Of a stretch of 55,279 nt of DNA, positions 1 through 55,279 are shown piece by piece. Within the stretch, counting starts at the first letter, position 1; every line of letters begins with the position of its first letter. Origin of the DNA: an uncultured Chthonomonas sp. (GTDB lineage Bacteria; Armatimonadota; Chthonomonadetes; Chthonomonadales; CAJBBX01). The position numbers were made by a program, and so were the translations under genes. The DNA lies in assembly GCA_903951425.1 (NCBI GenBank), contig CAJBBX010000078.1, positions 1 through 55,279 on the forward strand, in the 5' to 3' direction. Under the pieces are notes generated by a model. The model did no database searches. It saw nothing but the letters and a program-made list of their open reading frames with translations, and was not told the DNA's origin.

Positions 1-168
1 GGTGTCCAGTTTGGAGATGGTCACCTTACCCGTGGCCACATCCACATCAAACCGAGCCACCCCCTGCGTCGTCGGCGCAGGGGGTGTCGGCGATTTCGCA
101 CCGCCGCCACAACCGCCCAGCCCAATCGACACCGTCAGTGCCGCCAAAGCCCAACCGAACCGCTGCAT
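1..168 (-). CDS. Putative lipoprotein, N-terminal fragment cut by the window edge
   Basis: The first 56 codons of a minus-strand gene are visible and the frame stays open to base 1. The ATG at 168 has an AGGAGG site about seven bases upstream. The protein starts MQRFGWALAALTVSIGLGGC, a hydrophobic signal segment ending in the lipobox LGGC, so Cys20 would be lipid-modified and the mature protein anchored to a membrane. A Gly/Pro/Thr linker follows, then a short stretch (VARFDVDVATGKVTISKLD) that resembles the start of a beta-rich repeat domain. The function cannot be judged from this fragment. It lies in the same direction as the glycosidase gene ending at 306 but is separated from it by 137 bases. 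Confidence 0.7.
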   Translation of the reverse strand, partial: MQRFGWALAALTVSIGLGGCGGGAKSPTPPAPTTQGVARFDVDVATGKVTISKLDT

Positions 169-305
169 CAATGCCTCCTGGGAGTGGCAGGCGATCACCC
201 ATGCAGTGGGCGACCTGCCGGAGCCCCACTCAGCAAGCCATACGAGGGATCGGGGCGTTCTGCGGCCACGTGCAGAGCCACGGACTGCGGTACTGCGGTC
301 TACGG

Positions 306-2651
306 TCAGGCGGGATCTGCCGGACCCATCTGCCATGCCTGCAGTGACCTGAGCAGGGCCTCCTTGCCGATGGCCCGCAACACGACGCCCACGCTGTCGG
401 GACGGGAGGGGTATACGCGGGCGGCGACGCACTGACGGCCGTTGACGAACACCTCCACCACGCTCTTGTCGATGAAGACATGAAGCCGTACGGGCTCGCC
501 CTCGGGGATGTAGACCGGCGCCGTCTCCGGCGGGCGCGAGGTGACATCGGGCGCCAGCGACGAGCGTGATGTCTCCAGCGAAACGACCGTGTCATTGCCG
601 GGACGGCCCCCCCGGTTCCAGTAGTGGAAGCCGCGCCGGGAGTAAATGGAGAGCCGCGTCAGCTCCTCGCACCCGGGCGAACGGAGCAGGTCCAGTTCGA
701 TCGTCGCCGCCTCCTTGGGGTCGATGACGGCTTGGATCTCGAGGCAGTTGCCCTTGACCGCTTCAAGGATCACGTCCTGGTTGGCGGGCAGGCGGGTCTC
801 GGCCATCTGGGTTCGGGCGCCGCGTAGCGAGGCGAAGTCGCCGGTCGGCTCTTGCAGCAGGTCACCCTCGGCGCTCAGCGTCAGGCGACGGGGCAGCGAC
901 ATGATCTGGTCCCAACCGGGCGTGGGCTTGCCGGGGTTCATATTGAAGATGGCGATGATGCCGCCCTTGCCGTCCGGTGCGGCTGATGGGGCGTGGACGC
1001 CGAGCGGCCAAGCGGGGCCGAAGTTGAAGGAGCCGCCGCCGGTCACGTCCAGCCGCTGGCGCCCGGTGTCGTAGCGGCCCAACAGGTACTTGCCGCCGCT
1101 CATGTGGCTGAAATGGAGCAGGATGTGGCGGTCGCCAATGGGCCAGAAGTAGGGGCAGGCGCCGTCATCGCCCACCAGACCATAGGGGTCCTTCTCGACC
1201 AGCGGGTGCAGGTACTCCCAGCTGGCGAGATCCTTGCTGCGGAGCAGGAAGTCGGCCCGAGTGCGCTTGGTGTCCGGCCCCGGTACCGTGCCACCGGAGA
1301 GCGAGTAGTAGTGGTCGCCCTGCTTCCAGATGCAGGGGTCGAAGACGCCAAAGGGCTGCGGCGAGCCGTCCGGCCGGCGCTGCGGGATCACTGCCTTGCC
1401 GGTCACCTTCTCCCAGTTCAGGAGGAGCGGGTCGTTGGATGTAGCCACCATGTTGCCGACCTTGGTGCCGTGGTACATGGCGATGACCCGATCAGGCTCC
1501 GCCAGCGTTGCGCCGGAGAAGACACACTCCTCGGGGTTCGGGTAGATGGCGTAGGGCAGGTCGCGCCAGTGGATCAGGTCAGTGCTCACGGCGTGGCCCC
1601 AGTGCTGGCGCGGGTCCTCCGGCGGATACCCCTGATAGAAGAGGTGCCAGTTGCCCCGCCAGAAGCAGAGGCCGTTGGGATCGTTGAGGCTACTCTCGGG
1701 GCTTGTGAAGTGATACAGCGGGCGGGCGGGGTCGGCTGCCAGCTTGGTGCGCGACTCGCGGAACCGGGCCAGCAGCGCGTTGGCCTTGAGTTGGGCCTCC
1801 TGCTCGGCCAACGTCTTGCCGAAGGTGTTGTGGGGCACCTTGGAGGTGTAGTCCGGCCCCTGGTCCATGCGCTCCATAGTCATCGTCCCCACGCCTCCCT
1901 TCCCTGCCACGCCCCACCGTTCGGCGAGGTACTCGTTGACGGACTTGACCTCGGCGAATGCGAGCGCCCGGCTGTAGACGAGCGCCTCGGCGATGTCGCC
2001 TCGGAGCCTCTCGCTGCCGTCCTGCACCTTGGCCCCCAAACGGAACCGGCGCACGCCGACCTTCTGGAGTGCGCCGTCAATACGCCCGGACGCGCCCGTT
2101 CCGCCGCGGCTGTCGTTGTGCCAGACACGAACCAAGCCGCCCTTCCCGACCATGACCACGGAGAGGTTCCAGAGGCCACCGCCGTAGGGCAGCAGGTCGT
2201 GCTGGTCGTTGTTCTGGCCGTTGAAGCCGTAGCGCTCGTTCACGGTCAGGACGCTTGCGCGGCGTCCGGGCCCGTCATCCGCCTGCTCGCAGACCACGGC
2301 GGCTCCCAGCGTGTCGATGCGGCGCCAGACGACTGCGAACGTGAACTCGGAACAGCCGTCGGGCAGGACGGCGACGCCGTCCAGGTATTGCTCTCCGTTG
2401 AACCGAACCACAGGCTTGCCGTTGAGCCCATCCGCCACCAGCGTGGGTCGGCACGCCGCATCAGCCTGGGCGACGTGGGCGCCCCGACCCGATAGATCAC
2501 TCCACCGGGCCAGCGGCCCCGGCGCCGAGCCCGTGGCCGATGCGTCCAGGTGGAGGACCAGCTGGGCCTTCGGCAAATCGGAAGCGCGTGCTGCGGCCCC
2601 GCAGAGCGTCAGAGCAACGAGCACGCAGGCGGTTGAGAGAGCGCAGGTCAT
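306..2651 (-). CDS. Secreted GH32-family-like glycoside hydrolase with N-terminal LamG-like domain
   Basis: A 781-residue protein. Residues 1-23 look like a signal peptide, about 28-250 resemble a LamG/concanavalin-type jelly-roll domain, and about 310-780 match a GH32 five-bladed propeller plus C-terminal beta-sandwich (VHVFIDKSVVEVFVNGRQ). GH32 enzymes hydrolyse beta-fructosides such as sucrose, levan or inulin. The nucleophile motif NDPNG is present (Asp324), as are FSGA (378-381) and FDP (437-439, matching the RDP transition-state motif). The third motif, normally WECP with the acid/base Glu, reads GACP here (497-500), so the usual catalytic Glu is missing; Asp495/496 lie just before it. 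The enzyme may therefore be a divergent GH32 or use another acid. The ATG at 2651 has a GGAGGTGA site. The gene follows the GH50-like gene by only 34 bases, probably as one operon. Confidence 0.85.
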   Translation of the reverse strand: MTCALSTACVLVALTLCGAAARASDLPKAQLVLHLDASATGSAPGPLARWSDLSGRGAHVAQADAACRPTLVADGLNGKPVVRFNGEQYLDGVAVLPDGCSEFTFAVVWRRIDTLGAAVVCEQADDGPGRRASVLTVNERYGFNGQNNDQHDLLPYGGGLWNLSVVMVGKGGLVRVWHNDSRGGTGASGRIDGALQKVGVRRFRLGAKVQDGSERLRGDIAEALVYSRALAFAEVKSVNEYLAERWGVAGKGGVGTMTMERMDQGPDYTSKVPHNTFGKTLAEQEAQLKANALLARFRESRTKLAADPARPLYHFTSPESSLNDPNGLCFWRGNWHLFYQGYPPEDPRQHWGHAVSTDLIHWRDLPYAIYPNPEECVFSGATLAEPDRVIAMYHGTKVGNMVATSNDPLLLNWEKVTGKAVIPQRRPDGSPQPFGVFDPCIWKQGDHYYSLSGGTVPGPDTKRTRADFLLRSKDLASWEYLHPLVEKDPYGLVGDDGACPYFWPIGDRHILLHFSHMSGGKYLLGRYDTGRQRLDVTGGGSFNFGPAWPLGVHAPSAAPDGKGGIIAIFNMNPGKPTPGWDQIMSLPRRLTLSAEGDLLQEPTGDFASLRGARTQMAETRLPANQDVILEAVKGNCLEIQAVIDPKEAATIELDLLRSPGCEELTRLSIYSRRGFHYWNRGGRPGNDTVVSLETSRSSLAPDVTSRPPETAPVYIPEGEPVRLHVFIDKSVVEVFVNGRQCVAARVYPSRPDSVGVVLRAIGKEALLRSLQAWQMGPADPA

Positions 2652-2685
2652 CGTTCACCTCCAGACGCAGCCTTGGGCCGCTCCC

Positions 2686-4785
2686 CTACTTCGCCTTCAC
2701 ACGCGCGGCTGCCCGTGGCCGCAGCTTCTGTGCCGCCAGGTTGGCCTGGCGCATGCGCTCGACCAGCGTCACCTTGGGCCGGTCGCAGAGGTCCACCACG
2801 CCGAAAGCGTAGTGTTCGCCGTAGACCAACGCCGTGCCCTTGCCGGGGCCTCGACCGGTGAGCGGCTGGTCGCGGTACTGGAACCAGATGCCGCCCACGC
2901 AGTAGGGATCGGCCGCGGCGGCACGGATCCAGCGCGCATAGGCGTCGCCAGACTCGACCTCGTCAGCCACGTGCGTGGGGTAGACGCCGAAGCCCCTCGT
3001 GCCCCGATAGGTGGGCGGGAAGGAGAACTCGCCGCAGAGGATGGGCTTGCGGGTCTCCTTCACCAGCGCGGCTGTCTGGGCGTCCATGTAGTCCAGCGCG
3101 TAGCGGTCGTAGCCGATCACATCACAGTAGGGAGCGCTCACCCGCCAGTCATCGGCGTTCTCCCACCAGCCCGGAACGATCCAGAAGCCCAGATAGAGGT
3201 GGTCCGGGTCGATCTCCTTCACTGTGGTGTAGATGAACTTGTAGTAGGCCTCGGCGTAGTGGAGGCGCATACGCTCGAGGTCCGCGGCGGGCGGCGTGGG
3301 ATCGGTCTCCATCAGGGAGTCGGACGTATCGGCAGTTACGCGCCAGGCGGTCGCTGCTCGGGCGGCGTCACCGGCGTAGAGCGTCGCAAGCCCGAAGCGG
3401 ATCATCTCGCGTTTGGCGGGAGTGGCTGAAGGCTTGCGGAGGATGTCCTGGATCTCTGCCTTGGTCACGATCTCGTCGTACTCATTGCCGAGCGACCAGC
3501 CGAGGACCATGGGGTCGCGACGCTGCGGCTCGATCTGCTTGCGGAGCGTCTCGCGGAAGCGGGCGCGGATGTCGGCGTCGAAGATATCCGGGTGCCGCGC
3601 CACGTTGGGGATGTCGTAGTGCGCCAGTACGGGCGTGCAGGGCAGTTCGGGCACTGCTCCCCACTTGCCGCCGCCGGCGAAGGCCCACTGGCGCAAGCGG
3701 CGCGACGTCGCGGCCGTGGCGACCTTCTGCCAATCGGCCCCGTACTTCCGGAGCATGTTGGAAGCCTGGATGGCCACCGTGTTGCCGCCGTCGGTGGAGC
3801 CCCAATCGTTCATGAACCATGCGGCGGCCGTGGCTCCCGTGCGCGGCGGGAGCCACTGATAGAGCCACTCGCGGCCGTCGACAGGCGTGCGCTCCCATAC
3901 CAGGCCGCAGAGCGAGTTCATGCCCGTGTAGAAGCAGGGGTTGCCCTCGGGCGAAACAAGCCACCAGACACCGTTGCGCTGGGTCACGCGGAAGTAGCCA
4001 GTGGGCTTCTCCTTCCAACCGGCCTGCTTCCACCCGCCGAAGCGGTCAATACCGGTGGGCGGCGTCCAGCGCCGGGCCATGCGCGCCTCGTCGGCAGTGG
4101 CGCGCTTCAGGTCGGCGTCCGACTTGACCTTGCCGGGCCATCGGGAGTGGATCGACTGGCCATAGGCGTCAATGAACGGCGCCAGGCTCCTCACTTCCGG
4201 GTAGCGCGAGATACGGAACTCGGCCTCGATGATGATCGCTTGGCCGGGAGACAAGTTCAGTTTGGCGGACTGAGGCTGCTGGGGTGCGAAGAGCGCCAGG
4301 GCCGGTGGGCCATCGGAGGCAGGCACGGTGGCACGAACCAGGTTGCCGGCGGGGCCGCTGACCCAAACAGACGTCTGCTGAATGGCATAGTCGGCGGGGT
4401 CGGAGGCCCAGCCCGGCACGTCCGAGTAGGTCAGCGGCCCGCGCGCAGGCACGTAGCCGCCGTCGATGCGGCCCACCTCGATACCGTCCAGCAGGAGCCG
4501 GCCCGTGGTCGAGGTCAGTTCGGCGCGAGCGCGGTAGGTATGCTCAACCTGCCAGTCGCCGCGTCGCTCCGCGAAACGCCACTGCTTGCCGTCGCCGCCA
4601 CCGAGGATCATCCGTAGCGACGTCAGACGACAAGGCCCCGGCCCCTCGGCGGCATTCTCGAAGTTCAGGTAGAAGCCGCGCTTGGCCTCGAAGTCGTGCT
4701 GGCCGGCCAGGTAGAAACGATGGTCGGCCGCGGCAGGCCGAAGGAGCAAGGCAGCAAGAGCCGCGCAGGCGAGCAGGTGGCGCAT
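2686..4785 (-). CDS. Secreted GH50/agarase-like clan GH-A glycoside hydrolase
   Basis: A 699-residue protein. The ATG at 4785 was chosen over upstream in-frame codons because it has a GGAGG site six bases away and opens a signal peptide (MRHLLACAALAALLLRPAAA). Residues 22-230 form a beta-rich N-terminal part. From about 260 the sequence GYFRVTQRNGVWWLVSPEGN resembles the entry to the TIM barrel of GH50 agarase-like proteins. Two clan GH-A catalytic signatures are visible: acid/base in LGNE (Glu435) and nucleophile in ILCGEF (Glu586). Late-barrel residues VGGIWFQYRDQPLTGRG also fit. Agarase-type proteins cleave galactan backbones, but the real substrate cannot be read from sequence. Likely first gene of a two-gene operon with the GH32-like gene, divergent from the SMP-30 gene. 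Confidence 0.75.
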   Translation of the reverse strand: MRHLLACAALAALLLRPAAADHRFYLAGQHDFEAKRGFYLNFENAAEGPGPCRLTSLRMILGGGDGKQWRFAERRGDWQVEHTYRARAELTSTTGRLLLDGIEVGRIDGGYVPARGPLTYSDVPGWASDPADYAIQQTSVWVSGPAGNLVRATVPASDGPPALALFAPQQPQSAKLNLSPGQAIIIEAEFRISRYPEVRSLAPFIDAYGQSIHSRWPGKVKSDADLKRATADEARMARRWTPPTGIDRFGGWKQAGWKEKPTGYFRVTQRNGVWWLVSPEGNPCFYTGMNSLCGLVWERTPVDGREWLYQWLPPRTGATAAAWFMNDWGSTDGGNTVAIQASNMLRKYGADWQKVATAATSRRLRQWAFAGGGKWGAVPELPCTPVLAHYDIPNVARHPDIFDADIRARFRETLRKQIEPQRRDPMVLGWSLGNEYDEIVTKAEIQDILRKPSATPAKREMIRFGLATLYAGDAARAATAWRVTADTSDSLMETDPTPPAADLERMRLHYAEAYYKFIYTTVKEIDPDHLYLGFWIVPGWWENADDWRVSAPYCDVIGYDRYALDYMDAQTAALVKETRKPILCGEFSFPPTYRGTRGFGVYPTHVADEVESGDAYARWIRAAAADPYCVGGIWFQYRDQPLTGRGPGKGTALVYGEHYAFGVVDLCDRPKVTLVERMRQANLAAQKLRPRAAARVKAK

Positions 4786-4807
4786 GGTTACCTCCGCACA
4801 GAGTGAC

Positions 4808-4820
4808 GGTATGGGATACC
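4808..4820. promoter_or_regulatory. 13-base palindrome, possible operator
   Basis: The sequence GGTATGGGATACC (arms GGTAT/ATACC around GGG) lies in the 127-base gap between two divergent genes, 23 bases from the start of the minus-strand gene. It could bind a regulator shared by both genes. This rests on symmetry and position only; no clear -35/-10 pair was found around it. Confidence 0.25.
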
Positions 4821-4912
4821 CTATTCCTGTACCGCGCAGGAGAAGCCTGCCTGCGGGTCGAACCCCCGCGCAATGCTCGACTGCCCCCTGTGGGCCCCGG
4901 AGGTGACTTGCG

Positions 4913-5809
4913 ATGCGATGGACTCCCTGCGTCTTGCTGCTTGTGGCTTTACTTGGTTCCCGCGCGTCCGCCGGGCCGGTCACGGCCGAGGGAGCGCAGG
5001 TCGTACGTTTGGCCGACGGATTCTCCTTCACGGAGGGGCCTACCTGCGCGGCGGATGGGTCGGTCTACTTCACCGACCAGCCCAATGACCGCATCCTGCT
5101 CTGGAGCGTCGACGGCAAGCTCTCTACGTTGCTTCAGCCATGCGGACGAGCCAACGGGCTCTGCTTTGATGCACGGGGGACGCTCTGGGCGTGCGCCGAC
5201 GAGGCCGGGGAGCTCCGGGCCATTGATCTGCGCAAGAAGAGCGTGAAGGCGACCATCAAGCGGTTTGGCGACGGCCCGCGCCTGAATGGCCCCAATGACC
5301 TCTGGGCGCACCGTGATGGAAGCATCTACATCACGGATCCGTTCTACAAGAGGCCCTACTGGAGCCACTCGGCCCAGCCGCGCGCCAAGCAGGCCGTCTA
5401 CCGCGTCGCGCCGGACGGCAAGGAGGTCGCCTGCGTGGCCGATGACCTCGTGCAGCCCAACGGCATCATCGGCACGCCGGACGGCAAGGCGCTCTACGTG
5501 GCCGACATCGGAGCGGGCAAGACCTACGCCTACCGCATCGCAGCCGACGGCTCTCTCACCGACAAGCGGATCTTCTGCTCCATGGGCTCCGACGGCATGA
5601 CGCTCGACGCCGAGGGCAACGTCTACGTAACGGGCCGGGGTGTCACCGTCTTCGACCGGGAAGGACGCCGGGTCGAGCAGATCGACGTGCCGGAGGGATG
5701 GACCTCCAACGCCTGCTTCGGCGGCCGCGATCGCAAGACGCTCTTCATCACCGCGGGCAAGTGCCTCTACAGCGTCCAGATGCGTGTGAAGGGCGCGGGC
5801 AGCCAGTAG
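4913..5809 (+). CDS. Exported SMP-30/gluconolactonase-family protein
   Basis: A 298-residue six-bladed propeller protein of the SMP-30/gluconolactonase/LRE family, which hydrolyses sugar lactones and depends on a divalent metal. Residues 1-20 form a signal peptide, so it acts outside the cytoplasm. Family landmarks are visible: FTEGP with metal-ligand Glu41, FTDQPNDRIL, RLNGPNDLW (Asn125, Asn128), the substrate/metal-site stretch IYITDPFY, and QPNGI followed by KALYVAD. The ATG at 4913 follows a GGAGGTGA site. It is divergent from the GH50-like gene and converges with the next gene after a 39-base gap. A lactonase beside glycosidases suggests oxidation of released monosaccharides, though the specific sugar is unknown. 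Confidence 0.88.
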   Translation: MRWTPCVLLLVALLGSRASAGPVTAEGAQVVRLADGFSFTEGPTCAADGSVYFTDQPNDRILLWSVDGKLSTLLQPCGRANGLCFDARGTLWACADEAGELRAIDLRKKSVKATIKRFGDGPRLNGPNDLWAHRDGSIYITDPFYKRPYWSHSAQPRAKQAVYRVAPDGKEVACVADDLVQPNGIIGTPDGKALYVADIGAGKTYAYRIAADGSLTDKRIFCSMGSDGMTLDAEGNVYVTGRGVTVFDREGRRVEQIDVPEGWTSNACFGGRDRKTLFITAGKCLYSVQMRVKGAGSQ

Positions 5810-5848
5810 CCGGGGCGGCCCGGCGCCGCATCACCGACCCGAGCCGGA

Positions 5849-7954
5849 CTACTGTGTGGCGATGGTGACCGGATCCAAGCCCGTGACTATCTCCCGATCG
5901 CCGAACGCGCGGAATACCTGCCCCCGCCGCGCTGCCGCCAGCGTGGGCGTGGCGAAGCGATGGCCCGCGGCCTCCTCGGCATGGTACGCCAGCAGGCCCG
6001 GCCCAACGATCATCAGGCCCAACGGCGGGAGCGTCCAGCCCGGCTCCGGGCTCCATGCGTCGATGCCGGTGTTGACCGTGACCGTAACCGGGCCCTTCGG
6101 CGTCCGGAACACCGTCCGCTCGCGGTAGAGGCTGCCGCCCACAAATCGGTGATCCACCATGGGAGCCGTGAACACGGCATCTGCCAGCCACGTGCTGAGC
6201 TTGCTGACGGCGGCCAGGAGCTGTCTCACGTCCAGACGCGACCAGCCGCCGCACTCCTGCTTGGCACTGGCCCTGTAGCTCGCCAGCACATTCAGGCGCA
6301 GGTCGTCTGAGTAGAAGCAAGGGGGAAGCGTGCCCGCCCGAAGCGTCTTCAGGAAGATGCGCAGGTACCGCAGGAACGGGTCCTCGGTCTCCATGGGCGT
6401 GTTGACATGAATCGTCGACTCACGAATGCCGATGATCGAATCGTGGTAGACCATCTCCCAGAGCGGCACGATCTCGCCGTAGAGCGCATCGACGGACCAG
6501 CCGCCGTCGCCCTTGTGCTGGTACCCCTCCTCTGCCATGAAGGCGGAGTCCAGGTACTCGATGGCCCAATCGGTGATCGACTCACAGACCATGAACCGCG
6601 AGAACTCTCGTCGGGCGACCCGTAGCGAACCCGTCCGCGCGGCGATGTCGGCCGCCTTGGACAGCGGTGGCGTGAACGCGTGGTCCTCCAACGGCGGGTA
6701 GGAGGTCACCACGTCAAACAGGTACCCGTGCAGCCTTGGGTAGCGCTTGGCGACCTGCGGCATGTTGCGCTCGGCGAAGCGTGTCTGAGCCTCGGCGGTG
6801 GCGATGCGGTACTGCTGCTCGCGGTAGACACCGCCGTTGTGAAGTTCCCCATTCGGCGCCCGGGCGGCCAGCTTGGTGTCGAAGCTGGGCGAGTCCGTGG
6901 AGATAATGGCCAGGTCGTCGTGGGGCGTGCAGACGTATCCAAGCTCGTCGATGGCGTCGGTCAGCCGACGCATGCCCTCGTCGCCGCCGCAACGCGGGTT
7001 GGCCGGCAGGATGTCCGGGTAGTGGCTGTCGTAGCCGTCACGGTTCCATCCGCCCAGGTGGAAGATGGCGCGCTCGATGCCTGCCTCCTTCAGAGCCCGG
7101 ATGCGCGGGAGGAACTCGTCGAACGTGGTCACCGTCGGGCCGCCGTAGTCGCACGGGATGTGGCCGAACATCTGGGCGCCGCCAATCTGGCGGGGCGAGC
7201 AGGGGCGAGTGCGCGTAGTCAGTGTGCGCCACTCGGGGCGGCGGCGCATCCAGTCGCGGTAGGCAGCCGCGATCTTCACGTAGCCGCCACGCAGGAAACG
7301 AAACTCCAGCGACTGGGACCGCGTCTGCGCCGCTCGCTCGAAGTAGGAGGGCTCGCCGATGTAGGAGAAGCCGGCGACGCCCTTGTCGCGCCGGATCTCC
7401 ACCAAGCGCTCCAACGAGTCCTGCAGGATGGCCACGCAGGCAGGGCTCTCCGGGTCCAGCGTCTGCGTCAGGCCCATGAACCGCATGGAGAGCGGGCGCT
7501 GCCAGACCGTGCGTCGAATGGCCAGGTCAGGCCCTTCGGCGGGCACCAGGAGGCCCAGCCACTGGGGCACGACGATGCGCGACGCGGACCCGCGCACCTG
7601 CGGCGAGTAGGGGAAGACAACGTAGTCCACCTTGCCGCAGTCGGGACCCGTCAGGTCCAGGCGGCAGGCGAGGCGATCCGATCCGGCCAGCGCGAACATG
7701 ATCACCACGCGCAGGTCGGCTCCGGGCACTGCGCCATCAGCGCGAAGGCCGCGCTTCCCCGCTGCCGCCCAGGTCAGCGGCACGCCGTCGGCGACACCGA
7801 GGGCCAGAGCCTTGCCGCCGATGCCGAGGTACCCGAAGCCGGCGACGGGCCCGGCGAGGGCCCATTCCGCGCCGCCATGGGTAACGGTGACCGACCAGGA
7901 GGCAGGATCCAGAGCCGCGGCGAACGCGCCAGAGCCGAATGTGAGTGGTTGCAT
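5849..7954 (-). CDS. Putative TIM-barrel glycosidase (DUF5696/GH101-like), apparently cytoplasmic
   Basis: A 701-residue protein with no recognisable signal peptide. An N-terminal beta-sandwich (about 1-250) is followed by a TIM-barrel-like region from about 260: RIRALKEAGIERAIFHLGGW (284-303), DGYDSHYPDILPANPRCGG, YVCTPHDDLAI, then HGYLFDVVTSYPP (Asp414 at a barrel strand end, possible nucleophile). The architecture recalls DUF5696 and GH101-like proteins, but I cannot name the substrate. The barrel is clearly related to that of the divergent neighbour starting at 8064. Start chosen at ATG 7954; no Shine-Dalgarno site is visible, but a TAACAT hexamer ends five bases before it, compatible with a leaderless message. 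Confidence 0.65.
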   Translation of the reverse strand: MQPLTFGSGAFAAALDPASWSVTVTHGGAEWALAGPVAGFGYLGIGGKALALGVADGVPLTWAAAGKRGLRADGAVPGADLRVVIMFALAGSDRLACRLDLTGPDCGKVDYVVFPYSPQVRGSASRIVVPQWLGLLVPAEGPDLAIRRTVWQRPLSMRFMGLTQTLDPESPACVAILQDSLERLVEIRRDKGVAGFSYIGEPSYFERAAQTRSQSLEFRFLRGGYVKIAAAYRDWMRRRPEWRTLTTRTRPCSPRQIGGAQMFGHIPCDYGGPTVTTFDEFLPRIRALKEAGIERAIFHLGGWNRDGYDSHYPDILPANPRCGGDEGMRRLTDAIDELGYVCTPHDDLAIISTDSPSFDTKLAARAPNGELHNGGVYREQQYRIATAEAQTRFAERNMPQVAKRYPRLHGYLFDVVTSYPPLEDHAFTPPLSKAADIAARTGSLRVARREFSRFMVCESITDWAIEYLDSAFMAEEGYQHKGDGGWSVDALYGEIVPLWEMVYHDSIIGIRESTIHVNTPMETEDPFLRYLRIFLKTLRAGTLPPCFYSDDLRLNVLASYRASAKQECGGWSRLDVRQLLAAVSKLSTWLADAVFTAPMVDHRFVGGSLYRERTVFRTPKGPVTVTVNTGIDAWSPEPGWTLPPLGLMIVGPGLLAYHAEEAAGHRFATPTLAAARRGQVFRAFGDREIVTGLDPVTIATQ

Positions 7955-8063
7955 GGATGATGTTAGCCCATGCGGCCGCGCTTCGGCTCTGTGTGTGCGC
8001 CAGACCAGCAGGTATAACGCCACAGGCGGGCGCATCGGCCCGCGCGACTCGGAGGTCCCGCTC

Positions 8064-11000
8064 ATGCACCGCACCGCCCTGGCGGCGTTGATCACCGCCT
8101 GCCTCGCCTCGACCGGATCCGCCCAGACGCGCCTACCGATGGCGGGCGGCTCTGCCGAACTGGCCGCCGGACCGGGGGCCCCGTTGACGCTGCGCGGTCC
8201 CTCCGGCAAGGTGATCGTTCGCACGGGTGAGTCCGGCCTCTGGCGGGCTCGGTTGCGGAACGGCACGGTGATCGATGCGGCGCAGTACGCACCGAGCTCC
8301 GGCGAGCGACGCTTCACAGTAGTGCGTGCGGCTTCGGGCAAGGGAGCCACGCTGCGGTTCACGGGTCCGGACCTGGACGTGACGGTGACCGCCGGTGTGG
8401 CAGGTTCAGAACTGGACCTGCGGGCCGCCGTGACGCCGCGTACAGACGTGCTGCTCGCCTTTGAGCTGCCCGCGCGGCTCCGGTTCGAGGCGCAGGGCGT
8501 GCGGCGGTTCATCTTCCCTTGCGACGGCAACCAGTCCGTGGGCATGGAGTTCAACAGCCGGTTCTTCCTTCCCCAGCCGCCGGAGCGATCGAGCGCCTGG
8601 GAGCCGACCATCGCCGGCGCCGAGCATTGCGCGACGCTCTTCGGCGGCCCGCCCGTGCAGCGCGCGGACCAGGACGTAGCCGCGGCCCTCCGACCCACCG
8701 CACTGACGCGCCAGTGGCTGGGCGACGGTCTGGCCCAACGCATCGCGGCCGGCCGAGCCGTCGTGAACCGGCCGTGCGCGCCCGGCACGTCGGACGTAAC
8801 GCTGGCGGAGTCGGACAACGGACCGTGGCTCAGCGGACGGCGCGTGGGTATCGGTTGGGCATGGCGCATCGGCGGGGCAGTCGGCGCCGCCGAGGCCGGG
8901 CTGGCCCGCGACGCCGTTTCCCGTATCGCCGCGCGTCTGGCGGCCGAGGCGCCAGCCAAACGCCGCAAGGTGGGCGTCGTTGCGCTCCGCCGCGCCCCCG
9001 CCAACGGAGGCTGGTCGGCGGTACCGGCCGTGGAATGGCTCGAAGCCCTTCGGGGTTCGGCCGACACCGTGGTGATCCAGGACCCCGCGCAACTGGCCGA
9101 GACGCTCCGAAGCGGCGACTGCGCCGTGGTCATCAACCCCTACGGCGAGTGGTGTCCCACGCTGCCTCAGGCCGACATGAAGGCGACGGTGGCGGCCATC
9201 GTGGGCTTCGCCAGGGCCGGTGGGACGTGGATCGAGACCGGCGGCCACCCCTTCTTCTACGCCATGGCCCCGGTGCGCCACTACCGCTTCGCCGGGCGCT
9301 ACCCGGCCCTCTTCGCCGACTTCGCGCACCTGGACGCACAGGCCGGTTCGGCTTCGATCTACCGTGTGCAGCCCCTGCCGACCAAGCCCTGGACCACGAC
9401 CGAGCTCCTCACGTCGGGGGAGCTGGCCTGCGGTTCCGACGCCGAAGGCGGGTACTTCGACCGCGGCTACGCACCCTTCGTGAAGGCCGGAGCCACGTGG
9501 CGATCGCCCATCACCCGCATCGCCCTGGGCTCCAGCGCCGAGTCCGGTCTCGCGCGCTACGCCGTCGCCAACGGCATCACGCGGAAGCTCGCGGCCAAGA
9601 TGCGGCCGGGGACGCTGGCCCGCTTCCGCAACGCAGTGCTGCTCTACCTGTCGGGCGGCGCGCGCGACAAAGCAGCCGCCCTGACGGCCCTCCCGCGCCC
9701 AACGCTCGTGCACTTCGCCGACTACCTGCACGGCGGGTTCGACAAGCAGTACCCCGACCACCTGCCGCCCAACGCCGCCTTCGGGACGCTGGCCGACCTC
9801 CAGCAGATGACCGCCCGGGCGCAGAAGCTCGGCCACCTCGTGATGCCCTACACGAACCCAACGTGGTGGTGCGACAACCCACGGGGCCCCACCTTCGTGG
9901 CCGCCGGCGAGGCGCCGCTGGTGAAGGACCTGGCGGGCAGGCCTGTCTACGAGAAGTACGGACTGAACGATGGATGGACCATCTGCTACTGGCATCCCGC
10001 CGTCCGCGAAGCCAACCGCAAGACCGTGGCGCAGTTCACCGAAACCGTGCCGGTGGACCTGCTGTTCCAGGACCAGTGCGGGGCCCGTACATGGTCTTTC
10101 GACACCAGCGAGGGCTCTCCCGCGCCGGACGCCTACGTGCAGGGCCTCCTCTCCATGGTGGCCGAGGACGCGGCAAAGGCGCCCCTCTCCACCGAGAGCG
10201 GCTGGGACCGCGTGGCCCAGTACGAGGCGCAGCTCTGCGGCATGACGTGGAACCTGGTTCCCACCGAGCGCGCGCCCGAGTGGCGACGCCTGCTTCGAGA
10301 GACTATCGCGCCGGAGACCTGGAGCATCTATCCACTGGCCCAGAGGCTGGCGCACGACAAGGCCTCTATGATCCACCACGACCTGGGCCAGTTCGTCACC
10401 AACGACGAGACGCTCACGTGGACGCTGGGCCTCGGCTTCGGGCTCAGCTACGCCGCCTCGGCACAGGCCATCGCGTCCGATGGTCCCGCGAGGCAGTGGC
10501 TGCTCTGGCTCGACGCCCTCCAGAAGGCCGTCGTCTCGCGGTATGTCGGGGCGCCCGTAGGAGCGTTCCACCACGAGCGGCCTCAGGGCATGTCCGAGGC
10601 GAGTGACGATGGGGTGATCCGAGCCACCTATGGCGACGTGAAGATTACCGCCAACCTCGGCCGCGAGGCCACAGCCGGCCCGGACAACCTGCCCGGCTTC
10701 GGGTTCAGAGCCGAGGCGCCCGGCGTGCGGGCCGGCAGCCGCTTCGTCACCAAGCTGCGGCCCGATGGCAGGTCCGCCGATGCCTGGCTCTACGCGCCGG
10801 CGGCGGCAGGCGTCACGGTCGAGTTGCCGAAGCCCGTCTCCGGCGCCGCGACGGTGACCTTCGACGGCGCGAAGCCCGCCGGCGCCGCGGCAAACGCAGG
10901 CAAGCTCTCCGTCACCATGCCCGTAGTAGCCGCCGAGAAGCCGCTGGCGCCTCCGGCCGACGCCGCGAGGGTCGCCCCGAGCGCATGGCCCGGCGCGAAG

Positions 11001-11759
11001 CCCGCCGTCGGGGTCATCGACCTCGGCCCCGGCCCTGAGCCCACCTGGACGCGCATCCGGCCCACCGACTGGGTGAAGGCCTTGGCCTCCTCGCCTGTGG
11101 CGGCCAAGCATGGCCTCGAGGTGAAGGTGATCGCAACGGCTGAGGAGCTGCTCGCCGCGCTACGGGCCGGCCGGAAGAGCTGGTTCGCCATCGTGAACCC
11201 CTACGGCGAGGGCTTCCCGGCAACCGCCGCCGACCGATGGACCGAGACGCTGGACGCCGTGCGGCGCTACGTCAGCCAGGGCGGCTGCTGGTGGGAGACC
11301 GCGGGCTACACGCACTACGCGGCGCTGGTCCGCTCGGGCGAGGGCTGGAGCGCCGGGGCCATCGGCCCGGCCGGCGTGGCCCGCATCGGGGTGGAAGTGG
11401 GCGATGGCCCGGTCGACGCCCAACCCGCTCCCCTACGAGTTACCGACGCCGGACGCGCCATGCTGGGCTTCGACCTGACCACAGCGCTTGAGGAGATGGC
11501 GGCGCCCGCCAACCGCGGCTTGGCCGGTTCCGGATCGGCGGCACACACCACGCTCGTCATCGGCGGCGGCAAGGACTACATCGGCGGCTACCGGCTGGGC
11601 GGATGGGGCTGGTACTGGCGCGTCGGCGGATTCTGGCCGGAGCCCGCCGCGGTCCTGCCGCTGGTCAGCAAGGTGCTGGAGCATCTCTACACGACCCCGC
11701 CCGCCCCGTCGCCCCTACCCAAGAACCCAAGGGTCCGCCACGCCGTGGTTCGGTGGTAG
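8064..11759 (+). CDS. Large secreted TIM-barrel putative glycosidase with duplicated amidotransferase-like domains
   Basis: A 1231-residue protein. The ATG at 8064 follows a GGAGG site and opens a signal peptide (MHRTALAALITACLASTGSA). Residues 25-280 look like a beta-sandwich. About 310-400 (VVINPYGEW near 355, then GGTWIETGGHPFFYA) and about 990-1110 (AIVNPYGEG near 1041, then GGCWWETAGYTHYAA) are two copies of a class I glutamine-amidotransferase-like fold. Between them lies a TIM-barrel core from about 550: FADYLHGGFDKQYPDHLPPN, LVMPYTNPTWWC, and DLLFQDQCGAR near 665, matching the possible catalytic strand of the divergent neighbour. It recalls DUF6259-type proteins. The exact activity is unknown. 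It converges with the anti-sigma gene over a 90-base gap. Confidence 0.65.
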   Translation: MHRTALAALITACLASTGSAQTRLPMAGGSAELAAGPGAPLTLRGPSGKVIVRTGESGLWRARLRNGTVIDAAQYAPSSGERRFTVVRAASGKGATLRFTGPDLDVTVTAGVAGSELDLRAAVTPRTDVLLAFELPARLRFEAQGVRRFIFPCDGNQSVGMEFNSRFFLPQPPERSSAWEPTIAGAEHCATLFGGPPVQRADQDVAAALRPTALTRQWLGDGLAQRIAAGRAVVNRPCAPGTSDVTLAESDNGPWLSGRRVGIGWAWRIGGAVGAAEAGLARDAVSRIAARLAAEAPAKRRKVGVVALRRAPANGGWSAVPAVEWLEALRGSADTVVIQDPAQLAETLRSGDCAVVINPYGEWCPTLPQADMKATVAAIVGFARAGGTWIETGGHPFFYAMAPVRHYRFAGRYPALFADFAHLDAQAGSASIYRVQPLPTKPWTTTELLTSGELACGSDAEGGYFDRGYAPFVKAGATWRSPITRIALGSSAESGLARYAVANGITRKLAAKMRPGTLARFRNAVLLYLSGGARDKAAALTALPRPTLVHFADYLHGGFDKQYPDHLPPNAAFGTLADLQQMTARAQKLGHLVMPYTNPTWWCDNPRGPTFVAAGEAPLVKDLAGRPVYEKYGLNDGWTICYWHPAVREANRKTVAQFTETVPVDLLFQDQCGARTWSFDTSEGSPAPDAYVQGLLSMVAEDAAKAPLSTESGWDRVAQYEAQLCGMTWNLVPTERAPEWRRLLRETIAPETWSIYPLAQRLAHDKASMIHHDLGQFVTNDETLTWTLGLGFGLSYAASAQAIASDGPARQWLLWLDALQKAVVSRYVGAPVGAFHHERPQGMSEASDDGVIRATYGDVKITANLGREATAGPDNLPGFGFRAEAPGVRAGSRFVTKLRPDGRSADAWLYAPAAAGVTVELPKPVSGAATVTFDGAKPAGAAANAGKLSVTMPVVAAEKPLAPPADAARVAPSAWPGAKPAVGVIDLGPGPEPTWTRIRPTDWVKALASSPVAAKHGLEVKVIATAEELLAALRAGRKSWFAIVNPYGEGFPATAADRWTETLDAVRRYVSQGGCWWETAGYTHYAALVRSGEGWSAGAIGPAGVARIGVEVGDGPVDAQPAPLRVTDAGRAMLGFDLTTALEEMAAPANRGLAGSGSAAHTTLVIGGGKDYIGGYRLGGWGWYWRVGGFWPEPAAVLPLVSKVLEHLYTTPPAPSPLPKNPRVRHAVVRW

Positions 11760-11849
11760 GCGGATCGCACCGGGGTCACTCCGACCGATGCCGTCGACGC
11801 CAGCCGGACCGGTGACGCCGACGCCATCGACCGACTCCGGCCGCTTAAC

Positions 11850-13739
11850 CTACTGCCCGTCGAGCTGCTCCAGCATCCGGCGGGCCCTGGCGACGACGTC
11901 TCCGATGTCGCCCGTGTTGGCATACCGGGCGGCGGGACTGAACCGCCGTTCCTCCAGCACCTGAATCAGGGCTCTCCGCGCACGGTCGGGCTCCTGGAGC
12001 TGCAGGTACAACTCGGCCAGCTCGACCCGATGCCTCAGGACATATACGGTGGTGCACGCATCGACATGCCGCTGCAGCCACCGGGCGGCCGCCTGCCTCC
12101 GCGTACGCCAGTCGGGCTGGGCTTGCGCACTCCATTGGACATGGCGGTATGCGGCATATCGGGTCATGCAGACGCGCGACGCCAGGTTGTCGCGGTACCA
12201 CGGGCTCCGTGCCCACGGCATGGGGCCGGCGTCCCACAGTGCGGCCACCTTGGCATCGAGCGCTGCCAGCGGCTGGGCCACGGCGGGCGCCGGTACCCTC
12301 ACGCCGACGCGCTGTGTGCGGATGCGCATACCGTAGCGCTCGGGTCCCATCATGTCGTCGCCGAACCCGGTATCGACCACCAGTTCCATGCGAAGCCCGA
12401 CATTGAGGGTGCGCGCACGGCGGGTCCCGGGCGTGTCGGGCTCCAGCGGCGTTAGCAGCAGGAGGGAGTCCTCGTGACGCGGCGCGACTGCCGGCTCGAT
12501 CCGACGGTCGACGGTCCCGTAGTCGCGCCCAAGGTCATCCGTAGCCGGCTGTTCGTACCAGTTGAACCGGTCAGGGTCGGGCTCCCAGCGCATGCCGCCC
12601 TGAGTCTCGGTCTGGCCATCGGCACTCACGACCAGCCGTACCGGCAGGCTCCGCGCGGCCATGATGGTCCTGCCGACCCGTCCGCGGACCCGTGCGGCGA
12701 CGGTGCCGTCCTCGGCTGCGCCAATGGGCGCAACCTCAAGCGAGATTCCCCCATCGTTGCCAATGCGCCAACCCGCCGCGGGCGCCGGTAGCTCCGAGCC
12801 GTCCAGCGCAGCATACTCCGGGGGCACGACCGGCGGCGCGGCCACCGTGGCCGGGATCGGCTGGTCGAACTGGATGTCGAACCGTACCCAGACCTCACCC
12901 TCGGGAACGCGCGCGTCGATCGAGCCGAGCGACCCCCTCAACACCTCGAACCGCGTCGGCAACGCCGTATTCCGGTCGACATGGTAGACCCGGTGGAAGG
13001 CGGCCCCGGCTGACTGCGTTGTCATGCTATAGACGGTCTCGTCCGGTTCCTCGACGAACGGCCATCCACCTTGGGGGTGCCATGGCTCCACTAGCCGATG
13101 GTAGGACCATCGTACGTTATCGGTATCCTGCGCCGAGGGCAGGTGGATGCTGATCCCGGGCCGCACGATGCCCGTCGCCGAGGCGAAGGGGGCCAGGACA
13201 CAGGTCCGGCGCACACCGTCGTCGTAGACCACATCGGCTCCCATCTGCTCGCGGTAGAGGAATGGGGCCCGACGGCACCAGACCTCCCAGGGAACGCGCA
13301 CGCCGTCCACCATCCTCCAGCCGCTGAGGTGCCACGTGTTCACCGAGGCCAGAGCGCGCCGGATATCGGCAGATGCGCCGCCATGCCCTCCGGGCGGCGG
13401 CCACAGCAGGATCGTGGCCACAGCTACCACCACCGCCCCGCTTAGGGCGAAGCGCGTTCGAGTTCGGCTTCCGCCGGCCAGGCGTCCGACTGAGGTAGAG
13501 GCTTGGCACGGCCCGTCGGCGGCAGCAGTCAGTGCGTGACCGATCGTCACCTCCAGACCAGGCGGGACCGGGTGTTGCGGAAGTTGCCGGGTCAGGCCAC
13601 GCAGGCGGCGCTGAGCCAACCACTCCTGACGGCAGGAGCGGCAGAGCGCGAGGTGGGCCGTGGCGGCAAGGCGCACGCCAAGGCTGACCTCGCCATCGGA
13701 CATTGGCCCCAAGCTGTTGAGGCATGCGTTACAGTGCAT
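11850..13739 (-). CDS. Anti-sigma factor with zinc-finger-like head and large extracytoplasmic domain
   Basis: A 629-residue single-pass membrane protein. Residues 1-40 carry a Cys/His cluster (CNAC at 3-6 and HLALCRSC at 29-36) of the anti-sigma zinc-finger kind. Residues about 98-113 (LSGAVVVAVATILLWP) form one membrane segment. The remaining roughly 510 residues would be outside the cytoplasm and are mostly beta-rich, ending in a helical, TPR-like stretch. The gene starts at ATG 13739, inside the end of the sigma factor gene (11-base overlap), so the two are translationally coupled. It would hold the sigma factor inactive until the outer domain senses a signal. The outer domain is far larger than in typical anti-sigma factors and I do not recognise it. 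Confidence 0.8.
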   Translation of the reverse strand: MHCNACLNSLGPMSDGEVSLGVRLAATAHLALCRSCRQEWLAQRRLRGLTRQLPQHPVPPGLEVTIGHALTAAADGPCQASTSVGRLAGGSRTRTRFALSGAVVVAVATILLWPPPGGHGGASADIRRALASVNTWHLSGWRMVDGVRVPWEVWCRRAPFLYREQMGADVVYDDGVRRTCVLAPFASATGIVRPGISIHLPSAQDTDNVRWSYHRLVEPWHPQGGWPFVEEPDETVYSMTTQSAGAAFHRVYHVDRNTALPTRFEVLRGSLGSIDARVPEGEVWVRFDIQFDQPIPATVAAPPVVPPEYAALDGSELPAPAAGWRIGNDGGISLEVAPIGAAEDGTVAARVRGRVGRTIMAARSLPVRLVVSADGQTETQGGMRWEPDPDRFNWYEQPATDDLGRDYGTVDRRIEPAVAPRHEDSLLLLTPLEPDTPGTRRARTLNVGLRMELVVDTGFGDDMMGPERYGMRIRTQRVGVRVPAPAVAQPLAALDAKVAALWDAGPMPWARSPWYRDNLASRVCMTRYAAYRHVQWSAQAQPDWRTRRQAAARWLQRHVDACTTVYVLRHRVELAELYLQLQEPDRARRALIQVLEERRFSPAARYANTGDIGDVVARARRMLEQLDGQ

Positions 13740-14337
13740 CGGTGGTCTCCTTGCTTCGTGCTGCGGAGATAGAGGACACCGCTTCACCGTCCAACACCGC
13801 CACCTCGGCCAGCAGGAGCCGGAGGAGGCTTGTCGCGCGGGCCAGGCGCGAGTGGACCGTGCCGACCGGCACATCGATCCACCTCGCCGCCTCCGCGTAG
13901 GAGAGCCCCTCTACCCGGACCAGCACGAACGCCTCGCGGCAGACGTCCGGCAGGTCAGCGACGGCGGCTTCGATCCGGCGCAGCGCCTCCCGCTGCTCGC
14001 AGTGGGCCAGGGGGTCGGATGCGGGCGCGGGCAGGCAGTCGGCTTCATCGAGCGGCTCGGTGGCGGACCGCGCGTCACTGCGACGTCGGCTGCGGTAGAG
14101 CCGGAACGCGATGCCGCAGAGCCAGGTGCTGAACGCGCCCTCGCGCCGCCACGCCGACAGAGACCGGAACGCGGCGAGGAAGGTCTCCTGGGCGAGGTCA
14201 GCGGCAGCGTCGTCGTTGTCGGTCAGGCGCCGCAGGAGGTTGAACACACGCCCGAGGTGCCGCTCATGGAGCTTCCCGAAAGCGCCGCCGTCGCCTCCAA
14301 GCGTTCGCCGCACAAGGTAGGTGTCTGGCCAGAGCAT
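13729..14337 (-). CDS. ECF-type RNA polymerase sigma factor
   Basis: A 202-residue sigma-70 family protein of the extracytoplasmic-function group. Region 2 is seen in HLGRVFNLLRRLTDNDDAAA, DLAQETFLAAFRSL and FSTWLCGIAFRLYRSRRR. Region 4 is seen in LPDVCREAFVLVRVEGLSYA followed by VPVGTVHSRLARA, the recognition helix. It directs RNA polymerase to stress or substrate-responsive promoters and is controlled by the coupled anti-sigma factor. The ATG at 14337 is preferred; an in-frame GTG at 14355 would add six residues. Targets are unknown. The position beside glycosidase genes makes control of polysaccharide use possible but unproven. Confidence 0.92.
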   Translation of the reverse strand: MLWPDTYLVRRTLGGDGGAFGKLHERHLGRVFNLLRRLTDNDDAAADLAQETFLAAFRSLSAWRREGAFSTWLCGIAFRLYRSRRRSDARSATEPLDEADCLPAPASDPLAHCEQREALRRIEAAVADLPDVCREAFVLVRVEGLSYAEAARWIDVPVGTVHSRLARATSLLRLLLAEVAVLDGEAVSSISAARSKETTDAL

Positions 14338-14380
14338 GGTGTAGGATGTCCTCACCCTTGAGTGGTCTGGACGGACGGAA

Positions 14381-14512
14381 TCAGTCGGTGGCCGGTGCCG
14401 CCACCTCGTCGGTCACCTCCGCCTCGACCGTGTCGAGGGTCATGCCCTGGAACTTGCCATGCCGCAGTTCGGCGGCAGCGGACGACGGAGAGGCGGTCGA
14501 CGCGCAAGACAT
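14381..14512 (-). CDS. Small hypothetical ORF (43 residues)
   Basis: An open frame from ATG 14512 to TGA 14381 on the minus strand encodes 43 residues ending GMTLDTVEAEVTDEVAAPAT plus Asp, an acidic tail that looks more protein-like than random. It lies upstream of the sigma factor in the same direction, 43 bases away. No Shine-Dalgarno site precedes the ATG. It could be a small leader peptide, a gene remnant or chance. Confidence 0.15.
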   Translation of the reverse strand: MSCASTASPSSAAAELRHGKFQGMTLDTVEAEVTDEVAAPATD

Positions 14513-14535
14513 CCACGGTCTCTGTCGAGGCCTAC

Positions 14536-14546
14536 GGTAGACTACC
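14536..14546. promoter_or_regulatory. Perfect 11-base palindrome, possible toxin-antitoxin operator
   Basis: GGTAGACTACC (five-base arms around A) lies 60 bases upstream of the antitoxin start. VapBC/FitAB operons usually repress themselves by binding inverted repeats at the promoter, so this is a plausible autoregulatory site. It overlaps a weak -10-like TAGACT. Evidence is symmetry and position only. Confidence 0.3.
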
Positions 14547-14605
14547 AATGTCAGAACGAGCTTTGGTACCCGGAGCGAGTGGGCGCATCCCGAGAGGTGG
14601 AACGC

Positions 14606-14857
14606 ATGCCAACACTAACGATACCCAACGTGCCTGAGGTTGTCCATGACAGGCTCATGAAGCGCGCCGCCCTGGCCAAGCGGAGCATGGAGGCTGAAGT
14701 GCGAGACATACTCGCCCAGACCACAGCTCAGACCGTGCCGGACATGGACCTGGCCGCAGTACAGGACTGGGTGGCCGAAATCTATGCGGGTTCGCTTCCG
14801 TCCTCGCCTTCAGCCGACCTGATCGCCGAACGTCGCCAAGAGGCAGCGGCGGAGTGA
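14606..14857 (+). CDS. FitA/VapB-like ribbon-helix-helix antitoxin
   Basis: An 83-residue protein. The N-terminal strand and helices (MPTLTIPNVPEVVHDRLMKR, then ALAKRSMEAEVRDIL) match the FitA-type ribbon-helix-helix DNA-binding fold. The C-terminal half would wrap and block the PIN toxin. The ATG at 14606 follows a GAGAGGTGG site. Its stop codon overlaps the GTG start of the toxin by four bases (GTGA), the usual coupling in these modules. It probably represses its own promoter together with the toxin. Confidence 0.88.
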   Translation: MPTLTIPNVPEVVHDRLMKRAALAKRSMEAEVRDILAQTTAQTVPDMDLAAVQDWVAEIYAGSLPSSPSADLIAERRQEAAAE

Positions 14858-15231
14858 TTGTCCTTGACGCATCAGCCCTGCTTGCATTCCTGTTCAGGGA
14901 ACCCGGAGCAGCCCTTGTTGCTTCACACCTGCCTGAGTCATGCATGTCGGCGGTCAACCTCGCGGAGGTCATCGGTCGGTTTTCCCGCGATGGCCAGGAT
15001 GTCCAGCAGGTCCAGGTGCGGTTAGCCAGACTGCCGATCGAGATTGTTGCATTCACAGCAGAGGACGCCGCTGACTCCGCTGCCCTCATACCGAGTACGC
15101 GCGCCGCAGGCCTCTCTCCCGGTGACCGCGCGTGCTTGGCCCTCGCGGCATCACGCGGCCTATCACCCCTGACGACCGACCGGGCATGGACACGCCTGGC
15201 ACTGCCGGTGGGGGTTCAACTGGTCCGGTAG
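14854..15231 (+). CDS. vapC: VapC/FitB-like PIN-domain ribonuclease toxin
   Basis: A 125-residue PIN domain. The four acidic active-site residues are visible: Asp5 (IVLDAS), Glu38 (NLAEV), Asp91 (LSPGDRACLALA) and Asp109 (TTDRAW). Such toxins cut tRNA or rRNA in a metal-dependent way when the antitoxin is lost. The GTG start at 14854 overlaps the antitoxin stop by four bases. Length and residues look intact, so the module is probably functional. It sits between the sigma factor region and a 17-base-pair hairpin. Confidence 0.92.
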   Translation: MIVLDASALLAFLFREPGAALVASHLPESCMSAVNLAEVIGRFSRDGQDVQQVQVRLARLPIEIVAFTAEDAADSAALIPSTRAAGLSPGDRACLALAASRGLSPLTTDRAWTRLALPVGVQLVR

Positions 15232-15313
15232 CGATCGGAAGCCCGCGGGCGACAGATCTGCAATGTCGGCCATCCTCCGGGAGCAAGTGCGGCGGAACCC
15301 CTGCGCCGCTCCC

Positions 15314-15332
15314 GGACTATACCGCGCCGAGC
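15314..15332. repeat. 19-base repeat, copy 1
   Basis: GGACTATACCGCGCCGAGC occurs here and, identical, at 27246-27264; both copies are intergenic and in the same orientation. This copy runs into the left arm of the hairpin at 15327. On the minus strand it contains GGTATAGT, which resembles a -10 element, but no minus-strand gene follows here. Confidence 0.6.
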
Positions 15333-15369
15333 CACCGTGCGCATCGGCTGTTTGCGCACGGTGGCTCGG
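15327..15369. terminator. 17-base-pair perfect inverted repeat, bidirectional terminator-like hairpin
   Basis: Arms 15327-15343 and 15353-15369 are perfectly complementary (CCGAGCCACCGTGCGCA on the left) around a nine-base loop. It lies between the convergent toxin gene and the SBBP gene, 95 bases past one stop and 15 bases past the other. No U-run follows, so termination may not be classical; an mRNA-stabilising role is possible. Confidence 0.6.
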
Positions 15370-15384
15370 CTGACCGCATCTATG

Positions 15385-18300
15385 TCACGGCGCAACGACC
15401 GTCGCGGTCGTGTCGGCCTGGGCCGGGGCTACGGCCGGGCTGCCGGCGTAGGAGGCGCGGATGGTGTGCTGCCCGACGGCGATGCCGGCCGACGAGGCTT
15501 GGAGCGTGGCGACGCCGGCGGCATCGGTGACCGCCGTGCCGAGCGAGACCTGGCTGGGGCCGGGATCGAGCGTGAACTCGATGGTCAGGCCGGGCTGCCA
15601 GGTGTAGTCCGGAACGGTCCGTACGAGGGCCCGAAGCGGCCACGCCTCGCCCTGTACGACGGAGCGGACGTAGGGCCAGATGTAGAGCGCACCCATGTCC
15701 AGCGTCAGCGAGGCGAGTGTGTGCGAGGCCGTGTAGCCGTTGTCGCCGGCGAAGTCGGCCCGCATGGCGTGGGCGCCGGCCGCGAACGTAACCGGGATGT
15801 CCCATAGGTACATGGCCCGGCCGTTCCCGCCCACCTCGGGATCGTTGGTGACTCCGGAGCCTACCGTCGTGCCGTCCACCTGGAACTGGAGCGTCTTGTT
15901 GCCCACGGGGCTGTTGTCCATCCGGTAGAGGTAGGCGGTCAGGTAGGCCCGGCTGCCGACCTGGTAGGGTCTGCCCGCTCGGTCCGGCATGTACATCTTG
16001 GTGGCGGTCTGGGTGACCGTCAGCGCGGCGCCGGCGGAGCTTGGCGCGAAGGTGGAGTCACCCGCGAACCCGCACGTCAGCGCATGGGAGCCCGGCACAA
16101 CCCAGCCGGCGATGCGCCAGGTAACGGCGGCCTGGCCACCCGAATCAGTCACACCGGACGCCACGTCTGTGCCGTCCACCGAGAAGGTGAGCAATTTGCC
16201 CGCCAGGAACGCCGAGGTGTCCGAGCGCCGCAGCCAGCCCTTGAGCGTGACGAACTCGGTGCCGTTGCCGGTCCGGTCGACTACGAACATGGTGGTGCCG
16301 GTGGTGACGTTGAGGATGGCACTGCCGGAGCTCGCGTTGTAGTCGGCATCGCCCGCGAACGCTGCACCGATCGTGTGGAGCCCCAGTGAAGCCGTGCCCG
16401 GTATCTTGTAGGACAGCGTGGCCCGCCCCCCGGTGCTGGAGCGTGCGTATCCCACGCGTGTTCCGTTGTCGGTGAATGTGATGGTCTTGTACAGGGGCGC
16501 GAAGTCACTGCTGCGCGCTAGAACGGCACTCAGCGCCGCAACGCTGCCGGCCGCACCGGTCGCGTCGTCGGCGACGAGGGTGGTGTCGGCCTTGGCGATC
16601 GCGAGTATCCCGGTGCCCGCCGCGCTGTGGTAGATGCTGTCTCCGGCGCATGACGCGCGGATAACCGCGCACCCGCCCAGGCCCGCTGGTACGGAGTAAC
16701 TCACGGTCGCCACACCGGCAGCGTTGGTCTCTGCGGAGCCGACGGGCGTCCCCGCCACTTGGAACTGAACAACCATGCCCAGCAGCGGCACTCCAGTCTC
16801 ACTCACCGCGAGGACGGCCTGCAGGTTGGCGGCCTGCCCGACGGTGCCACTTGCTGGCGGAACCACGAGGGTGGTGCCGGTCCAAGTCCTGGTTCCGAGC
16901 TTGGCAACGAATGCGTCCGTCCTGCCCCGGAGACCGCCCTGGTAGGCCCCAGGCGTGCTCGGAAAGTCATCGGACCACGTGGTCCCCGCAACGTACATGG
17001 CGCCGTCAGCGTGCACAGCGGTCGCGCAGGCGGAATCCGAGCCCGACCCCCCTAAGTACGTGGAGTAGACCAGGGCGCTGCCGCTGGGGCTGACCTTGGT
17101 GATGAAGGCGTCCGCGCCGCCGAAGCTGGCGGTCTGGTAGCCATCCGGGGTGACCGGGAAGTCGAGCGACTCCGTGTAGCCGGCGACGTAAGCCGCGCCG
17201 GTATCATCGACGTGGATGGCTAACCCAGCCTCAACCGGCCCGCCCATCCCTGTGGAGCCGCTCCCGCCCAGGTACGTCGAGTACTCCAGGGCCGAGCCGG
17301 CCGGGTTCATCTTCGTTACGAATACATCCCTGATTCCGCCGCCCGAGTGAGTCTGGAAGGCGTCGACAGTTGTCGGGAAGGTCCTCGAATCCGTGTACCC
17401 AGTCACGTAGGCCGATCCCGAGGCGTCGACGGCGATGGCTCGGGCGCAGTTGCCGTCATAGCCGTAGATGTTGCCGTAGCCGCCCAGGTAAGTCGAATAG
17501 ACGAGAGAAGTGCCTGCCGGGCTGAACTTCGTGACGAACGCGCAGCCGGGAGTGAGGTAGCCCGACTGGAAGGCGCCGAGCGTGATGGGGAACGTCTCGG
17601 CCTGCGTCGCTCCTGCTGCATACGCGGATCCGGCCCCATCTACCGCTATGGCGTACGCAGAGGTCGCGCCTGAGCTCGCGCCCAAGAACGTGGAGTACTC
17701 GAGGTTGCTTCCCGCAGGCCCAAGCTTCGCGACGAACGCCTTGGCCGCCGTACCACTGAAGGTCGTCTGAAATGCGCCAGGGGTGGTTGGGAACCCCGAC
17801 GACGCCGTCTGGCCCGCAACGTAGGCAGCGCCGCCGGGATCGACAACCAGGGCGTAGACAGCGTCGTCTTTGGATCCGCCGATGAGCGTTGAGTACACGA
17901 GGGCGCTGCCCGACGGAGTCAGCTTCAGAACGAAGCCGTCGAACCCACCGCGCACCGAGGTCTGGAACGCCCCGGGGGTCGTCGGCACAGCGCCCTTGCA
18001 CTTGCCGGCCACGTATGCGGCGCCCGAGGAGTCCACCATGATGGCAGTCGCGGTGTCGTCCGATGCGCCACCGACGAACGTCGAGTAGACCAGGTAGTTG
18101 CCCGTCGGATCGAGCTTGCTCACGAACAAGCACGAGGAAGCCACGGTCCTGTAGGCTCCGGGAGTCGTCGGGAAACCGCTCGATGCCGTGGTCGTGCCGG
18201 CAACGTAGGTCGCGCCTGCAGCGTCCACGGCGATGGCTGCGGCGGAGTCGTAGGAGTCGCCGCCAAGGTACGTGGCATATTCAATCACCGGGTCGATGAT

Positions 18301-19146
18301 GACCGCACGCGCCGGATCGTGACGAGCCAGTCGGAGGGTCACCGCTCGAGCCTGCAGCGCCGGTCTCCGCGGCGCCAAGATGAACGCGCAGGCGATCTGC
18401 ACGCTGTGGCCGCTGACCATCTGGTAGGCGAACGGACGCTTCAGGCGGACGTCGCCGCCGTCGGTGCTGGCGACCAGGTCCCCATTCGGCGCTATCTTGA
18501 GGCTTTTCGCGCCGTCGAACGCCATGGCGATGCGCCTGACATCGGCACCAGGCCGCACGACAAAGTCGTACTCAAGCCGGCCCAGAGCCCCGGCGCGCGA
18601 TCCCTGTTCCGGTTTAACGCCGTAGTACACGAGGTCGACACCAGGGTAGACGCCGGCCAGCTTCACCCGGCCAAACGTCGGCACGCTTGTGCGCCACTTC
18701 GCCGGGTCACTGCCCATGAAGTAGTTCACAATCCCCGGTTGGCGGTCCAGCCCGGCGGCCGCCGCGGCGCCGTGCGAGCCAACCAGCCGCATGCGCAGTA
18801 CAGATGCCATTCTGTGGCTCCCGCGCGGCGGCCCGACGGACAGTACGGCCTCGCGGTCGGTGATGAAGAGGGCGCCGCCGCCGGTTCTGGCCATGAAGCG
18901 GACGCGCTTGTCATAGCGGCCTGTGTTCTTCTCGAACGTGAGCGGCAGACGGCCATAGGATGCAGCCGTGATGCGACCGGCTTGGGCGGCGTGCCCGATG
19001 CGGGCCGGCGGGTTGGCTACGTTGCTCAAACCAACCGCATGCGCACCCGTTCTGGATCGAATATCAGGACGGCCCTGGGCCAACCCGGCTACGCAAGAGG
19101 CGGCTAGAACTGCCGCGATGGTAAGGGACCGAGGATGGTTGTTCAC
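15385..19146 (-). CDS. Secreted SBBP-repeat beta-propeller protein with Ig-like repeats
   Basis: About 1253 residues. A signal peptide ends near AGLAQG. Residues about 60-290 match the DUF7948-like N-terminal region of SBBP proteins (LTFEKNTGRYDKRVRFMART, then GIVNYFMGSDPAKWRTSVPT and GVDLVYYGVKPEQG). Seven SBBP repeats follow (YSTYLGGSGSD, then IAVDASGSAYVTGYT and FVTKMNPAGS), likely closing a propeller, then five Ig-like repeats of about 90 residues. Such proteins are exported and bind surfaces or sugars; no catalytic motif is seen. Start: GTG at 19146 has a GGAG site ten bases upstream; an in-frame TTG at 19155 is an alternative. A strong promoter about 320 bases upstream fits it, leaving a long leader that holds a G14 tract. 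Confidence 0.85.
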   Translation of the reverse strand: MNNHPRSLTIAAVLAASCVAGLAQGRPDIRSRTGAHAVGLSNVANPPARIGHAAQAGRITAASYGRLPLTFEKNTGRYDKRVRFMARTGGGALFITDREAVLSVGPPRGSHRMASVLRMRLVGSHGAAAAAGLDRQPGIVNYFMGSDPAKWRTSVPTFGRVKLAGVYPGVDLVYYGVKPEQGSRAGALGRLEYDFVVRPGADVRRIAMAFDGAKSLKIAPNGDLVASTDGGDVRLKRPFAYQMVSGHSVQIACAFILAPRRPALQARAVTLRLARHDPARAVIIDPVIEYATYLGGDSYDSAAAIAVDAAGATYVAGTTTASSGFPTTPGAYRTVASSCLFVSKLDPTGNYLVYSTFVGGASDDTATAIMVDSSGAAYVAGKCKGAVPTTPGAFQTSVRGGFDGFVLKLTPSGSALVYSTLIGGSKDDAVYALVVDPGGAAYVAGQTASSGFPTTPGAFQTTFSGTAAKAFVAKLGPAGSNLEYSTFLGASSGATSAYAIAVDGAGSAYAAGATQAETFPITLGAFQSGYLTPGCAFVTKFSPAGTSLVYSTYLGGYGNIYGYDGNCARAIAVDASGSAYVTGYTDSRTFPTTVDAFQTHSGGGIRDVFVTKMNPAGSALEYSTYLGGSGSTGMGGPVEAGLAIHVDDTGAAYVAGYTESLDFPVTPDGYQTASFGGADAFITKVSPSGSALVYSTYLGGSGSDSACATAVHADGAMYVAGTTWSDDFPSTPGAYQGGLRGRTDAFVAKLGTRTWTGTTLVVPPASGTVGQAANLQAVLAVSETGVPLLGMVVQFQVAGTPVGSAETNAAGVATVSYSVPAGLGGCAVIRASCAGDSIYHSAAGTGILAIAKADTTLVADDATGAAGSVAALSAVLARSSDFAPLYKTITFTDNGTRVGYARSSTGGRATLSYKIPGTASLGLHTIGAAFAGDADYNASSGSAILNVTTGTTMFVVDRTGNGTEFVTLKGWLRRSDTSAFLAGKLLTFSVDGTDVASGVTDSGGQAAVTWRIAGWVVPGSHALTCGFAGDSTFAPSSAGAALTVTQTATKMYMPDRAGRPYQVGSRAYLTAYLYRMDNSPVGNKTLQFQVDGTTVGSGVTNDPEVGGNGRAMYLWDIPVTFAAGAHAMRADFAGDNGYTASHTLASLTLDMGALYIWPYVRSVVQGEAWPLRALVRTVPDYTWQPGLTIEFTLDPGPSQVSLGTAVTDAAGVATLQASSAGIAVGQHTIRASYAGSPAVAPAQADTTATVVAP
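16890..18285 (-). repeat. Seven tandem SBBP repeats within the propeller gene
   Basis: The coding sequence repeats a unit of roughly 65-75 codons seven times, each centred on Y-S-T-x-x-G-G followed by A-I-x-V-D-x-x-G-x-x-Y-V-A-G and F-P-T-T-P-G-A-F-Q. The repeats are diverged at DNA level, so they are old duplications rather than a recent expansion. Boundaries are approximate. Confidence 0.75.
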
Positions 19147-19295
19147 GGTACTCAACTCCCGGTGGTCGCTGCGCAGCGCGCAGCCGGACGGACCCGGTCA
19201 TTCAGCTACATGGGAAGTGCCTAGGCGGCACGGAATGCTTCGCCAGGGCCGTGGTCACGGCGGGCGAGTGGTCGGCGAGCTTGGTACATGTGGCC

Positions 19296-19309
19296 GGGGG
19301 GGGGGGGGG
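19296..19309. repeat. G14 homopolymer tract
   Basis: Fourteen consecutive G on the plus strand (C in the predicted minus-strand transcript). It lies 150 bases upstream of the SBBP gene start and 161 bases downstream of the -10 box of its predicted promoter. Such tracts change length by slippage; this one could alter leader RNA structure, or its length could be an assembly artefact. Confidence 0.9.
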
Positions 19310-19469
19310 CAGCACGACGCGGGCGGAGTTTCAGCCTCCGTCGCAGCGTGTCGACCGGTACGGCATCTCGTCAGCATGAGCATGAGCCTTCGCCGCTCTC
19401 GGTCCCACCGCACCTGCAAGTGCCATCGTGGTGGCGGGCGGGAAATCGAGAGTATAGTAGCGTACAGTG

Positions 19470-19498
19470 ATTATACGACCATTCCTGCTCGGCGTCAA
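19470..19498 (-). promoter_or_regulatory. Predicted sigma-70 promoter for the SBBP gene
   Basis: Read on the minus strand, TTGACG (19498-19493) and TATAAT (19475-19470) are separated by 17 bases, matching the consensus at 11 of 12 positions. Transcription would start near 19463 and run toward the SBBP gene at 19146, giving a leader of about 317 bases. It is the best consensus promoter found in the window. Confidence 0.65.
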
Positions 19499-19693
19499 CG
19501 GCCTCGGTGCGTTCTGGGGCACTTTCGGTCCTCCGTAATGTGGGCGTTGTTGGCCGCGCGGCCGACATGGTGCACGTGAGTCGAGCGTGCAGACGGCGCC
19601 ACGGTGCGCTCGGTCCGTATTCGCCCCACAGGATGTATGCCCTTCCACGCCGAACTACGACGGCAGAGACGGTTCGGCGGGAGGGGCATCGAT

Positions 19694-22474
19694 ATGTGGT
19701 ATCTGGGGTTGCTGATGTGGCTGGGAGGCGCGGCGAGTGGAGCGCCTTCAGTCGAGCTAGGGCCGACCAACGTGGAGAAGGGGCTCGTGGTCCGCAGCTA
19801 CGGCGACGGGGTGAACCGCGCTGTGACCCTCGGCGGCAGGGCGTGCCGCATGATCGACCGCAGCGCCGGCGGCAACTTCCTCTGTGTTCAGGCCTCTCCG
19901 CGCCCAACCATGCCGCAGGCGCTGTACGCGATCATCGAGTACTTCGACCAGGCCGGCGATATCACCGTGGAGTACGACGCCGGCGAGGGCGGCGCCTACC
20001 TCTCCTCGCCTGATGTGACCACGCAGCGCGAGAAGCGGCAGTGGCGCTCGGCTACATTCATCCTGCGCAGGCCGTCGTTCGGAGGCCGACAGAACGGCGA
20101 CGCCGACTTCCGCGTGGGGACCACCGGCGCGCTGGCCGTGGCGCGCATCACGCTCGCCGACCGGCAACCCGACGGCTACGTACCCCCAGCCGACCCCGCG
20201 CAACTGCTTGCGGCGCGCCGTGCGGCCGTGGTCCCGCCCGGCACGACCGTGATCCAGCAGTGGCAGGTCCACGAGCCGGTCCCGGCGGGCCAGTTGGCCG
20301 ACAACGCCTACCGCGTGGCCAGGAAGATCGGCATCACCAGCCTGCAGAGCTACGTCGGCTGGGCGCAACTGGAGCCCAAGAAGGGCCGGGTGACCTACGC
20401 AACGTATGATCCCGTGGTCGCCCAGATCCGTAAGCACAAGCTGAAGTGGCTTCCCTTCCTGATCACCGCGCCCTACGTCGCCACGCCGAAGTGGTTCCGG
20501 GCCGAGAGCGGCGTGGACGCGGTCTGCATGGAACACAAGCAGTCGACGCCGATCCAGAGCATCTGGAACCCCGCCCTGCGCGGCGGGGTGCGGCGGTTCC
20601 TGGAGCTCTTCCGCTCCCACTATGAGCCTGGGGTCATCGAGGCGCTGAACCTGGGCATCTCGGGCAACTGGGGCGAGTCGCTCATGCCGGCGGGCGGCGG
20701 GTTTGACATGGCCGGGCAACACACCCATGCCGGGTGGTGGTGCGGCGACCCCTACGCCCGTGCAGACCTCCAACGGTGGCTCCGGGCGCGCTACGCCACC
20801 GCGGCGGCGCTCAACGCGGCATGGCGGTCATCCTACAGCGGCTTCGAAGCGGTCGAGCCGATGGCGCCCAGCTCCGCGCCATCGCGCCGAGCCACGGTGG
20901 ATATCGTCGCCTGGTACACCCAGTCGATGACGGACTACGCCGAGCACTGGGTGAAGACCGCGCGCGAGCTCTACCCGACGCTGCCAATCTACCTCTGCAC
21001 AGGCGGCGACGGACAGCCGATGCTGGGCGCGGACTTCGGCGCGCAGGCGAGGATGTGCGCCCGATACGCCGCGGGAATACGGATCACGAACCAGGGCGAC
21101 GACGCTGCCGCCAACTTCGCCATCACCCGCATGGTGGGATCGTCAACGCGGCTGTACGGCCGGTACTACTACACCACGGAGCCCGGCGGCGACAACTCGG
21201 CTTGGGGTATCGCAGGCCGTGTCTTCGACGCCACTGCGGGCGGGAGCCGCGGCGCCTACTTCAAGTACCTGATGGACGCGCCGGACCAGCCCACCATGAA
21301 GGGCATCCGGTTCATGGAGAACGCCCGGCACCTGGCGCCGAACCGCCCGCGGCTCACGGTGGCGGCGATCATGCCCAACTCGTCCATCGCGCTGGACGGA
21401 GGCGTGCTGGGCACGTTCCTCGCTCGCGCCGAGAAGCTGCGGGACGCGGTGGACTTCGAGTTCATAGACGAGAATATGATCGCCAACGGCATGCTGAAAC
21501 GCTTCCGGGCGGTCGTCATCCTCGCCGGAGACACACTGGAGCAGGCGTCGATCGCTGCGCTCCGGAAATGGGTGGCAGGCGGCGGGGTGCTCATGGCGCC
21601 GACCGGCTGCCTGCCGCTTCGGTCGGTTGAGGGAACAGCGGCCACATGGCTCCGCGCCCCAGGGGCCGAGACCGCACGGGCTACGGCGGCCCTGCCGAGC
21701 GTTCGGGGTGTTGCGCTGGATATCGGCTCCGGTTCCGAAGAGGTATTGAGCGGCGCGTGGCAGGCGCCGGAGGGCATGCAAGCGCCAAAGACGGCACAGG
21801 AGCCCGATCCCAGCTACCGATGGACCGGCGGCGACTGTAGCGTGACGCTGCCGCTGCCTCGGGGCGGACCCGTGGCGCTCCGCGTGCGCCTGGCCGTGCC
21901 CGACCAGACCGGCGTCGGGGGCGCGCTGAGTGTGAACGGGGTGACGGTCGTCCGTGTGCGGCCCGGCGCCGTGCGGTGGGTGGAGGCGCTGGTACCGGCG
22001 AACGCCCTGGCAGGCGCTGCAGCCGCTCGGGTCGGCTTCCAGAGCGCTACCTGGGTGCCGAACCCGCAGAGCGATCCCCGCTCGCTGGGCCTCCAGGTGT
22101 TCGAGGTCCAGCTCAAGGTCGCCGGCGCTCCGGACAGCGCTGTCGTCTCGCTGGGCCAGCTGGCCGACGGCCTGTCCATGCCGCCCAGGAAGGCCATCAC
22201 GCTCTCCGCTCGCCCGCTGAATAAGGGCTGGACCGTCGTCTGGCCGGGGCCCTGGGGCTCCTTCGCACATCTCGTAAGTGCAGCCGTGCATACCTTAACG
22301 GGGCCATGGAAGCCCATCGCCGCGCCCATCGACGCGGCATACGACGGCATCCTGGCCTCGAGCGTCGGGCCGTCGGTGTACTACTACAACAACACGGACA
22401 AGCCGATCACCAGGACGGTCACAGGCGGCCAGCGCATCTCGGTACCGGCAAGATCGATCGTGGTTGTGAAGTAG
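19694..22474 (+). CDS. Secreted GH42/GH14-like TIM-barrel glycoside hydrolase
   Basis: A 926-residue protein. The ATG at 19694 follows GGGAGGGG and gives a short signal segment (MWYLGLLMWLGGAASG). Residues 20-165 are beta-rich. From about 185 a TIM barrel resembles GH42 and GH14 proteins: SYVGWAQLEPKKGRVTYATY (219-238), LKWLPFLITAPYVATPKWF, and LGISGNWGES with Glu328 as possible acid/base. Residues about 554-645 resemble the amidotransferase-like trimerisation domain of GH42 beta-galactosidases (FRAVVILAGDTLEQ, then WVAGGGVLMAPTG). A C-terminal beta-sandwich follows. Beta-galactosidase-like activity is possible, but key residues are diverged. It is transcribed alone, convergent with the next gene. 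Confidence 0.7.
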   Translation: MWYLGLLMWLGGAASGAPSVELGPTNVEKGLVVRSYGDGVNRAVTLGGRACRMIDRSAGGNFLCVQASPRPTMPQALYAIIEYFDQAGDITVEYDAGEGGAYLSSPDVTTQREKRQWRSATFILRRPSFGGRQNGDADFRVGTTGALAVARITLADRQPDGYVPPADPAQLLAARRAAVVPPGTTVIQQWQVHEPVPAGQLADNAYRVARKIGITSLQSYVGWAQLEPKKGRVTYATYDPVVAQIRKHKLKWLPFLITAPYVATPKWFRAESGVDAVCMEHKQSTPIQSIWNPALRGGVRRFLELFRSHYEPGVIEALNLGISGNWGESLMPAGGGFDMAGQHTHAGWWCGDPYARADLQRWLRARYATAAALNAAWRSSYSGFEAVEPMAPSSAPSRRATVDIVAWYTQSMTDYAEHWVKTARELYPTLPIYLCTGGDGQPMLGADFGAQARMCARYAAGIRITNQGDDAAANFAITRMVGSSTRLYGRYYYTTEPGGDNSAWGIAGRVFDATAGGSRGAYFKYLMDAPDQPTMKGIRFMENARHLAPNRPRLTVAAIMPNSSIALDGGVLGTFLARAEKLRDAVDFEFIDENMIANGMLKRFRAVVILAGDTLEQASIAALRKWVAGGGVLMAPTGCLPLRSVEGTAATWLRAPGAETARATAALPSVRGVALDIGSGSEEVLSGAWQAPEGMQAPKTAQEPDPSYRWTGGDCSVTLPLPRGGPVALRVRLAVPDQTGVGGALSVNGVTVVRVRPGAVRWVEALVPANALAGAAAARVGFQSATWVPNPQSDPRSLGLQVFEVQLKVAGAPDSAVVSLGQLADGLSMPPRKAITLSARPLNKGWTVVWPGPWGSFAHLVSAAVHTLTGPWKPIAAPIDAAYDGILASSVGPSVYYYNNTDKPITRTVTGGQRISVPARSIVVVK

Positions 22475-22501
22475 CCGAGACGCTGCGATGGGCCGTGCGC
22501 G

Positions 22502-22522
22502 TGGCAGGCGTCCGGCCTGCCA
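22502..22522. terminator. Hairpin between convergent GH42-like genes
   Basis: TGGCAGGC and GCCTGCCA form an eight-base-pair stem around a five-base loop (GTCCG) in the 62-base gap between two convergent genes. It could end transcription in both directions. There is no U-run. Confidence 0.5.
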
Positions 22523-22536
22523 TGCCGCCCAATGCT

Positions 22537-25434
22537 CTACCGTACGATCTGGAACACCCGCGTCTCAGCCGCTTTGGCTCGGAAGCGGATCAGCCGCGTC
22601 CGGGTCTCCTGTGCGCCGGGATCGAAGAGCTCGCGAACCACCATTTCGGACGGCAGGGCGATCGCCCTGTCGCCGGCATCGCGGGCGTGGAGGGCGATGA
22701 GTCCGCGGCCGGCGTAGAGGGCGTCCTCGGTCTCAGAGTAGATGTGCACGCCGGCCAATCGGGCCAGGTTGCGAAGCAGGCCGGGAGGCAAGCCAGGCGA
22801 GAGGCTGCAGACCGAGGTCCAGTGCGGGAATGCCCGAACACTCAGCGCCGCCCCGCCGTCGGGGAAGGTGCCCACGACGCGGGAGGCGTCGGCCACGGTG
22901 AAGCGGGGTCCTGCTGAGAGGTCCGGGCCAAACTCGGTCGGCGATATGCCGAAGACGGGTTCCGTCGTGCGCAGTCCAAGGCAGAGCGGATCGGCGTTCA
23001 AGCGCACGCGGAACGAGCCCGGGGCCGCCGGCTGCAGCCGCTGGCCGATGAGCCCGCAGGCAGCCTCAAGGTCTTCTGCAACCAACCCTTGCCCCGCCGC
23101 GCTGCCGATACCCGCTGTATAGACGAACACGATGACCCGGCCGGAGGACTTGAGGCGATCGATGGCCCGGCGTTGCGATGCCGTGAGGTCAAACGCGTTC
23201 AGCAGGACCACCATGCGCGCGTCGGGCATACGCTCGACGTCCTCCAGCAGGTAGAGCGCCGCTGGGGCGCCGACACGGTTGAGCGCGGCGACCTGCGCCG
23301 TGAGGGCGGGGAACCAGAAGTCGCCCAGCGTCCCGCCGGCCTGCCTCAAGACGCTCCGCTCGCTGAGCAGGACGGCGATCTCGGGCCTGAGCTCGGGGCC
23401 GGGCGGATCGATGAGTGCCTGCTGCCCGAGCCGATTCATCTCGCCGAAGGTCGACATGATGGCGGGATCAGAGAACCAGCCGTCGCCCATGTCGAACCAC
23501 CACTGCCCGGCGCCGCGCGCGCGGACGGCGGAATACTCGCGCTTCAGCACGCCCAGCGTCTGGTCCAGGTCGGCGCACCGTCCCGTGGCGTCCTGCTGGA
23601 GGTGCGTGCGGATGTCCGACTCGTTGAGCCACAGCTTGCCGTGCAGCCGGATCGAGTCGGTCAGCGACATGAACGTGGACGTACCTCCGGGCCCGCGGTC
23701 GGTGTACATGGCCGGGGCGCAAAGGAAGTCCACATCGGGGCAGTCGAGCACGGCCTTGAGCGCCAGGTGCTGGGTCTCCGGCGCCAGGCCGCCATACTGC
23801 GGCGCGTAACCGTAGAAGACGCCGGCGAGCATCTGCCCCTGGGAGGCGACCTTGACGGCGCGGGCCACGCGGACGATGGCTTGCGAGGCCGCTACGGCGT
23901 AAGCCTCGTAGAAGTCCAGCGCCTGGCGGTCGACCGCAGGATCGAGCAACAGGCGCGACACCGCCTCCCGACGGGCTCGGGACGGGACCGACGCCGTGTC
24001 GAGCGTGACGTCCGGCGAGCCCCATGCCGCTGCCAGGGCGGCATCGGTCTTGTAGCGCGTGCGCAGCCAACGGCGGAAGAAGGCGGCGAAGGCCGGCGAG
24101 AAGTCGCCGCGCCGGTTGTCCCAGAGCCCCCAGCTCTGCCACTCGGCCGAGTAGCCGGTACAGAGGTGGAGGCCGATGACCCGGTCGGCAAAGGGACTGC
24201 GCCGAAGGTAGGCCACGAACCGGCGCAGGTCGTCGCAGATCAGGTCCAGCCACTTCCGCGAGGCAAAGGACTGGGGGGCCACGGAGCCGTCATCGTACAC
24301 CACGCGCTCGTCGGGGTTCGCGGCGAGCCACGCGGCGGGCGGCTCAAGCTGGAGCCTCAGGATCACCAGGGCTTCAGGATCGCGCGAGAGCAGCTCCTGC
24401 AGGAGCTGCGCAGGCTCGCCTGCGTCGAACTTGCCGAGCTTCTGGTTTCCCATGCCGCAGCCCACCGTGTAGAGGTGGGCGCCCTGGGCGGCGAACTCGC
24501 CATAGTGGCCTGTGTGGACCCCGAGGAAGGCGAACGGGAAGAGGGGCTTGCCACCGACCGTGAGCGTCGGCGTGCCCCGATGGCTCACCACCTTCGCGAC
24601 CACGGGTACCGGGCAGGGCACCGGGCCCAGCTTTACACTTGCCACAGTATTGTCCCCCTCCTCCCGGCCGATCCACTGGAGGTCGCCCAGTTCGACCGAC
24701 AGGTCATACCGGCCGGCGGGAGTGAAGCGCAAGGGCGGGACCGTACACTCCACGTGCAGGCGCTGTGTACCGGCGGCGGCGGCGCCTTCAGGTACCGGCG
24801 TCACCCTCTGGGACCAGACGACCTTCCGCTCGCGCCGCAGCGCCACCCAGCAGTCGCCCGCAGATGCAGCCGGCGCATCGAACGCGGCCGTTACCGGGCC
24901 GCCGGACCGATCGATGCGAAGGGTCGACGAAACCAAGCGTAGCCGCGGCTCGCCGCTGGGGCGGTACGCGGGATCGGGCACGAACAGGAAGCTGTCGCAG
25001 CCGGTGTTCCACGAGTCAGCCTGATCGAGGCGCAGGACGACGCGCCCGCCGTCGACGGCCCCGAGCTTCTGCCAGCACCATGTGGCGGCGAGCGGCTCCG
25101 TGGTCCCTGCCCAGTGCTCGATGCCGTTCACCATCACTCGATACTGGTAGTGGCCCGGGTAGTGGCCGTTGTCCGTACCGCGGACCCAGAGCGTGTACTT
25201 GCCCGGCGGCAACTCGACGGTGGTCTCCGCAACCTTGTCCGGCTGGTTGCAGCGCAACCACTGCGTGCCGCTTGCCAACGGCTCATCGAGGCGGTACCAC
25301 TCGCACCGAGTGAAGCTCTCAGCCTCGACCACAACAGAGCCGGGCGGGGGCGGCGCGGATCGGCCCACGTCGACCGGGGCAAGACCCAGCCAGACTAACG
25401 CGGTGAGTGCGCCAAGCGCCGGCCACATGATCAT
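22537..25434 (-). CDS. Secreted GH42-like glycoside hydrolase with N-terminal carbohydrate-binding-like domain
   Basis: A 965-residue protein. The signal segment is residues 1-25. Residues about 32-155 look like a CBM6/35-type jelly roll (VVVEAESFTRCEWYRLDEP, then GKYTLWVRGTDN). The catalytic TIM barrel starts near 295 (GGKPLFPFAFLGVHTGHYGE) and carries two conserved acids: Glu431 in TGYSAEWQSWG and Glu605 in LWLNESDIRTHL, probable acid/base and nucleophile. Residues about 690-800 fit a GH42-type trimerisation domain (RMVVLLNAFDLTASQRRAID). The ATG at 25434 overlaps the stop of the upstream GxGYxYP gene (ATGA), so translation is coupled. Substrate unknown; a beta-galactoside is the default guess. 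Confidence 0.72.
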   Translation of the reverse strand: MIMWPALGALTALVWLGLAPVDVGRSAPPPPGSVVVEAESFTRCEWYRLDEPLASGTQWLRCNQPDKVAETTVELPPGKYTLWVRGTDNGHYPGHYQYRVMVNGIEHWAGTTEPLAATWCWQKLGAVDGGRVVLRLDQADSWNTGCDSFLFVPDPAYRPSGEPRLRLVSSTLRIDRSGGPVTAAFDAPAASAGDCWVALRRERKVVWSQRVTPVPEGAAAAGTQRLHVECTVPPLRFTPAGRYDLSVELGDLQWIGREEGDNTVASVKLGPVPCPVPVVAKVVSHRGTPTLTVGGKPLFPFAFLGVHTGHYGEFAAQGAHLYTVGCGMGNQKLGKFDAGEPAQLLQELLSRDPEALVILRLQLEPPAAWLAANPDERVVYDDGSVAPQSFASRKWLDLICDDLRRFVAYLRRSPFADRVIGLHLCTGYSAEWQSWGLWDNRRGDFSPAFAAFFRRWLRTRYKTDAALAAAWGSPDVTLDTASVPSRARREAVSRLLLDPAVDRQALDFYEAYAVAASQAIVRVARAVKVASQGQMLAGVFYGYAPQYGGLAPETQHLALKAVLDCPDVDFLCAPAMYTDRGPGGTSTFMSLTDSIRLHGKLWLNESDIRTHLQQDATGRCADLDQTLGVLKREYSAVRARGAGQWWFDMGDGWFSDPAIMSTFGEMNRLGQQALIDPPGPELRPEIAVLLSERSVLRQAGGTLGDFWFPALTAQVAALNRVGAPAALYLLEDVERMPDARMVVLLNAFDLTASQRRAIDRLKSSGRVIVFVYTAGIGSAAGQGLVAEDLEAACGLIGQRLQPAAPGSFRVRLNADPLCLGLRTTEPVFGISPTEFGPDLSAGPRFTVADASRVVGTFPDGGAALSVRAFPHWTSVCSLSPGLPPGLLRNLARLAGVHIYSETEDALYAGRGLIALHARDAGDRAIALPSEMVVRELFDPGAQETRTRLIRFRAKAAETRVFQIVR

Positions 25435-27185
25435 GGTTTGGCCCCGCCGCCATAGTGCTGCTTGAAGAGGGTAAAGAAGATCGGCAGGCTGACCAGCTCG
25501 ATCTCCTCGTCGGGGTACTTGGCCCTGAAGCCGTCCACAACGGCCTGGATCTGGCTGGGCGTTACCCAGACGCAACGCCAGTAGGTAAAGCCTGGCTCGT
25601 CCGGCTTGCGCGCCTGGACCATGTCGTGGAGCACCCTGACGCTGTAGTCCGTGTTGTTCGGGTCCATGTGGTTGATGAGCCGAACGACGGGCATGCCCTT
25701 CCAGACGTGCGGGTCCGGGTGGCGGCCTTTGCGCTCGTGCATATCGTCCACGATGGTGGCGAAGCCGCCGGGCGAGAACTTGAGGAAGGCGTCCTTCACC
25801 GCCGGCGAGGGCTGGTCCCAGTCCAGCACCATGCCGGAGATGCTCATGTCGGCCTCGCGGTAGAAGCGGAGGTTGTGGCTCACCAGCAACGGCAGGTTCC
25901 CCGGCAGCACACGGTTGGGGTTGATGTAGCCCGCACAACTGGCGTCCGCCACGAAGTGGTCGTTGGGCGTGGCGGTCTGGTAGAAGCTCGAGATGATGTC
26001 GGGGTAGGTCTCCAGCAGGTTCGGGTTGATGCCCCAACTGAGCGGCAGGGCTCCGCGCTTCGGGTCCTCCCAGTTCTTGGGCAGAAAGTGGTAGAGCGGA
26101 TAGGCCGAGTCGTAGTCGGCCATGAGGATCGCGACGTAGTTGGTGTTCCTGAGCTTGGGCGCCGGCGTCGCCGAAGGCTTGGGCTGCTTGAGGGGCTTCC
26201 GCGGCGCGTGGCGGTGGAACGACTGGTTGTAGCAGAACTCGGTGGCGGTGTTCTGGTAGCAGTTGTAGGGCGAGATGAGCCAGACCGTCTGCCACTCGGT
26301 GGGCACGGGATCGTGCTTGCTGACGTGCTCGGGCATGTTGGCGTACTTCCAGAAGCTGAAGAAGCCGGTGAGTTCGGTCATCTGGCGGCCGCGGGCCTGC
26401 TTCTGCGTGGCGGCCAGGATCATCTCGTAGGTAGCGAGATCGGTCCCGAGGGCCTGACCGGGGTCGTCGCCCGGCTTCTCGTCGCCCCAGGGCGACAGGT
26501 CGAAGACGAACGAGCGGTTCATCACGGCCCAGTCACGCACGATGTTGTAGGCGTTCTGCCCGGCAGGGCGGTCGGCAACCGCATCGGTGAAGAGGCTGAG
26601 CCAGTGCGGCGAGCACTTGCCGGTCTCGATGAACTGCCGGACGGCCCACCGGTACGCATCGTTCTTCTTGCTGCCCGTCTCCGCACCTGTGAACATGCCC
26701 CGGAAGTCGCGCAAGACCCGCAGGCCCCAGCGCCGGAGGAACTTGTCCGCCATGGCCGGGCTGAGAACCACCGCGTTCTCGACGCCCGCTGCCGTAGTGG
26801 CAACGTTCACCGTGGCGGGGACCTCGGGATCCCAGATCACGGCGCCCTTCACCTTGGGCTTCGCCAGGGCGAAGACAGCGTCGAGCGTACCGACCCTCAC
26901 CTGCTCACGCCCGTGCAGCCACTGCCCGTCGGCCACCAGTCGATCAAGCCAGTACTTCGGCCGCCCGTAGCCGGGGTTGTCGACATACAGGAGGGGCTGA
27001 GCCCGGTTGATCAAGCCCTGCAGCGAAACCAGCGTCGTGACCTCATCGTACGCCTCGGGGCCCTTGGCATTGGGATCGAGGGCGTAGACGTAGATCGGCG
27101 GACGAACCGTGCCCGGGAGCGCCGAGGCGCGCATGGCCGGCGCACATACGAGCCCTACGAGCAGCGATGCCAGGCAGAGGGTCAT
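25431..27185 (-). CDS. GxGYxYP-family putative glycoside hydrolase, paralogue 1
   Basis: A 584-residue protein. It has a signal peptide (about 1-22), then an N-terminal Rossmann-like part (EVTTLVSLQGLINRAQPLLY) and a C-terminal barrel-like half (TNYVAILMADYDSAYPLYHF, then LPLSWGINPNLLETYPDIIS). These match the two-domain GxGYxYP family, whose activity is unproven but which is usually found in sugar-degradation loci. The family signature is degenerate here: CAGYINP, lacking the first Gly and the second Tyr. The ATG at 27185 follows AGGAGA. It is the first gene of a two-gene operon with the GH42-like gene and is divergent from the helical glycosidase gene at 27383. Another copy lies at 32007. 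Confidence 0.75.
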   Translation of the reverse strand: MTLCLASLLVGLVCAPAMRASALPGTVRPPIYVYALDPNAKGPEAYDEVTTLVSLQGLINRAQPLLYVDNPGYGRPKYWLDRLVADGQWLHGREQVRVGTLDAVFALAKPKVKGAVIWDPEVPATVNVATTAAGVENAVVLSPAMADKFLRRWGLRVLRDFRGMFTGAETGSKKNDAYRWAVRQFIETGKCSPHWLSLFTDAVADRPAGQNAYNIVRDWAVMNRSFVFDLSPWGDEKPGDDPGQALGTDLATYEMILAATQKQARGRQMTELTGFFSFWKYANMPEHVSKHDPVPTEWQTVWLISPYNCYQNTATEFCYNQSFHRHAPRKPLKQPKPSATPAPKLRNTNYVAILMADYDSAYPLYHFLPKNWEDPKRGALPLSWGINPNLLETYPDIISSFYQTATPNDHFVADASCAGYINPNRVLPGNLPLLVSHNLRFYREADMSISGMVLDWDQPSPAVKDAFLKFSPGGFATIVDDMHERKGRHPDPHVWKGMPVVRLINHMDPNNTDYSVRVLHDMVQARKPDEPGFTYWRCVWVTPSQIQAVVDGFRAKYPDEEIELVSLPIFFTLFKQHYGGGAKP

Positions 27186-27245
27186 TCGAGGTCTCCTGTT
27201 AGGTGGGGCTACCGTGGCCGGCGCGCGGCGACATGCCGCACACCG

Positions 27246-27264
27246 GGACTATACCGCGCCGAGC
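27246..27264. repeat. 19-base repeat, copy 2, in a divergent promoter region
   Basis: Identical to 15314-15332. The minus strand reads GGTATAGT (TATAGT at 27253-27248), a -10-like box 63 bases upstream of the GxGYxYP gene start. Just beyond it, TATACT at 27278-27283 could be the -10 for the plus-strand gene at 27383. No good -35 boxes are seen, so another sigma factor or an activator may be involved. Confidence 0.5.
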
Positions 27265-27382
27265 GCCTCCGCTCCGATATACTGAGTGCAACCCGGCGTG
27301 ATCCACGCACTGGGCGGGCCGAGTTACCTACCATGGGAAGCCGCGCACCGGCCAGGCGGTCCGCGGCATAGGAGCCAATGCC

Positions 27383-28957
27383 ATGCCCGTTGCCCTGCTC
27401 GCCCTGCTCTGCCTCTCCGGGGCGCCACGCACCATCGATCCGCCCGCAGCCGACACCTCCCCCGAGGCCTTCTTCGTCAGGGCGGCGCAGTACCGCAAGG
27501 CCCCGCCCGGCCTGGCCGCCGCCTCGGGCAAGACGCTGGTCCGGGCAGCGCGATTCCTCATGGCCGATACCGGGATCGAGAACAACGCGATCCGCGACGC
27601 GGCCGGCCGGAAGGCGCCGCCCTACACCTACCATGCGGTGATCGACGACGACAACCGCTTCTCCTACCGGGTCGCCTACCCCGCGTTCCACCACGCGTAC
27701 CTGGTGGAGGCGTTCCTCAACTACTACACCTACTCCGGTAACGCCGAGGCGCTCCGGCGGGCTCGCGAACTGGCAGACTGGACCATCGCACACAGCACGC
27801 CGGCCGGCTGGAAGTGGCCGCATCTGCCCTGGAGCACCTACGAGGAGGGCAAGCCCGGCGGCCTCGAGGACAAGGACAACCTGCAGCCTGACAAGGTCGG
27901 CTATATGGGTCTCTCCTATACCCGGCTGTATGAGGTGACCGGTGAGCGCCGCTACCTGGAGGCCGCCAAGGCCGCCGCCACGACGCTTGTGGCGCATCAG
28001 GCGTGGGACGGCAGTTGGCCCTTCCGGGTGAACCCACGGACGGGCGACGTCTTCCAGCAGTACACGGCCGCCCTGTACATGAACGTAGCGTTCCTTGATA
28101 AGATGCACGCCCTGACCGGCGACCGTGACTACAAGAACGGTCAGATCGCGGCGTGGATGTGGATGCTCCGCAACCCGGTCCGCACGGGCAACTGGTCCGG
28201 CCTCTACGAGGACATCCCCAAGGGGAGCGACTCGCAGGTCCACTACTCGCCGCTGCAGACGATCCGCCTCCTGCTCCGTTACCGCACCCCTATCAACGGC
28301 GCCTCGTACCTCGCCAAGGCGCGGCGGCTGTTCGATGAGACACTGGACGGGCTGGCGTTCCACGACCGGGAGATAGGCCTCATCCTCCGCGAGCAGACCG
28401 GCTACCTGGCCGCCACGCCGAGCTCCACCATGAACTGGTCGGTGATGGCCGCCGAGTTCTTCCTCACCACAGGTGATGAGCGCTTCCGCACCACGACACT
28501 GGAAGCCCTCCGCATGGTGACGCGCTACGGACTGAAACCCGACGGCAGGACCCACAACACAGTGCTCGGCGGATGGATGTACGGCGACGGCGGAAGCTGG
28601 TACAGCCTGACCAGCCCGGTGGTCCGTTATATCACCCAGGATATGGGTTGCCTACCGGAACTGGCGCCCGACGGCGAGACCCACCTGCTGCGTAGCGCCA
28701 CGCAGATCCGGAGCATTAGCTACCGGCCCGGGGCCATCCGGTACACGTCCCTCACCGACAGCCTGGAGCTGCTGAAGCTGGCCTCGCCGCCGCGCTCGGT
28801 TCGGTGTGGGGCGAGGGCGCTGCCGATCCTGGCTAAGCTACCGCCGACGGGCGACGGATGCGCCTATGACCCGCGCAGCCGCGTGCTGCTGGTGCGCCAT
28901 GCCACCCCCGACGTCGAAGTGCTGTTAACCGCCAACCGCCAAGGAGCAACGCGATGA
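27383..28957 (+). CDS. Six-hairpin (alpha/alpha-barrel) glycosidase-like protein
   Basis: A 524-residue, mostly helical protein. It shows repeated helix-hairpin units of the six-hairpin glycosidase superfamily: AYLVEAFLNYYTYSGNAEAL, VGYMGLSYTRLYEVTGERRY (likely near residue 172), and WSVMAAEFFLTTGDERFRTT. A C-terminal beta-rich stretch follows from about 440. Superfamily members hydrolyse or lyse polysaccharides, but I see no motif that fixes the family or the catalytic acid. The N-terminus is short and weakly hydrophobic, so export is uncertain. The ATG at 27383 has GGAG nine bases upstream. Its stop overlaps the next start (ATGA), beginning a four-gene operon to about 34 kb. Confidence 0.65.
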   Translation: MPVALLALLCLSGAPRTIDPPAADTSPEAFFVRAAQYRKAPPGLAAASGKTLVRAARFLMADTGIENNAIRDAAGRKAPPYTYHAVIDDDNRFSYRVAYPAFHHAYLVEAFLNYYTYSGNAEALRRARELADWTIAHSTPAGWKWPHLPWSTYEEGKPGGLEDKDNLQPDKVGYMGLSYTRLYEVTGERRYLEAAKAAATTLVAHQAWDGSWPFRVNPRTGDVFQQYTAALYMNVAFLDKMHALTGDRDYKNGQIAAWMWMLRNPVRTGNWSGLYEDIPKGSDSQVHYSPLQTIRLLLRYRTPINGASYLAKARRLFDETLDGLAFHDREIGLILREQTGYLAATPSSTMNWSVMAAEFFLTTGDERFRTTTLEALRMVTRYGLKPDGRTHNTVLGGWMYGDGGSWYSLTSPVVRYITQDMGCLPELAPDGETHLLRSATQIRSISYRPGAIRYTSLTDSLELLKLASPPRSVRCGARALPILAKLPPTGDGCAYDPRSRVLLVRHATPDVEVLLTANRQGATR

Positions 28958-31176
28958 TCCCCGTCTGCCTCTGGAGCTGGGCCGCCGCTCCCACGCCGGC
29001 CGCCACCACGCAGGATGTGCCGTTCGCCCAAGAGACCGCACGGAAGCTCCGCGTGGCCCCATCCCCCGCCGCTAACGACGTCCGCGCGATCGCCCTGGCG
29101 CCGACCGGCGAGGTCTGGGTCGCCACGCGGGCCGGTCTGTTCGCGCTCAAGCCCGGCGAGGCGACGTGGCGAGCCGCCATGCCCGAGTCCGAGGCGGGAC
29201 CGGCGCTGTCGGTGGCCTGCGACGGCCACGGCGGCGTCTGGGCCGGGGCCTGGAACGGGCTCTACCGGGGTGAGCCAGACGGCACGTTGGCCCGCGTGAC
29301 CGGCATCGACGCGCCGGTCGCGCTGGTGACCATTGTGCCGGGAGGCGTCCGGGCCATGGGCCCCGACGGCAGCTGGAGCGTGAAGGGCGACCGCGTGGAG
29401 CGGCTCAGCCTAAGCACAGCGACGAGCTTCCGGTCGGCCACGGTGGACCGCGACGGCTCGCTCTGGGTGGCCACCGAAGTGGGCCTGTACCAGCTTACGG
29501 AGCGCGGAGCGCACCTCCTCCGGGGCGGCCGCGAGGTGGTCAGCTCGTCAGTGCGCGCCGTGGCCACGGCTCCCGACGGCGCCGTTTGGGCCGGATGCCT
29601 GGGCGGCATCAGCGTGCTGCGAGATGGCAAGCGCGCCGGGACCATCACTCCGAAGCAGGGCCTGCCCTGCTCCTCGGTCACGGCGCTGGCCTTCGGACCA
29701 CAGGGCGAGATGTGGGTAGGCACGCCCATCGGCGCGGCGCGGTATGGCGGCAAGACCTGGTCCCTGCGGCACGGCCTGCGGTGGCTTCCCTCCGACGAGG
29801 TGCGCGGCATCGCCGTGGCGCCCGACGGCGCCGCCTGGGTCGCCACGTCCGACGGCGTCTCGGTCATCAGCCGGGCGCCCATGACGCTGGCCGAGAAGGC
29901 CCGGCGCTTCCTGGAAGTCTGCTACGCCCGCCACATCCGGGAGCCGGGGCTCGTAGAGAAGGTCGCGCTGGACCCGCCCGGAGACCTGGCATCATGGAAG
30001 CCGCGCGACGACGACAACGACGGCCAGTACACCGCCATGTACCTCGCCATGGAGTCCTACCGCTACGCCGTCACCCGCGACCCGGTGGCCCAGGAGGCCG
30101 CGCGGCGGGCCTTCCGCGCCCTGAAGTTCCTGCAGACCGTGACGGGCACGCCGGGCTTCGTGGCCCGAACCGTCGTACCGGCGAACTGGACCGGCATGGC
30201 CGACCCGAACGAGGTGAGGGAGCCTCAGCAGGTGGCCGACGAGCGGGCCCGCGACCCGCGATCGAAGTACGTGCCGGTGCGGTGGCGCCCCTCCGCCGAC
30301 GGCGAGTGGCTCTGGAAGGGCGACACGAGTAGCGACGAGATCACCGGCCACTACTACGGCTACACCTCCTTCTACGACCTGGCGGCGAACGAGGAAGACA
30401 AGGTCGAGGTCCGTGAGCATGTGCGCCGGGTCACTGACGGCATCATCGGCAATGGACTGACGCTGGTCGATATCGACGGCCGCCACACGCGCTGGGCCGT
30501 CTGGGCCCCAGAGCGGCTCACCGGCGACGGCAACTGGCGCCCCGAGAGCGGCATTAACGCGGTGGAGATCCTCTCCTACCTGAAGACCGCCCACCACATG
30601 ACCGGCGACCCGCGCTATGACCGGCTCTACCAGGAGCTCTACCACAAGCGCGGCTACGCCAAGCTGGTAGACCAAGCCAAGACGGTCGACCCGGCATGGC
30701 GGACGCATATCGACGACGAGTTGCTGGCGCTGGCCCTTCCGGCCCTGCTCCGGCACGAGGCGGACCCCGCGAAGCTCCAGCGCTACCGCCGCGTCACGCG
30801 GACGTGGTACCGATCCGTCGACCGCGACGGTTGCCCGCTCTTCGACTACACCCTCGCCATGGCCACGGGATCGCCGCCGGACACGCACGACTCGCTCCGC
30901 TTCCTGCGCGAGGCCCCCATGGACCTGGTCCGCTGGCGCATGGACAACAGCCGGCGCGAGGACATCGCGCTCGTCCGCTCGCCGGAGCCCGAGGTTCTGC
31001 AGACCAGCCGCCTGCTCTCGCCAGCCGAGACCTGCGTCATGCGCTGGGACAACCACCCGTTCGAAGTGGTGCAAGGCGACGGCGGCGCCACCGAGAGCGA
31101 CGGCGTGTTCTGGCTCCTGCCCTACTGGATGGGCCGGTATATGGGACTGATCGGCGAGGCGGCCAGTGGAGGCTGA
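28954..31176 (+). CDS. Reg_prop-like beta-propeller fused to a helical glycosidase-like domain
   Basis: A 740-residue protein in two parts. Residues about 35-310 hold roughly six blades of the two-component-regulator propeller type, each with a D/P-G-x-x-W-x-A/G core (SSVRAVATAPDGAVWAGCLG; DEVRGIAVAPDGAAWVATSD). Residues about 320-740 are helical and resemble the preceding gene's hairpin fold (DNDGQYTAMYLAMESYRYAV; GINAVEILSYLKTAHHMTGD). Such propellers usually form the sensor part of hybrid histidine kinases, so their fusion to an enzyme-like domain is unusual. The start overlaps the upstream stop by four bases. A weak signal segment may be present (MIPVCLWSWAAAPTPAA). No catalytic residue can be assigned. 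Confidence 0.65.
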   Translation: MIPVCLWSWAAAPTPAATTQDVPFAQETARKLRVAPSPAANDVRAIALAPTGEVWVATRAGLFALKPGEATWRAAMPESEAGPALSVACDGHGGVWAGAWNGLYRGEPDGTLARVTGIDAPVALVTIVPGGVRAMGPDGSWSVKGDRVERLSLSTATSFRSATVDRDGSLWVATEVGLYQLTERGAHLLRGGREVVSSSVRAVATAPDGAVWAGCLGGISVLRDGKRAGTITPKQGLPCSSVTALAFGPQGEMWVGTPIGAARYGGKTWSLRHGLRWLPSDEVRGIAVAPDGAAWVATSDGVSVISRAPMTLAEKARRFLEVCYARHIREPGLVEKVALDPPGDLASWKPRDDDNDGQYTAMYLAMESYRYAVTRDPVAQEAARRAFRALKFLQTVTGTPGFVARTVVPANWTGMADPNEVREPQQVADERARDPRSKYVPVRWRPSADGEWLWKGDTSSDEITGHYYGYTSFYDLAANEEDKVEVREHVRRVTDGIIGNGLTLVDIDGRHTRWAVWAPERLTGDGNWRPESGINAVEILSYLKTAHHMTGDPRYDRLYQELYHKRGYAKLVDQAKTVDPAWRTHIDDELLALALPALLRHEADPAKLQRYRRVTRTWYRSVDRDGCPLFDYTLAMATGSPPDTHDSLRFLREAPMDLVRWRMDNSRREDIALVRSPEPEVLQTSRLLSPAETCVMRWDNHPFEVVQGDGGATESDGVFWLLPYWMGRYMGLIGEAASGG

Positions 31177-31201
31177 AACACCTCTCCGCCATAATGAGGG
31201 C

Positions 31202-32005
31202 ATGGCAAGCATCGTCCAACGAACCACCTACCATGCCGTCTACGATGAGAGCGTGCTCGACGCGCTCCGCTTCGCCTTGGAGAACGGCTTCTCTGGGGTG
31301 CAGGCGGCCGCCGAGTTGCCGCACCTGTCGCCGTTACTCATGTCGCCCGCGGTGAAGCAGGAGACGGCCGAGTACCGCCGCCGGCACGGACTGCTCCTCT
31401 CGCTGCATGCGCCCGATGACGCCGCGGGCCTCTGCTGCCTGGACCCGGACCTGGACGCCGCGGCATTGACCTACCTGACGCGGCTCTTCAATGCCGCCGA
31501 AGAACTGGGCGTCCACTGCGTGACGCTCCACGTCGGCGCCACGCCGCAGTTCGGCACCGATGAGGCGGAGCCGCGCACGCTGCCTGAGCCGGCGCGGGCC
31601 GCCATGCTCGCCACGCTGGAGGCCAACCTCCGCAGAGTGGCAGGCATGGCCGCGGGCCGCTGCCTGGCCTGCATCGAGAACCAGGGGCTGGACGATGCGA
31701 TGGCATCCCGGCTCCGACCCCTGGTGCGGAAGCACTGGCTCTGGCTCGCCCATGACCTGGCCAAGCCCGACCCCGGTGGCTTCTTCGCGCAGCACGCGTG
31801 GGCGGTGCGGCAGGTACACCTGCACGTGAGGGCCGCGGACGGCCGCTCCCATGCCGCGTTGGGGCCGGGCTGCGAGAGCCTGCTCGCCCACTTCCGGCGG
31901 CTGGAGCAGCACGACGTACGCGAGTACTGCATTGAGGTCCGCCCCCGCGAGCGGGCCCTGGCATCGCTTACCTGGCTTCGCGAAGCCACGGAACAGGAGG
32001 GCTGA
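31202..32005 (+). CDS. Sugar phosphate isomerase/epimerase-like TIM-barrel protein
   Basis: A 267-residue protein of the xylose-isomerase-like/AP-endonuclease-2 fold. Typical stretches are LDALRFALENGFSGVQAAAE (first strand and helix), LLLSLHAPDD, GVHCVTLHVGA, CLACIENQG (Glu as metal ligand), HWLWLAHDLAKPDPGG and VRQVHLHVRAADGRSHAALG. These enzymes interconvert sugars or act on related substrates using a divalent metal. There is no signal peptide, so it is probably cytoplasmic. The ATG at 31202 is chosen because it gives the usual N-terminus; a GTG at 31166, overlapping the upstream gene, is an alternative with its own GAGG site. It lies within a four-gene operon, two bases before the next start. 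Confidence 0.8.
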   Translation: MASIVQRTTYHAVYDESVLDALRFALENGFSGVQAAAELPHLSPLLMSPAVKQETAEYRRRHGLLLSLHAPDDAAGLCCLDPDLDAAALTYLTRLFNAAEELGVHCVTLHVGATPQFGTDEAEPRTLPEPARAAMLATLEANLRRVAGMAAGRCLACIENQGLDDAMASRLRPLVRKHWLWLAHDLAKPDPGGFFAQHAWAVRQVHLHVRAADGRSHAALGPGCESLLAHFRRLEQHDVREYCIEVRPRERALASLTWLREATEQEG

Positions 32006-32006
32006 C

Positions 32007-34085
32007 ATGGGAGCCGCGCTCGGTCTACTCGGCGCTATCTGCGCCATGGCGCCGGTGACACCGGGAGCCGGGAAGGCGCCGATCCTGCACCGGTACTGGC
32101 CCCTCTACCCTCGACCGAAGACGCTCGTGGTCGTCCGCGACGTGCCCGACCGCCAGGCCGGCATGGTGCTGCACACGCTTGCCGGGCTTGTGGCCCGGGA
32201 AGCCTCACGGGGCGGCAGCGAGATGGTCTGGGGCGACCTCGACCATCCGGCCTACCTGCTCTGGCGCCGCGAGATGCTGAAACGAACCGGTGCGAAGGCG
32301 GTGACGCTGCCGCTCTGGGAGGCCGTGAGGCGCGCACGTGCGCGCGGGGTCGTGCGCGGGTACATCCTGTTTCGCTATGACGCCTCCGACCGGCCCTTCC
32401 ACCAGCTCGGTGAGGTAGATGCCTCGGCCAACGTCGCCACGTCGCTCTGCGCCTCGCTCGGGGCGATTGCGGTGCCGGAGGGGCTGGAAGAGACGGCCCG
32501 CGCCAGGGGCCTCCAGCGGCTACTGGACGTGCGCGGCATGACCGAGGAGCAGTGCTTCGAGGCCTACAAGGCGCGCTTCTCGCGCAAGGTCCTGGCCATG
32601 ATCGACCCGAAGGTGCAGGAGTGCCGCGCCGAGGCCGTGGCTACCGGGGCCTTCGTCATGTCACGCGAGGGGCCGCTCTACGAGAAGGCGCTGGCTCGGC
32701 TGGAGCCCGACGCGCCCATCCTTGGCTGGGGCATCGGCGACGAGCGACGGCTCACCGAGCCGAGCACGCGCTGGGGTGCCTTCCAGACCGCGACCAACTG
32801 GTGCCTCAACCTGCCGCCCCTCTCCACCGAGGCGCCCGGCAAGGGCTTCACGGCCCGCAGCCTGCAGCCCCGACCGGCCCGGAGCATCTGGGGCCTGAAG
32901 TGGGAGGACGACGTCCACTACGCCGCTTTCGTCATGTCCGACGGCGACAACGTGCAGTGGCTCATGGGCAATTTCCTCATGGGCGAGAACTCCTGGTGGG
33001 GTAGCCCCGACCGCGGACAGGCGCCCATCGGATGGACCATCTGCAACACGGACCTTGCCCAGGTCTGCCCCTACACGCTGGACTACCTGCGAACGACCGC
33101 CAAGCCCGCCGATGACTTCGTGTTGATGACCGGCGGCTACCTCTATCCGGACCTGTACGGCGCCTCGCGCCCGTCTGCCGGGGCCATGCGAACCCACGCC
33201 TCCCGCATGGCGCCCTACATGGACCTGAGCGGCATCCAGGCGCTCTCGGCCAACTTCACCGAGTGGGAATCGCCGGCCGCGCGCCGCTCCTGCGCCACCA
33301 TGGCCGAGGAGATGCCGGGGCTGGAGGGCATCCTCGCGTTCCAGTACTCACCTTACACGGCCGGCAAGGGCCAGGCATACTGGGTCCGCGGCGCCAAGCG
33401 CGAAGTGCCGGTGGTCTCGGCGCGCTATGCGATCTGGGCTAACTCACCGTTTCCCAATGACGGTGGTCCCGCGCAGGTCGCGGACTGGCTCAACGCCATG
33501 CCCGCCCGAGGCCACGTGGCAACAGAGGAGAGCTTCAGTTGGGTCATCGTCCACGCCTGGTCCTACTTCAAGCCCGGCGCGGCCGGCGGGGCGCCCGAGC
33601 CCGCACTGGGAACCGAGCCCGGCTCCGCCCGGGGCATGGCGCCGGTGGTCTGGACTGCCCAACGACTGCAGCCCCATGTGCGCCTACTCGGCCCAACGGA
33701 CCTGCTGCTGATGGTGCGCCTTCGGCTACGCTCCGCCGAGACGCTGGCGTCTGCGCTGGTCGCTCTCGGGAAGCAGATCTCCGCCCGACCCACGACGGTT
33801 GCCACGCGTGCGTCCTCTGCATCACTGACGGAGGCCCGGGCGCGGCTGGCGGCAGGGGCCTATCGGGAGTGCTTCGAGGCGGGCAAGCGGGCGGCGGCCC
33901 TGCTCAGCGGTCCTGCACCTCAGACGACGTCGGTTCCGCAGGACGGGGTCGCGAGGTCACGAGGCGCAGCAGGAGTTCGCGTTGGTTCGGGTCAAGTAGC
34001 TCCAGCGCGGCCTTCCAGGAGCGCTCCCTCTCATCTTCGGCCAGTTGGTCGGCATCCGGGTCGGGGCCGTTCGGCCGCGCCCTGA
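32007..34085 (+). CDS. GxGYxYP-family putative glycoside hydrolase, paralogue 2
   Basis: A 692-residue protein. Start ATG 32007 follows a GGAGG site and lies one base after the upstream stop. It has a weak signal segment, then the N-terminal domain (RPKTLVVVRDVPDRQAGMVL) and the catalytic-like half with VHYAAFVMSDGDNVQWLMGN and the family signature in nearly full form, TGGYLYP, near residue 380. It is the better-preserved of the two GxGYxYP genes here. The last roughly 60 residues (from about SGPAPQTT) are low in secondary structure, rich in Arg/Pro/Ser, and lie antisense to the end of the convergent gene at 33904. The natural stop may therefore have been lost. Last gene of the operon from 27383. 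Confidence 0.75.
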   Translation: MGAALGLLGAICAMAPVTPGAGKAPILHRYWPLYPRPKTLVVVRDVPDRQAGMVLHTLAGLVAREASRGGSEMVWGDLDHPAYLLWRREMLKRTGAKAVTLPLWEAVRRARARGVVRGYILFRYDASDRPFHQLGEVDASANVATSLCASLGAIAVPEGLEETARARGLQRLLDVRGMTEEQCFEAYKARFSRKVLAMIDPKVQECRAEAVATGAFVMSREGPLYEKALARLEPDAPILGWGIGDERRLTEPSTRWGAFQTATNWCLNLPPLSTEAPGKGFTARSLQPRPARSIWGLKWEDDVHYAAFVMSDGDNVQWLMGNFLMGENSWWGSPDRGQAPIGWTICNTDLAQVCPYTLDYLRTTAKPADDFVLMTGGYLYPDLYGASRPSAGAMRTHASRMAPYMDLSGIQALSANFTEWESPAARRSCATMAEEMPGLEGILAFQYSPYTAGKGQAYWVRGAKREVPVVSARYAIWANSPFPNDGGPAQVADWLNAMPARGHVATEESFSWVIVHAWSYFKPGAAGGAPEPALGTEPGSARGMAPVVWTAQRLQPHVRLLGPTDLLLMVRLRLRSAETLASALVALGKQISARPTTVATRASSASLTEARARLAAGAYRECFEAGKRAAALLSGPAPQTTSVPQDGVARSRGAAGVRVGSGQVAPARPSRSAPSHLRPVGRHPGRGRSAAP

Positions 34086-34395
34086 GGGCCGCCTTCCGCT
34101 CGAGCCAGGTGGTGTTGAGCCCTTCGACACCGCGACGCTGATCGGGCTTCAGGCGTAGCTCGCCGGCGCGATGGAGGATAAGCGCCGGCTCAGGGCGCCA
34201 CTCCAGTGCGCCTGCCGTCATCGTCAGGCCGGCGGGCGCCCCTCCGGGCCCCGCGGAGCCCTCAGTGGCAGGCTTGCGCGCCTGGTCGGTGAAGTAGCCC
34301 ACCATCAGGACGATCACCGCCCCCACGATCCCCATGATCGTGCCCGGCCCGAAGATGAGCCTCCGCCCCGCTTGCCCGCCTCCGCCCTCGGCCAT
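33904..34395 (-). CDS. Single-pass membrane protein with Spy/LTXXQ-like motifs
   Basis: A 163-residue protein. Start ATG 34395 follows a GGAGG site; upstream in-frame codons are not needed. A Gly-rich cytoplasmic start precedes one membrane segment (about 18-36, GTIMGIVGAVIVLMVGYFT). The outer part carries two L-x-P-x-Q motifs, LKPDQRR and LLDPNQREL, spaced like the LTXXQ pair of Spy/CpxP-type periplasmic chaperones and heavy-metal sensors, with an acidic helix between them (DADQLAEDERERSWKAALEL). That similarity is weak, so the function is tentative. Its last 182 bases overlap the 3' end of the convergent GxGYxYP gene. Confidence 0.55.
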   Translation of the reverse strand: MAEGGGGQAGRRLIFGPGTIMGIVGAVIVLMVGYFTDQARKPATEGSAGPGGAPAGLTMTAGALEWRPEPALILHRAGELRLKPDQRRGVEGLNTTWLERKAALRARPNGPDPDADQLAEDERERSWKAALELLDPNQRELLLRLVTSRPRPAEPTSSEVQDR

Positions 34396-34503
34396 GGCCC
34401 CCTCCAGATAGATGCGTGGTGGCATGTGCGCCCATCTTGCCCAGGATATGGTACTCCTTAAGCCCGGTGGCTGAGGAGTACCCAGGGCCAACCGACGGTA
34501 CAC

Positions 34504-34974
34504 TCAGACGCTGGGGCCAGCCGCATGCGCCTCCAGACGCACGACCCGGCTCAGCCCCTCCCGCACCTCCATCAGAACCGTCCCCAGCCGATTCAGGCCT
34601 GTGCCTGTTGGGCCCGTGCCCCAGTAGCTGTCGTACGGCGAGTCCTCGACCAGCTCCTCATCGCCGGTCCCGAGGAGCAGTGTGCGCAGGTCGGGGTGCA
34701 TCGTGAACTTGGCGGTCACGGCCCGGCGCATCACGTCGTCCTTGACGCTCTCCCAGTCCGTCCTGAGCGGCAGGTCGCGACTCCTGCCCAGCGCGGCGGC
34801 TTCCCTGGGCGTTGCAGCCCGCCGCACCCGTTCGCGGTGCGCGGGGTCGATGAACTTCTGCGCCTGGAAGTAGTGCTCCGTCGTGGGCCAGATCACGCCG
34901 TCCAGGTCGACGGCGTGGCGCGAGAAGTTCGAGAACGCGCCGTATGCTCCGCGCGTTGAGTAGAACCGTATCAT
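34504..34974 (-). CDS. NADAR/YbiA-like N-glycosidase family protein
   Basis: A 156-residue single-domain NADAR protein. Signature stretches are FSNFS (14-18), WPTTEHYFQAQKFID (29-43), WESVKDDVMRRAVTAKF (74-90) and the C-terminal block LLLGTGDEELVEDSPYDSYW with GLNRLG. YbiA-type members cleave N-glycosidic bonds of riboflavin-pathway intermediates, and other NADAR proteins remove ADP-ribose from nucleic acids or act on NAD-derived molecules. The ATG at 34974 has AGGAGG seven bases upstream. It is divergent from the small ORF/SMC-like ATPase pair across a 250-base gap. NADAR genes often occur near phage-defence or ADP-ribosylation systems, which gives this context extra interest. Confidence 0.9.
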   Translation of the reverse strand: MIRFYSTRGAYGAFSNFSRHAVDLDGVIWPTTEHYFQAQKFIDPAHRERVRRAATPREAAALGRSRDLPLRTDWESVKDDVMRRAVTAKFTMHPDLRTLLLGTGDEELVEDSPYDSYWGTGPTGTGLNRLGTVLMEVREGLSRVVRLEAHAAGPSV

Positions 34975-35017
34975 CAAGCATCCTCCTATGATCAGCCGAC
35001 GGGTTGGCCGAACAGAC

Positions 35018-35046
35018 GGTAACCACGGTGCTGATGGCAGGTTACC
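35018..35046. promoter_or_regulatory. Inverted repeat in NADAR/SMC divergent region, possible operator
   Basis: GGTAACC (35018-35024) and GGTTACC (35040-35046) are exact inverted copies separated by 15 bases. It lies in the 250-base gap between the NADAR gene and the SMC-like operon, in a place where one regulator could control both. An overlapping GTGCTG/CAGCAC pair could form an alternative hairpin. No regulator gene is encoded beside it. Confidence 0.35.
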
Positions 35047-35224
35047 AGCACGGCCTGGGCGAGAGCGGGAATGGCTGAGGGGAACCCGTCCATTGCGGGC
35101 AGGCCGGGCCGGTAGCGGTCGCGTACGGCGCATGGAAACAGCCGACGAGAGCGCCCGTGCGACCCAGTCCGCATCAGTGGTAGCATAGGATAGCCGGCCA
35201 TGACCTCACGGGTGGAGGATTACG

Positions 35225-35419
35225 ATGGACGCTGCACAACCTGCCGACGAAGCGCTGGCAACCTCGATCACCGATGCACTGGTGGAAGCGCGGCTCGTAC
35301 CCTCCGGCAAGCGGGCGGCAGTTATGGCTGCACTGGCCATGGGTACAGCCCGCTCCGACCACTGGGTTGCATGGGCCACTGCCGCCCTGCAACATGGATC
35401 GGTACGAGGACCCGAATGA
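35225..35419 (+). CDS. Small helical protein coupled to SMC-like ATPase
   Basis: A 64-residue protein of unknown family, predicted mostly helical (EALATSITDALVEARLVPSG; KRAAVMAALAMGTARSDHWV), without signal peptide or membrane segment. The ATG at 35225 has a GGAGG site, and its TGA overlaps the ATG of the ATPase gene (ATGA), so the two are made together and probably interact. Its size and place resemble the small accessory subunits found before many SMC-like or ABC-type defence ATPases. That is inference from arrangement, not homology. Confidence 0.65.
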   Translation: MDAAQPADEALATSITDALVEARLVPSGKRAAVMAALAMGTARSDHWVAWATAALQHGSVRGPE

Positions 35420-37245
35420 GCTACGGGCTTAGTGGGCTCACGCTGGTCAAGGTCCGCGGCGCCACGTCCCGCACGGATATAAAGTTCGAACCTGATGCCC
35501 ACGTTGTGCTGATCCACGGGGCCAACGGTGCGGGCAAATCGACGATCCTGGACGGCCTTGACATGGTCGCCAACGGACGGTGCGGATCGATCGATGACCG
35601 GGGTTCCGCCACAGTGCGTGAGCATGTGGCCTCCGTCGGTGCGACAGGCAGACAGGTTAGGGTCGACCTAACGACATCGGGCTCCATGTGGACTGCCAGA
35701 TTAGCCGGAAGCCTTGTCAGCGTTGATGGCCCGTCGCCTCGACCGCCTATCTTCGTGCTGCGCCGGTACCGCGTCGCTAGACTGGTCGAGGCCAGGCCGG
35801 CCGAAAGGTACGATGCGCTCAGGTCACTCATCGACGTGGCGGGAGTCGAACGGGCGGAGGCAACGCTCATCACTGCGGCCAACTCAGCGAAGCGCACACT
35901 CGACGCGGCATTGGAGCGTCACGGCGAAGCCGACGCGGCACTCGGCCGGCTCTGGGTTGCGTCGGGCGGCCTCGGCAATGACCACCGCGAGTGGGCGCTC
36001 AGCGTAACCCGTCGACCGGGAACGGACTCCTTACGTGCAGCGGGTCCGCTGCAGGCCCTGCTTGGCGCCCTCGATCACGCGGAAGCGGCGCGAGGCACGG
36101 CATCCGCCGCGCAGAAGGGACTAGCTGCCGCACGGCAGGGGCAGGACCGTGCGCGATCAGCGGCCGCTCAGGCCGCTACGCTCAGCGGTACTGATGCGAT
36201 CGGCCTGGTCGACCTCCTGCGGCAGGCGCAGAGCGCGATGGAGCAGGACGCCGATGCCGAGGTCTGCCCGGTCTGTAGCCAGAGGATAGATCGGGCGACA
36301 CTGCGAACCGCGCTGGCAGAGCGGCTATCGCGACTTGGCACATGGCGAGCTCTCAGCAAGGCCGTTCGCGATGCCGACGAGGCTGCGGGACACGCTGAGG
36401 CCGAGGCGCGACGGGCCGACCAGGAGTTAGTGGCGGCGGTAGATGCACTGGCATGTCTCTGGGAACAGGCGCCGGCCGCAGTACCGCGGCTTGAGGCAAC
36501 GGAAGCCGACACGGGGGCAGCAGATCCGCCGAGCCGCGCACGAACAGCGGCGCTGGGCCTGCTGCAGCAGGCACTGGCAGGCCGGACCCAGCTGGAGCAC
36601 GAACTCGACCGTACGCGGGCGGCCGCCACGCTACGCACTGCGGTCGCCACCCAGTTGGCCCACGTCGAGGAGGCTGAGGAGGCGGCATCCGCACAGGCAG
36701 GCCTGGCCGACCACCTGCGGGCTATGCTCACCATTGTGCAATCCCGCCGAAAAGGCTTCGCACAACAGATGCTGGACCGCGTCGCCGGTGAAACGGCGCG
36801 GCTGTACGAACTGGTTCATCCCGGCGAAGGCGTGGCACTGCAGGCGCTGACGCTTGACCCAGCCCGACGGGGTTCTCTGGTCCACACGACGCAGTTCCAT
36901 GGCGCACACGGCGTGGCGCCGCAGGGCTACCTTAGTGACGGACACATGGACACCCTCGGCCTCTGTCTGTGGCTCGCCGTGGTCAAGGAGACCGGCGGTC
37001 CAAACGCTATCGTAGCCCTGGATGACGTGCTGACCTCGTTGGACGACACCCACCTAGCGCGGCTGGTTGCGATGCTGACCGCCGAGAGCCGGCACTTCAC
37101 CCAGCTCATCGTTACGACGCACCAGCGGGCTTGGCACGACCACGCGAGAAGGGAGACCGCCACCACCGCCGCACGCATGCAGGCCATCGAGCTGCTGCCC
37201 TGGTCGGTCCGCGATGGTGTTCAGGTGCGCATAGAGGCAGCGTAG
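35416..37245 (+). CDS. SMC/Rad50-like ATPase with zinc-hook motif
   Basis: A 609-residue ABC-type ATPase. Walker A is GANGAGKST (35-43), the signature motif is LSDGHMDTLG (506-515), Walker B is AIVALDDV (531-538), with D-loop SLDD (541-544) and switch His in TTHQ (567-570). The middle is a short Ala/Glu-rich coiled coil with a CPVC zinc-hook-like motif at 284-287. This is the Rad50/SMC layout but with arms only about 120-160 residues long, far shorter than Rad50 (about 850-1300 residues in total). It probably binds DNA ends or senses DNA. There is no adjacent Mre11-like nuclease. Leu codons such as TTA and CTA seem more common than in flanking genes, which may indicate transfer. Coupled to the 64-residue ORF. 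Confidence 0.82.
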   Translation: MSYGLSGLTLVKVRGATSRTDIKFEPDAHVVLIHGANGAGKSTILDGLDMVANGRCGSIDDRGSATVREHVASVGATGRQVRVDLTTSGSMWTARLAGSLVSVDGPSPRPPIFVLRRYRVARLVEARPAERYDALRSLIDVAGVERAEATLITAANSAKRTLDAALERHGEADAALGRLWVASGGLGNDHREWALSVTRRPGTDSLRAAGPLQALLGALDHAEAARGTASAAQKGLAAARQGQDRARSAAAQAATLSGTDAIGLVDLLRQAQSAMEQDADAEVCPVCSQRIDRATLRTALAERLSRLGTWRALSKAVRDADEAAGHAEAEARRADQELVAAVDALACLWEQAPAAVPRLEATEADTGAADPPSRARTAALGLLQQALAGRTQLEHELDRTRAAATLRTAVATQLAHVEEAEEAASAQAGLADHLRAMLTIVQSRRKGFAQQMLDRVAGETARLYELVHPGEGVALQALTLDPARRGSLVHTTQFHGAHGVAPQGYLSDGHMDTLGLCLWLAVVKETGGPNAIVALDDVLTSLDDTHLARLVAMLTAESRHFTQLIVTTHQRAWHDHARRETATTAARMQAIELLPWSVRDGVQVRIEAA

Positions 37246-37256
37246 ACGACCCGGAC

Positions 37257-37279
37257 GCCTGACGCCACTGACATCAGGC
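37257..37279 (+). terminator. Possible terminator hairpin after the SMC-like gene
   Basis: GCCTGA and TCAGGC form a six-base-pair stem with an 11-base loop, 12 bases after the ATPase stop. It would separate this unit from the ABC transporter genes. The stem is short and no U-run follows. Confidence 0.3.
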
Positions 37280-37325
37280 CGCACGGGTGACAGGAACCCG
37301 GTACCCCGACGCCGAATACGTATCC

Positions 37326-39734
37326 ATGGCCCTTCGCTCGCTCCGCAACCTGCTCGTCTTGCTCTCCGCGCCGCTGCTGCTCGCGGCGGCGGGGCGGGGG
37401 GACGTCACCGTCACGGTGCATGACCTGCCGCGGATGTTCATGCTGGATATCGCCAGCAAGGCGGAGACGGCTGTGGTGCAGGCGTTCCTGCGCAAGTACC
37501 CGCATGTGCGGCTGAAGCGCGCGGCGGGGTTGCAGATCGGCGGCGGGTCGAACACGCTGGACATGATCCCGCTCATGCAGATCGCCGGCGATATCGCGCC
37601 CGATGTGCTGTACGTTAACTTCCGCATGAGCGACACCTATGTGGCGTCGGGCTTCCTGCAGCCGCTGGATGAGTACGTGGCGCGCATCCCTGCCGCGGAG
37701 ATGGCCCGGCGGGTACCGCCCTCGATCCGCGACGTCTGCTACCGGCGCGGACCCGACGGCAAGATGCACTGGTACACGCTCCCCACGAGCCGCCTGGTGC
37801 GCGTGCTCTCCTGGCGGCGCGACCTCTTCGCGAAGGCCGGACTCGACCCAGACCGGCCACCGCGCACCTGGGACGAGCTGGAGGCCTTCTCCCGCAAGCT
37901 CTGCAACCCGGCCCAGAACCGCTTCGGCATGTTCTTCATCAAGGGCGACATCTGCTCGTGGGACTTCGCCAACCTGGTCTGGTCGCGCGGCGGCGACATT
38001 GTGACCACCGACGGCAAGGGGCACTGGAAGCCGCTCTTCAACACGCCCGAAGCCGTGGACGCACTGGCGTTCTACGTGCGCATGACCTGCCGATGGTTCA
38101 CCGCGCCCGACGGCAAGCGCTACCGGGGCTCCGCGCTACGCGACACCTACTCCGACCTGACCACGCGCGACGACAAGGCCATGATGTTCAGCTACCTGGA
38201 CAACAGGATGAACATCTACCAGCCCGAGTTGATCGGCTTCGCGCCGGCTCCCTATCCCGAGGGCAAGGGACGGAGCCGATCCGAGATCAACGCCGCCATG
38301 GTGGGCCTCTTCGCCGGGGTCAAAGACCGCGAGCAGGCACGGGCCGCTTTCGACTACATGGCCTATCTGGACAGCGATGAGGCCAACGCCATCCGGGTGA
38401 AGGTCTACATCCAGAACGGCTTCGGCAAGTTCGTGAACCCCGACCTGCTCGAGCGCTTCGGCTACCGCGACTACCTGAAGCAGGCCGACATGGACTGGCT
38501 GAGGGTCTACAAGGACGCCCTCGTCAATGGCCGGTCGGAGCCACACGGCAAGAACTGCTCGGTGGTCTACCGCGAGCTGAGCAAGCCCGTGGAGGAGGCC
38601 ATCAACGATCCGAAGGCGCTGGCCGCGTTGGACCGAGGCGACGAGGAGGCCCTGCACGCCCGCCTGAAGCAGATCCTGGACCGCGCCCAGGCGGAGACCG
38701 CCCGCCGAATGTTCGGCACTATGCCGCCCGAGATGGCACGATCGCGGACGCGGATGGCGTGGGGCTTCCTGGTGCTGGCCTTCTCGGGCTTCGGGGCGGC
38801 GACGCTCTACCTCCTCCGCATGTTCCGCCGCGAGGCGCCCGCGCCCATGCCCGGAGCCGCCCGCCGCATCATGCCCGCCCTGTTGCTGCTGCCGGCGGTG
38901 ACCACGGTAGCGGTGTGGCAGTACACGCCGCTGCTTCGGGGTACGCTCATCGCCTTTCAGGACTACAGCATCATGGGCAACGCCCGGTTCGCCGGCGTCG
39001 CCAACTTCTCCAGCGTGCTCTTCGACCCCGGCTTCTGGCATGCGGCCTCCGTCACACTGCTCTATACCACTCTCTATATGGTGTTCGGTTTCCTGAGCCC
39101 CATCGGCCTGGCCCTGCTGCTCTCCGAAGTACCGCGCGGCAAGGTCTTCTTCCGCACCATCTTCTACCTGCCTGCCATCCTCAGCGGGCTCGTGGTCATC
39201 TTCCTCTGGAAGAGCTTCTACCGTCCCGCCGGGCTCCTCAACGCGCTGCTGGGCGGGCTGGGCATCCACGTCACGGCGAACTGGCTCGACTCCCCTGCCC
39301 TGGCCATGGCCTCGGTGCTGCTGCCGATCATCTGGGCGGGCATGGGCCCCGGCTGCCTCATCTACCTCGCGGCATTCAAGATCATCCCCGAAGAGCTCTA
39401 CGAGGCCGCCGAATTGGAGGGCGCGGGGATGCGGGCCAAGATATGGCACGTCACACTGCCCAGCATCCGGATGCTGATCCGGATCAACGCCATCGGCGCC
39501 TTCATCGGGGCCTTCATGTCCAGCGACATGATCTTCGCCATGACGGGCGGCGGCCCCTACACCCCCTACGGCGCCACCGAGGTGGTGGGCCTGCAGCTCT
39601 TCTACACGGCCTTCCTCTACCTGAAGTTCGGGCTGGCCAACGCCATGGCCTGGGTGCTGGGCTTCATGCTCCTGGGCTTCACACTGCTCCAGCTCAAGAA
39701 CCTGAGCCGTGTGCAGTTCAGGGCGGGAAAGTAG
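37326..39734 (+). CDS. ABC sugar importer: solute-binding protein fused to MalF-like permease
   Basis: An 802-residue fusion. A signal/anchor segment opens the protein (LRNLLVLLSAPLLLAAAG). Residues about 25-470 match family 1 extracellular sugar-binding proteins (IAGDIAPDVLYVNFRMSDTY; WRRDLFAKAGLDPDRPPRTW). A membrane segment at about 477-497 leads to a complete CUT1 permease (about 505-802) with the EAA loop ELYEAAELEGAGMRAKIWHV near 688. The importer would bring in oligosaccharides made by neighbouring glycosidases. Fusion of binding protein and permease is known for some osmolyte and amino-acid importers but is unusual for CUT1 systems. Start ATG 37326 lacks a clear Shine-Dalgarno site; GTG 37287 is an in-frame alternative. 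Four bases separate it from the partner permease. No ATPase gene is nearby. Confidence 0.88.
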   Translation: MALRSLRNLLVLLSAPLLLAAAGRGDVTVTVHDLPRMFMLDIASKAETAVVQAFLRKYPHVRLKRAAGLQIGGGSNTLDMIPLMQIAGDIAPDVLYVNFRMSDTYVASGFLQPLDEYVARIPAAEMARRVPPSIRDVCYRRGPDGKMHWYTLPTSRLVRVLSWRRDLFAKAGLDPDRPPRTWDELEAFSRKLCNPAQNRFGMFFIKGDICSWDFANLVWSRGGDIVTTDGKGHWKPLFNTPEAVDALAFYVRMTCRWFTAPDGKRYRGSALRDTYSDLTTRDDKAMMFSYLDNRMNIYQPELIGFAPAPYPEGKGRSRSEINAAMVGLFAGVKDREQARAAFDYMAYLDSDEANAIRVKVYIQNGFGKFVNPDLLERFGYRDYLKQADMDWLRVYKDALVNGRSEPHGKNCSVVYRELSKPVEEAINDPKALAALDRGDEEALHARLKQILDRAQAETARRMFGTMPPEMARSRTRMAWGFLVLAFSGFGAATLYLLRMFRREAPAPMPGAARRIMPALLLLPAVTTVAVWQYTPLLRGTLIAFQDYSIMGNARFAGVANFSSVLFDPGFWHAASVTLLYTTLYMVFGFLSPIGLALLLSEVPRGKVFFRTIFYLPAILSGLVVIFLWKSFYRPAGLLNALLGGLGIHVTANWLDSPALAMASVLLPIIWAGMGPGCLIYLAAFKIIPEELYEAAELEGAGMRAKIWHVTLPSIRMLIRINAIGAFIGAFMSSDMIFAMTGGGPYTPYGATEVVGLQLFYTAFLYLKFGLANAMAWVLGFMLLGFTLLQLKNLSRVQFRAGK

Positions 39735-39738
39735 AGCC

Positions 39739-41523
39739 ATGCCCATCCTTCCCGCCATCGGCCGCAAGACGCCCAAGGTCAGGCTCGTCATCGCGGCGAT
39801 CTATGCGCTACTGGTCCTGGGCGGCATCACCATGGTCTACCCATTGCTGGTGATGCTCTCCGGCAGCGTGAAGGGCCAGGCCGACACGGAGCAGATGGAC
39901 GCCTTGCCCGAGTTCCTGCTCTCGCCGCGCCTCCGCTTCGCGAGGTTCATGGAGGACCGATACGGGACGCTCACCAACCTGTCGAGCGCCTATGGCCGCG
40001 AGGTGATGCGCTTCCGCGACCTGCCCGAAGCGCCGGGCGGTGAGCAGGTAGCCCTACTGCGCGGGTTCCTCCGTTCGCAGACGGCGGCGCCGGACCACTT
40101 CTACTGGGTGGCCGACGCGGGCAACATCCAGTCGATGCAACTGCGCAACTTCCGGGCGCTACGCGAGGCGCTACGGTCGGAGTGCGGCTCTGTACGCGAG
40201 TTCACCCGCCGCTACGGCCTGCCGATCACCACGTGGAACGACTTCCCCGGCGTGCTGGACAACCCGGCCACGAAGGAGTTCAACTACGAGCGCACCGCCC
40301 TGTACGACCGCTACCTGCGCTTCAAGCGCGCACTGCCTGCCGCCGACCGGGCCTGGGTGAACGTGGACGGGCTCTACGTCCTGGCGCAATCGAAGATGGC
40401 AGGCACCAAGTCTGGCGCCTGGCCGCGGCAGTCCCTCCTTGCCGAGCGAATGCCGCCGGGAGCGGCCGCGAAGCCCTGGGCCGAGTTCGTGAAGCACGGC
40501 CTCAACTGCCTCTTCGTGCGGCTCGACGACGACGGGCTGGCGGGCTTCCGCGCCGACCTGTGGCGCCGGTTCGGCGGCGACGTAGGCAAGATGAACGCCC
40601 TGCTGGAGACGAGCTACTCCTCCTTTGCCGATATCCGCTGCACCCTCGAGGAACTCCGGGACAGTGCCCTCTTCACGGCCTACACGCAGTTCATCACCGA
40701 CCGGTGCCCGCCGGAGCGGCTGCTCGTCGATGCGATGAACACGCGGTACCGGGCCTATGCCGCCGCCCACCAGCCCGATGCTGCCCGTACGGCGCCGCCA
40801 ATCGCCGCCTACGATCACGCGGTCTTCGAGGCGACGCACGGGGCCTGGCTCACGGAGACGCTGACCCGCAACTACCGGATCGTGGTGGGCTACGTCACGG
40901 TCTACGGGCGAGCCGTGCTGAACACGGTGGCGCTCATCGGCCTCAGCGTGCTGGCGGCGTTGCTGGTGAACCCGGCCGCGGCATACGCCCTCTCGCGGTT
41001 CCGGCTCAAAAACACCTACGGCATCCTCATGTTCTTCCTGGCCACCATGGCCTTCCCCGGCGCGGTAACCATGATCCCCAACTTCCTGCTGCTGAAGGAG
41101 CTGCACCTGCTGAACAGCTACTGGGCGCTGGTGCTGCCGGGGCTGGCCAACGGGTTCAACATCTTCATCCTCAAGGGATTCTTCGACAGCATCCCGCAGG
41201 AGATGTACGAGAGCGCCATGCTCGACGGCGCCGGCGAGTGGGTAATGTTCTGGCGCTTCACCATGGCGCTGAGTACGCCGGTGCTGGCGCTCACCGCGCT
41301 GGGGGCCTTCACGTCAGCCTACAGCGCCTTCATGTTCGCGCTGATCATCTGCCCGGACGAGAGGATGTGGACCATCATGGTCTGGCTCTACCAGCTCCAG
41401 CAGACGGCGCACCAGAGCGTTGTCTTCGCCGCCCTGGTGCTCGCCGCGCTGCCTACGCTGCTCGTCTTCGTGCTGGCCCAGCGGGTCATCATGCAGGGCA
41501 TCGTGGTGCCCATCGAGAAGTAG
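39739..41523 (+). CDS. MalG-like ABC sugar permease with ~330-residue insertion
   Basis: A 594-residue permease, about twice the usual 280. Membrane segment 1 is at about 16-40 (IYALLVLGGITMVYPLLVML). Residues about 45-385 form a soluble, helix-rich insertion, presumably on the outside, with stretches such as EFTRRYGLPITTWNDFPGVL and EFVKHGLNCLFVRLDDDGL. A standard MalG core follows (TVALIGLSVLAALLVNPAAA; AYALSRF) with the EAA loop PQEMYESAMLDGAGEWVMFW. It pairs with the fused permease just upstream (four-base gap). The insertion may bind substrate or dock to the tethered binding domain. I do not recognise it as a known domain. Confidence 0.88.
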   Translation: MPILPAIGRKTPKVRLVIAAIYALLVLGGITMVYPLLVMLSGSVKGQADTEQMDALPEFLLSPRLRFARFMEDRYGTLTNLSSAYGREVMRFRDLPEAPGGEQVALLRGFLRSQTAAPDHFYWVADAGNIQSMQLRNFRALREALRSECGSVREFTRRYGLPITTWNDFPGVLDNPATKEFNYERTALYDRYLRFKRALPAADRAWVNVDGLYVLAQSKMAGTKSGAWPRQSLLAERMPPGAAAKPWAEFVKHGLNCLFVRLDDDGLAGFRADLWRRFGGDVGKMNALLETSYSSFADIRCTLEELRDSALFTAYTQFITDRCPPERLLVDAMNTRYRAYAAAHQPDAARTAPPIAAYDHAVFEATHGAWLTETLTRNYRIVVGYVTVYGRAVLNTVALIGLSVLAALLVNPAAAYALSRFRLKNTYGILMFFLATMAFPGAVTMIPNFLLLKELHLLNSYWALVLPGLANGFNIFILKGFFDSIPQEMYESAMLDGAGEWVMFWRFTMALSTPVLALTALGAFTSAYSAFMFALIICPDERMWTIMVWLYQLQQTAHQSVVFAALVLAALPTLLVFVLAQRVIMQGIVVPIEK

Positions 41524-41623
41524 CGGAACCCGCCCGGCGGATAGCGCGTACGTACTACCTGTGACCCGCCATTAAGGCACCTGCGTACCGTGCGCATCTG
41601 CGGGCCACAGGGAGCACGATGTG

Positions 41624-43732
41624 ATGAACCGCTTTGCCCTCACTCTACCGGCAGCTCTGGCCATCCTGATGGTCTGGCTACCCGGTTCCGCGAATGCACA
41701 GCTTGCCCTATTAGTTTCCGTTAAGACAGCCGCAGCCGACGTGATCGTCGTAGAGGCTGAGACCGCACCGGGCGCCGTAGCCCCGTCACAAGCGCCTGCC
41801 GACTGGGCCGTGGACGGCGTGCCCCCGTTGGCCGTCGGCCGCGGCTCAGTTCCCTCCAAGCAGGCGATCAATCTCGGCGCGTTCTATCCTGTGACGATGC
41901 TTCACTCGTACTACCTGGTCCTGCCCAATCAGCTCGCCGTCGGCAAGACCTACACGATCCGAACACCATTCGGCAAGACCACTCTGGCGTTCAGTGACAG
42001 CACGACCGCCTGCGAGAGCCTGAAGGTTAACCAGGAGGGCTACTGGCCGCGGGGCCGAGCACGCTATGCGGTGTTCGGGGCGTTCCTCGGCGACCTCGGC
42101 TCGCGCAGGCTTCCCGGGCCTCCCATGTACAGGGTGCGCTCACTGGTGACAGGACAGGACGTGGTCCGCGGTATAGCGACGTACTGGGGCGACGACACCC
42201 CGTCGCGCAAAGTAGGCACAGGCGAGCATGTCTATCGTCTTAACCTTGCGCAGACCCCGGTTGGCGGCCCCTACATCGTCATCGCGGACGGTATCGGCCG
42301 CTCGCACCCCTTCAGCGTCAACCCAGCAACCACCGAGCGGATTTCGTTCGTCCACACGCGAGGCCTCTACCACCAGCGATGCGGCAGCGCGGTTGACCCG
42401 GAGCACTCCGATCACCCAAGGGCCATCGGTCCCGCACATCTGGTTGCCTATGATACCGATGTAACGAACCACTACGCCTTCCTGTCGGCGACAACTCTGG
42501 GTCCGGCGCGAGCCATGCGCGGCGGCTACCACGACGCCGGTGACTTTGACCGCCAGCTTACCAACATGCAGGTGCCGTCCTGGATGCTGAACCTGTACGA
42601 GGCGTTCCCGGCCCGTTTCACCGATGGGCAGTACGATCTGCCGGAGTCGGGCAACGGCATCCCCGACTGGCTCGATGAGGCGCTCTGGGGTGTTGCCCTG
42701 TGGGAGTCCCTGCACGATCCAGACGGCGCGGTCCGCGGCGGTGTCGAGGCGCAGCGCCACCCGACATACGGGCAGGTGGACGCGGCCAGTGACAATCTCA
42801 TCTATCGCACGTACGGCAAGGACGCACCGGCAACGGCCATGTCAGCCGGGCTCTTCGCCCACGCAGCACGCCTGCTGGAGCCGTTCGACAAATCCCGCGC
42901 CGACCAGCTTCTCGAGAGGGCCCGGCGGGCATGGGGCTGGCTTCAGGTAGGCCCCCAGACGGAACTGAAGCCTGCGCATCGGATGTACGCGGCGCTGCAG
43001 CTCTACCTGGCCACCGGCCTGCCCGAGTACCACGACGCATTCCTCGCCACGGCTCGGTTCCTCGTCACCAATACGGCCTGGCCGGAGGTCTACAACCCGC
43101 GCTACTGGAACTTCAGCTCGCTGCACGGCGGCCAGGTCATGGCGCCCTACTTCTTCGCCTACCTGATCACTAACCGGCCCGTCGACGCAACGGTTCAGGC
43201 AGGGTTCCGCAAGATCCTGAACCAGCGTGCCAACGAAGTCCTGACCAACGTGGCCGCCATGCCCTACCCCATCGGCCCCGTGGGCGGCCTCGGGTACGGC
43301 GCCGGCACCAACCAGGGCCGTTACGCCGAGCCCCTAATCCTCCAGTACCGGCTGACGCCCGACCTGAAGTACACCGACGCCGTGAGCCAGATGGCCGATT
43401 ACACGCTGGGCCTGAACCCGCTGGGGCAGTGCTATGTGACCGGTCTGGGCGCACACTCGCCGTCGTCCATCTGCCACTTGGATTCGTACCTTCCCACGCT
43501 GGCGGGCAAGGCGCCGGTGCCGGGAATCGTCGTCTACGGCCCGTCGGCTGACGCCAGCGGTGCGGCCTACCAGAAGGCCGTCTGGTCGCAGGTCTACCCC
43601 GGCTGGTACTCGCTGCCCGAGCAGCGGCGCTACTGCGACGGCTGGTCGCTGATCAATAGCAACGAGTTCACCGTCCACGAGACCATGGCGCTGAACATCT
43701 GCATGTACGCGTTCCTGGCCGGCCACAAGTAG
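41624..43732 (+). CDS. Secreted GH9-family glycoside hydrolase with N-terminal Ig-like domain
   Basis: A 702-residue protein with signal peptide (MNRFALTLPAALAILMVWLP, cleaved near ANAQ). Residues about 140-240 match the CelD-type Ig-like domain (LKVNQEGYWPRGRARYAVF). The GH9 (alpha/alpha)6 barrel carries GGYHDAGDFDRQ with base Asp304/307 and NSNEFTVHETM with acid Glu681. GH9 enzymes hydrolyse beta-1,4-glucans, and some release glucosamine or other beta-linked sugars. GTG 41621 directly precedes the ATG and could also be used; GGGAG lies about ten bases upstream. It follows the importer genes by 100 bases, so cello- or related oligosaccharides could be the importer's cargo. Confidence 0.9.
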   Translation: MNRFALTLPAALAILMVWLPGSANAQLALLVSVKTAAADVIVVEAETAPGAVAPSQAPADWAVDGVPPLAVGRGSVPSKQAINLGAFYPVTMLHSYYLVLPNQLAVGKTYTIRTPFGKTTLAFSDSTTACESLKVNQEGYWPRGRARYAVFGAFLGDLGSRRLPGPPMYRVRSLVTGQDVVRGIATYWGDDTPSRKVGTGEHVYRLNLAQTPVGGPYIVIADGIGRSHPFSVNPATTERISFVHTRGLYHQRCGSAVDPEHSDHPRAIGPAHLVAYDTDVTNHYAFLSATTLGPARAMRGGYHDAGDFDRQLTNMQVPSWMLNLYEAFPARFTDGQYDLPESGNGIPDWLDEALWGVALWESLHDPDGAVRGGVEAQRHPTYGQVDAASDNLIYRTYGKDAPATAMSAGLFAHAARLLEPFDKSRADQLLERARRAWGWLQVGPQTELKPAHRMYAALQLYLATGLPEYHDAFLATARFLVTNTAWPEVYNPRYWNFSSLHGGQVMAPYFFAYLITNRPVDATVQAGFRKILNQRANEVLTNVAAMPYPIGPVGGLGYGAGTNQGRYAEPLILQYRLTPDLKYTDAVSQMADYTLGLNPLGQCYVTGLGAHSPSSICHLDSYLPTLAGKAPVPGIVVYGPSADASGAAYQKAVWSQVYPGWYSLPEQRRYCDGWSLINSNEFTVHETMALNICMYAFLAGHK

Positions 43733-43750
43733 CACCGGCCCGGATGTCTG

Positions 43751-43783
43751 CCTGCTCCGGCTTCCCCGAGTGGCCGGAGCAGG
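43751..43783. terminator. Bidirectional terminator hairpin
   Basis: CCTGCTCCGG and CCGGAGCAGG form a perfect ten-base-pair stem around a 13-base loop in the 54-base gap between convergent GH9 and GH127 genes. It ends three bases from the GH127 stop. No U-run is present. Confidence 0.65.
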
Positions 43784-43786
43784 ACC

Positions 43787-45943
43787 CTACGGCAACCCCT
43801 CCACGTTCGCCAGGTTGCAGAAGCGGCCCTTGGAGGCTGCGTTCTTCTCATCCATCACCGTAAGGCGCAGCATGTGCCTGCCGGCGGCCAGGCCCGCGAA
43901 GTCCCAGTGCGCCTTGTCACCGCGGACCGGGCCATACTCGTCGAGCGTTCCCACCATCTTTCCGTCGATCTCCACCTGGAACATGCCCGCGTCATCGTAG
44001 TGGAACCCGTGAACGCGAACGCCGATACCGGAGAATGAGACCTGCACGACCGAACCCGGCGACGCCGAGGTTTGCCACTCGCCGAAGTCGGACCAGGCCC
44101 CGGTGAAGGCGTAGCCGACCCACGAGCGCCGCACGAAGTTGCGCACAGGATCGAGGTAGAGGAAGTAGGGCTCCCCTGCCGCGAACTGGCTGAACGGCCG
44201 CACCAACAGCGCGGCATCCTTCCCCGTCCGGTAGTTGAGCGGCTGGCCAGGCACCGGCTTCAGCGTGGCGTCGAGCCGCTTGGTATCGACCTCGCGTGAG
44301 GGGTTACCCTCTGTGGGACGCACGGCCAGCGCCACCGGTCCGCGCATGATGGCGACCGGAAACTCCCTGGCCGGATCGATGCGGCTCAGGCGGAAGCTCA
44401 TGGGCAATGAGACACGCAGCGTGTCGCCGTTTCGCCAGACGCGGCGAACCCTGCCCCAGTGGTCATCGCCGGCCTCAAGCGTCATCGGCTTGCCGTTCAC
44501 CCAGGCTTTCGGCTCTCCGGCCAGCCACTCCGGGAGGCGCACGGCCAGGCTGAACTCGCGCGGCCGGGACACCTGCACGGTGAGTTCCGTCGCCTCCTCC
44601 TCGGGGAAGCGGGTCTGCTGCCGCGCCTGTACGCGGGCGCCCCTGTGCTTCCACTCCACCGTCGCCGGAGCGAACTGCACGGCGTAGAGCGTCTCGTCGT
44701 CATGCATGAAGATCAGGTCGTGGTAGTCGGCCGTCAGTTCGATGCGGGTGCCCGAGCAGCAGGGCCAGCCGTCGGAGATGAGCTTCTTCACGCCGCCGCC
44801 CAGGTTGTAGTCGGAGTAGTAGAAGACGCATCCCTCGGGGTCCATGGGGATGGTGGCGCCCACGCCGTTCAGCAGGAGCCTCTCCGCCCAGTCGCCATAG
44901 CGGGCATCGCCGGTGAAGGCCAGCAGGTACTTGCAGAGCTTGAACCCCGCCCACGACCCGCACTGCGTCTCGAAGTGGCTTGCGCCGCGCTCCAGCGAGG
45001 CCGCGAGGTCGGCCCGGGCAATGAGGCTCTCGCCGGGCCCGAAGCCGCCCGTGGCGTAGGTCTCCTCCTGCTGCATGAAGTCGTAAGCCGCCTTGAGTGT
45101 CTCGAGGTAGCGCGCCTCGCCGCTGACGCGATAGGCCGGGCCCGCGCCGCAGAACGAGTTGACGTGGCTGTAGGCGTGGTACCAGCCCTTCCAGCCGGGG
45201 CGGTCGAAGGGGTTCGCGCGGCGGCGGATAATCTCCCAGAAGTCGGTGTACTCGAAACGCCTGGCGAGCTTGAGGCATCGGGCGTCGCGGGTGACCTCGT
45301 AGGCGCGGTAGAAGTTCTCGGCCAGCGTGTACCACTCGCCGTTCAGCACATACCAGTTGCCGTCGGTGGCGTTGATGTGCTTCTCGGTGCCGGCGAGGTT
45401 GGCCTCCGACCAAGCAACCAGGCGCAGTAGCGGCTCCACGGCGCCCGTCTCACCGCAGTAGGCGATCATATCGACGAGGCCGCCGATCAACTTCTCCACG
45501 TGATAGGGCGCCAGGTCGATGGGCTTGGCCTGGAGCGCGTAGCCGTCGGGCTCCATGCACGCCGCCCAACCCGCCAGCAGGGCCTTGGCCTTCTCCTTGC
45601 AGGCGACATCGCCTGTGGCGGCATAGAGCCTGGCCAGGCCGGAGATGTGCTGCCCGAAGGTACCGTGGCCAATGTAGGCGCCCTTCAGGTCGGCTCCGGG
45701 CGCGGGCTTGCCTGCCCGCAGGCGATAGGGCTTGAGCAGGTCGTCGTTGGGTATGCGCAGGTATGCGGCGCGCACCTCCTCAACCTGCTGGCGCAGGCGT
45801 CCGCCGTCCAGCGTGACACCGCGGTAGTCGAAGCTCTTAAGCATGGAACGGCCTCCCGCGGGCGTTGCGCCGGACGGGCCGGCCAGGGCAAGGGCCGCCA
45901 GCACAAGGGCGGCGGCGATTCGCGGTACCAAGTAGTCGCTCAT
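43787..45943 (-). CDS. Secreted GH127-family (beta-L-arabinofuranosidase-like) hydrolase
   Basis: A 718-residue protein with signal peptide (about 1-27). The (alpha/alpha)6 domain carries the zinc-cysteine site of GH127/GH146: HFETQCGSW (Glu325, Cys328) and WPCCSGTRIEL (Cys395, Cys396), where the first Cys of the pair is the usual nucleophile. C-terminal beta-sandwiches follow, the last one (about 610-718) resembling a carbohydrate-binding module. GH127 removes arabinofuranose from plant glycans. The spacing ETQC differs from the common ETC by one residue. Start ATG 45943: there is no Shine-Dalgarno site, but a -10-like box lies directly upstream, suggesting a leaderless mRNA. Convergent with the GH9 gene. 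Confidence 0.85.
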   Translation of the reverse strand: MSDYLVPRIAAALVLAALALAGPSGATPAGGRSMLKSFDYRGVTLDGGRLRQQVEEVRAAYLRIPNDDLLKPYRLRAGKPAPGADLKGAYIGHGTFGQHISGLARLYAATGDVACKEKAKALLAGWAACMEPDGYALQAKPIDLAPYHVEKLIGGLVDMIAYCGETGAVEPLLRLVAWSEANLAGTEKHINATDGNWYVLNGEWYTLAENFYRAYEVTRDARCLKLARRFEYTDFWEIIRRRANPFDRPGWKGWYHAYSHVNSFCGAGPAYRVSGEARYLETLKAAYDFMQQEETYATGGFGPGESLIARADLAASLERGASHFETQCGSWAGFKLCKYLLAFTGDARYGDWAERLLLNGVGATIPMDPEGCVFYYSDYNLGGGVKKLISDGWPCCSGTRIELTADYHDLIFMHDDETLYAVQFAPATVEWKHRGARVQARQQTRFPEEEATELTVQVSRPREFSLAVRLPEWLAGEPKAWVNGKPMTLEAGDDHWGRVRRVWRNGDTLRVSLPMSFRLSRIDPAREFPVAIMRGPVALAVRPTEGNPSREVDTKRLDATLKPVPGQPLNYRTGKDAALLVRPFSQFAAGEPYFLYLDPVRNFVRRSWVGYAFTGAWSDFGEWQTSASPGSVVQVSFSGIGVRVHGFHYDDAGMFQVEIDGKMVGTLDEYGPVRGDKAHWDFAGLAAGRHMLRLTVMDEKNAASKGRFCNLANVEGLP

Positions 45944-45949
45944 GGCGTG

Positions 45950-45979
45950 AGCGTACTGCGCCGTGCGCGGGCGTGTCAA
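45950..45979 (-). promoter_or_regulatory. Predicted promoter of the GH127 gene (leaderless)
   Basis: On the minus strand TTGACA (45979-45974) and TACGCT (45955-45950) are separated by 18 bases. The -10 box ends six bases before the ATG, so transcription would start at or next to the start codon. This fits the absence of a ribosome-binding site. Confidence 0.5.
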
Positions 45980-46083
45980 GCGCGCCAACCGACGGCAGCG
46001 CCGTGGGGCGTACGCCGCCTTGCCTCTATCTGCTATGGTATCGGGTAGGCGTTATGTCCGAACGCCGAACGCGGAGGATGCCC

Positions 46084-48672
46084 GTGGGATTCCTTGACGT
46101 GAGGACGCTGCTCTGGAGCCTTGCGGCCCTGGCTCCGCTCTGCTGCGTCATCATCTGGTCTCTGCATTTGCAGTGCCGGGGCCGGGCCCAGGGAACGGCG
46201 TACTTCGGCTGGGCGTTCACGGCGGCGTGGGGCGGGGCCGTCCTGATGGCGCTACGGGGCGCCATCCCGGACTGGGCCTCCATCGTCGTAGCGAACATCC
46301 TGGCAGTCCTCACGGTCTGGATGGTCGTCCTCGGCTTGGAGCGCCTCGCGGGCCTTCGCGGACCACACTGGCAGAACCTGCTGGCAGTCGTGCTGACGGG
46401 CCCGCTCTTCTACTACTTCTCCGATGTGAACCCCAACCTGACCGTGCGGCATCACCTCTACGCGCTGATGTCGCTGCTGCTATTCGGGCAGGGCGCCTTC
46501 CTTGCCTTCCACAGGGCGGACCCGCGAATGCGCCCGGCCCTGCGGCCGCTCGGCCTGACCATGGCGATCATGTGCCTTACCATGGCGATTCGCATCGTCA
46601 CACTGGCAATCTGGATGCCCAGGACGCAGGAGTTCATGGCCCCTGCGCCCAGTAACGCCCTGATCGTCCTGGCTTCGCTGGCCCTGCACCTGGCCCTCAC
46701 GTTCTCCGTGGTCGTAACCGTGAACGCCTGGCTGCTGCAACAGGTAGCCGACCAGGAGGACCGGTTCAGCCGCGTCTTCCAGCGCGCTCCATATGCAGGC
46801 ATCATCCACCGCCTGTCCGACAGCACAATCGTCGATGCCAACGAGCAATCGTCACGCCTCCTGGGTATCGCGCGCGACAAGCTGATCGGAACCAGCCTCC
46901 AGGCACTGGGCGTCTGGATCGATCCCCAGGAGAACCAGGCAGCTCGGACCGACCTCCGCGAGCGAGGCCGGCTCGTCGGCCGCCATGTCCGGCTACGGCG
47001 CCCCGGCGGCGAGGTGATCGACGTTCTTCTTTCCGCCGAGACGGTTGACATCGACGGACAGCCGTACATCCTCTCCAGCTACCTCGATATTAGTGCCAAT
47101 GTCCGGTCGGACAAGGTGCTCCGCAAGTCCGAGGAGAGCTACCGGCTACTGATCGACACGCATCCCGATGCCATTTTGCTGGTGGACCTCCGAGGAGCGG
47201 TGCTGCTGGCCAATCCGGTAGCCCGGTCGCTCCTGTGCGTCGGCGAGAGCGAGGCGCACGGGAAGTCGCTTGGCGATCTCCTGCCGGAGGCGACGACCGG
47301 CATCCTCCAGAGGGCTTCGGACGCCACGTCGCAGGAACGCGAGACGCGCACGTTCGAGACCAGCATGAGCGACGGCAAGGGCGGCGCCGTGCCGGCCGTC
47401 GTGGCCGCGACTCCCGTCCTCCTTCGGACCAGCGCGGTCGCCATCCTGGTGGTCGCTCGCGACATCACCGACCAACGCCGAGCCGAGGAGGCGCGCGAGC
47501 AGATGGAGCTCCGTCTCATCCAGGCACAGAAGATGGAGTCTGTCGGCCGGCTCGCCGGCGGCGTGGCGCATGAGTTCAACAACGTGCTGACCGGCATCCT
47601 GAACTACGTGGAGCTCACCTCGGCTGACCTGCCCGCCGACCATCCCGCCCGGTCGATTGTGGCCGACATCGCCGACGACGCCAGTCGCTCGGCGCAACTG
47701 ACGCAGCGGCTGCTCCTGCTGGCCAGCCACGGGACAGCCGAGCCGCGCGCCACCGACCTCAACCAGCGCATGGCCGGGATGATGACCATCCTCAGGAGCC
47801 TGGCCGGCGAAGGCATACAGGTGACGTTCCAACCCGGCGAGGGGCCGACCGTCGTTCTCATCGACCCGGCCAACCTGGACCAGATCGCCCTGAACCTCAT
47901 CGTCAACGCCCGCGACGCCATGGCGTCCGGCGGCGAGGCCACGATCGTGACCGATGCGACGGCGCTGGACGACGAGGCGGCGGCGAGGCTGGGCCTGTCG
48001 CCGGGCGACTATGTGCGGATGACCGTCGCCGACACAGGCCATGGACTGACGGACGAGGTGCGCGGCCACCTGTTCGAGCCATTCTTCACCACCAAGCCTG
48101 AGGGCAAAGGCACGGGCCTGGGGCTTGCCACGGTTCAGAGCGTCGTCAGACAGGCGGGCGGCGCCGTTGAGGTGGAGAGCCGCGAAGGGGCGGGAGCCGA
48201 GTTCCGCGTCTACCTTCCGGCGCACACATTCGAGGACGAGGAGCCGGGCTCAGCCGCCGCGGCAAGCCACGCGGGCGGACGTGAGCAGATGCTGCTGGTC
48301 GAGGATGAGAAGTCCATCCGGATCACAGTGCAGAGGTTCCTTGAGGACGCAGGGTACTCCGTCATATCGGCAGAGTCACCCGAGGTCGCCCTCACGCTCC
48401 TCGCCGAGCAGCAAGGGCCGATCGATCTTATGCTCACCGACGTGGTCATGCCGGGTATGAATGGTCCAGAACTCGCGGCTCGGTTGCGGACCGAGCGACC
48501 GGCCATGCGCGTCGCCTACATGTCCGGATACCCTGCGGACACGATGGGGCGTTACGGGCTGGCGCCCGGGACGGCGCCGTTCCTGCCCAAACCCTTCACC
48601 AGGCACGAGCTACTCGCGCTGATCCGAGCCACTCTCGATCGGCCGGCCGGACCCGATACCCACGGACCGTAG
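46084..48672 (+). CDS. Hybrid sensor histidine kinase (7TM-like, PAS-PAS-HisKA-HATPase-REC)
   Basis: An 862-residue protein. GTG 46084 is preferred because GGAGG lies six bases upstream; in-frame ATGs at 46054 and 46078 are poorer. About six or seven membrane helices occupy 5-225. PAS domains lie at about 228-345 and 351-470. The HisKA box is [13 protein letters not shown] with His496, followed by an ATPase domain ([28 protein letters not shown]) and a C-terminal receiver (about 737-855) with Asp786 in LTDVVMPG. It would pass a signal from the membrane to its own receiver. No DNA-binding response regulator is encoded beside it. It may sense cell-envelope or substrate cues for the genes after it. 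Confidence 0.9.
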
Positions 48673-48708
48673 CCAAGCACCCATACACCAGCCAGGAGGC
48701 GCTGCACC

Positions 48709-50148
48709 ATGCAAGACCCGCGCGATACCGCCATTCAGACCGGCCCCTTCGATCCCACATGGGAGTCGCTGCGCACGTTCGAGACACCGGACTGGTTCCG
48801 CGACGCCAAGTTCGGCATCTGGGCGCACTGGGGACCGCAGTGCGTGGCCATGTGCGGCGACTGGTACGCCCGGCGCATGTACCAGCCCTCCGACTGGCTC
48901 TACCACCACCACTGGCGCGTCTACGGGCACCCCAGCAAGTTCGGCTACAAGGACATCATCCCGCTCTGGCGCGCGGAGAGCTTTGACCCAGAAGCCTTGA
49001 TGGACGAGTACGTGGCGGCCGGCGCACGCTACTTCGTCGCGCAGGCCGTGCATCACGACAACTTCGACAACTGGAACTCCACGCACCATCGCTGGAACGC
49101 CGCGAACATGGGACCCAAGCGCAACATCACCGGGCTCTGGCAGGAGGCCGCCGTGCGGCGCGGCCTGCGCTTCGGCGTCTCGGAGCACCTGGGCGCGGCC
49201 TTCTCGTGGAACAAGTTCAACAAGGGCGCCGATGCCGACGGCCCCTACGCGGGTGTCCCCTACGACGGCAACGACCCGGCCTTCGAGGACCTCTACCTGC
49301 CCAACCAGGGAGACCCGCACGACTGGTACACCGACAACCCATGGTGGCACGCACGCTGGTTCGCCCGCATGAAGGACCTGATCGACCAGCACCAGCCTGA
49401 CCTGTTCTACAGCGACGGCGGGGTGCCGTTCGGCGACGTGGGCCTCCGCCTCATCGCGCACCTGTACAACTCGAGCATTGCGCGGCACGGCTCCAACGAG
49501 GCGGTCTACAACCAGAAGGACACGAACCCGGACGTCTACCGCGTGGGCGTGCTGGACATCGAGCGCGGCCAGAGGCAGCAGATCGCGCTCGAGCCGTGGC
49601 AGACCGACACCTGTGTGGGCGGCTGGTACAACGACAGCAGGCTCGTCTACAAGACCGGCGACCACGTCATCGAAATGCTCATCGACATCGTCAGCAAGAA
49701 CGGCAATCTCCTCCTGAACTTCACTCAGAAGCCCGACGGCAAGCTGGACGACGAGTGCCGGTGGATTCTGAAGACGCTGGCCCGGTGGTTCGCCGCCAAC
49801 GCCGAGGGCATCTACGGCACGCGCCCCTGGGAAGTCGCCGGCGAAGGCCCGAGCATGCCCGCCCACGGCGCCTTCAAGGAGGACAAGGTGGGCTGGTCGG
49901 TGGAGGACTTCCGCTTCACGTCCAAGGGCGACACGGTCTACGCCTTCCAGATGAAGTACCCCGAGGGCGGCGCGGCGGCCATCCGATCGCTTGGCTTGGG
50001 CACGGGACGGACGGTGCGATCGGTGCGGATGCTGGGCTACGGCGGCGACGTGGCGTGGGAGCAGGCGGCGCAGGCCCTCATCATCCGGCTGCCGTCCGAG
50101 CGCGTGGCCCCGTCGGCGCCGGGCTTCGCCGTCGAACTGGCGCCGTAG
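48709..50148 (+). CDS. GH29 alpha-L-fucosidase
   Basis: A 479-residue protein matching GH29. Family stretches are RDAKFGIWAHWGPQCVAMCG (31-50, substrate pocket), YVAQAVHHDNF-like HHDNFDNWNSTH, and the nucleophile strand DLFYSDGGVPFG with Asp236. ISKNGNLLLNFTQKPDG-type residues (VSKNGNLLLNFTQKPDGKLD) mark the barrel end, followed by a C-terminal beta domain. It removes alpha-linked fucose from plant, algal or host glycans. No signal peptide is visible, so it may act in the cytoplasm on imported oligosaccharides. The ATG at 48709 has AGGAGG 11 bases upstream. It is followed after 24 bases by the MoxR gene. Confidence 0.9.
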   Translation: MQDPRDTAIQTGPFDPTWESLRTFETPDWFRDAKFGIWAHWGPQCVAMCGDWYARRMYQPSDWLYHHHWRVYGHPSKFGYKDIIPLWRAESFDPEALMDEYVAAGARYFVAQAVHHDNFDNWNSTHHRWNAANMGPKRNITGLWQEAAVRRGLRFGVSEHLGAAFSWNKFNKGADADGPYAGVPYDGNDPAFEDLYLPNQGDPHDWYTDNPWWHARWFARMKDLIDQHQPDLFYSDGGVPFGDVGLRLIAHLYNSSIARHGSNEAVYNQKDTNPDVYRVGVLDIERGQRQQIALEPWQTDTCVGGWYNDSRLVYKTGDHVIEMLIDIVSKNGNLLLNFTQKPDGKLDDECRWILKTLARWFAANAEGIYGTRPWEVAGEGPSMPAHGAFKEDKVGWSVEDFRFTSKGDTVYAFQMKYPEGGAAAIRSLGLGTGRTVRSVRMLGYGGDVAWEQAAQALIIRLPSERVAPSAPGFAVELAP

Positions 50149-50172
50149 CAGAAGGCGGGATAGGAGCAGCGC

Positions 50173-51162
50173 GTGTCAGAGAGCCAACAGGGCGCCGGTC
50201 CGCAGGCTGCGGCCGACTTCGTCAGCGGGCTGGCCGGCCGCATCATAGACAACGTCGAGAAGGTCGTCATCGGCAAGCGCCAGGCGGTGCAGAGCGTCGT
50301 CACCGCCCTGTTGAGCGAGGGCCATGTGCTGATGGAGGACGTGCCCGGCGTTGCCAAAACGGTGCTGGCCAAGTCCGTGGCGCGAAGCATCGGCGGGACG
50401 TTCCACCGAGTGCAGTGTACGCCCGACCTGCTGCCGTCGGACATTACGGGCAGTTCGGTCTACAACCAGGGCGGCGGCCGGTTCGACTTCATACCCGGAC
50501 CGGCCTTCGCCAACATCCTGCTGGCCGACGAGCTGAACCGCGCCACGCCGCGCACGCAGTCGGCGCTCTTGGAATGCATGGCCGAGGGGCAGATCACCGT
50601 GGACGGCGCCACGCGTGAGCTGCCCCGACCCTTCGCCGTCTTCGCCACGCAGAACCCCATCGAGTACGAGGGTACCTTCCCGTTGCCCGAGGCCCAGCTC
50701 GACCGCTTCTGCGTCCGCATCTCCGTGGGCTACCCGGACGAGTCGGCAGAAGTGGCCATGCTCGAGCGGCTCCGCCTATCGCACCCGGTCGACGACGTGG
50801 CGGCCGCCGCCTCGCTGGAGGAGGTCTCGCACGCCCAGGGGCTGGTCCGCACGATCTTCGTCCACGACGAGGTGCGCCGCTACATCGTTCGCCTGGTGCG
50901 GGCCACACGGGGCCATGCCGACCTGGAGTACGGCGCAGGGCCGCGCGCTACGCTGGCCCTCTTCCGCATGGCGCAGGCCGCAGCGGCCATCCAGGGCATG
51001 CCCTACGTGGTCCCCGACCATGTGAAGGCCGTGGCGCGGGTCGTCATCGACCACCGCCTGGTGCTCAAGCCCGAGGCGCGGCTCAAGCGCATGGCTCCCG
51101 GCGAGGTTACCGCCAACCTGCTGGCGCGCATACCCGCACCGACGCCCAAGAGCGCGGCATGA
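50173..51162 (+). CDS. MoxR-family AAA+ ATPase
   Basis: A 329-residue AAA+ chaperone-like ATPase. Walker A is DVPGVAKT (56-63), Walker B is NILLADELNRA with Asp119/Glu120, and PFAVFATQNPIEYEGTFPLP carries sensor 1 and the MoxR signature. MoxR proteins remodel or activate partner protein complexes. The GTG start has GGAG eight bases upstream. Its stop overlaps the start of the DUF58 gene (ATGA), the standard partner in MoxR-DUF58 clusters. The GKT Walker ending is AKT rather than the usual GKT, with no expected loss of function. Confidence 0.93.
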   Translation: MSESQQGAGPQAAADFVSGLAGRIIDNVEKVVIGKRQAVQSVVTALLSEGHVLMEDVPGVAKTVLAKSVARSIGGTFHRVQCTPDLLPSDITGSSVYNQGGGRFDFIPGPAFANILLADELNRATPRTQSALLECMAEGQITVDGATRELPRPFAVFATQNPIEYEGTFPLPEAQLDRFCVRISVGYPDESAEVAMLERLRLSHPVDDVAAAASLEEVSHAQGLVRTIFVHDEVRRYIVRLVRATRGHADLEYGAGPRATLALFRMAQAAAAIQGMPYVVPDHVKAVARVVIDHRLVLKPEARLKRMAPGEVTANLLARIPAPTPKSAA

Positions 51163-52397
51163 ACCGGTCGGTCTGGGTCACCTTCGTGGTGGGCCTGGCC
51201 CTGATCTCGGGTCTCAGCGGCTCGTGGACGGGCGCATGGCTGGCGCTCTCGGCCGCCGCGCTGGTGATCTACTCGGCCATCGCGTTCCGCAAGCCCGCCC
51301 AGCTACTCAGCGCGCATCGCCGGGTCGCCACCGGAAACGTGGCGCCCGGCGAGGCCGTGATCGTGCATCTCGGCATCGCCTGGCAGGGGCTCCGCGCTCC
51401 CGGCTGGGTAGTTGCCCGCGACGAGGTCTGCACCGGCCTCAAGGCGCTGGATCCACCGGGCCGCCTCTTCGTGGCCTCGGGCAGCCGGCAGCTGACCCTT
51501 TCGTACCGGCTGCAGGGCGAGAGCCGCGGCTACTTCCCCGTCGGTCCCACGGCTGTCTCGTGCGGCGACTTCTTCGGCGCCGTACGCAGCGTGGCCCGGC
51601 GCGACCGGGTGGACTACCTCACGGTGACGCCTCGCGTGGTTCGGACGCCGCGGGTGCGGCTCCCCTCCAACCGGCCCATCGGCGATGCCCGCTCCCCCAA
51701 CCGGGCCTTCGAGGATCCCTCGCGGCTCGCCGGAGTGCGCGACTTCCAGCCCGGCGACGGCATGCGGCGCATCCACTGGCGGGCCTCGGCGCGCACGGGC
51801 AGGCTGGCGTCGCGGGTGCTGGAGCCCTCCTGCTCCACCGAAGTGAACATCGTCCTGAACCTCCACCAGGCCGACTACCCGCCCGACGCCGAGTCGCTGG
51901 AGCACGACGTCGACCTGGCCTGCACCACCGTGGCCTCGCTGGCCGCCAGCCTGCTGGGCGACAAGCAGGCGGTGGGCCTGCAGACCAACGGCCTCGACGC
52001 CCGCTGGGCCGCCGAGGGCATCCCGCCTGCGCGGCGCCGGCCCAACCGCATCCGTCCGGATCGGAACCCGGCGCAGTTGCCCGACATGCTGGCGCTACTG
52101 GGCCGCATGGCCCCGAACCCGGCAGATCCCCTGCCCGACTTCCTGACCGCCGTCCACTCGCACCTGCCCTGGAGCGCCACGCTGCTGCTGGTGACCCACG
52201 GGATCGACGAGCGCGCCGCACTGGCCCTGCGCGAACTGCGGCGGACCGGCTTCTCCATCGCGGCCATTATCGTCGGCACGGGCGACGATACCGTGCATGC
52301 CGAACACCGCGCCGCCGCCCTGCGCCTGCCCATGGCCCGCGTGAAGGATGAGGACGACCTTGAGACGCTCGAGATCATCGCTCCAAGACGGCGCTGA
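51159..52397 (+). CDS. DUF58 (von Willebrand A-like) membrane protein
   Basis: A 412-residue protein. Two membrane helices occupy about 5-43, followed by a beta-rich part and the DUF58 signature GVRDFQPGDGMRRIHWRASA near 192-212, with TGRLASRVLEP after it. The C-terminal half is VWA-like (STEVNIVLNL...; ATLLLVTHGIDER). DUF58 proteins work with MoxR ATPases, probably in assembly or maturation of secreted or surface complexes. Start overlaps the MoxR stop by four bases, and its end overlaps the next gene by 50 bases. Confidence 0.9.
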   Translation: MNRSVWVTFVVGLALISGLSGSWTGAWLALSAAALVIYSAIAFRKPAQLLSAHRRVATGNVAPGEAVIVHLGIAWQGLRAPGWVVARDEVCTGLKALDPPGRLFVASGSRQLTLSYRLQGESRGYFPVGPTAVSCGDFFGAVRSVARRDRVDYLTVTPRVVRTPRVRLPSNRPIGDARSPNRAFEDPSRLAGVRDFQPGDGMRRIHWRASARTGRLASRVLEPSCSTEVNIVLNLHQADYPPDAESLEHDVDLACTTVASLAASLLGDKQAVGLQTNGLDARWAAEGIPPARRRPNRIRPDRNPAQLPDMLALLGRMAPNPADPLPDFLTAVHSHLPWSATLLLVTHGIDERAALALRELRRTGFSIAAIIVGTGDDTVHAEHRAAALRLPMARVKDEDDLETLEIIAPRRR

Positions 52398-54288
52398 GAC
52401 CCTCGCCCGGTTCTGGGCGCCGGCGCTCTCGGCGGTGGCGGTGGGCGCGCTGCTCCTCTACCCATGCGCCGGGCTCGCCATGGCCGGACAGGCCGACGCC
52501 CTGCTCTGCTGGGCGGCTTCCTTGGTCATTAGCGGCATCGGCATGGCCATGACGCTGGGCGAGGCGTCGCGGTTGAGCCGGGGAGTGGCCTCCTGGGTGC
52601 TGACCGTGATCGGCCCGGGCGCCCTCCTCTTCGTAGCCACTGCCGGCGGCAGCCGGTCGATGATGTCGCTTGCTGCGGGCCTCATGCTCCTCGCCACCAC
52701 GGGCTGGTGGCTCATGGTCGCCCTGCTGGAGGAGTGCGCGGGGCTGGAGGAGCCCGACGACGCGGCCAAGCCCCGCACCGTTCGCACCTTCACGCTGCTT
52801 CCGCCATTCCTCGTGGAGAGGCCCGTCACCGGCCGGGGCTCGTCCGCCTTCTCCGGCAACGCCATCGCCAGCGTGGGCATCCTGGGCGCCGTCATACTGG
52901 CCGGCGGCGAGTCGCTGGCATCCACAGGCGCCCCCGTGGCTCCCGCGTGGCCTTTCGGCCTAGTCCTCTACGGCTCCCTGGGCATGCTCGCCTCCCTGAG
53001 CAAGCTGCAGGAGCAGGTCCGGTCCATCGGCCGCGGCGTGCAGGTCGCGGGTTCCATCGTACCGGCGTGGCTGCAGTCGGCCCTCATCGTGCTTGCGGCC
53101 AGCGCGCTTCTGGGGCTGTTGCTGCCCAAGCAGATCCTGACCGGTCCCGGCCAGGCCGCCAAGGCGTCGGCCTGGGAGCGCCTGACCAACGCCGCCCCGC
53201 AGCCCGATCCCTCCTCCCAGGGCGAGGAGGGCCGTGGGCAGCCATGGAACCCCGGGTTCGAGGGTCTGAACCGCGGAGCCCGCGGCGCCGGAGGCCAGGG
53301 GCAGGGACTCGCCGGAACGCGCCCCGGCCAGGCCCGACAGGAGGGCGCGCCCGGCGGCAAGCTCCCCCGGCCCGTGCCCGGCAAGCCCGGCGAGCAGGGC
53401 CCGAGGCAACCCTCGGCCGCCGAGCAGGCGCTGGCGAGGGCGCTGGACGCCGCCACGGCCATCGCCAGGCTGGGCGAAAGAGGCGCCGAAGGTACGCAGG
53501 GCGGCCAGGGCCGAAGCCCAGGCGGGTCCGAGCGAGGAGAGGCGCAGGGCCCCACCGGGGCGCAACGGTCCGGCGGTGGCGGCGAAGGCGAAGGCGACGG
53601 CGAGGGCCAGGGCCAGGGCCGGTCGGCGGCCGATGGGCAGGCCGAGGCCCAGACGCCCGCGGAGAAGGCGAGCCAGCTGGCAGAAGCCCTGCGCGATAAC
53701 CCACTTCGCCTGCTGAAACTGGCGCTCGTCATGGCGGCCGTCACGTTCGCCCTGTACGCGTGGCGCAAGTGGGCCTGGCCGGTGATCCTGCGCTGCCTGG
53801 CCTGGCTGGGAGTCCGAGCGGCGGCGGCGTGGGCGGCGGCGCGCAGCGGGGTCCTGGGCTCCCTGGCCCGCAGGCGCCGCGACGCCCGGTTCCAGGCTGC
53901 CCTAGCGGCTGCCGGCGACCCTTTCGCGGACCCCCTGGCCGAGCGGGCATCGCCGGACCGTTTCGCGGAGGCCGCCTACGCCGGGTTCGCCGCCCAGGTC
54001 TGGCTCATGGGCCGGGAGAAGGGCGATGCGGAGACGGCCTTCGACTTCGCGGCCTCGCTAGCGCGTTCATCGTCGCTGGACGCCTCAGCCGTGCAGACTA
54101 TCACCCGCGAGTGCGTGGGCGCCCACTTCTCCGGGTCGTCGCTGGATGCGACTGCCATCGAGCGCGTCCGGCAGGCCCTGCGGGTAGTGCGCGACCAGGT
54201 GGAAGGCTCCATGGCTCCCGACCTGCTGGCCCAGCGCAAGGCACAGTACCGCCGGCAGTTGGCCGAGGCCACCATGGCCGAGCCGTGA
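52348..54288 (+). CDS. Multi-pass membrane protein with DUF4129-like C-terminus
   Basis: A 646-residue protein. About six membrane helices lie in 20-255. A low-complexity Gly/Gln/Pro/Ala linker follows at about 290-445, then one helix (about 455-475) and a soluble C-terminal domain (about 500-620: ETAFDFAASLARSSSLDASA) that resembles DUF4129. In MoxR-DUF58 loci such proteins often come fused with or beside a transglutaminase domain, which is absent here. The ATG at 52348 overlaps the DUF58 gene by 50 bases; a TTG at 52360 with GAGG six bases upstream is an alternative start. Role probably in a membrane-bound maturation complex. Confidence 0.7.
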   Translation: MRTTLRRSRSSLQDGAETLARFWAPALSAVAVGALLLYPCAGLAMAGQADALLCWAASLVISGIGMAMTLGEASRLSRGVASWVLTVIGPGALLFVATAGGSRSMMSLAAGLMLLATTGWWLMVALLEECAGLEEPDDAAKPRTVRTFTLLPPFLVERPVTGRGSSAFSGNAIASVGILGAVILAGGESLASTGAPVAPAWPFGLVLYGSLGMLASLSKLQEQVRSIGRGVQVAGSIVPAWLQSALIVLAASALLGLLLPKQILTGPGQAAKASAWERLTNAAPQPDPSSQGEEGRGQPWNPGFEGLNRGARGAGGQGQGLAGTRPGQARQEGAPGGKLPRPVPGKPGEQGPRQPSAAEQALARALDAATAIARLGERGAEGTQGGQGRSPGGSERGEAQGPTGAQRSGGGGEGEGDGEGQGQGRSAADGQAEAQTPAEKASQLAEALRDNPLRLLKLALVMAAVTFALYAWRKWAWPVILRCLAWLGVRAAAAWAAARSGVLGSLARRRRDARFQAALAAAGDPFADPLAERASPDRFAEAAYAGFAAQVWLMGREKGDAETAFDFAASLARSSSLDASAVQTITRECVGAHFSGSSLDATAIERVRQALRVVRDQVEGSMAPDLLAQRKAQYRRQLAEATMAEP

Positions 54289-54400
54289 GCCCTGCGGCCC
54301 TGCATGAACCGAGTGCCGCTCAGGTAACGTAGTAGTATCGTCTGTCGCTTCGCAACCCAGTGTCGCCGCCGGCCGCCGGCCGGCCGGCCGAGGGGGTGCC

Positions 54401-55279
54401 ATGCCGTTTCGGTCCACCGCAACGCAGAGCCGCTCAAGCGCCCGCGGTTACGTCCGCGCCGCGTCGGGCAACGCATGGCTGCCCGATCTCCGTTCGCAGG
54501 TGCCCGCAGCCGCCGCGCCAAGCTCCACCCAGCTCCCCGGCATCTGGGGCGGCGCCTTCAGCTTCAAGCGCGGCGCGGACCACTACTTCCTGCTCCCCGA
54601 CCTCCAGGGCCACACCCGGCACATGGCCAACGCGGCCGGGGCGGTTACCCACACGTTCATCTACGACGCGTGGGGCCGTGAGATCTGGCCCATCGTCGGA
54701 ACCGGCGTCTATCTGCGGCCCTTCGGCCAGTGGGGGTACTATAGGGATACGGCCAGCAGGCTCTACGTGCGGGCAAGGCACCTCCGGGTGGAGTTGGGGA
54801 AGTGGGTGAGCAGGGATCCGATTGGATTCGAGGGTGGTGACATGTCTGCTTACCGATATGTTGCGTCGGTCCCTGTAACACGGTTTGACCCAACGGGCCA
54901 GCTTGAGCTAGTGTCCACGCATCCCGAGCTGTGGCGAAGTGGAAACAAGAGAGACACGTGCTGTGGGCGTTTCAGAGCGCTCTGGAACTTCGAGTTCTTG
55001 CTCCGGCCAGGTGTCGGTAAGAGAGCTCCTTGTGCCGGTTGGATAGTACAGAAAATAACGATTACGCGTAAAGTGTCGGCGTGCGATGGAACTCAACTGC
55101 GCGATCTATTTGTTAATATAACATACTGGGAGGCTTGGCGGTTTAACTTCAATAAATCCGTCAGCGTCATTAGAAATGCCGAAGGTTGGCCCGCTGAGGA
55201 TACCTTCACACACTACTCGGCATTCCCAAGGACTCGAGGTGAGGCCAAGTGGAGTGGACATCTGAAGTTCTGGTGTGAC
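54401..55279 (+). CDS. Short RHS-type protein with AT-richer tail, cut by the window edge
   Basis: The frame is open for all 293 codons to base 55279 with no stop. The ATG at 54401 has GGGGG upstream. Residues about 65-95 carry a YD-like repeat (ITHTFIYDAWGRE-like: VTHTFIYDAWGREI) and about 110-168 the RHS core end: YYRDTASRLYVRARHLRVEL, then WVSRDPIGF and DPTGQ. RHS cores normally follow thousands of bases of repeats, but here only about 90 residues precede it. After DPTGQ comes a Cys-containing beta-rich tail with WIVQKITITRKV and YWEAW, in sequence far richer in A and T (from about 54880). In RHS proteins this tail is the exchangeable toxin or effector part. Confidence 0.7.
   Translation, partial: MPFRSTATQSRSSARGYVRAASGNAWLPDLRSQVPAAAAPSSTQLPGIWGGAFSFKRGADHYFLLPDLQGHTRHMANAAGAVTHTFIYDAWGREIWPIVGTGVYLRPFGQWGYYRDTASRLYVRARHLRVELGKWVSRDPIGFEGGDMSAYRYVASVPVTRFDPTGQLELVSTHPELWRSGNKRDTCCGRFRALWNFEFLLRPGVGKRAPCAGWIVQKITITRKVSACDGTQLRDLFVNITYWEAWRFNFNKSVSVIRNAEGWPAEDTFTHYSAFPRTRGEAKWSGHLKFWCD

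Follow-up and report, generated by a model that had tools for sequence, protein, structure and literature searches.

In most descriptions of sugar ABC importers, the solute-binding protein (SBP) is free or lipid-anchored and present in excess. The maltose importer MalFGK2-MalE (CUT1, TC 3.A.1.1) combines an SBP fold with two different permeases, each carrying an EAA loop, and a separate MalK-type ATPase with an OB domain; the system described here resembles it in the first two and probably in the third. It differs from the E. coli importer in that the SBP is free in E. coli and fused to a permease here, and in that the P2 loop of E. coli is on MalF, whereas here MalG carries an array of repeats which seems to be derived from a glycosidase.

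There are precedents for binding proteins that are attached to their permeases. PDB entry 6ffl shows a MalE domain from a Bdellovibrio bacteriovorus chain named maltose/maltodextrin transport permease homologue, and Licht et al. 2019 reportedly described this MalE domain as fused to MalF. Compared by its PDB entry, it is, as here, a CUT1 SBP built into a permease chain as one of its domains, which gives fusions in CUT1 importers a precedent. In OpuA (glycine betaine), an anchoring helix and a short linker give the binding domain (SBD) an apparent concentration of about 4 mM (PMC11065425), and in GlnPQ (glutamine) a short linker ties the SBD covalently to the permease (PMC8025302). Free SBPs are usually in excess over the transporter (PMC9045158). 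The system described here shares the covalent attachment with OpuA and GlnPQ, but these belong to other importer families and carry two or more SBDs per transporter (two in OpuA), whereas here a MalF/MalG pair would carry one SBP. The permease does not come from one gene, as in osmolyte and amino-acid importers; its best matches are UgpA/MalF and UgpE/MalG, in two genes. Given OpuA, GlnPQ and 6ffl, the fusion as such is not new. The literature searched, which had most subscription papers outside its scope and included some poorly aimed queries, gave no description of the MalG arm or of CUT1 fusions, and within it the combination of a tethered CUT1 SBP with a glycosidase-derived MalG arm was not found before.

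Binding protein and permease in one chain

The window is the whole stretch of DNA that was analysed, 55,279 nucleotides from an uncultured Chthonomonas sp. Judged by sequence and structural model, the product of one of its genes is a CUT1-type SBP and a MalF-type permease in one chain, predicted to be joined via a membrane helix (Table 1). The earlier note had read an SBP, a membrane segment and a full MalF-like permease in a single frame, with the junction at about residues 465-515, and the open reading frame, the domain searches and the model agree with it on both points.

Pfam's SBP_bac_1 covers residues 47-346 of the fused protein with an E-value of 1.6e-22, and VIA aligned the SBP part to 5ci5 with a Z of 35 over 366 residues, sugar SBPs overall giving Z of 28-35. 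BPD_transp_1 matches residues 605-787 at 25.7 bits, slightly below the Pfam cut-off of 26.4, and the UgpA, GlcT and MalF profiles and solved permeases (SugA-type, AlgM1, MalF) align inside residues 509-796. The fused protein has the sugar-type SBP of CUT1 importers (TC 3.A.1.1), and together with its partner it supplies the two different permeases of that class, MalF-type and MalG-type, with EAA loops, the loop of the window's MalG being degenerate at its end. The loop of the MalF domain, YEAAELEGAGMRAKIWHVTLP, is presumably the expected contact to the ATPase.

In the model of the fused protein predicted by AlphaFold (mean pLDDT 80), as in the hydropathy profile, the SBP fold extends to about residue 465 and is followed by the tether helix, with a hydrophobic core at 479-497, and then by the permease helices. 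The SBP's C-terminal helix passes into this single membrane helix within about five residues. Because the SBP must be outside and the first permease helix must start inside, the tether helix would solve the topology of the chain, and the basic stretch after it, RMFRREAPAPMPGAARR, as read from the sequence, agrees with the positive-inside rule. A hydrophobic segment precedes the permease in all fused proteins tabulated, and the window's is among the weakest. A lipobox scan of the signal segment found no lipobox cysteine.

Table 1. Features of the fused gene, its partner MalG and the adjoining hydrolase gene, in window positions.
Feature	Residues	Position	Strand	Basis
Fused SBP-permease gene	802 aa	37326..39734	+	ATG 37326, stop 39732-39734; intact ORF
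Signal segment	1-25	37326..37400	+	hydropathy; lipobox scan
Sugar-type SBP domain	26-465	37401..38720	+	SBP_bac_1 match 47-346; model
Tether helix, predicted single membrane span	468-502	38727..38831	+	hydropathy, AlphaFold model
MalF/UgpA-like permease domain	511-802	38856..39731	+	Pfam, NCBIfam, PDB searches
EAA loop of MalF domain	692-712	39399..39461	+	sequence; conserved among relatives
Partner permease MalG	594 aa	39739..41523	+	begins four bases past fused stop codon
MalG TM1	12-42	39772..39864	+	sequence/model
Extracytoplasmic insert TM1-TM2, GH42-related repeat array	~46-355	39874..40803	+	profile, model
Repeat copy	62-96	39922..40026	+	repeat profile, iE 5e-08
Repeat copy, weak	142-169	40162..40245	+	repeat profile, iE 0.04
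Repeat copy, best	247-300	40477..40638	+	repeat profile, iE 1e-15
Repeat copy, partial	315-341	40681..40761	+	repeat profile, iE 1e-04
MalG core	361-594	40819..41520	+	BPD_transp_1 428-586; VIA Z about 19 to MalG/AlgM2
GH9-family hydrolase adjoining transporter; possible functional neighbour		41621..43732	+	retained in both congeners

In the usual operon an SBP gene precedes malF, and a lost stop codon could give such a fusion, so that an assembly or sequencing artefact might have united two adjacent genes; the earlier note had named such an error as fatal to its reading. However, two congeners (G001 and G002) have the identical uninterrupted frame, free of stops, at 97% identity, and the fused gene is carried by about 140 Armatimonadota genomes and, in the phylum to which a Lentisphaerae bin belongs, by 99 of 288. 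The junction also holds an extra membrane helix, which a lost stop would not make. Against the congeners, dN/dS (Nei-Gojobori) is 0.05-0.09 in the SBP, 0.07-0.11 in the 45-residue junction and 0.04-0.05 in the permease; every segment of the gene, the junction included, is under purifying selection. The congeners and the junction values exclude a sequencing error, and with the phylum survey they led us to discard the artefact, to which we give next to no probability. The fused gene is taken as genuine below.

A single OB_MalK ATPase gene was found in the genome (382 aa, at G000:C188), unlinked to the window, alongside 13 SBP_bac_1 matches. Because only one MalK-type gene was found, its ATPase is probably common to this and other CUT1 importers, and most likely it powers the fused importer and is common to the 13 SBP_bac_1 systems. 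In a Delongbacteria member, a MalK gene lies immediately upstream of the fused system.

The repeat array of the partner MalG

The repeat arm of the partner MalG, which the earlier note had overlooked, is more distinctive than the fusion. Known MalG topology puts the loop between TM1 and TM2 outside, and in the window's MalG about 310 residues separate these two helices. The array in this loop has a repeat unit of ~57 residues with the consensus DWLEFVREELPLEFIRLDPLDLRAFRKFLEKKYGGDIEALNKAYGTDYKSFEEVRLP. Its motif was spotted by eye, and a profile was made from seven seed units taken from relatives and iterated; because the seed was chosen by eye, Pfam serves as an independent test. The repeat profile matches the window's MalG four times (one strong match, one clear, two weak or partial). 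Most array MalGs carry three to eight copies, and those of Fimbriimonadaceae one or two that are detectable. Pfam's Glyco_hydro_42 (PF02449) matches 11 of 14 array MalGs, the best at 1e-20 and with up to four stretches in one protein. The window's MalG itself has no Pfam GH42 match, and its link to GH42 rests on the family and on the repeat-profile matches.

The best GH42 stretches in the array MalGs lie within positions 135-286 of the 376 in the profile, and the repeat corresponds to about 148-209 of PF02449. In the reverse search, the repeat profile gave a single match in each of the GH42-like enzymes that it found in the same genome, the best at 6e-09. The match in the GH42-like enzymes L193, L194 and L196 begins 13-24 residues after an N-E pair, which we take to resemble the acid/base motif of GH42-like enzymes; no N-E pair was found before the repeats in the congeners' MalGs. 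In comparison with GH42 beta-galactosidases and related enzymes, where one domain segment resembles the repeat, the array is without the rest of the barrel and without catalytic residues, and a complete barrel with acid/base and nucleophile glutamates was not found in it. By sequence homology to the GH42 domain, the MalG array is related to a part of GH42-type glycosidases that is not catalytic, and since only a GH42 fragment matched, enzymatic activity is not expected of it. In the model the array is mostly helical, with short helices and occasional short strands; Foldseek and VIA match lists for this model were filled by the permease core.

The EAA loop of the window's MalG ends in FTMA instead of the ITxP or similar sequence found in relatives, and this might change the coupling.

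Spread and joint inheritance

In a survey of 291 Armatimonadota genomes from 156 genera, a profile built on fused proteins matched 162 genomes and 94 genera at E 1e-80. Clear members of the window's fused lineage (best E below about 1e-120, a cut chosen after a gap in the scores was seen) are in 142 of the 291 genomes. A second, independent fused SBP-MalF lineage, whose protein shares about 30% identity with the one encoded in the window, occurs in 172, and 205 genomes carry one or both. The earlier note had thought the fused layout unusual for a CUT1 importer, and had named a fusion standard in the phylum as evidence against its reading; within Armatimonadota the fusion is standard by these counts, and 6ffl is a CUT1 precedent.

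The window's own genome carries both lineages, the second at G000:C127 (L044); L033, L048 and L049 are further members of the second. Repeat-profile searches found no GH42-type repeats in the second lineage's MalGs, which bear another insert, and the idea that it shares the arm was dismissed. Several of its members (L034, L044, L046 and L049) carry a lipobox-like cysteine, which may give them a second anchor. A single origin for all CUT1 fusions was likewise unsupported: the second lineage and a case from Ignavibacteriae nest among unfused permeases. The latter (L067:6791-10434, an Ignavibacteriae bin) is a separate SBP-MalF fusion beside an ordinary MalG of 272 residues, a further fusion event.

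The pair of fused MalF and array MalG recurs in Verrucomicrobiota/Lentisphaerota, Hydrogenedentota, Omnitrophota and others, and in the phylum of a Hydrogenedentota bin 4 of 68 genomes have the fused gene. Thirty genomes chosen through unfused loci, most of them from other phyla, gave a single match, which bears two in-frame stops; it is from Paenibacillus agaridevorans, where SBP and MalF are separate genes. A few entries stand apart. In the phylum of the Lentisphaerae bin, one fused gene appears as two overlapping pieces in different frames (G571:C204:548-3054), either a frameshift or a real split. MalF and MalG are apparently one ORF of 653 residues in a Candidate division WS1 bin (L109:1507-3468). 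The locus titled Actinomycetota bacterium F1-80-MAGs030 (L051) has contig coordinates equal to those of an Armatimonadota genome (G226), and the title is probably a mislabel.

Among the named loci, an array MalG directly follows the fused gene in 14 of the 15 members of the window's lineage; the exception (L055) has no MalG beside the fused gene and an oppositely oriented gene there. Unfused systems of the same set have MalGs without repeats. Across the 291 Armatimonadota genomes, both traits are present in 137 and neither in 139, with the array only in 10 and the fused gene only in 5, and all 15 one-sided genomes are at most 92% complete. Fisher's p for co-occurrence is 3e-63, which is overstated because the genomes are related and each trait is one clade. 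On quick trees the fused MalF domains of the window's lineage form one clade (SH-aLRT 99) and so do the array-bearing MalGs (SH-aLRT 99), so the pair is one old unit retained together. The two genes are often unlinked, lying apart in Fimbriimonadaceae and some others, and that the pair is retained even where they are not neighbours speaks for a shared function. On the MalF tree, the closest unfused relative (L020/L182) encodes SBP and MalF as separate genes and has a 340-residue MalG without repeats, and by this comparison the fusion and the array were probably both gained on the stem of the window's clade.

Flanking genes say little about the substrate. Synteny with GH9, GH127 and fucosidase genes was seen only within the genus, and the flanking genes sampled in other lineages had no family in common, so a conserved catabolic operon was dismissed as a substrate clue. 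Near the GH9, GH127 and fucosidase genes of the window are two GxGYxYP putative glycoside hydrolase genes, at 25431-27185 (-) and 31851-34085 (+). Upstream of the fused gene, at 34504-37245, genes for a NADAR-domain protein and a RecF/SMC-like ATPase give weak PADLOC matches; the gap between the genes flanking this pair is about 3.2 kb here versus 0.6-0.9 kb in the congeners, and the pair is possibly an inserted defence module.

How the importer may work

We regard as quite probable a CUT1-type importer, like the maltose and UgpAE systems, with one tethered SBP, a MalK common with other systems and a periplasmic arm. By sequence and model, the signal segment exports the SBP, the tether helix returns the chain to the cytoplasm, and a normal MalF permease follows; the partner MalG has a normal core. 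Fused MalF and MalG would form one heterodimer; with one MalF and one MalG per transporter, each would have exactly one SBP. Unable to leave, the SBP would remain locally concentrated above the channel, in the manner of OpuA and GlnPQ, close on an oligosaccharide and dock at once, and ATP hydrolysis would move the sugar in. By analogy with OpuA, it is plausible that tethering improves the local capture of scarce oligosaccharides. The array of MalG might be a periplasmic arm which positions the tethered SBP or keeps glycans near, and which could perhaps offset the lost reach of a free SBP pool.

The fused protein could instead be a membrane sugar sensor that has lost transport, as the lack of conserved catabolic neighbours and the degenerate end of the window MalG's EAA loop might suggest, but the two permease cores and the EAA loop of MalF are conserved under strong purifying selection, and one member has a MalK gene next to the system. 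A sensor is very improbable, and we keep to the importer.

Several roles are conceivable for the arm. The array of MalG has a dN/dS (Nei-Gojobori) of 0.15-0.25 against 0.05-0.07 in the core, so it changes about three times faster and is still constrained. It might be a docking clamp for the SBP, as the MalF P2 loop is for the maltose-binding protein of E. coli: it is inherited together with a tethered SBP and, by MalG topology, is on the docking-face side of the membrane. However, it outpaces the SBP and permease cores in evolution and varies in copy number, unlike a precise interface, and we hold the clamp to be a doubtful reading. The array might also bind glycans, or reach to the peptidoglycan or outer membrane, and feed oligosaccharides to the tethered SBP. 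Its homology to a glycosidase segment points this way, variable length and faster change would suit variable ligands, and a tethered SBP is unable to shuttle; but the matched piece of GH42 lies outside the catalytic part and a glycan site is putative, so this reading is as doubtful as the clamp. Faster change and variable copy number suit a loosely held arm more than a clamp of precise fit, and for now a reaching or positioning arm seems no less likely than a tight clamp.

It is possible, if speculative, that these importers form a subclass in which a tethered SBP replaces the free pool and a glycosidase-derived arm gathers or guides glycans, as one unit across several phyla. A widespread lineage in which one SBP per transporter is fixed, and coupled to an outside domain made of glycosidase pieces, would be a natural test of the purpose of SBP excess. 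It would also be a case of a transporter that has taken over part of an enzyme as a repeat module, and may allow better annotation of proteins which match only generic SBP and permease models.

What the first reader, a model, noticed from the sequence alone, without database searches (positions are those of the whole stretch)
54401..55279. Very short RHS protein with a compositionally foreign C-terminal tail
Only about 90 residues precede the RHS core end (SRDPIGF...DPTGQ). The tail from about 54880 drops sharply in GC content and contains YWEAW and several Cys. RHS tips are exchanged by recombination and often encode toxins, so this could be an orphan tip cassette or a displaced toxin module.
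Basis: partly seen in the sequence, partly recalled or inferred. Interest (0 to 1): 0.55.

Follow-up and report, generated by a model that had tools for sequence, protein, structure and literature searches.

The report
Stand-alone RHS toxin-tip gene
A short bacterial gene carries only the sealing piece of a large toxin-delivery shell plus an imported, toxin-like end piece; it heads a string of similar swappable units, and in related bacteria such end pieces are regularly separate genes rather than part of the shell protein.

Summary
Confirmed: 54401-55279 is a short RHS reading frame: 41-residue leader, the last ~125 residues of an RHS core (autoprotease aspartates D139/D163 intact), then a low-GC Cys/Trp-rich tail. 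The window is a whole contig, so the tail is cut by its end. Contig C69 of the same genome begins with the missing C-terminal half of the same tail family and continues with a beta-propeller-like candidate immunity gene and three more copies of this core, two with other tails: an orphan-tip array. A sister species has the same leader and core at the same site with an unrelated tail; synonymous divergence jumps from 0.12-0.13 (flank, leader) to 0.59 (core), so core plus tail was exchanged. The tail family is in no searched library and was found at RHS ends in 11 of 291 genomes of the phylum. Unexpectedly, in one Armatimonadota family all 9 members, and 24 of 30 related loci examined, are stand-alone tip genes with their own ATG; wherever a shell gene lies directly upstream (10 loci) its stop is within 2 nt of, or overlaps, the tip ATG. 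New variant of a known kind.

The parts
54318..54454 (+). Leader element (5' region, SD-like GAGGGGG, ATG and first ~18 codons) that recurs before the same core in G001 (two sites), before a non-RHS ORF in G001 C142, and without any RHS core in G002
   Evidence: 84-94% nt matches at these places, alignment; G000 itself has one full-length copy plus one 31-base partial match on C53
54401..55279 (+). Short RHS gene (stand-alone tip), 293 codons, cut off by the contig end
54401..54526 (+). Leader peptide region, not homologous to RHS; coding status unsettled (codon-position differences [2,4,4] and [1,3,0])
54527..54901 (+). RHS core remnant (last ~125 residues of the shell, the autoprotease/plug region)
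   Evidence: TIGR03696 E 1.8e-11; homology to C69 copies starts at 54527-54533
54815..54889 (+). Span from Asp139 (SRDP) to Asp163 (PVTRFDPTGQ, matching PxxxxDPxG), the putative aspartyl autoprotease dyad
   Evidence: dyad and motif as described for RhsA in PMC8765631 (passages)
54902..55279 (+). N-terminal ~125 residues of the variable tail ('YWEAW' tail family), low GC
   Evidence: profile match E 1.0e-38 covering positions 6-125 of 194; the window tail was itself in that profile, but held out it is recovered at E 1.1e-14

Best explanation
The gene is a stand-alone (orphan) RHS tip: leader + the last ~125 residues of an RHS core that carry the autoprotease/plug motif + an exchangeable tail. 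It is the first unit of an array that very probably continues on contig C69: rest of the tail, an exported beta-propeller-like candidate immunity gene overlapping its end, then further core+tail units. Proposed mechanism: homologous recombination in the shared core moves tip+immunity units between RHS loci; the tip is used either after recombination onto a full RHS shell or (bolder) as a separate polypeptide that completes a shell in trans; the Asp dyad then cuts the tail loose, and the tail acts on a competitor, most likely in the cell envelope, while the downstream exported protein protects the producer. Shown: gene anatomy, array, tail exchange, recurrence of the tail at RHS ends. Inferred: expression, toxicity, immunity, envelope target.
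For: TIGR03696 match. Core copies in C69 at 91, 85 and 80% nt. In G001 the same site (downstream of the DUF4129 gene) has the same leader and core, alignable at 91% to window 54819, then a different tail; a third tail follows the same leader+core at another G001 site. dS 0.13 for the DUF4129 gene, 0.12 leader and 0.59 core mark an exchange. Core dN/dS about 0.06-0.21 between the window copy and its four relatives. Asp dyad and PxxxxDPxG intact. Tail profile A2, which did not contain C69, hits C69:6629-6408 at positions 126-193 while the window covers 2-114; the ends share a 7-bp in-frame overlap. Apart from these two, no place in G000 matched the tail profiles. Tail found at RHS ends in 15 loci of 11 genomes out of 291 searched. 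Candidate partners of the window unit and of the G022, G012, G174 and G114 units begin with a hydrophobic stretch.
Against: No experiment. No known toxin fold; both AlphaFold models unusable (pLDDT 36 and 33). No RHS body or rhs main gene lies directly upstream of the window gene. Leader shows no clear coding constraint. Downstream candidate partners are not one family: among the 12 compared, only the two G105 proteins are alike. Some partners (e.g. both G105 proteins) lack a strong hydrophobic N-terminus.
Confidence: 0.8

Rival explanations
1. Split RHS: the tip is a working separate gene whose product completes a shell encoded elsewhere (body and tip in trans), so several tips can serve one body without recombination.
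For: In family f14 all 9 tail-family loci are stand-alone genes in open frames of 317-349 aa. With a tip-core query, 144 of the 150 listed matches are in frames of at most 600 aa and 6 in frames of at least 1000. Of 30 loci examined 24 have an ATG within 0-3 codons of the query's start; 10 have a body ORF ending WDG..YL directly upstream, its stop overlapping the ATG by 1 nt (6), adjacent (1) or 1-2 nt away (3). Five regions picked for many hits show bodies or body remnants with 2-5 tips each, most with an intervening ORF. The window's RHS homology starts at the equivalent point.
Against: In the window's own family the N-terminal extensions of most other orphans vary (49-241 codons), the classical fragment pattern; the window gene has no body upstream; 5 of 30 f14 loci are continuous with the body. 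Assembly of body and tip is untested.
Confidence: 0.35
2. Decaying remnant: a dead fragment left by recombination, kept by chance.
For: No upstream shell or delivery domain; leader not clearly coding; one G005 relative has a TAG between core and tail and one G022 relative an internal TGA; the fourth core copy on C69 is broken.
Against: Core dN/dS about 0.06-0.21 and intact dyad; same leader+core kept intact at two sites of G001; open frame over 324 codons.
Confidence: 0.25
3. Internally expressed toxin-antitoxin module: tip and partner act inside the producer rather than on neighbours, as reported for Salmonella rhs (PMC7043789, passages).
For: Own ATG and SD-like sequence; precedent of internal starts producing Rhs-CT.
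Against: The candidate immunity protein of the window unit begins with a hydrophobic, signal-like stretch, which fits an external or periplasmic site better.
Confidence: 0.12
4. The tail is a non-toxic surface or binding domain (Cys/Trp-rich) at an RHS end.
For: Many Cys and Trp, no recognised catalytic family.
Against: It sits in the exchangeable position, in arrays with other unrelated tails, each followed by a separate small gene.
Confidence: 0.2

Closest known systems
Orphan rhs-CT/rhsI modules (and orphan cdiA-CT/cdiI) of Enterobacteria (PMC3150448, PMC3967940; passages read)
   Same: Core fragments of varying length, shared homology up to the junction and unrelated tails after it, a small gene after each, arrays, exchange between tips.
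   Different: [quoted passage not shown] here the unit follows an unrelated operon and has its own ATG and a leader repeated at other sites; the tail family is not in the searched libraries.
RhsA of Pseudomonas protegens (PMC8765631; passages read)
   Same: PxxxxDPxG motif and Asp pair (spacing 24 here, 22 there) at the shell/toxin junction; the conserved C-terminal region seals the shell.
   Different: RhsA is one polypeptide with N-terminal delivery domains; none are present here. Q follows the motif instead of W/L/F.
TcB-TcC (TcdB/TccC) shell of Tc complexes (PMC3789776, PMC8765631; passages read)
   Same: Shell encoded as two genes, the second carrying the variable end (resembles the f14 body+tip pairs).
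   Different: TccC5 is 939 aa and includes much of the shell; the f14 tips carry only ~120 shell residues, and stop/start overlap. No membership claimed.
AQJ64_40280 family (NF041588)
   Same: Weak match to part of the tail, E 0.005.
   Different: 16.8 bits against a cut-off of 70; only 1 of 10 tail members matches.

Membership tests
RHS repeat proteins (TIGR03696 core) | Significant match to the RHS-associated core | tested here: met
   E 1.8e-11, 44.4 bits over cut-off 32.5
RHS repeat proteins (TIGR03696 core) | Aspartyl autoprotease dyad and PxxxxDPxG junction | tested here: met
   D139, D163, PVTRFDPTGQ; Q instead of W/L/F after the motif. Activity not testable.
RHS repeat proteins (TIGR03696 core) | Long YD-repeat shell with N-terminal delivery region | tested here: not met
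   RHS homology starts at residue ~43
Orphan rhs-CT/rhsI module | Truncated core plus variable tail, sharing core with other copies | tested here: met
Orphan rhs-CT/rhsI module | Immunity gene directly downstream | tested here: inconclusive
   Beta-propeller-like ORF (PD40, E 2.4e-4) overlaps the tail end on C69; immunity not shown, adjacency inferred
[quoted passage not shown]
   Upstream are DUF4129, DUF58 and MoxR-type genes
Orphan rhs-CT/rhsI module | Usually lacks translation initiation signals | tested here: inconclusive
   ATG with SD-like GAGGGGG in a conserved leader; translation not measurable here
Known polymorphic-toxin tail families | Match to a curated toxin family or solved structure | tested here: not met
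   Pfam and NCBIfam none over a curated cut-off, best Pfam toxin hit Ntox17 at E 0.15 in 1 of 10 members; PHROGs one hit of unknown function, phrog_30999, E 2.4e-4 in 1 of 10; PDB 0 at E 10
Two-gene RHS shell (TcB-TcC like) | Separate body gene whose product assembles with the tip | not testable with these tools
   No body next to the window gene; coupled body+tip pairs seen in f14 only

The most novel reading that the evidence does not exclude
RHS toxins exist in a split form: a shell gene and separately encoded, translationally coupled or free-standing tip genes that begin exactly at the plug/autoprotease segment. Arrays of tip+immunity genes would then be an interchangeable ammunition store used in trans, without recombination, and the window gene (leader + plug + new tail) would be such a tip in a lineage where it has acquired its own leader.
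Probability: 0.33. Interest if true: 0.78.

Novelty: new variant of a known kind. Interest (0 to 1): 0.55.

Why it matters
How orphan RHS tips, usually described as lacking a start, are kept and used is an open question. A lineage in which tips regularly have their own conserved start, placed at the boundary of the sealing domain and coupled to the shell gene, makes the question testable: are tips loaded in trans? The tail is also a protein family absent from the searched libraries, with candidate immunity partners, in a phylum for which the listings of two literature searches showed no paper about its RHS systems (that library holds open-licence papers only).

Tried and rejected
Tail alone in genome contigs and viral contigs: no relatives; three-relative alignment in viral contigs: none; tblastn of three tails on plasmids and of one on phages: no match. 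Second genome-contig scan with three relatives: only the two records already known from the genome search, which name them (a 'bacterium' MAG and an uncultured Chthonomonas MAG, so Armatimonadota, order Chthonomonadales). The weak NF041588 match was dropped: 1 of 10 members. G023:C488 was dropped from the tail-family count because its frame is 77 aa and no RHS core was seen. Earlier weak hits G030, G038, G056, G112, G100, G235, and G102, G160, G162, G158, G157, G200, G210 were dropped: none came back with the 10-member profile at E 0.01. Rfam: 0 hits in 53900-55279. Structure: 3 sequences gave pLDDT 36, 2 sequences pLDDT 33; no fold search was made on them. First idea that every orphan RHS in f14 starts at the same point was rejected: loci from the general RHS-core search start in many places (my pattern found no frame in 9 of those 30 loci); the fixed start holds for the subtype found with the tip-core query. 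Programmed frameshift between body and tip was considered and judged less likely, because the tip is in different frames relative to the body at different loci.

Full report
Observation. The frame at 54401-55279 is real and open to the last base. The window is the whole contig G000:C78, so the absent stop is a contig end. Residues 88-167 match TIGR03696, E 1.8e-11. GC falls from 0.669 in the core to 0.516 in the tail, GC3 from 0.814 to 0.548; 0 of 5401 sliding 390-bp stretches elsewhere in the window are as low as the tail.

Anatomy. RHS homology starts at 54527, residue ~43. Residues 1-41 are a leader. The core carries D139 and D163 and PVTRFDPTGQ, the PxxxxDPxG junction and Asp pair described for RhsA (PMC8765631, passages). 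The tail begins after this motif.

Array. The same core is present three more times in the genome, all on contig C69 (6.7 kb), at 79-91% nt identity. Read on the reverse strand, C69 has: a 90-aa tail end; a 345-aa ORF with a weak beta-propeller match (PD40) that overlaps that tail end; a core with a tail containing HELGH; a small ORF; a core with another tail; an ORF that looks like pentapeptide repeats (recognised by eye); and a fourth core copy that is broken. The 90-aa tail end matches the C-terminal part of the tail profile (positions 126-193) where the window covers 2-114 (the profile contained the window tail but not C69). With the later profile the two places are again the only matches in this genome. 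The contig ends share 7 bp in frame. I therefore think C69 follows C78, but did not join them.

Exchange. In G001, same genus, the orthologous DUF4129 gene is followed by the same leader and core (91% nt to window 54819) and then an unrelated tail; a second G001 site has the same leader and core with a third tail. G002 has the leader but no RHS core. dS between G000 and G001 is 0.13 for the DUF4129 gene, 0.12 for the leader and 0.59 for the core, so core and tail were replaced together relative to the flank. Core dN/dS between the window copy and its four relatives is about 0.06-0.21.

Tail family. A search of 60 relatives plus G000 (61 genomes) found two clear relatives in G005; iterating gave an 11-row set including the two halves from G000, each row recovered when left out (E 1.5e-4 or better for 100,000 sequences). 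In 291 genomes of the phylum the 10-row profile matched 12 at E 0.01; I drop G023, leaving 11 genomes and 15 RHS loci, the two G000 places counted as one. Invariant positions include Cys, Gln, Glu and Asp residues, and a Cys-Cys pair near the end is nearly invariant. Pfam, NCBIfam and the PDB gave nothing significant; PHROGs gave one family of unknown function at E 2.4e-4 for 1 of 10 members. PxxxxD(P/W/Y)xG was found by pattern in 9 of these 15 loci, the window included; by eye the second Asp is replaced in G012.

Partners. The ORFs after the tails differ: propeller-like in G000 (C69) and weakly in G022; in G005 C326 I read it as propeller-like only by eye, Pfam giving nothing. Among the 12 partners compared only the two G105 proteins are alike (E 4e-6). 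Those of the G000 (C69), G022, G012, G174 and G114 units begin with a strongly hydrophobic stretch, those of G105 do not. With the many Cys this suggests, but does not show, action outside the cytoplasm.

Split RHS in a related family. All 9 tail-family loci of family f14 are stand-alone genes in frames of 317-349 aa. Querying the 85 f14 genomes with one such tip's first 121 residues gave matches in 60; of the 150 rows listed (more exist), 144 are in frames of at most 600 aa and 6 in frames of at least 1000. For comparison, the general TIGR03696 search in the same genomes listed 150 rows, 114 at most 700 aa and 35 at least 1000. In the 30 loci fetched, 24 have an ATG 0-3 codons from the query's Met in a stand-alone frame, 1 has no ATG there but possibly a TTG, and 5 are continuous with the body; 10 have a body ORF ending WDG..YL directly upstream with its stop overlapping the ATG by 1 nt (6), adjacent (1), or 1-2 nt before it (3). 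Five regions chosen because they had several hits show 2-5 tips each, most with another ORF between them. The window's RHS homology begins at the equivalent point, by my reading of the alignments. In the window's own family most other orphans begin at varying points, as in the literature.

Comparison. Orphan modules of Enterobacteria (PMC3150448, PMC3967940; passages) share the pattern but are described as usually lacking translation starts and lying behind a main gene. Salmonella tips can be translated from internal starts (PMC7043789, passages). TcB-TcC is the precedent for a two-gene shell (PMC3789776, PMC8765631; passages). Searches for a split RHS form found none (listings only).

Verdict. 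The gene is a stand-alone RHS tip heading an array, with a tail family absent from the searched libraries; toxicity is inferred. The related family with coupled body and tip genes is the most interesting lead.

Noticed in passing
L152, L154, L155, L157, L159, L161, L164, L172, L175, L178 (junction near locus position 1500); arrays in L182-L186: RHS body genes ending WDG..YL followed within 2 nt, or with a 1-nt overlap, by a separate tip gene with its own ATG; tip arrays, most with another ORF between tips.
   Followed up: partly
window 54318-54454; L067, L070, L098, L068: Leader element recurring at several sites in the genus, with RHS cores (3 sites), before a non-RHS ORF (L098) and without an RHS core (L068).
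   Followed up: partly
L015 (C69) 3819-4499 (-): Second tail of the C69 array contains HELGH, a zinc-metallopeptidase-like motif (recalled); no Pfam match.
   Followed up: no
L103 6577-10554: Another orphan-tip array; one tail resembles RlpA/barwin and one CHAP-type domains (recalled, not tested), with a propeller-like ORF in between.
   Followed up: no
L035, L039, L071, L086: G005 orphan cores share a different recurring leader, (I/V)EM(N/T)ATAV.
   Followed up: no
L045 / L118 (G005 C326): A single TAG separates RHS core and tail of a tail-family member.
   Followed up: no
window 45865-54288: Upstream genes: hybrid histidine kinase, alpha-L-fucosidase, then MoxR, DUF58 and DUF4129 proteins.
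   Followed up: no
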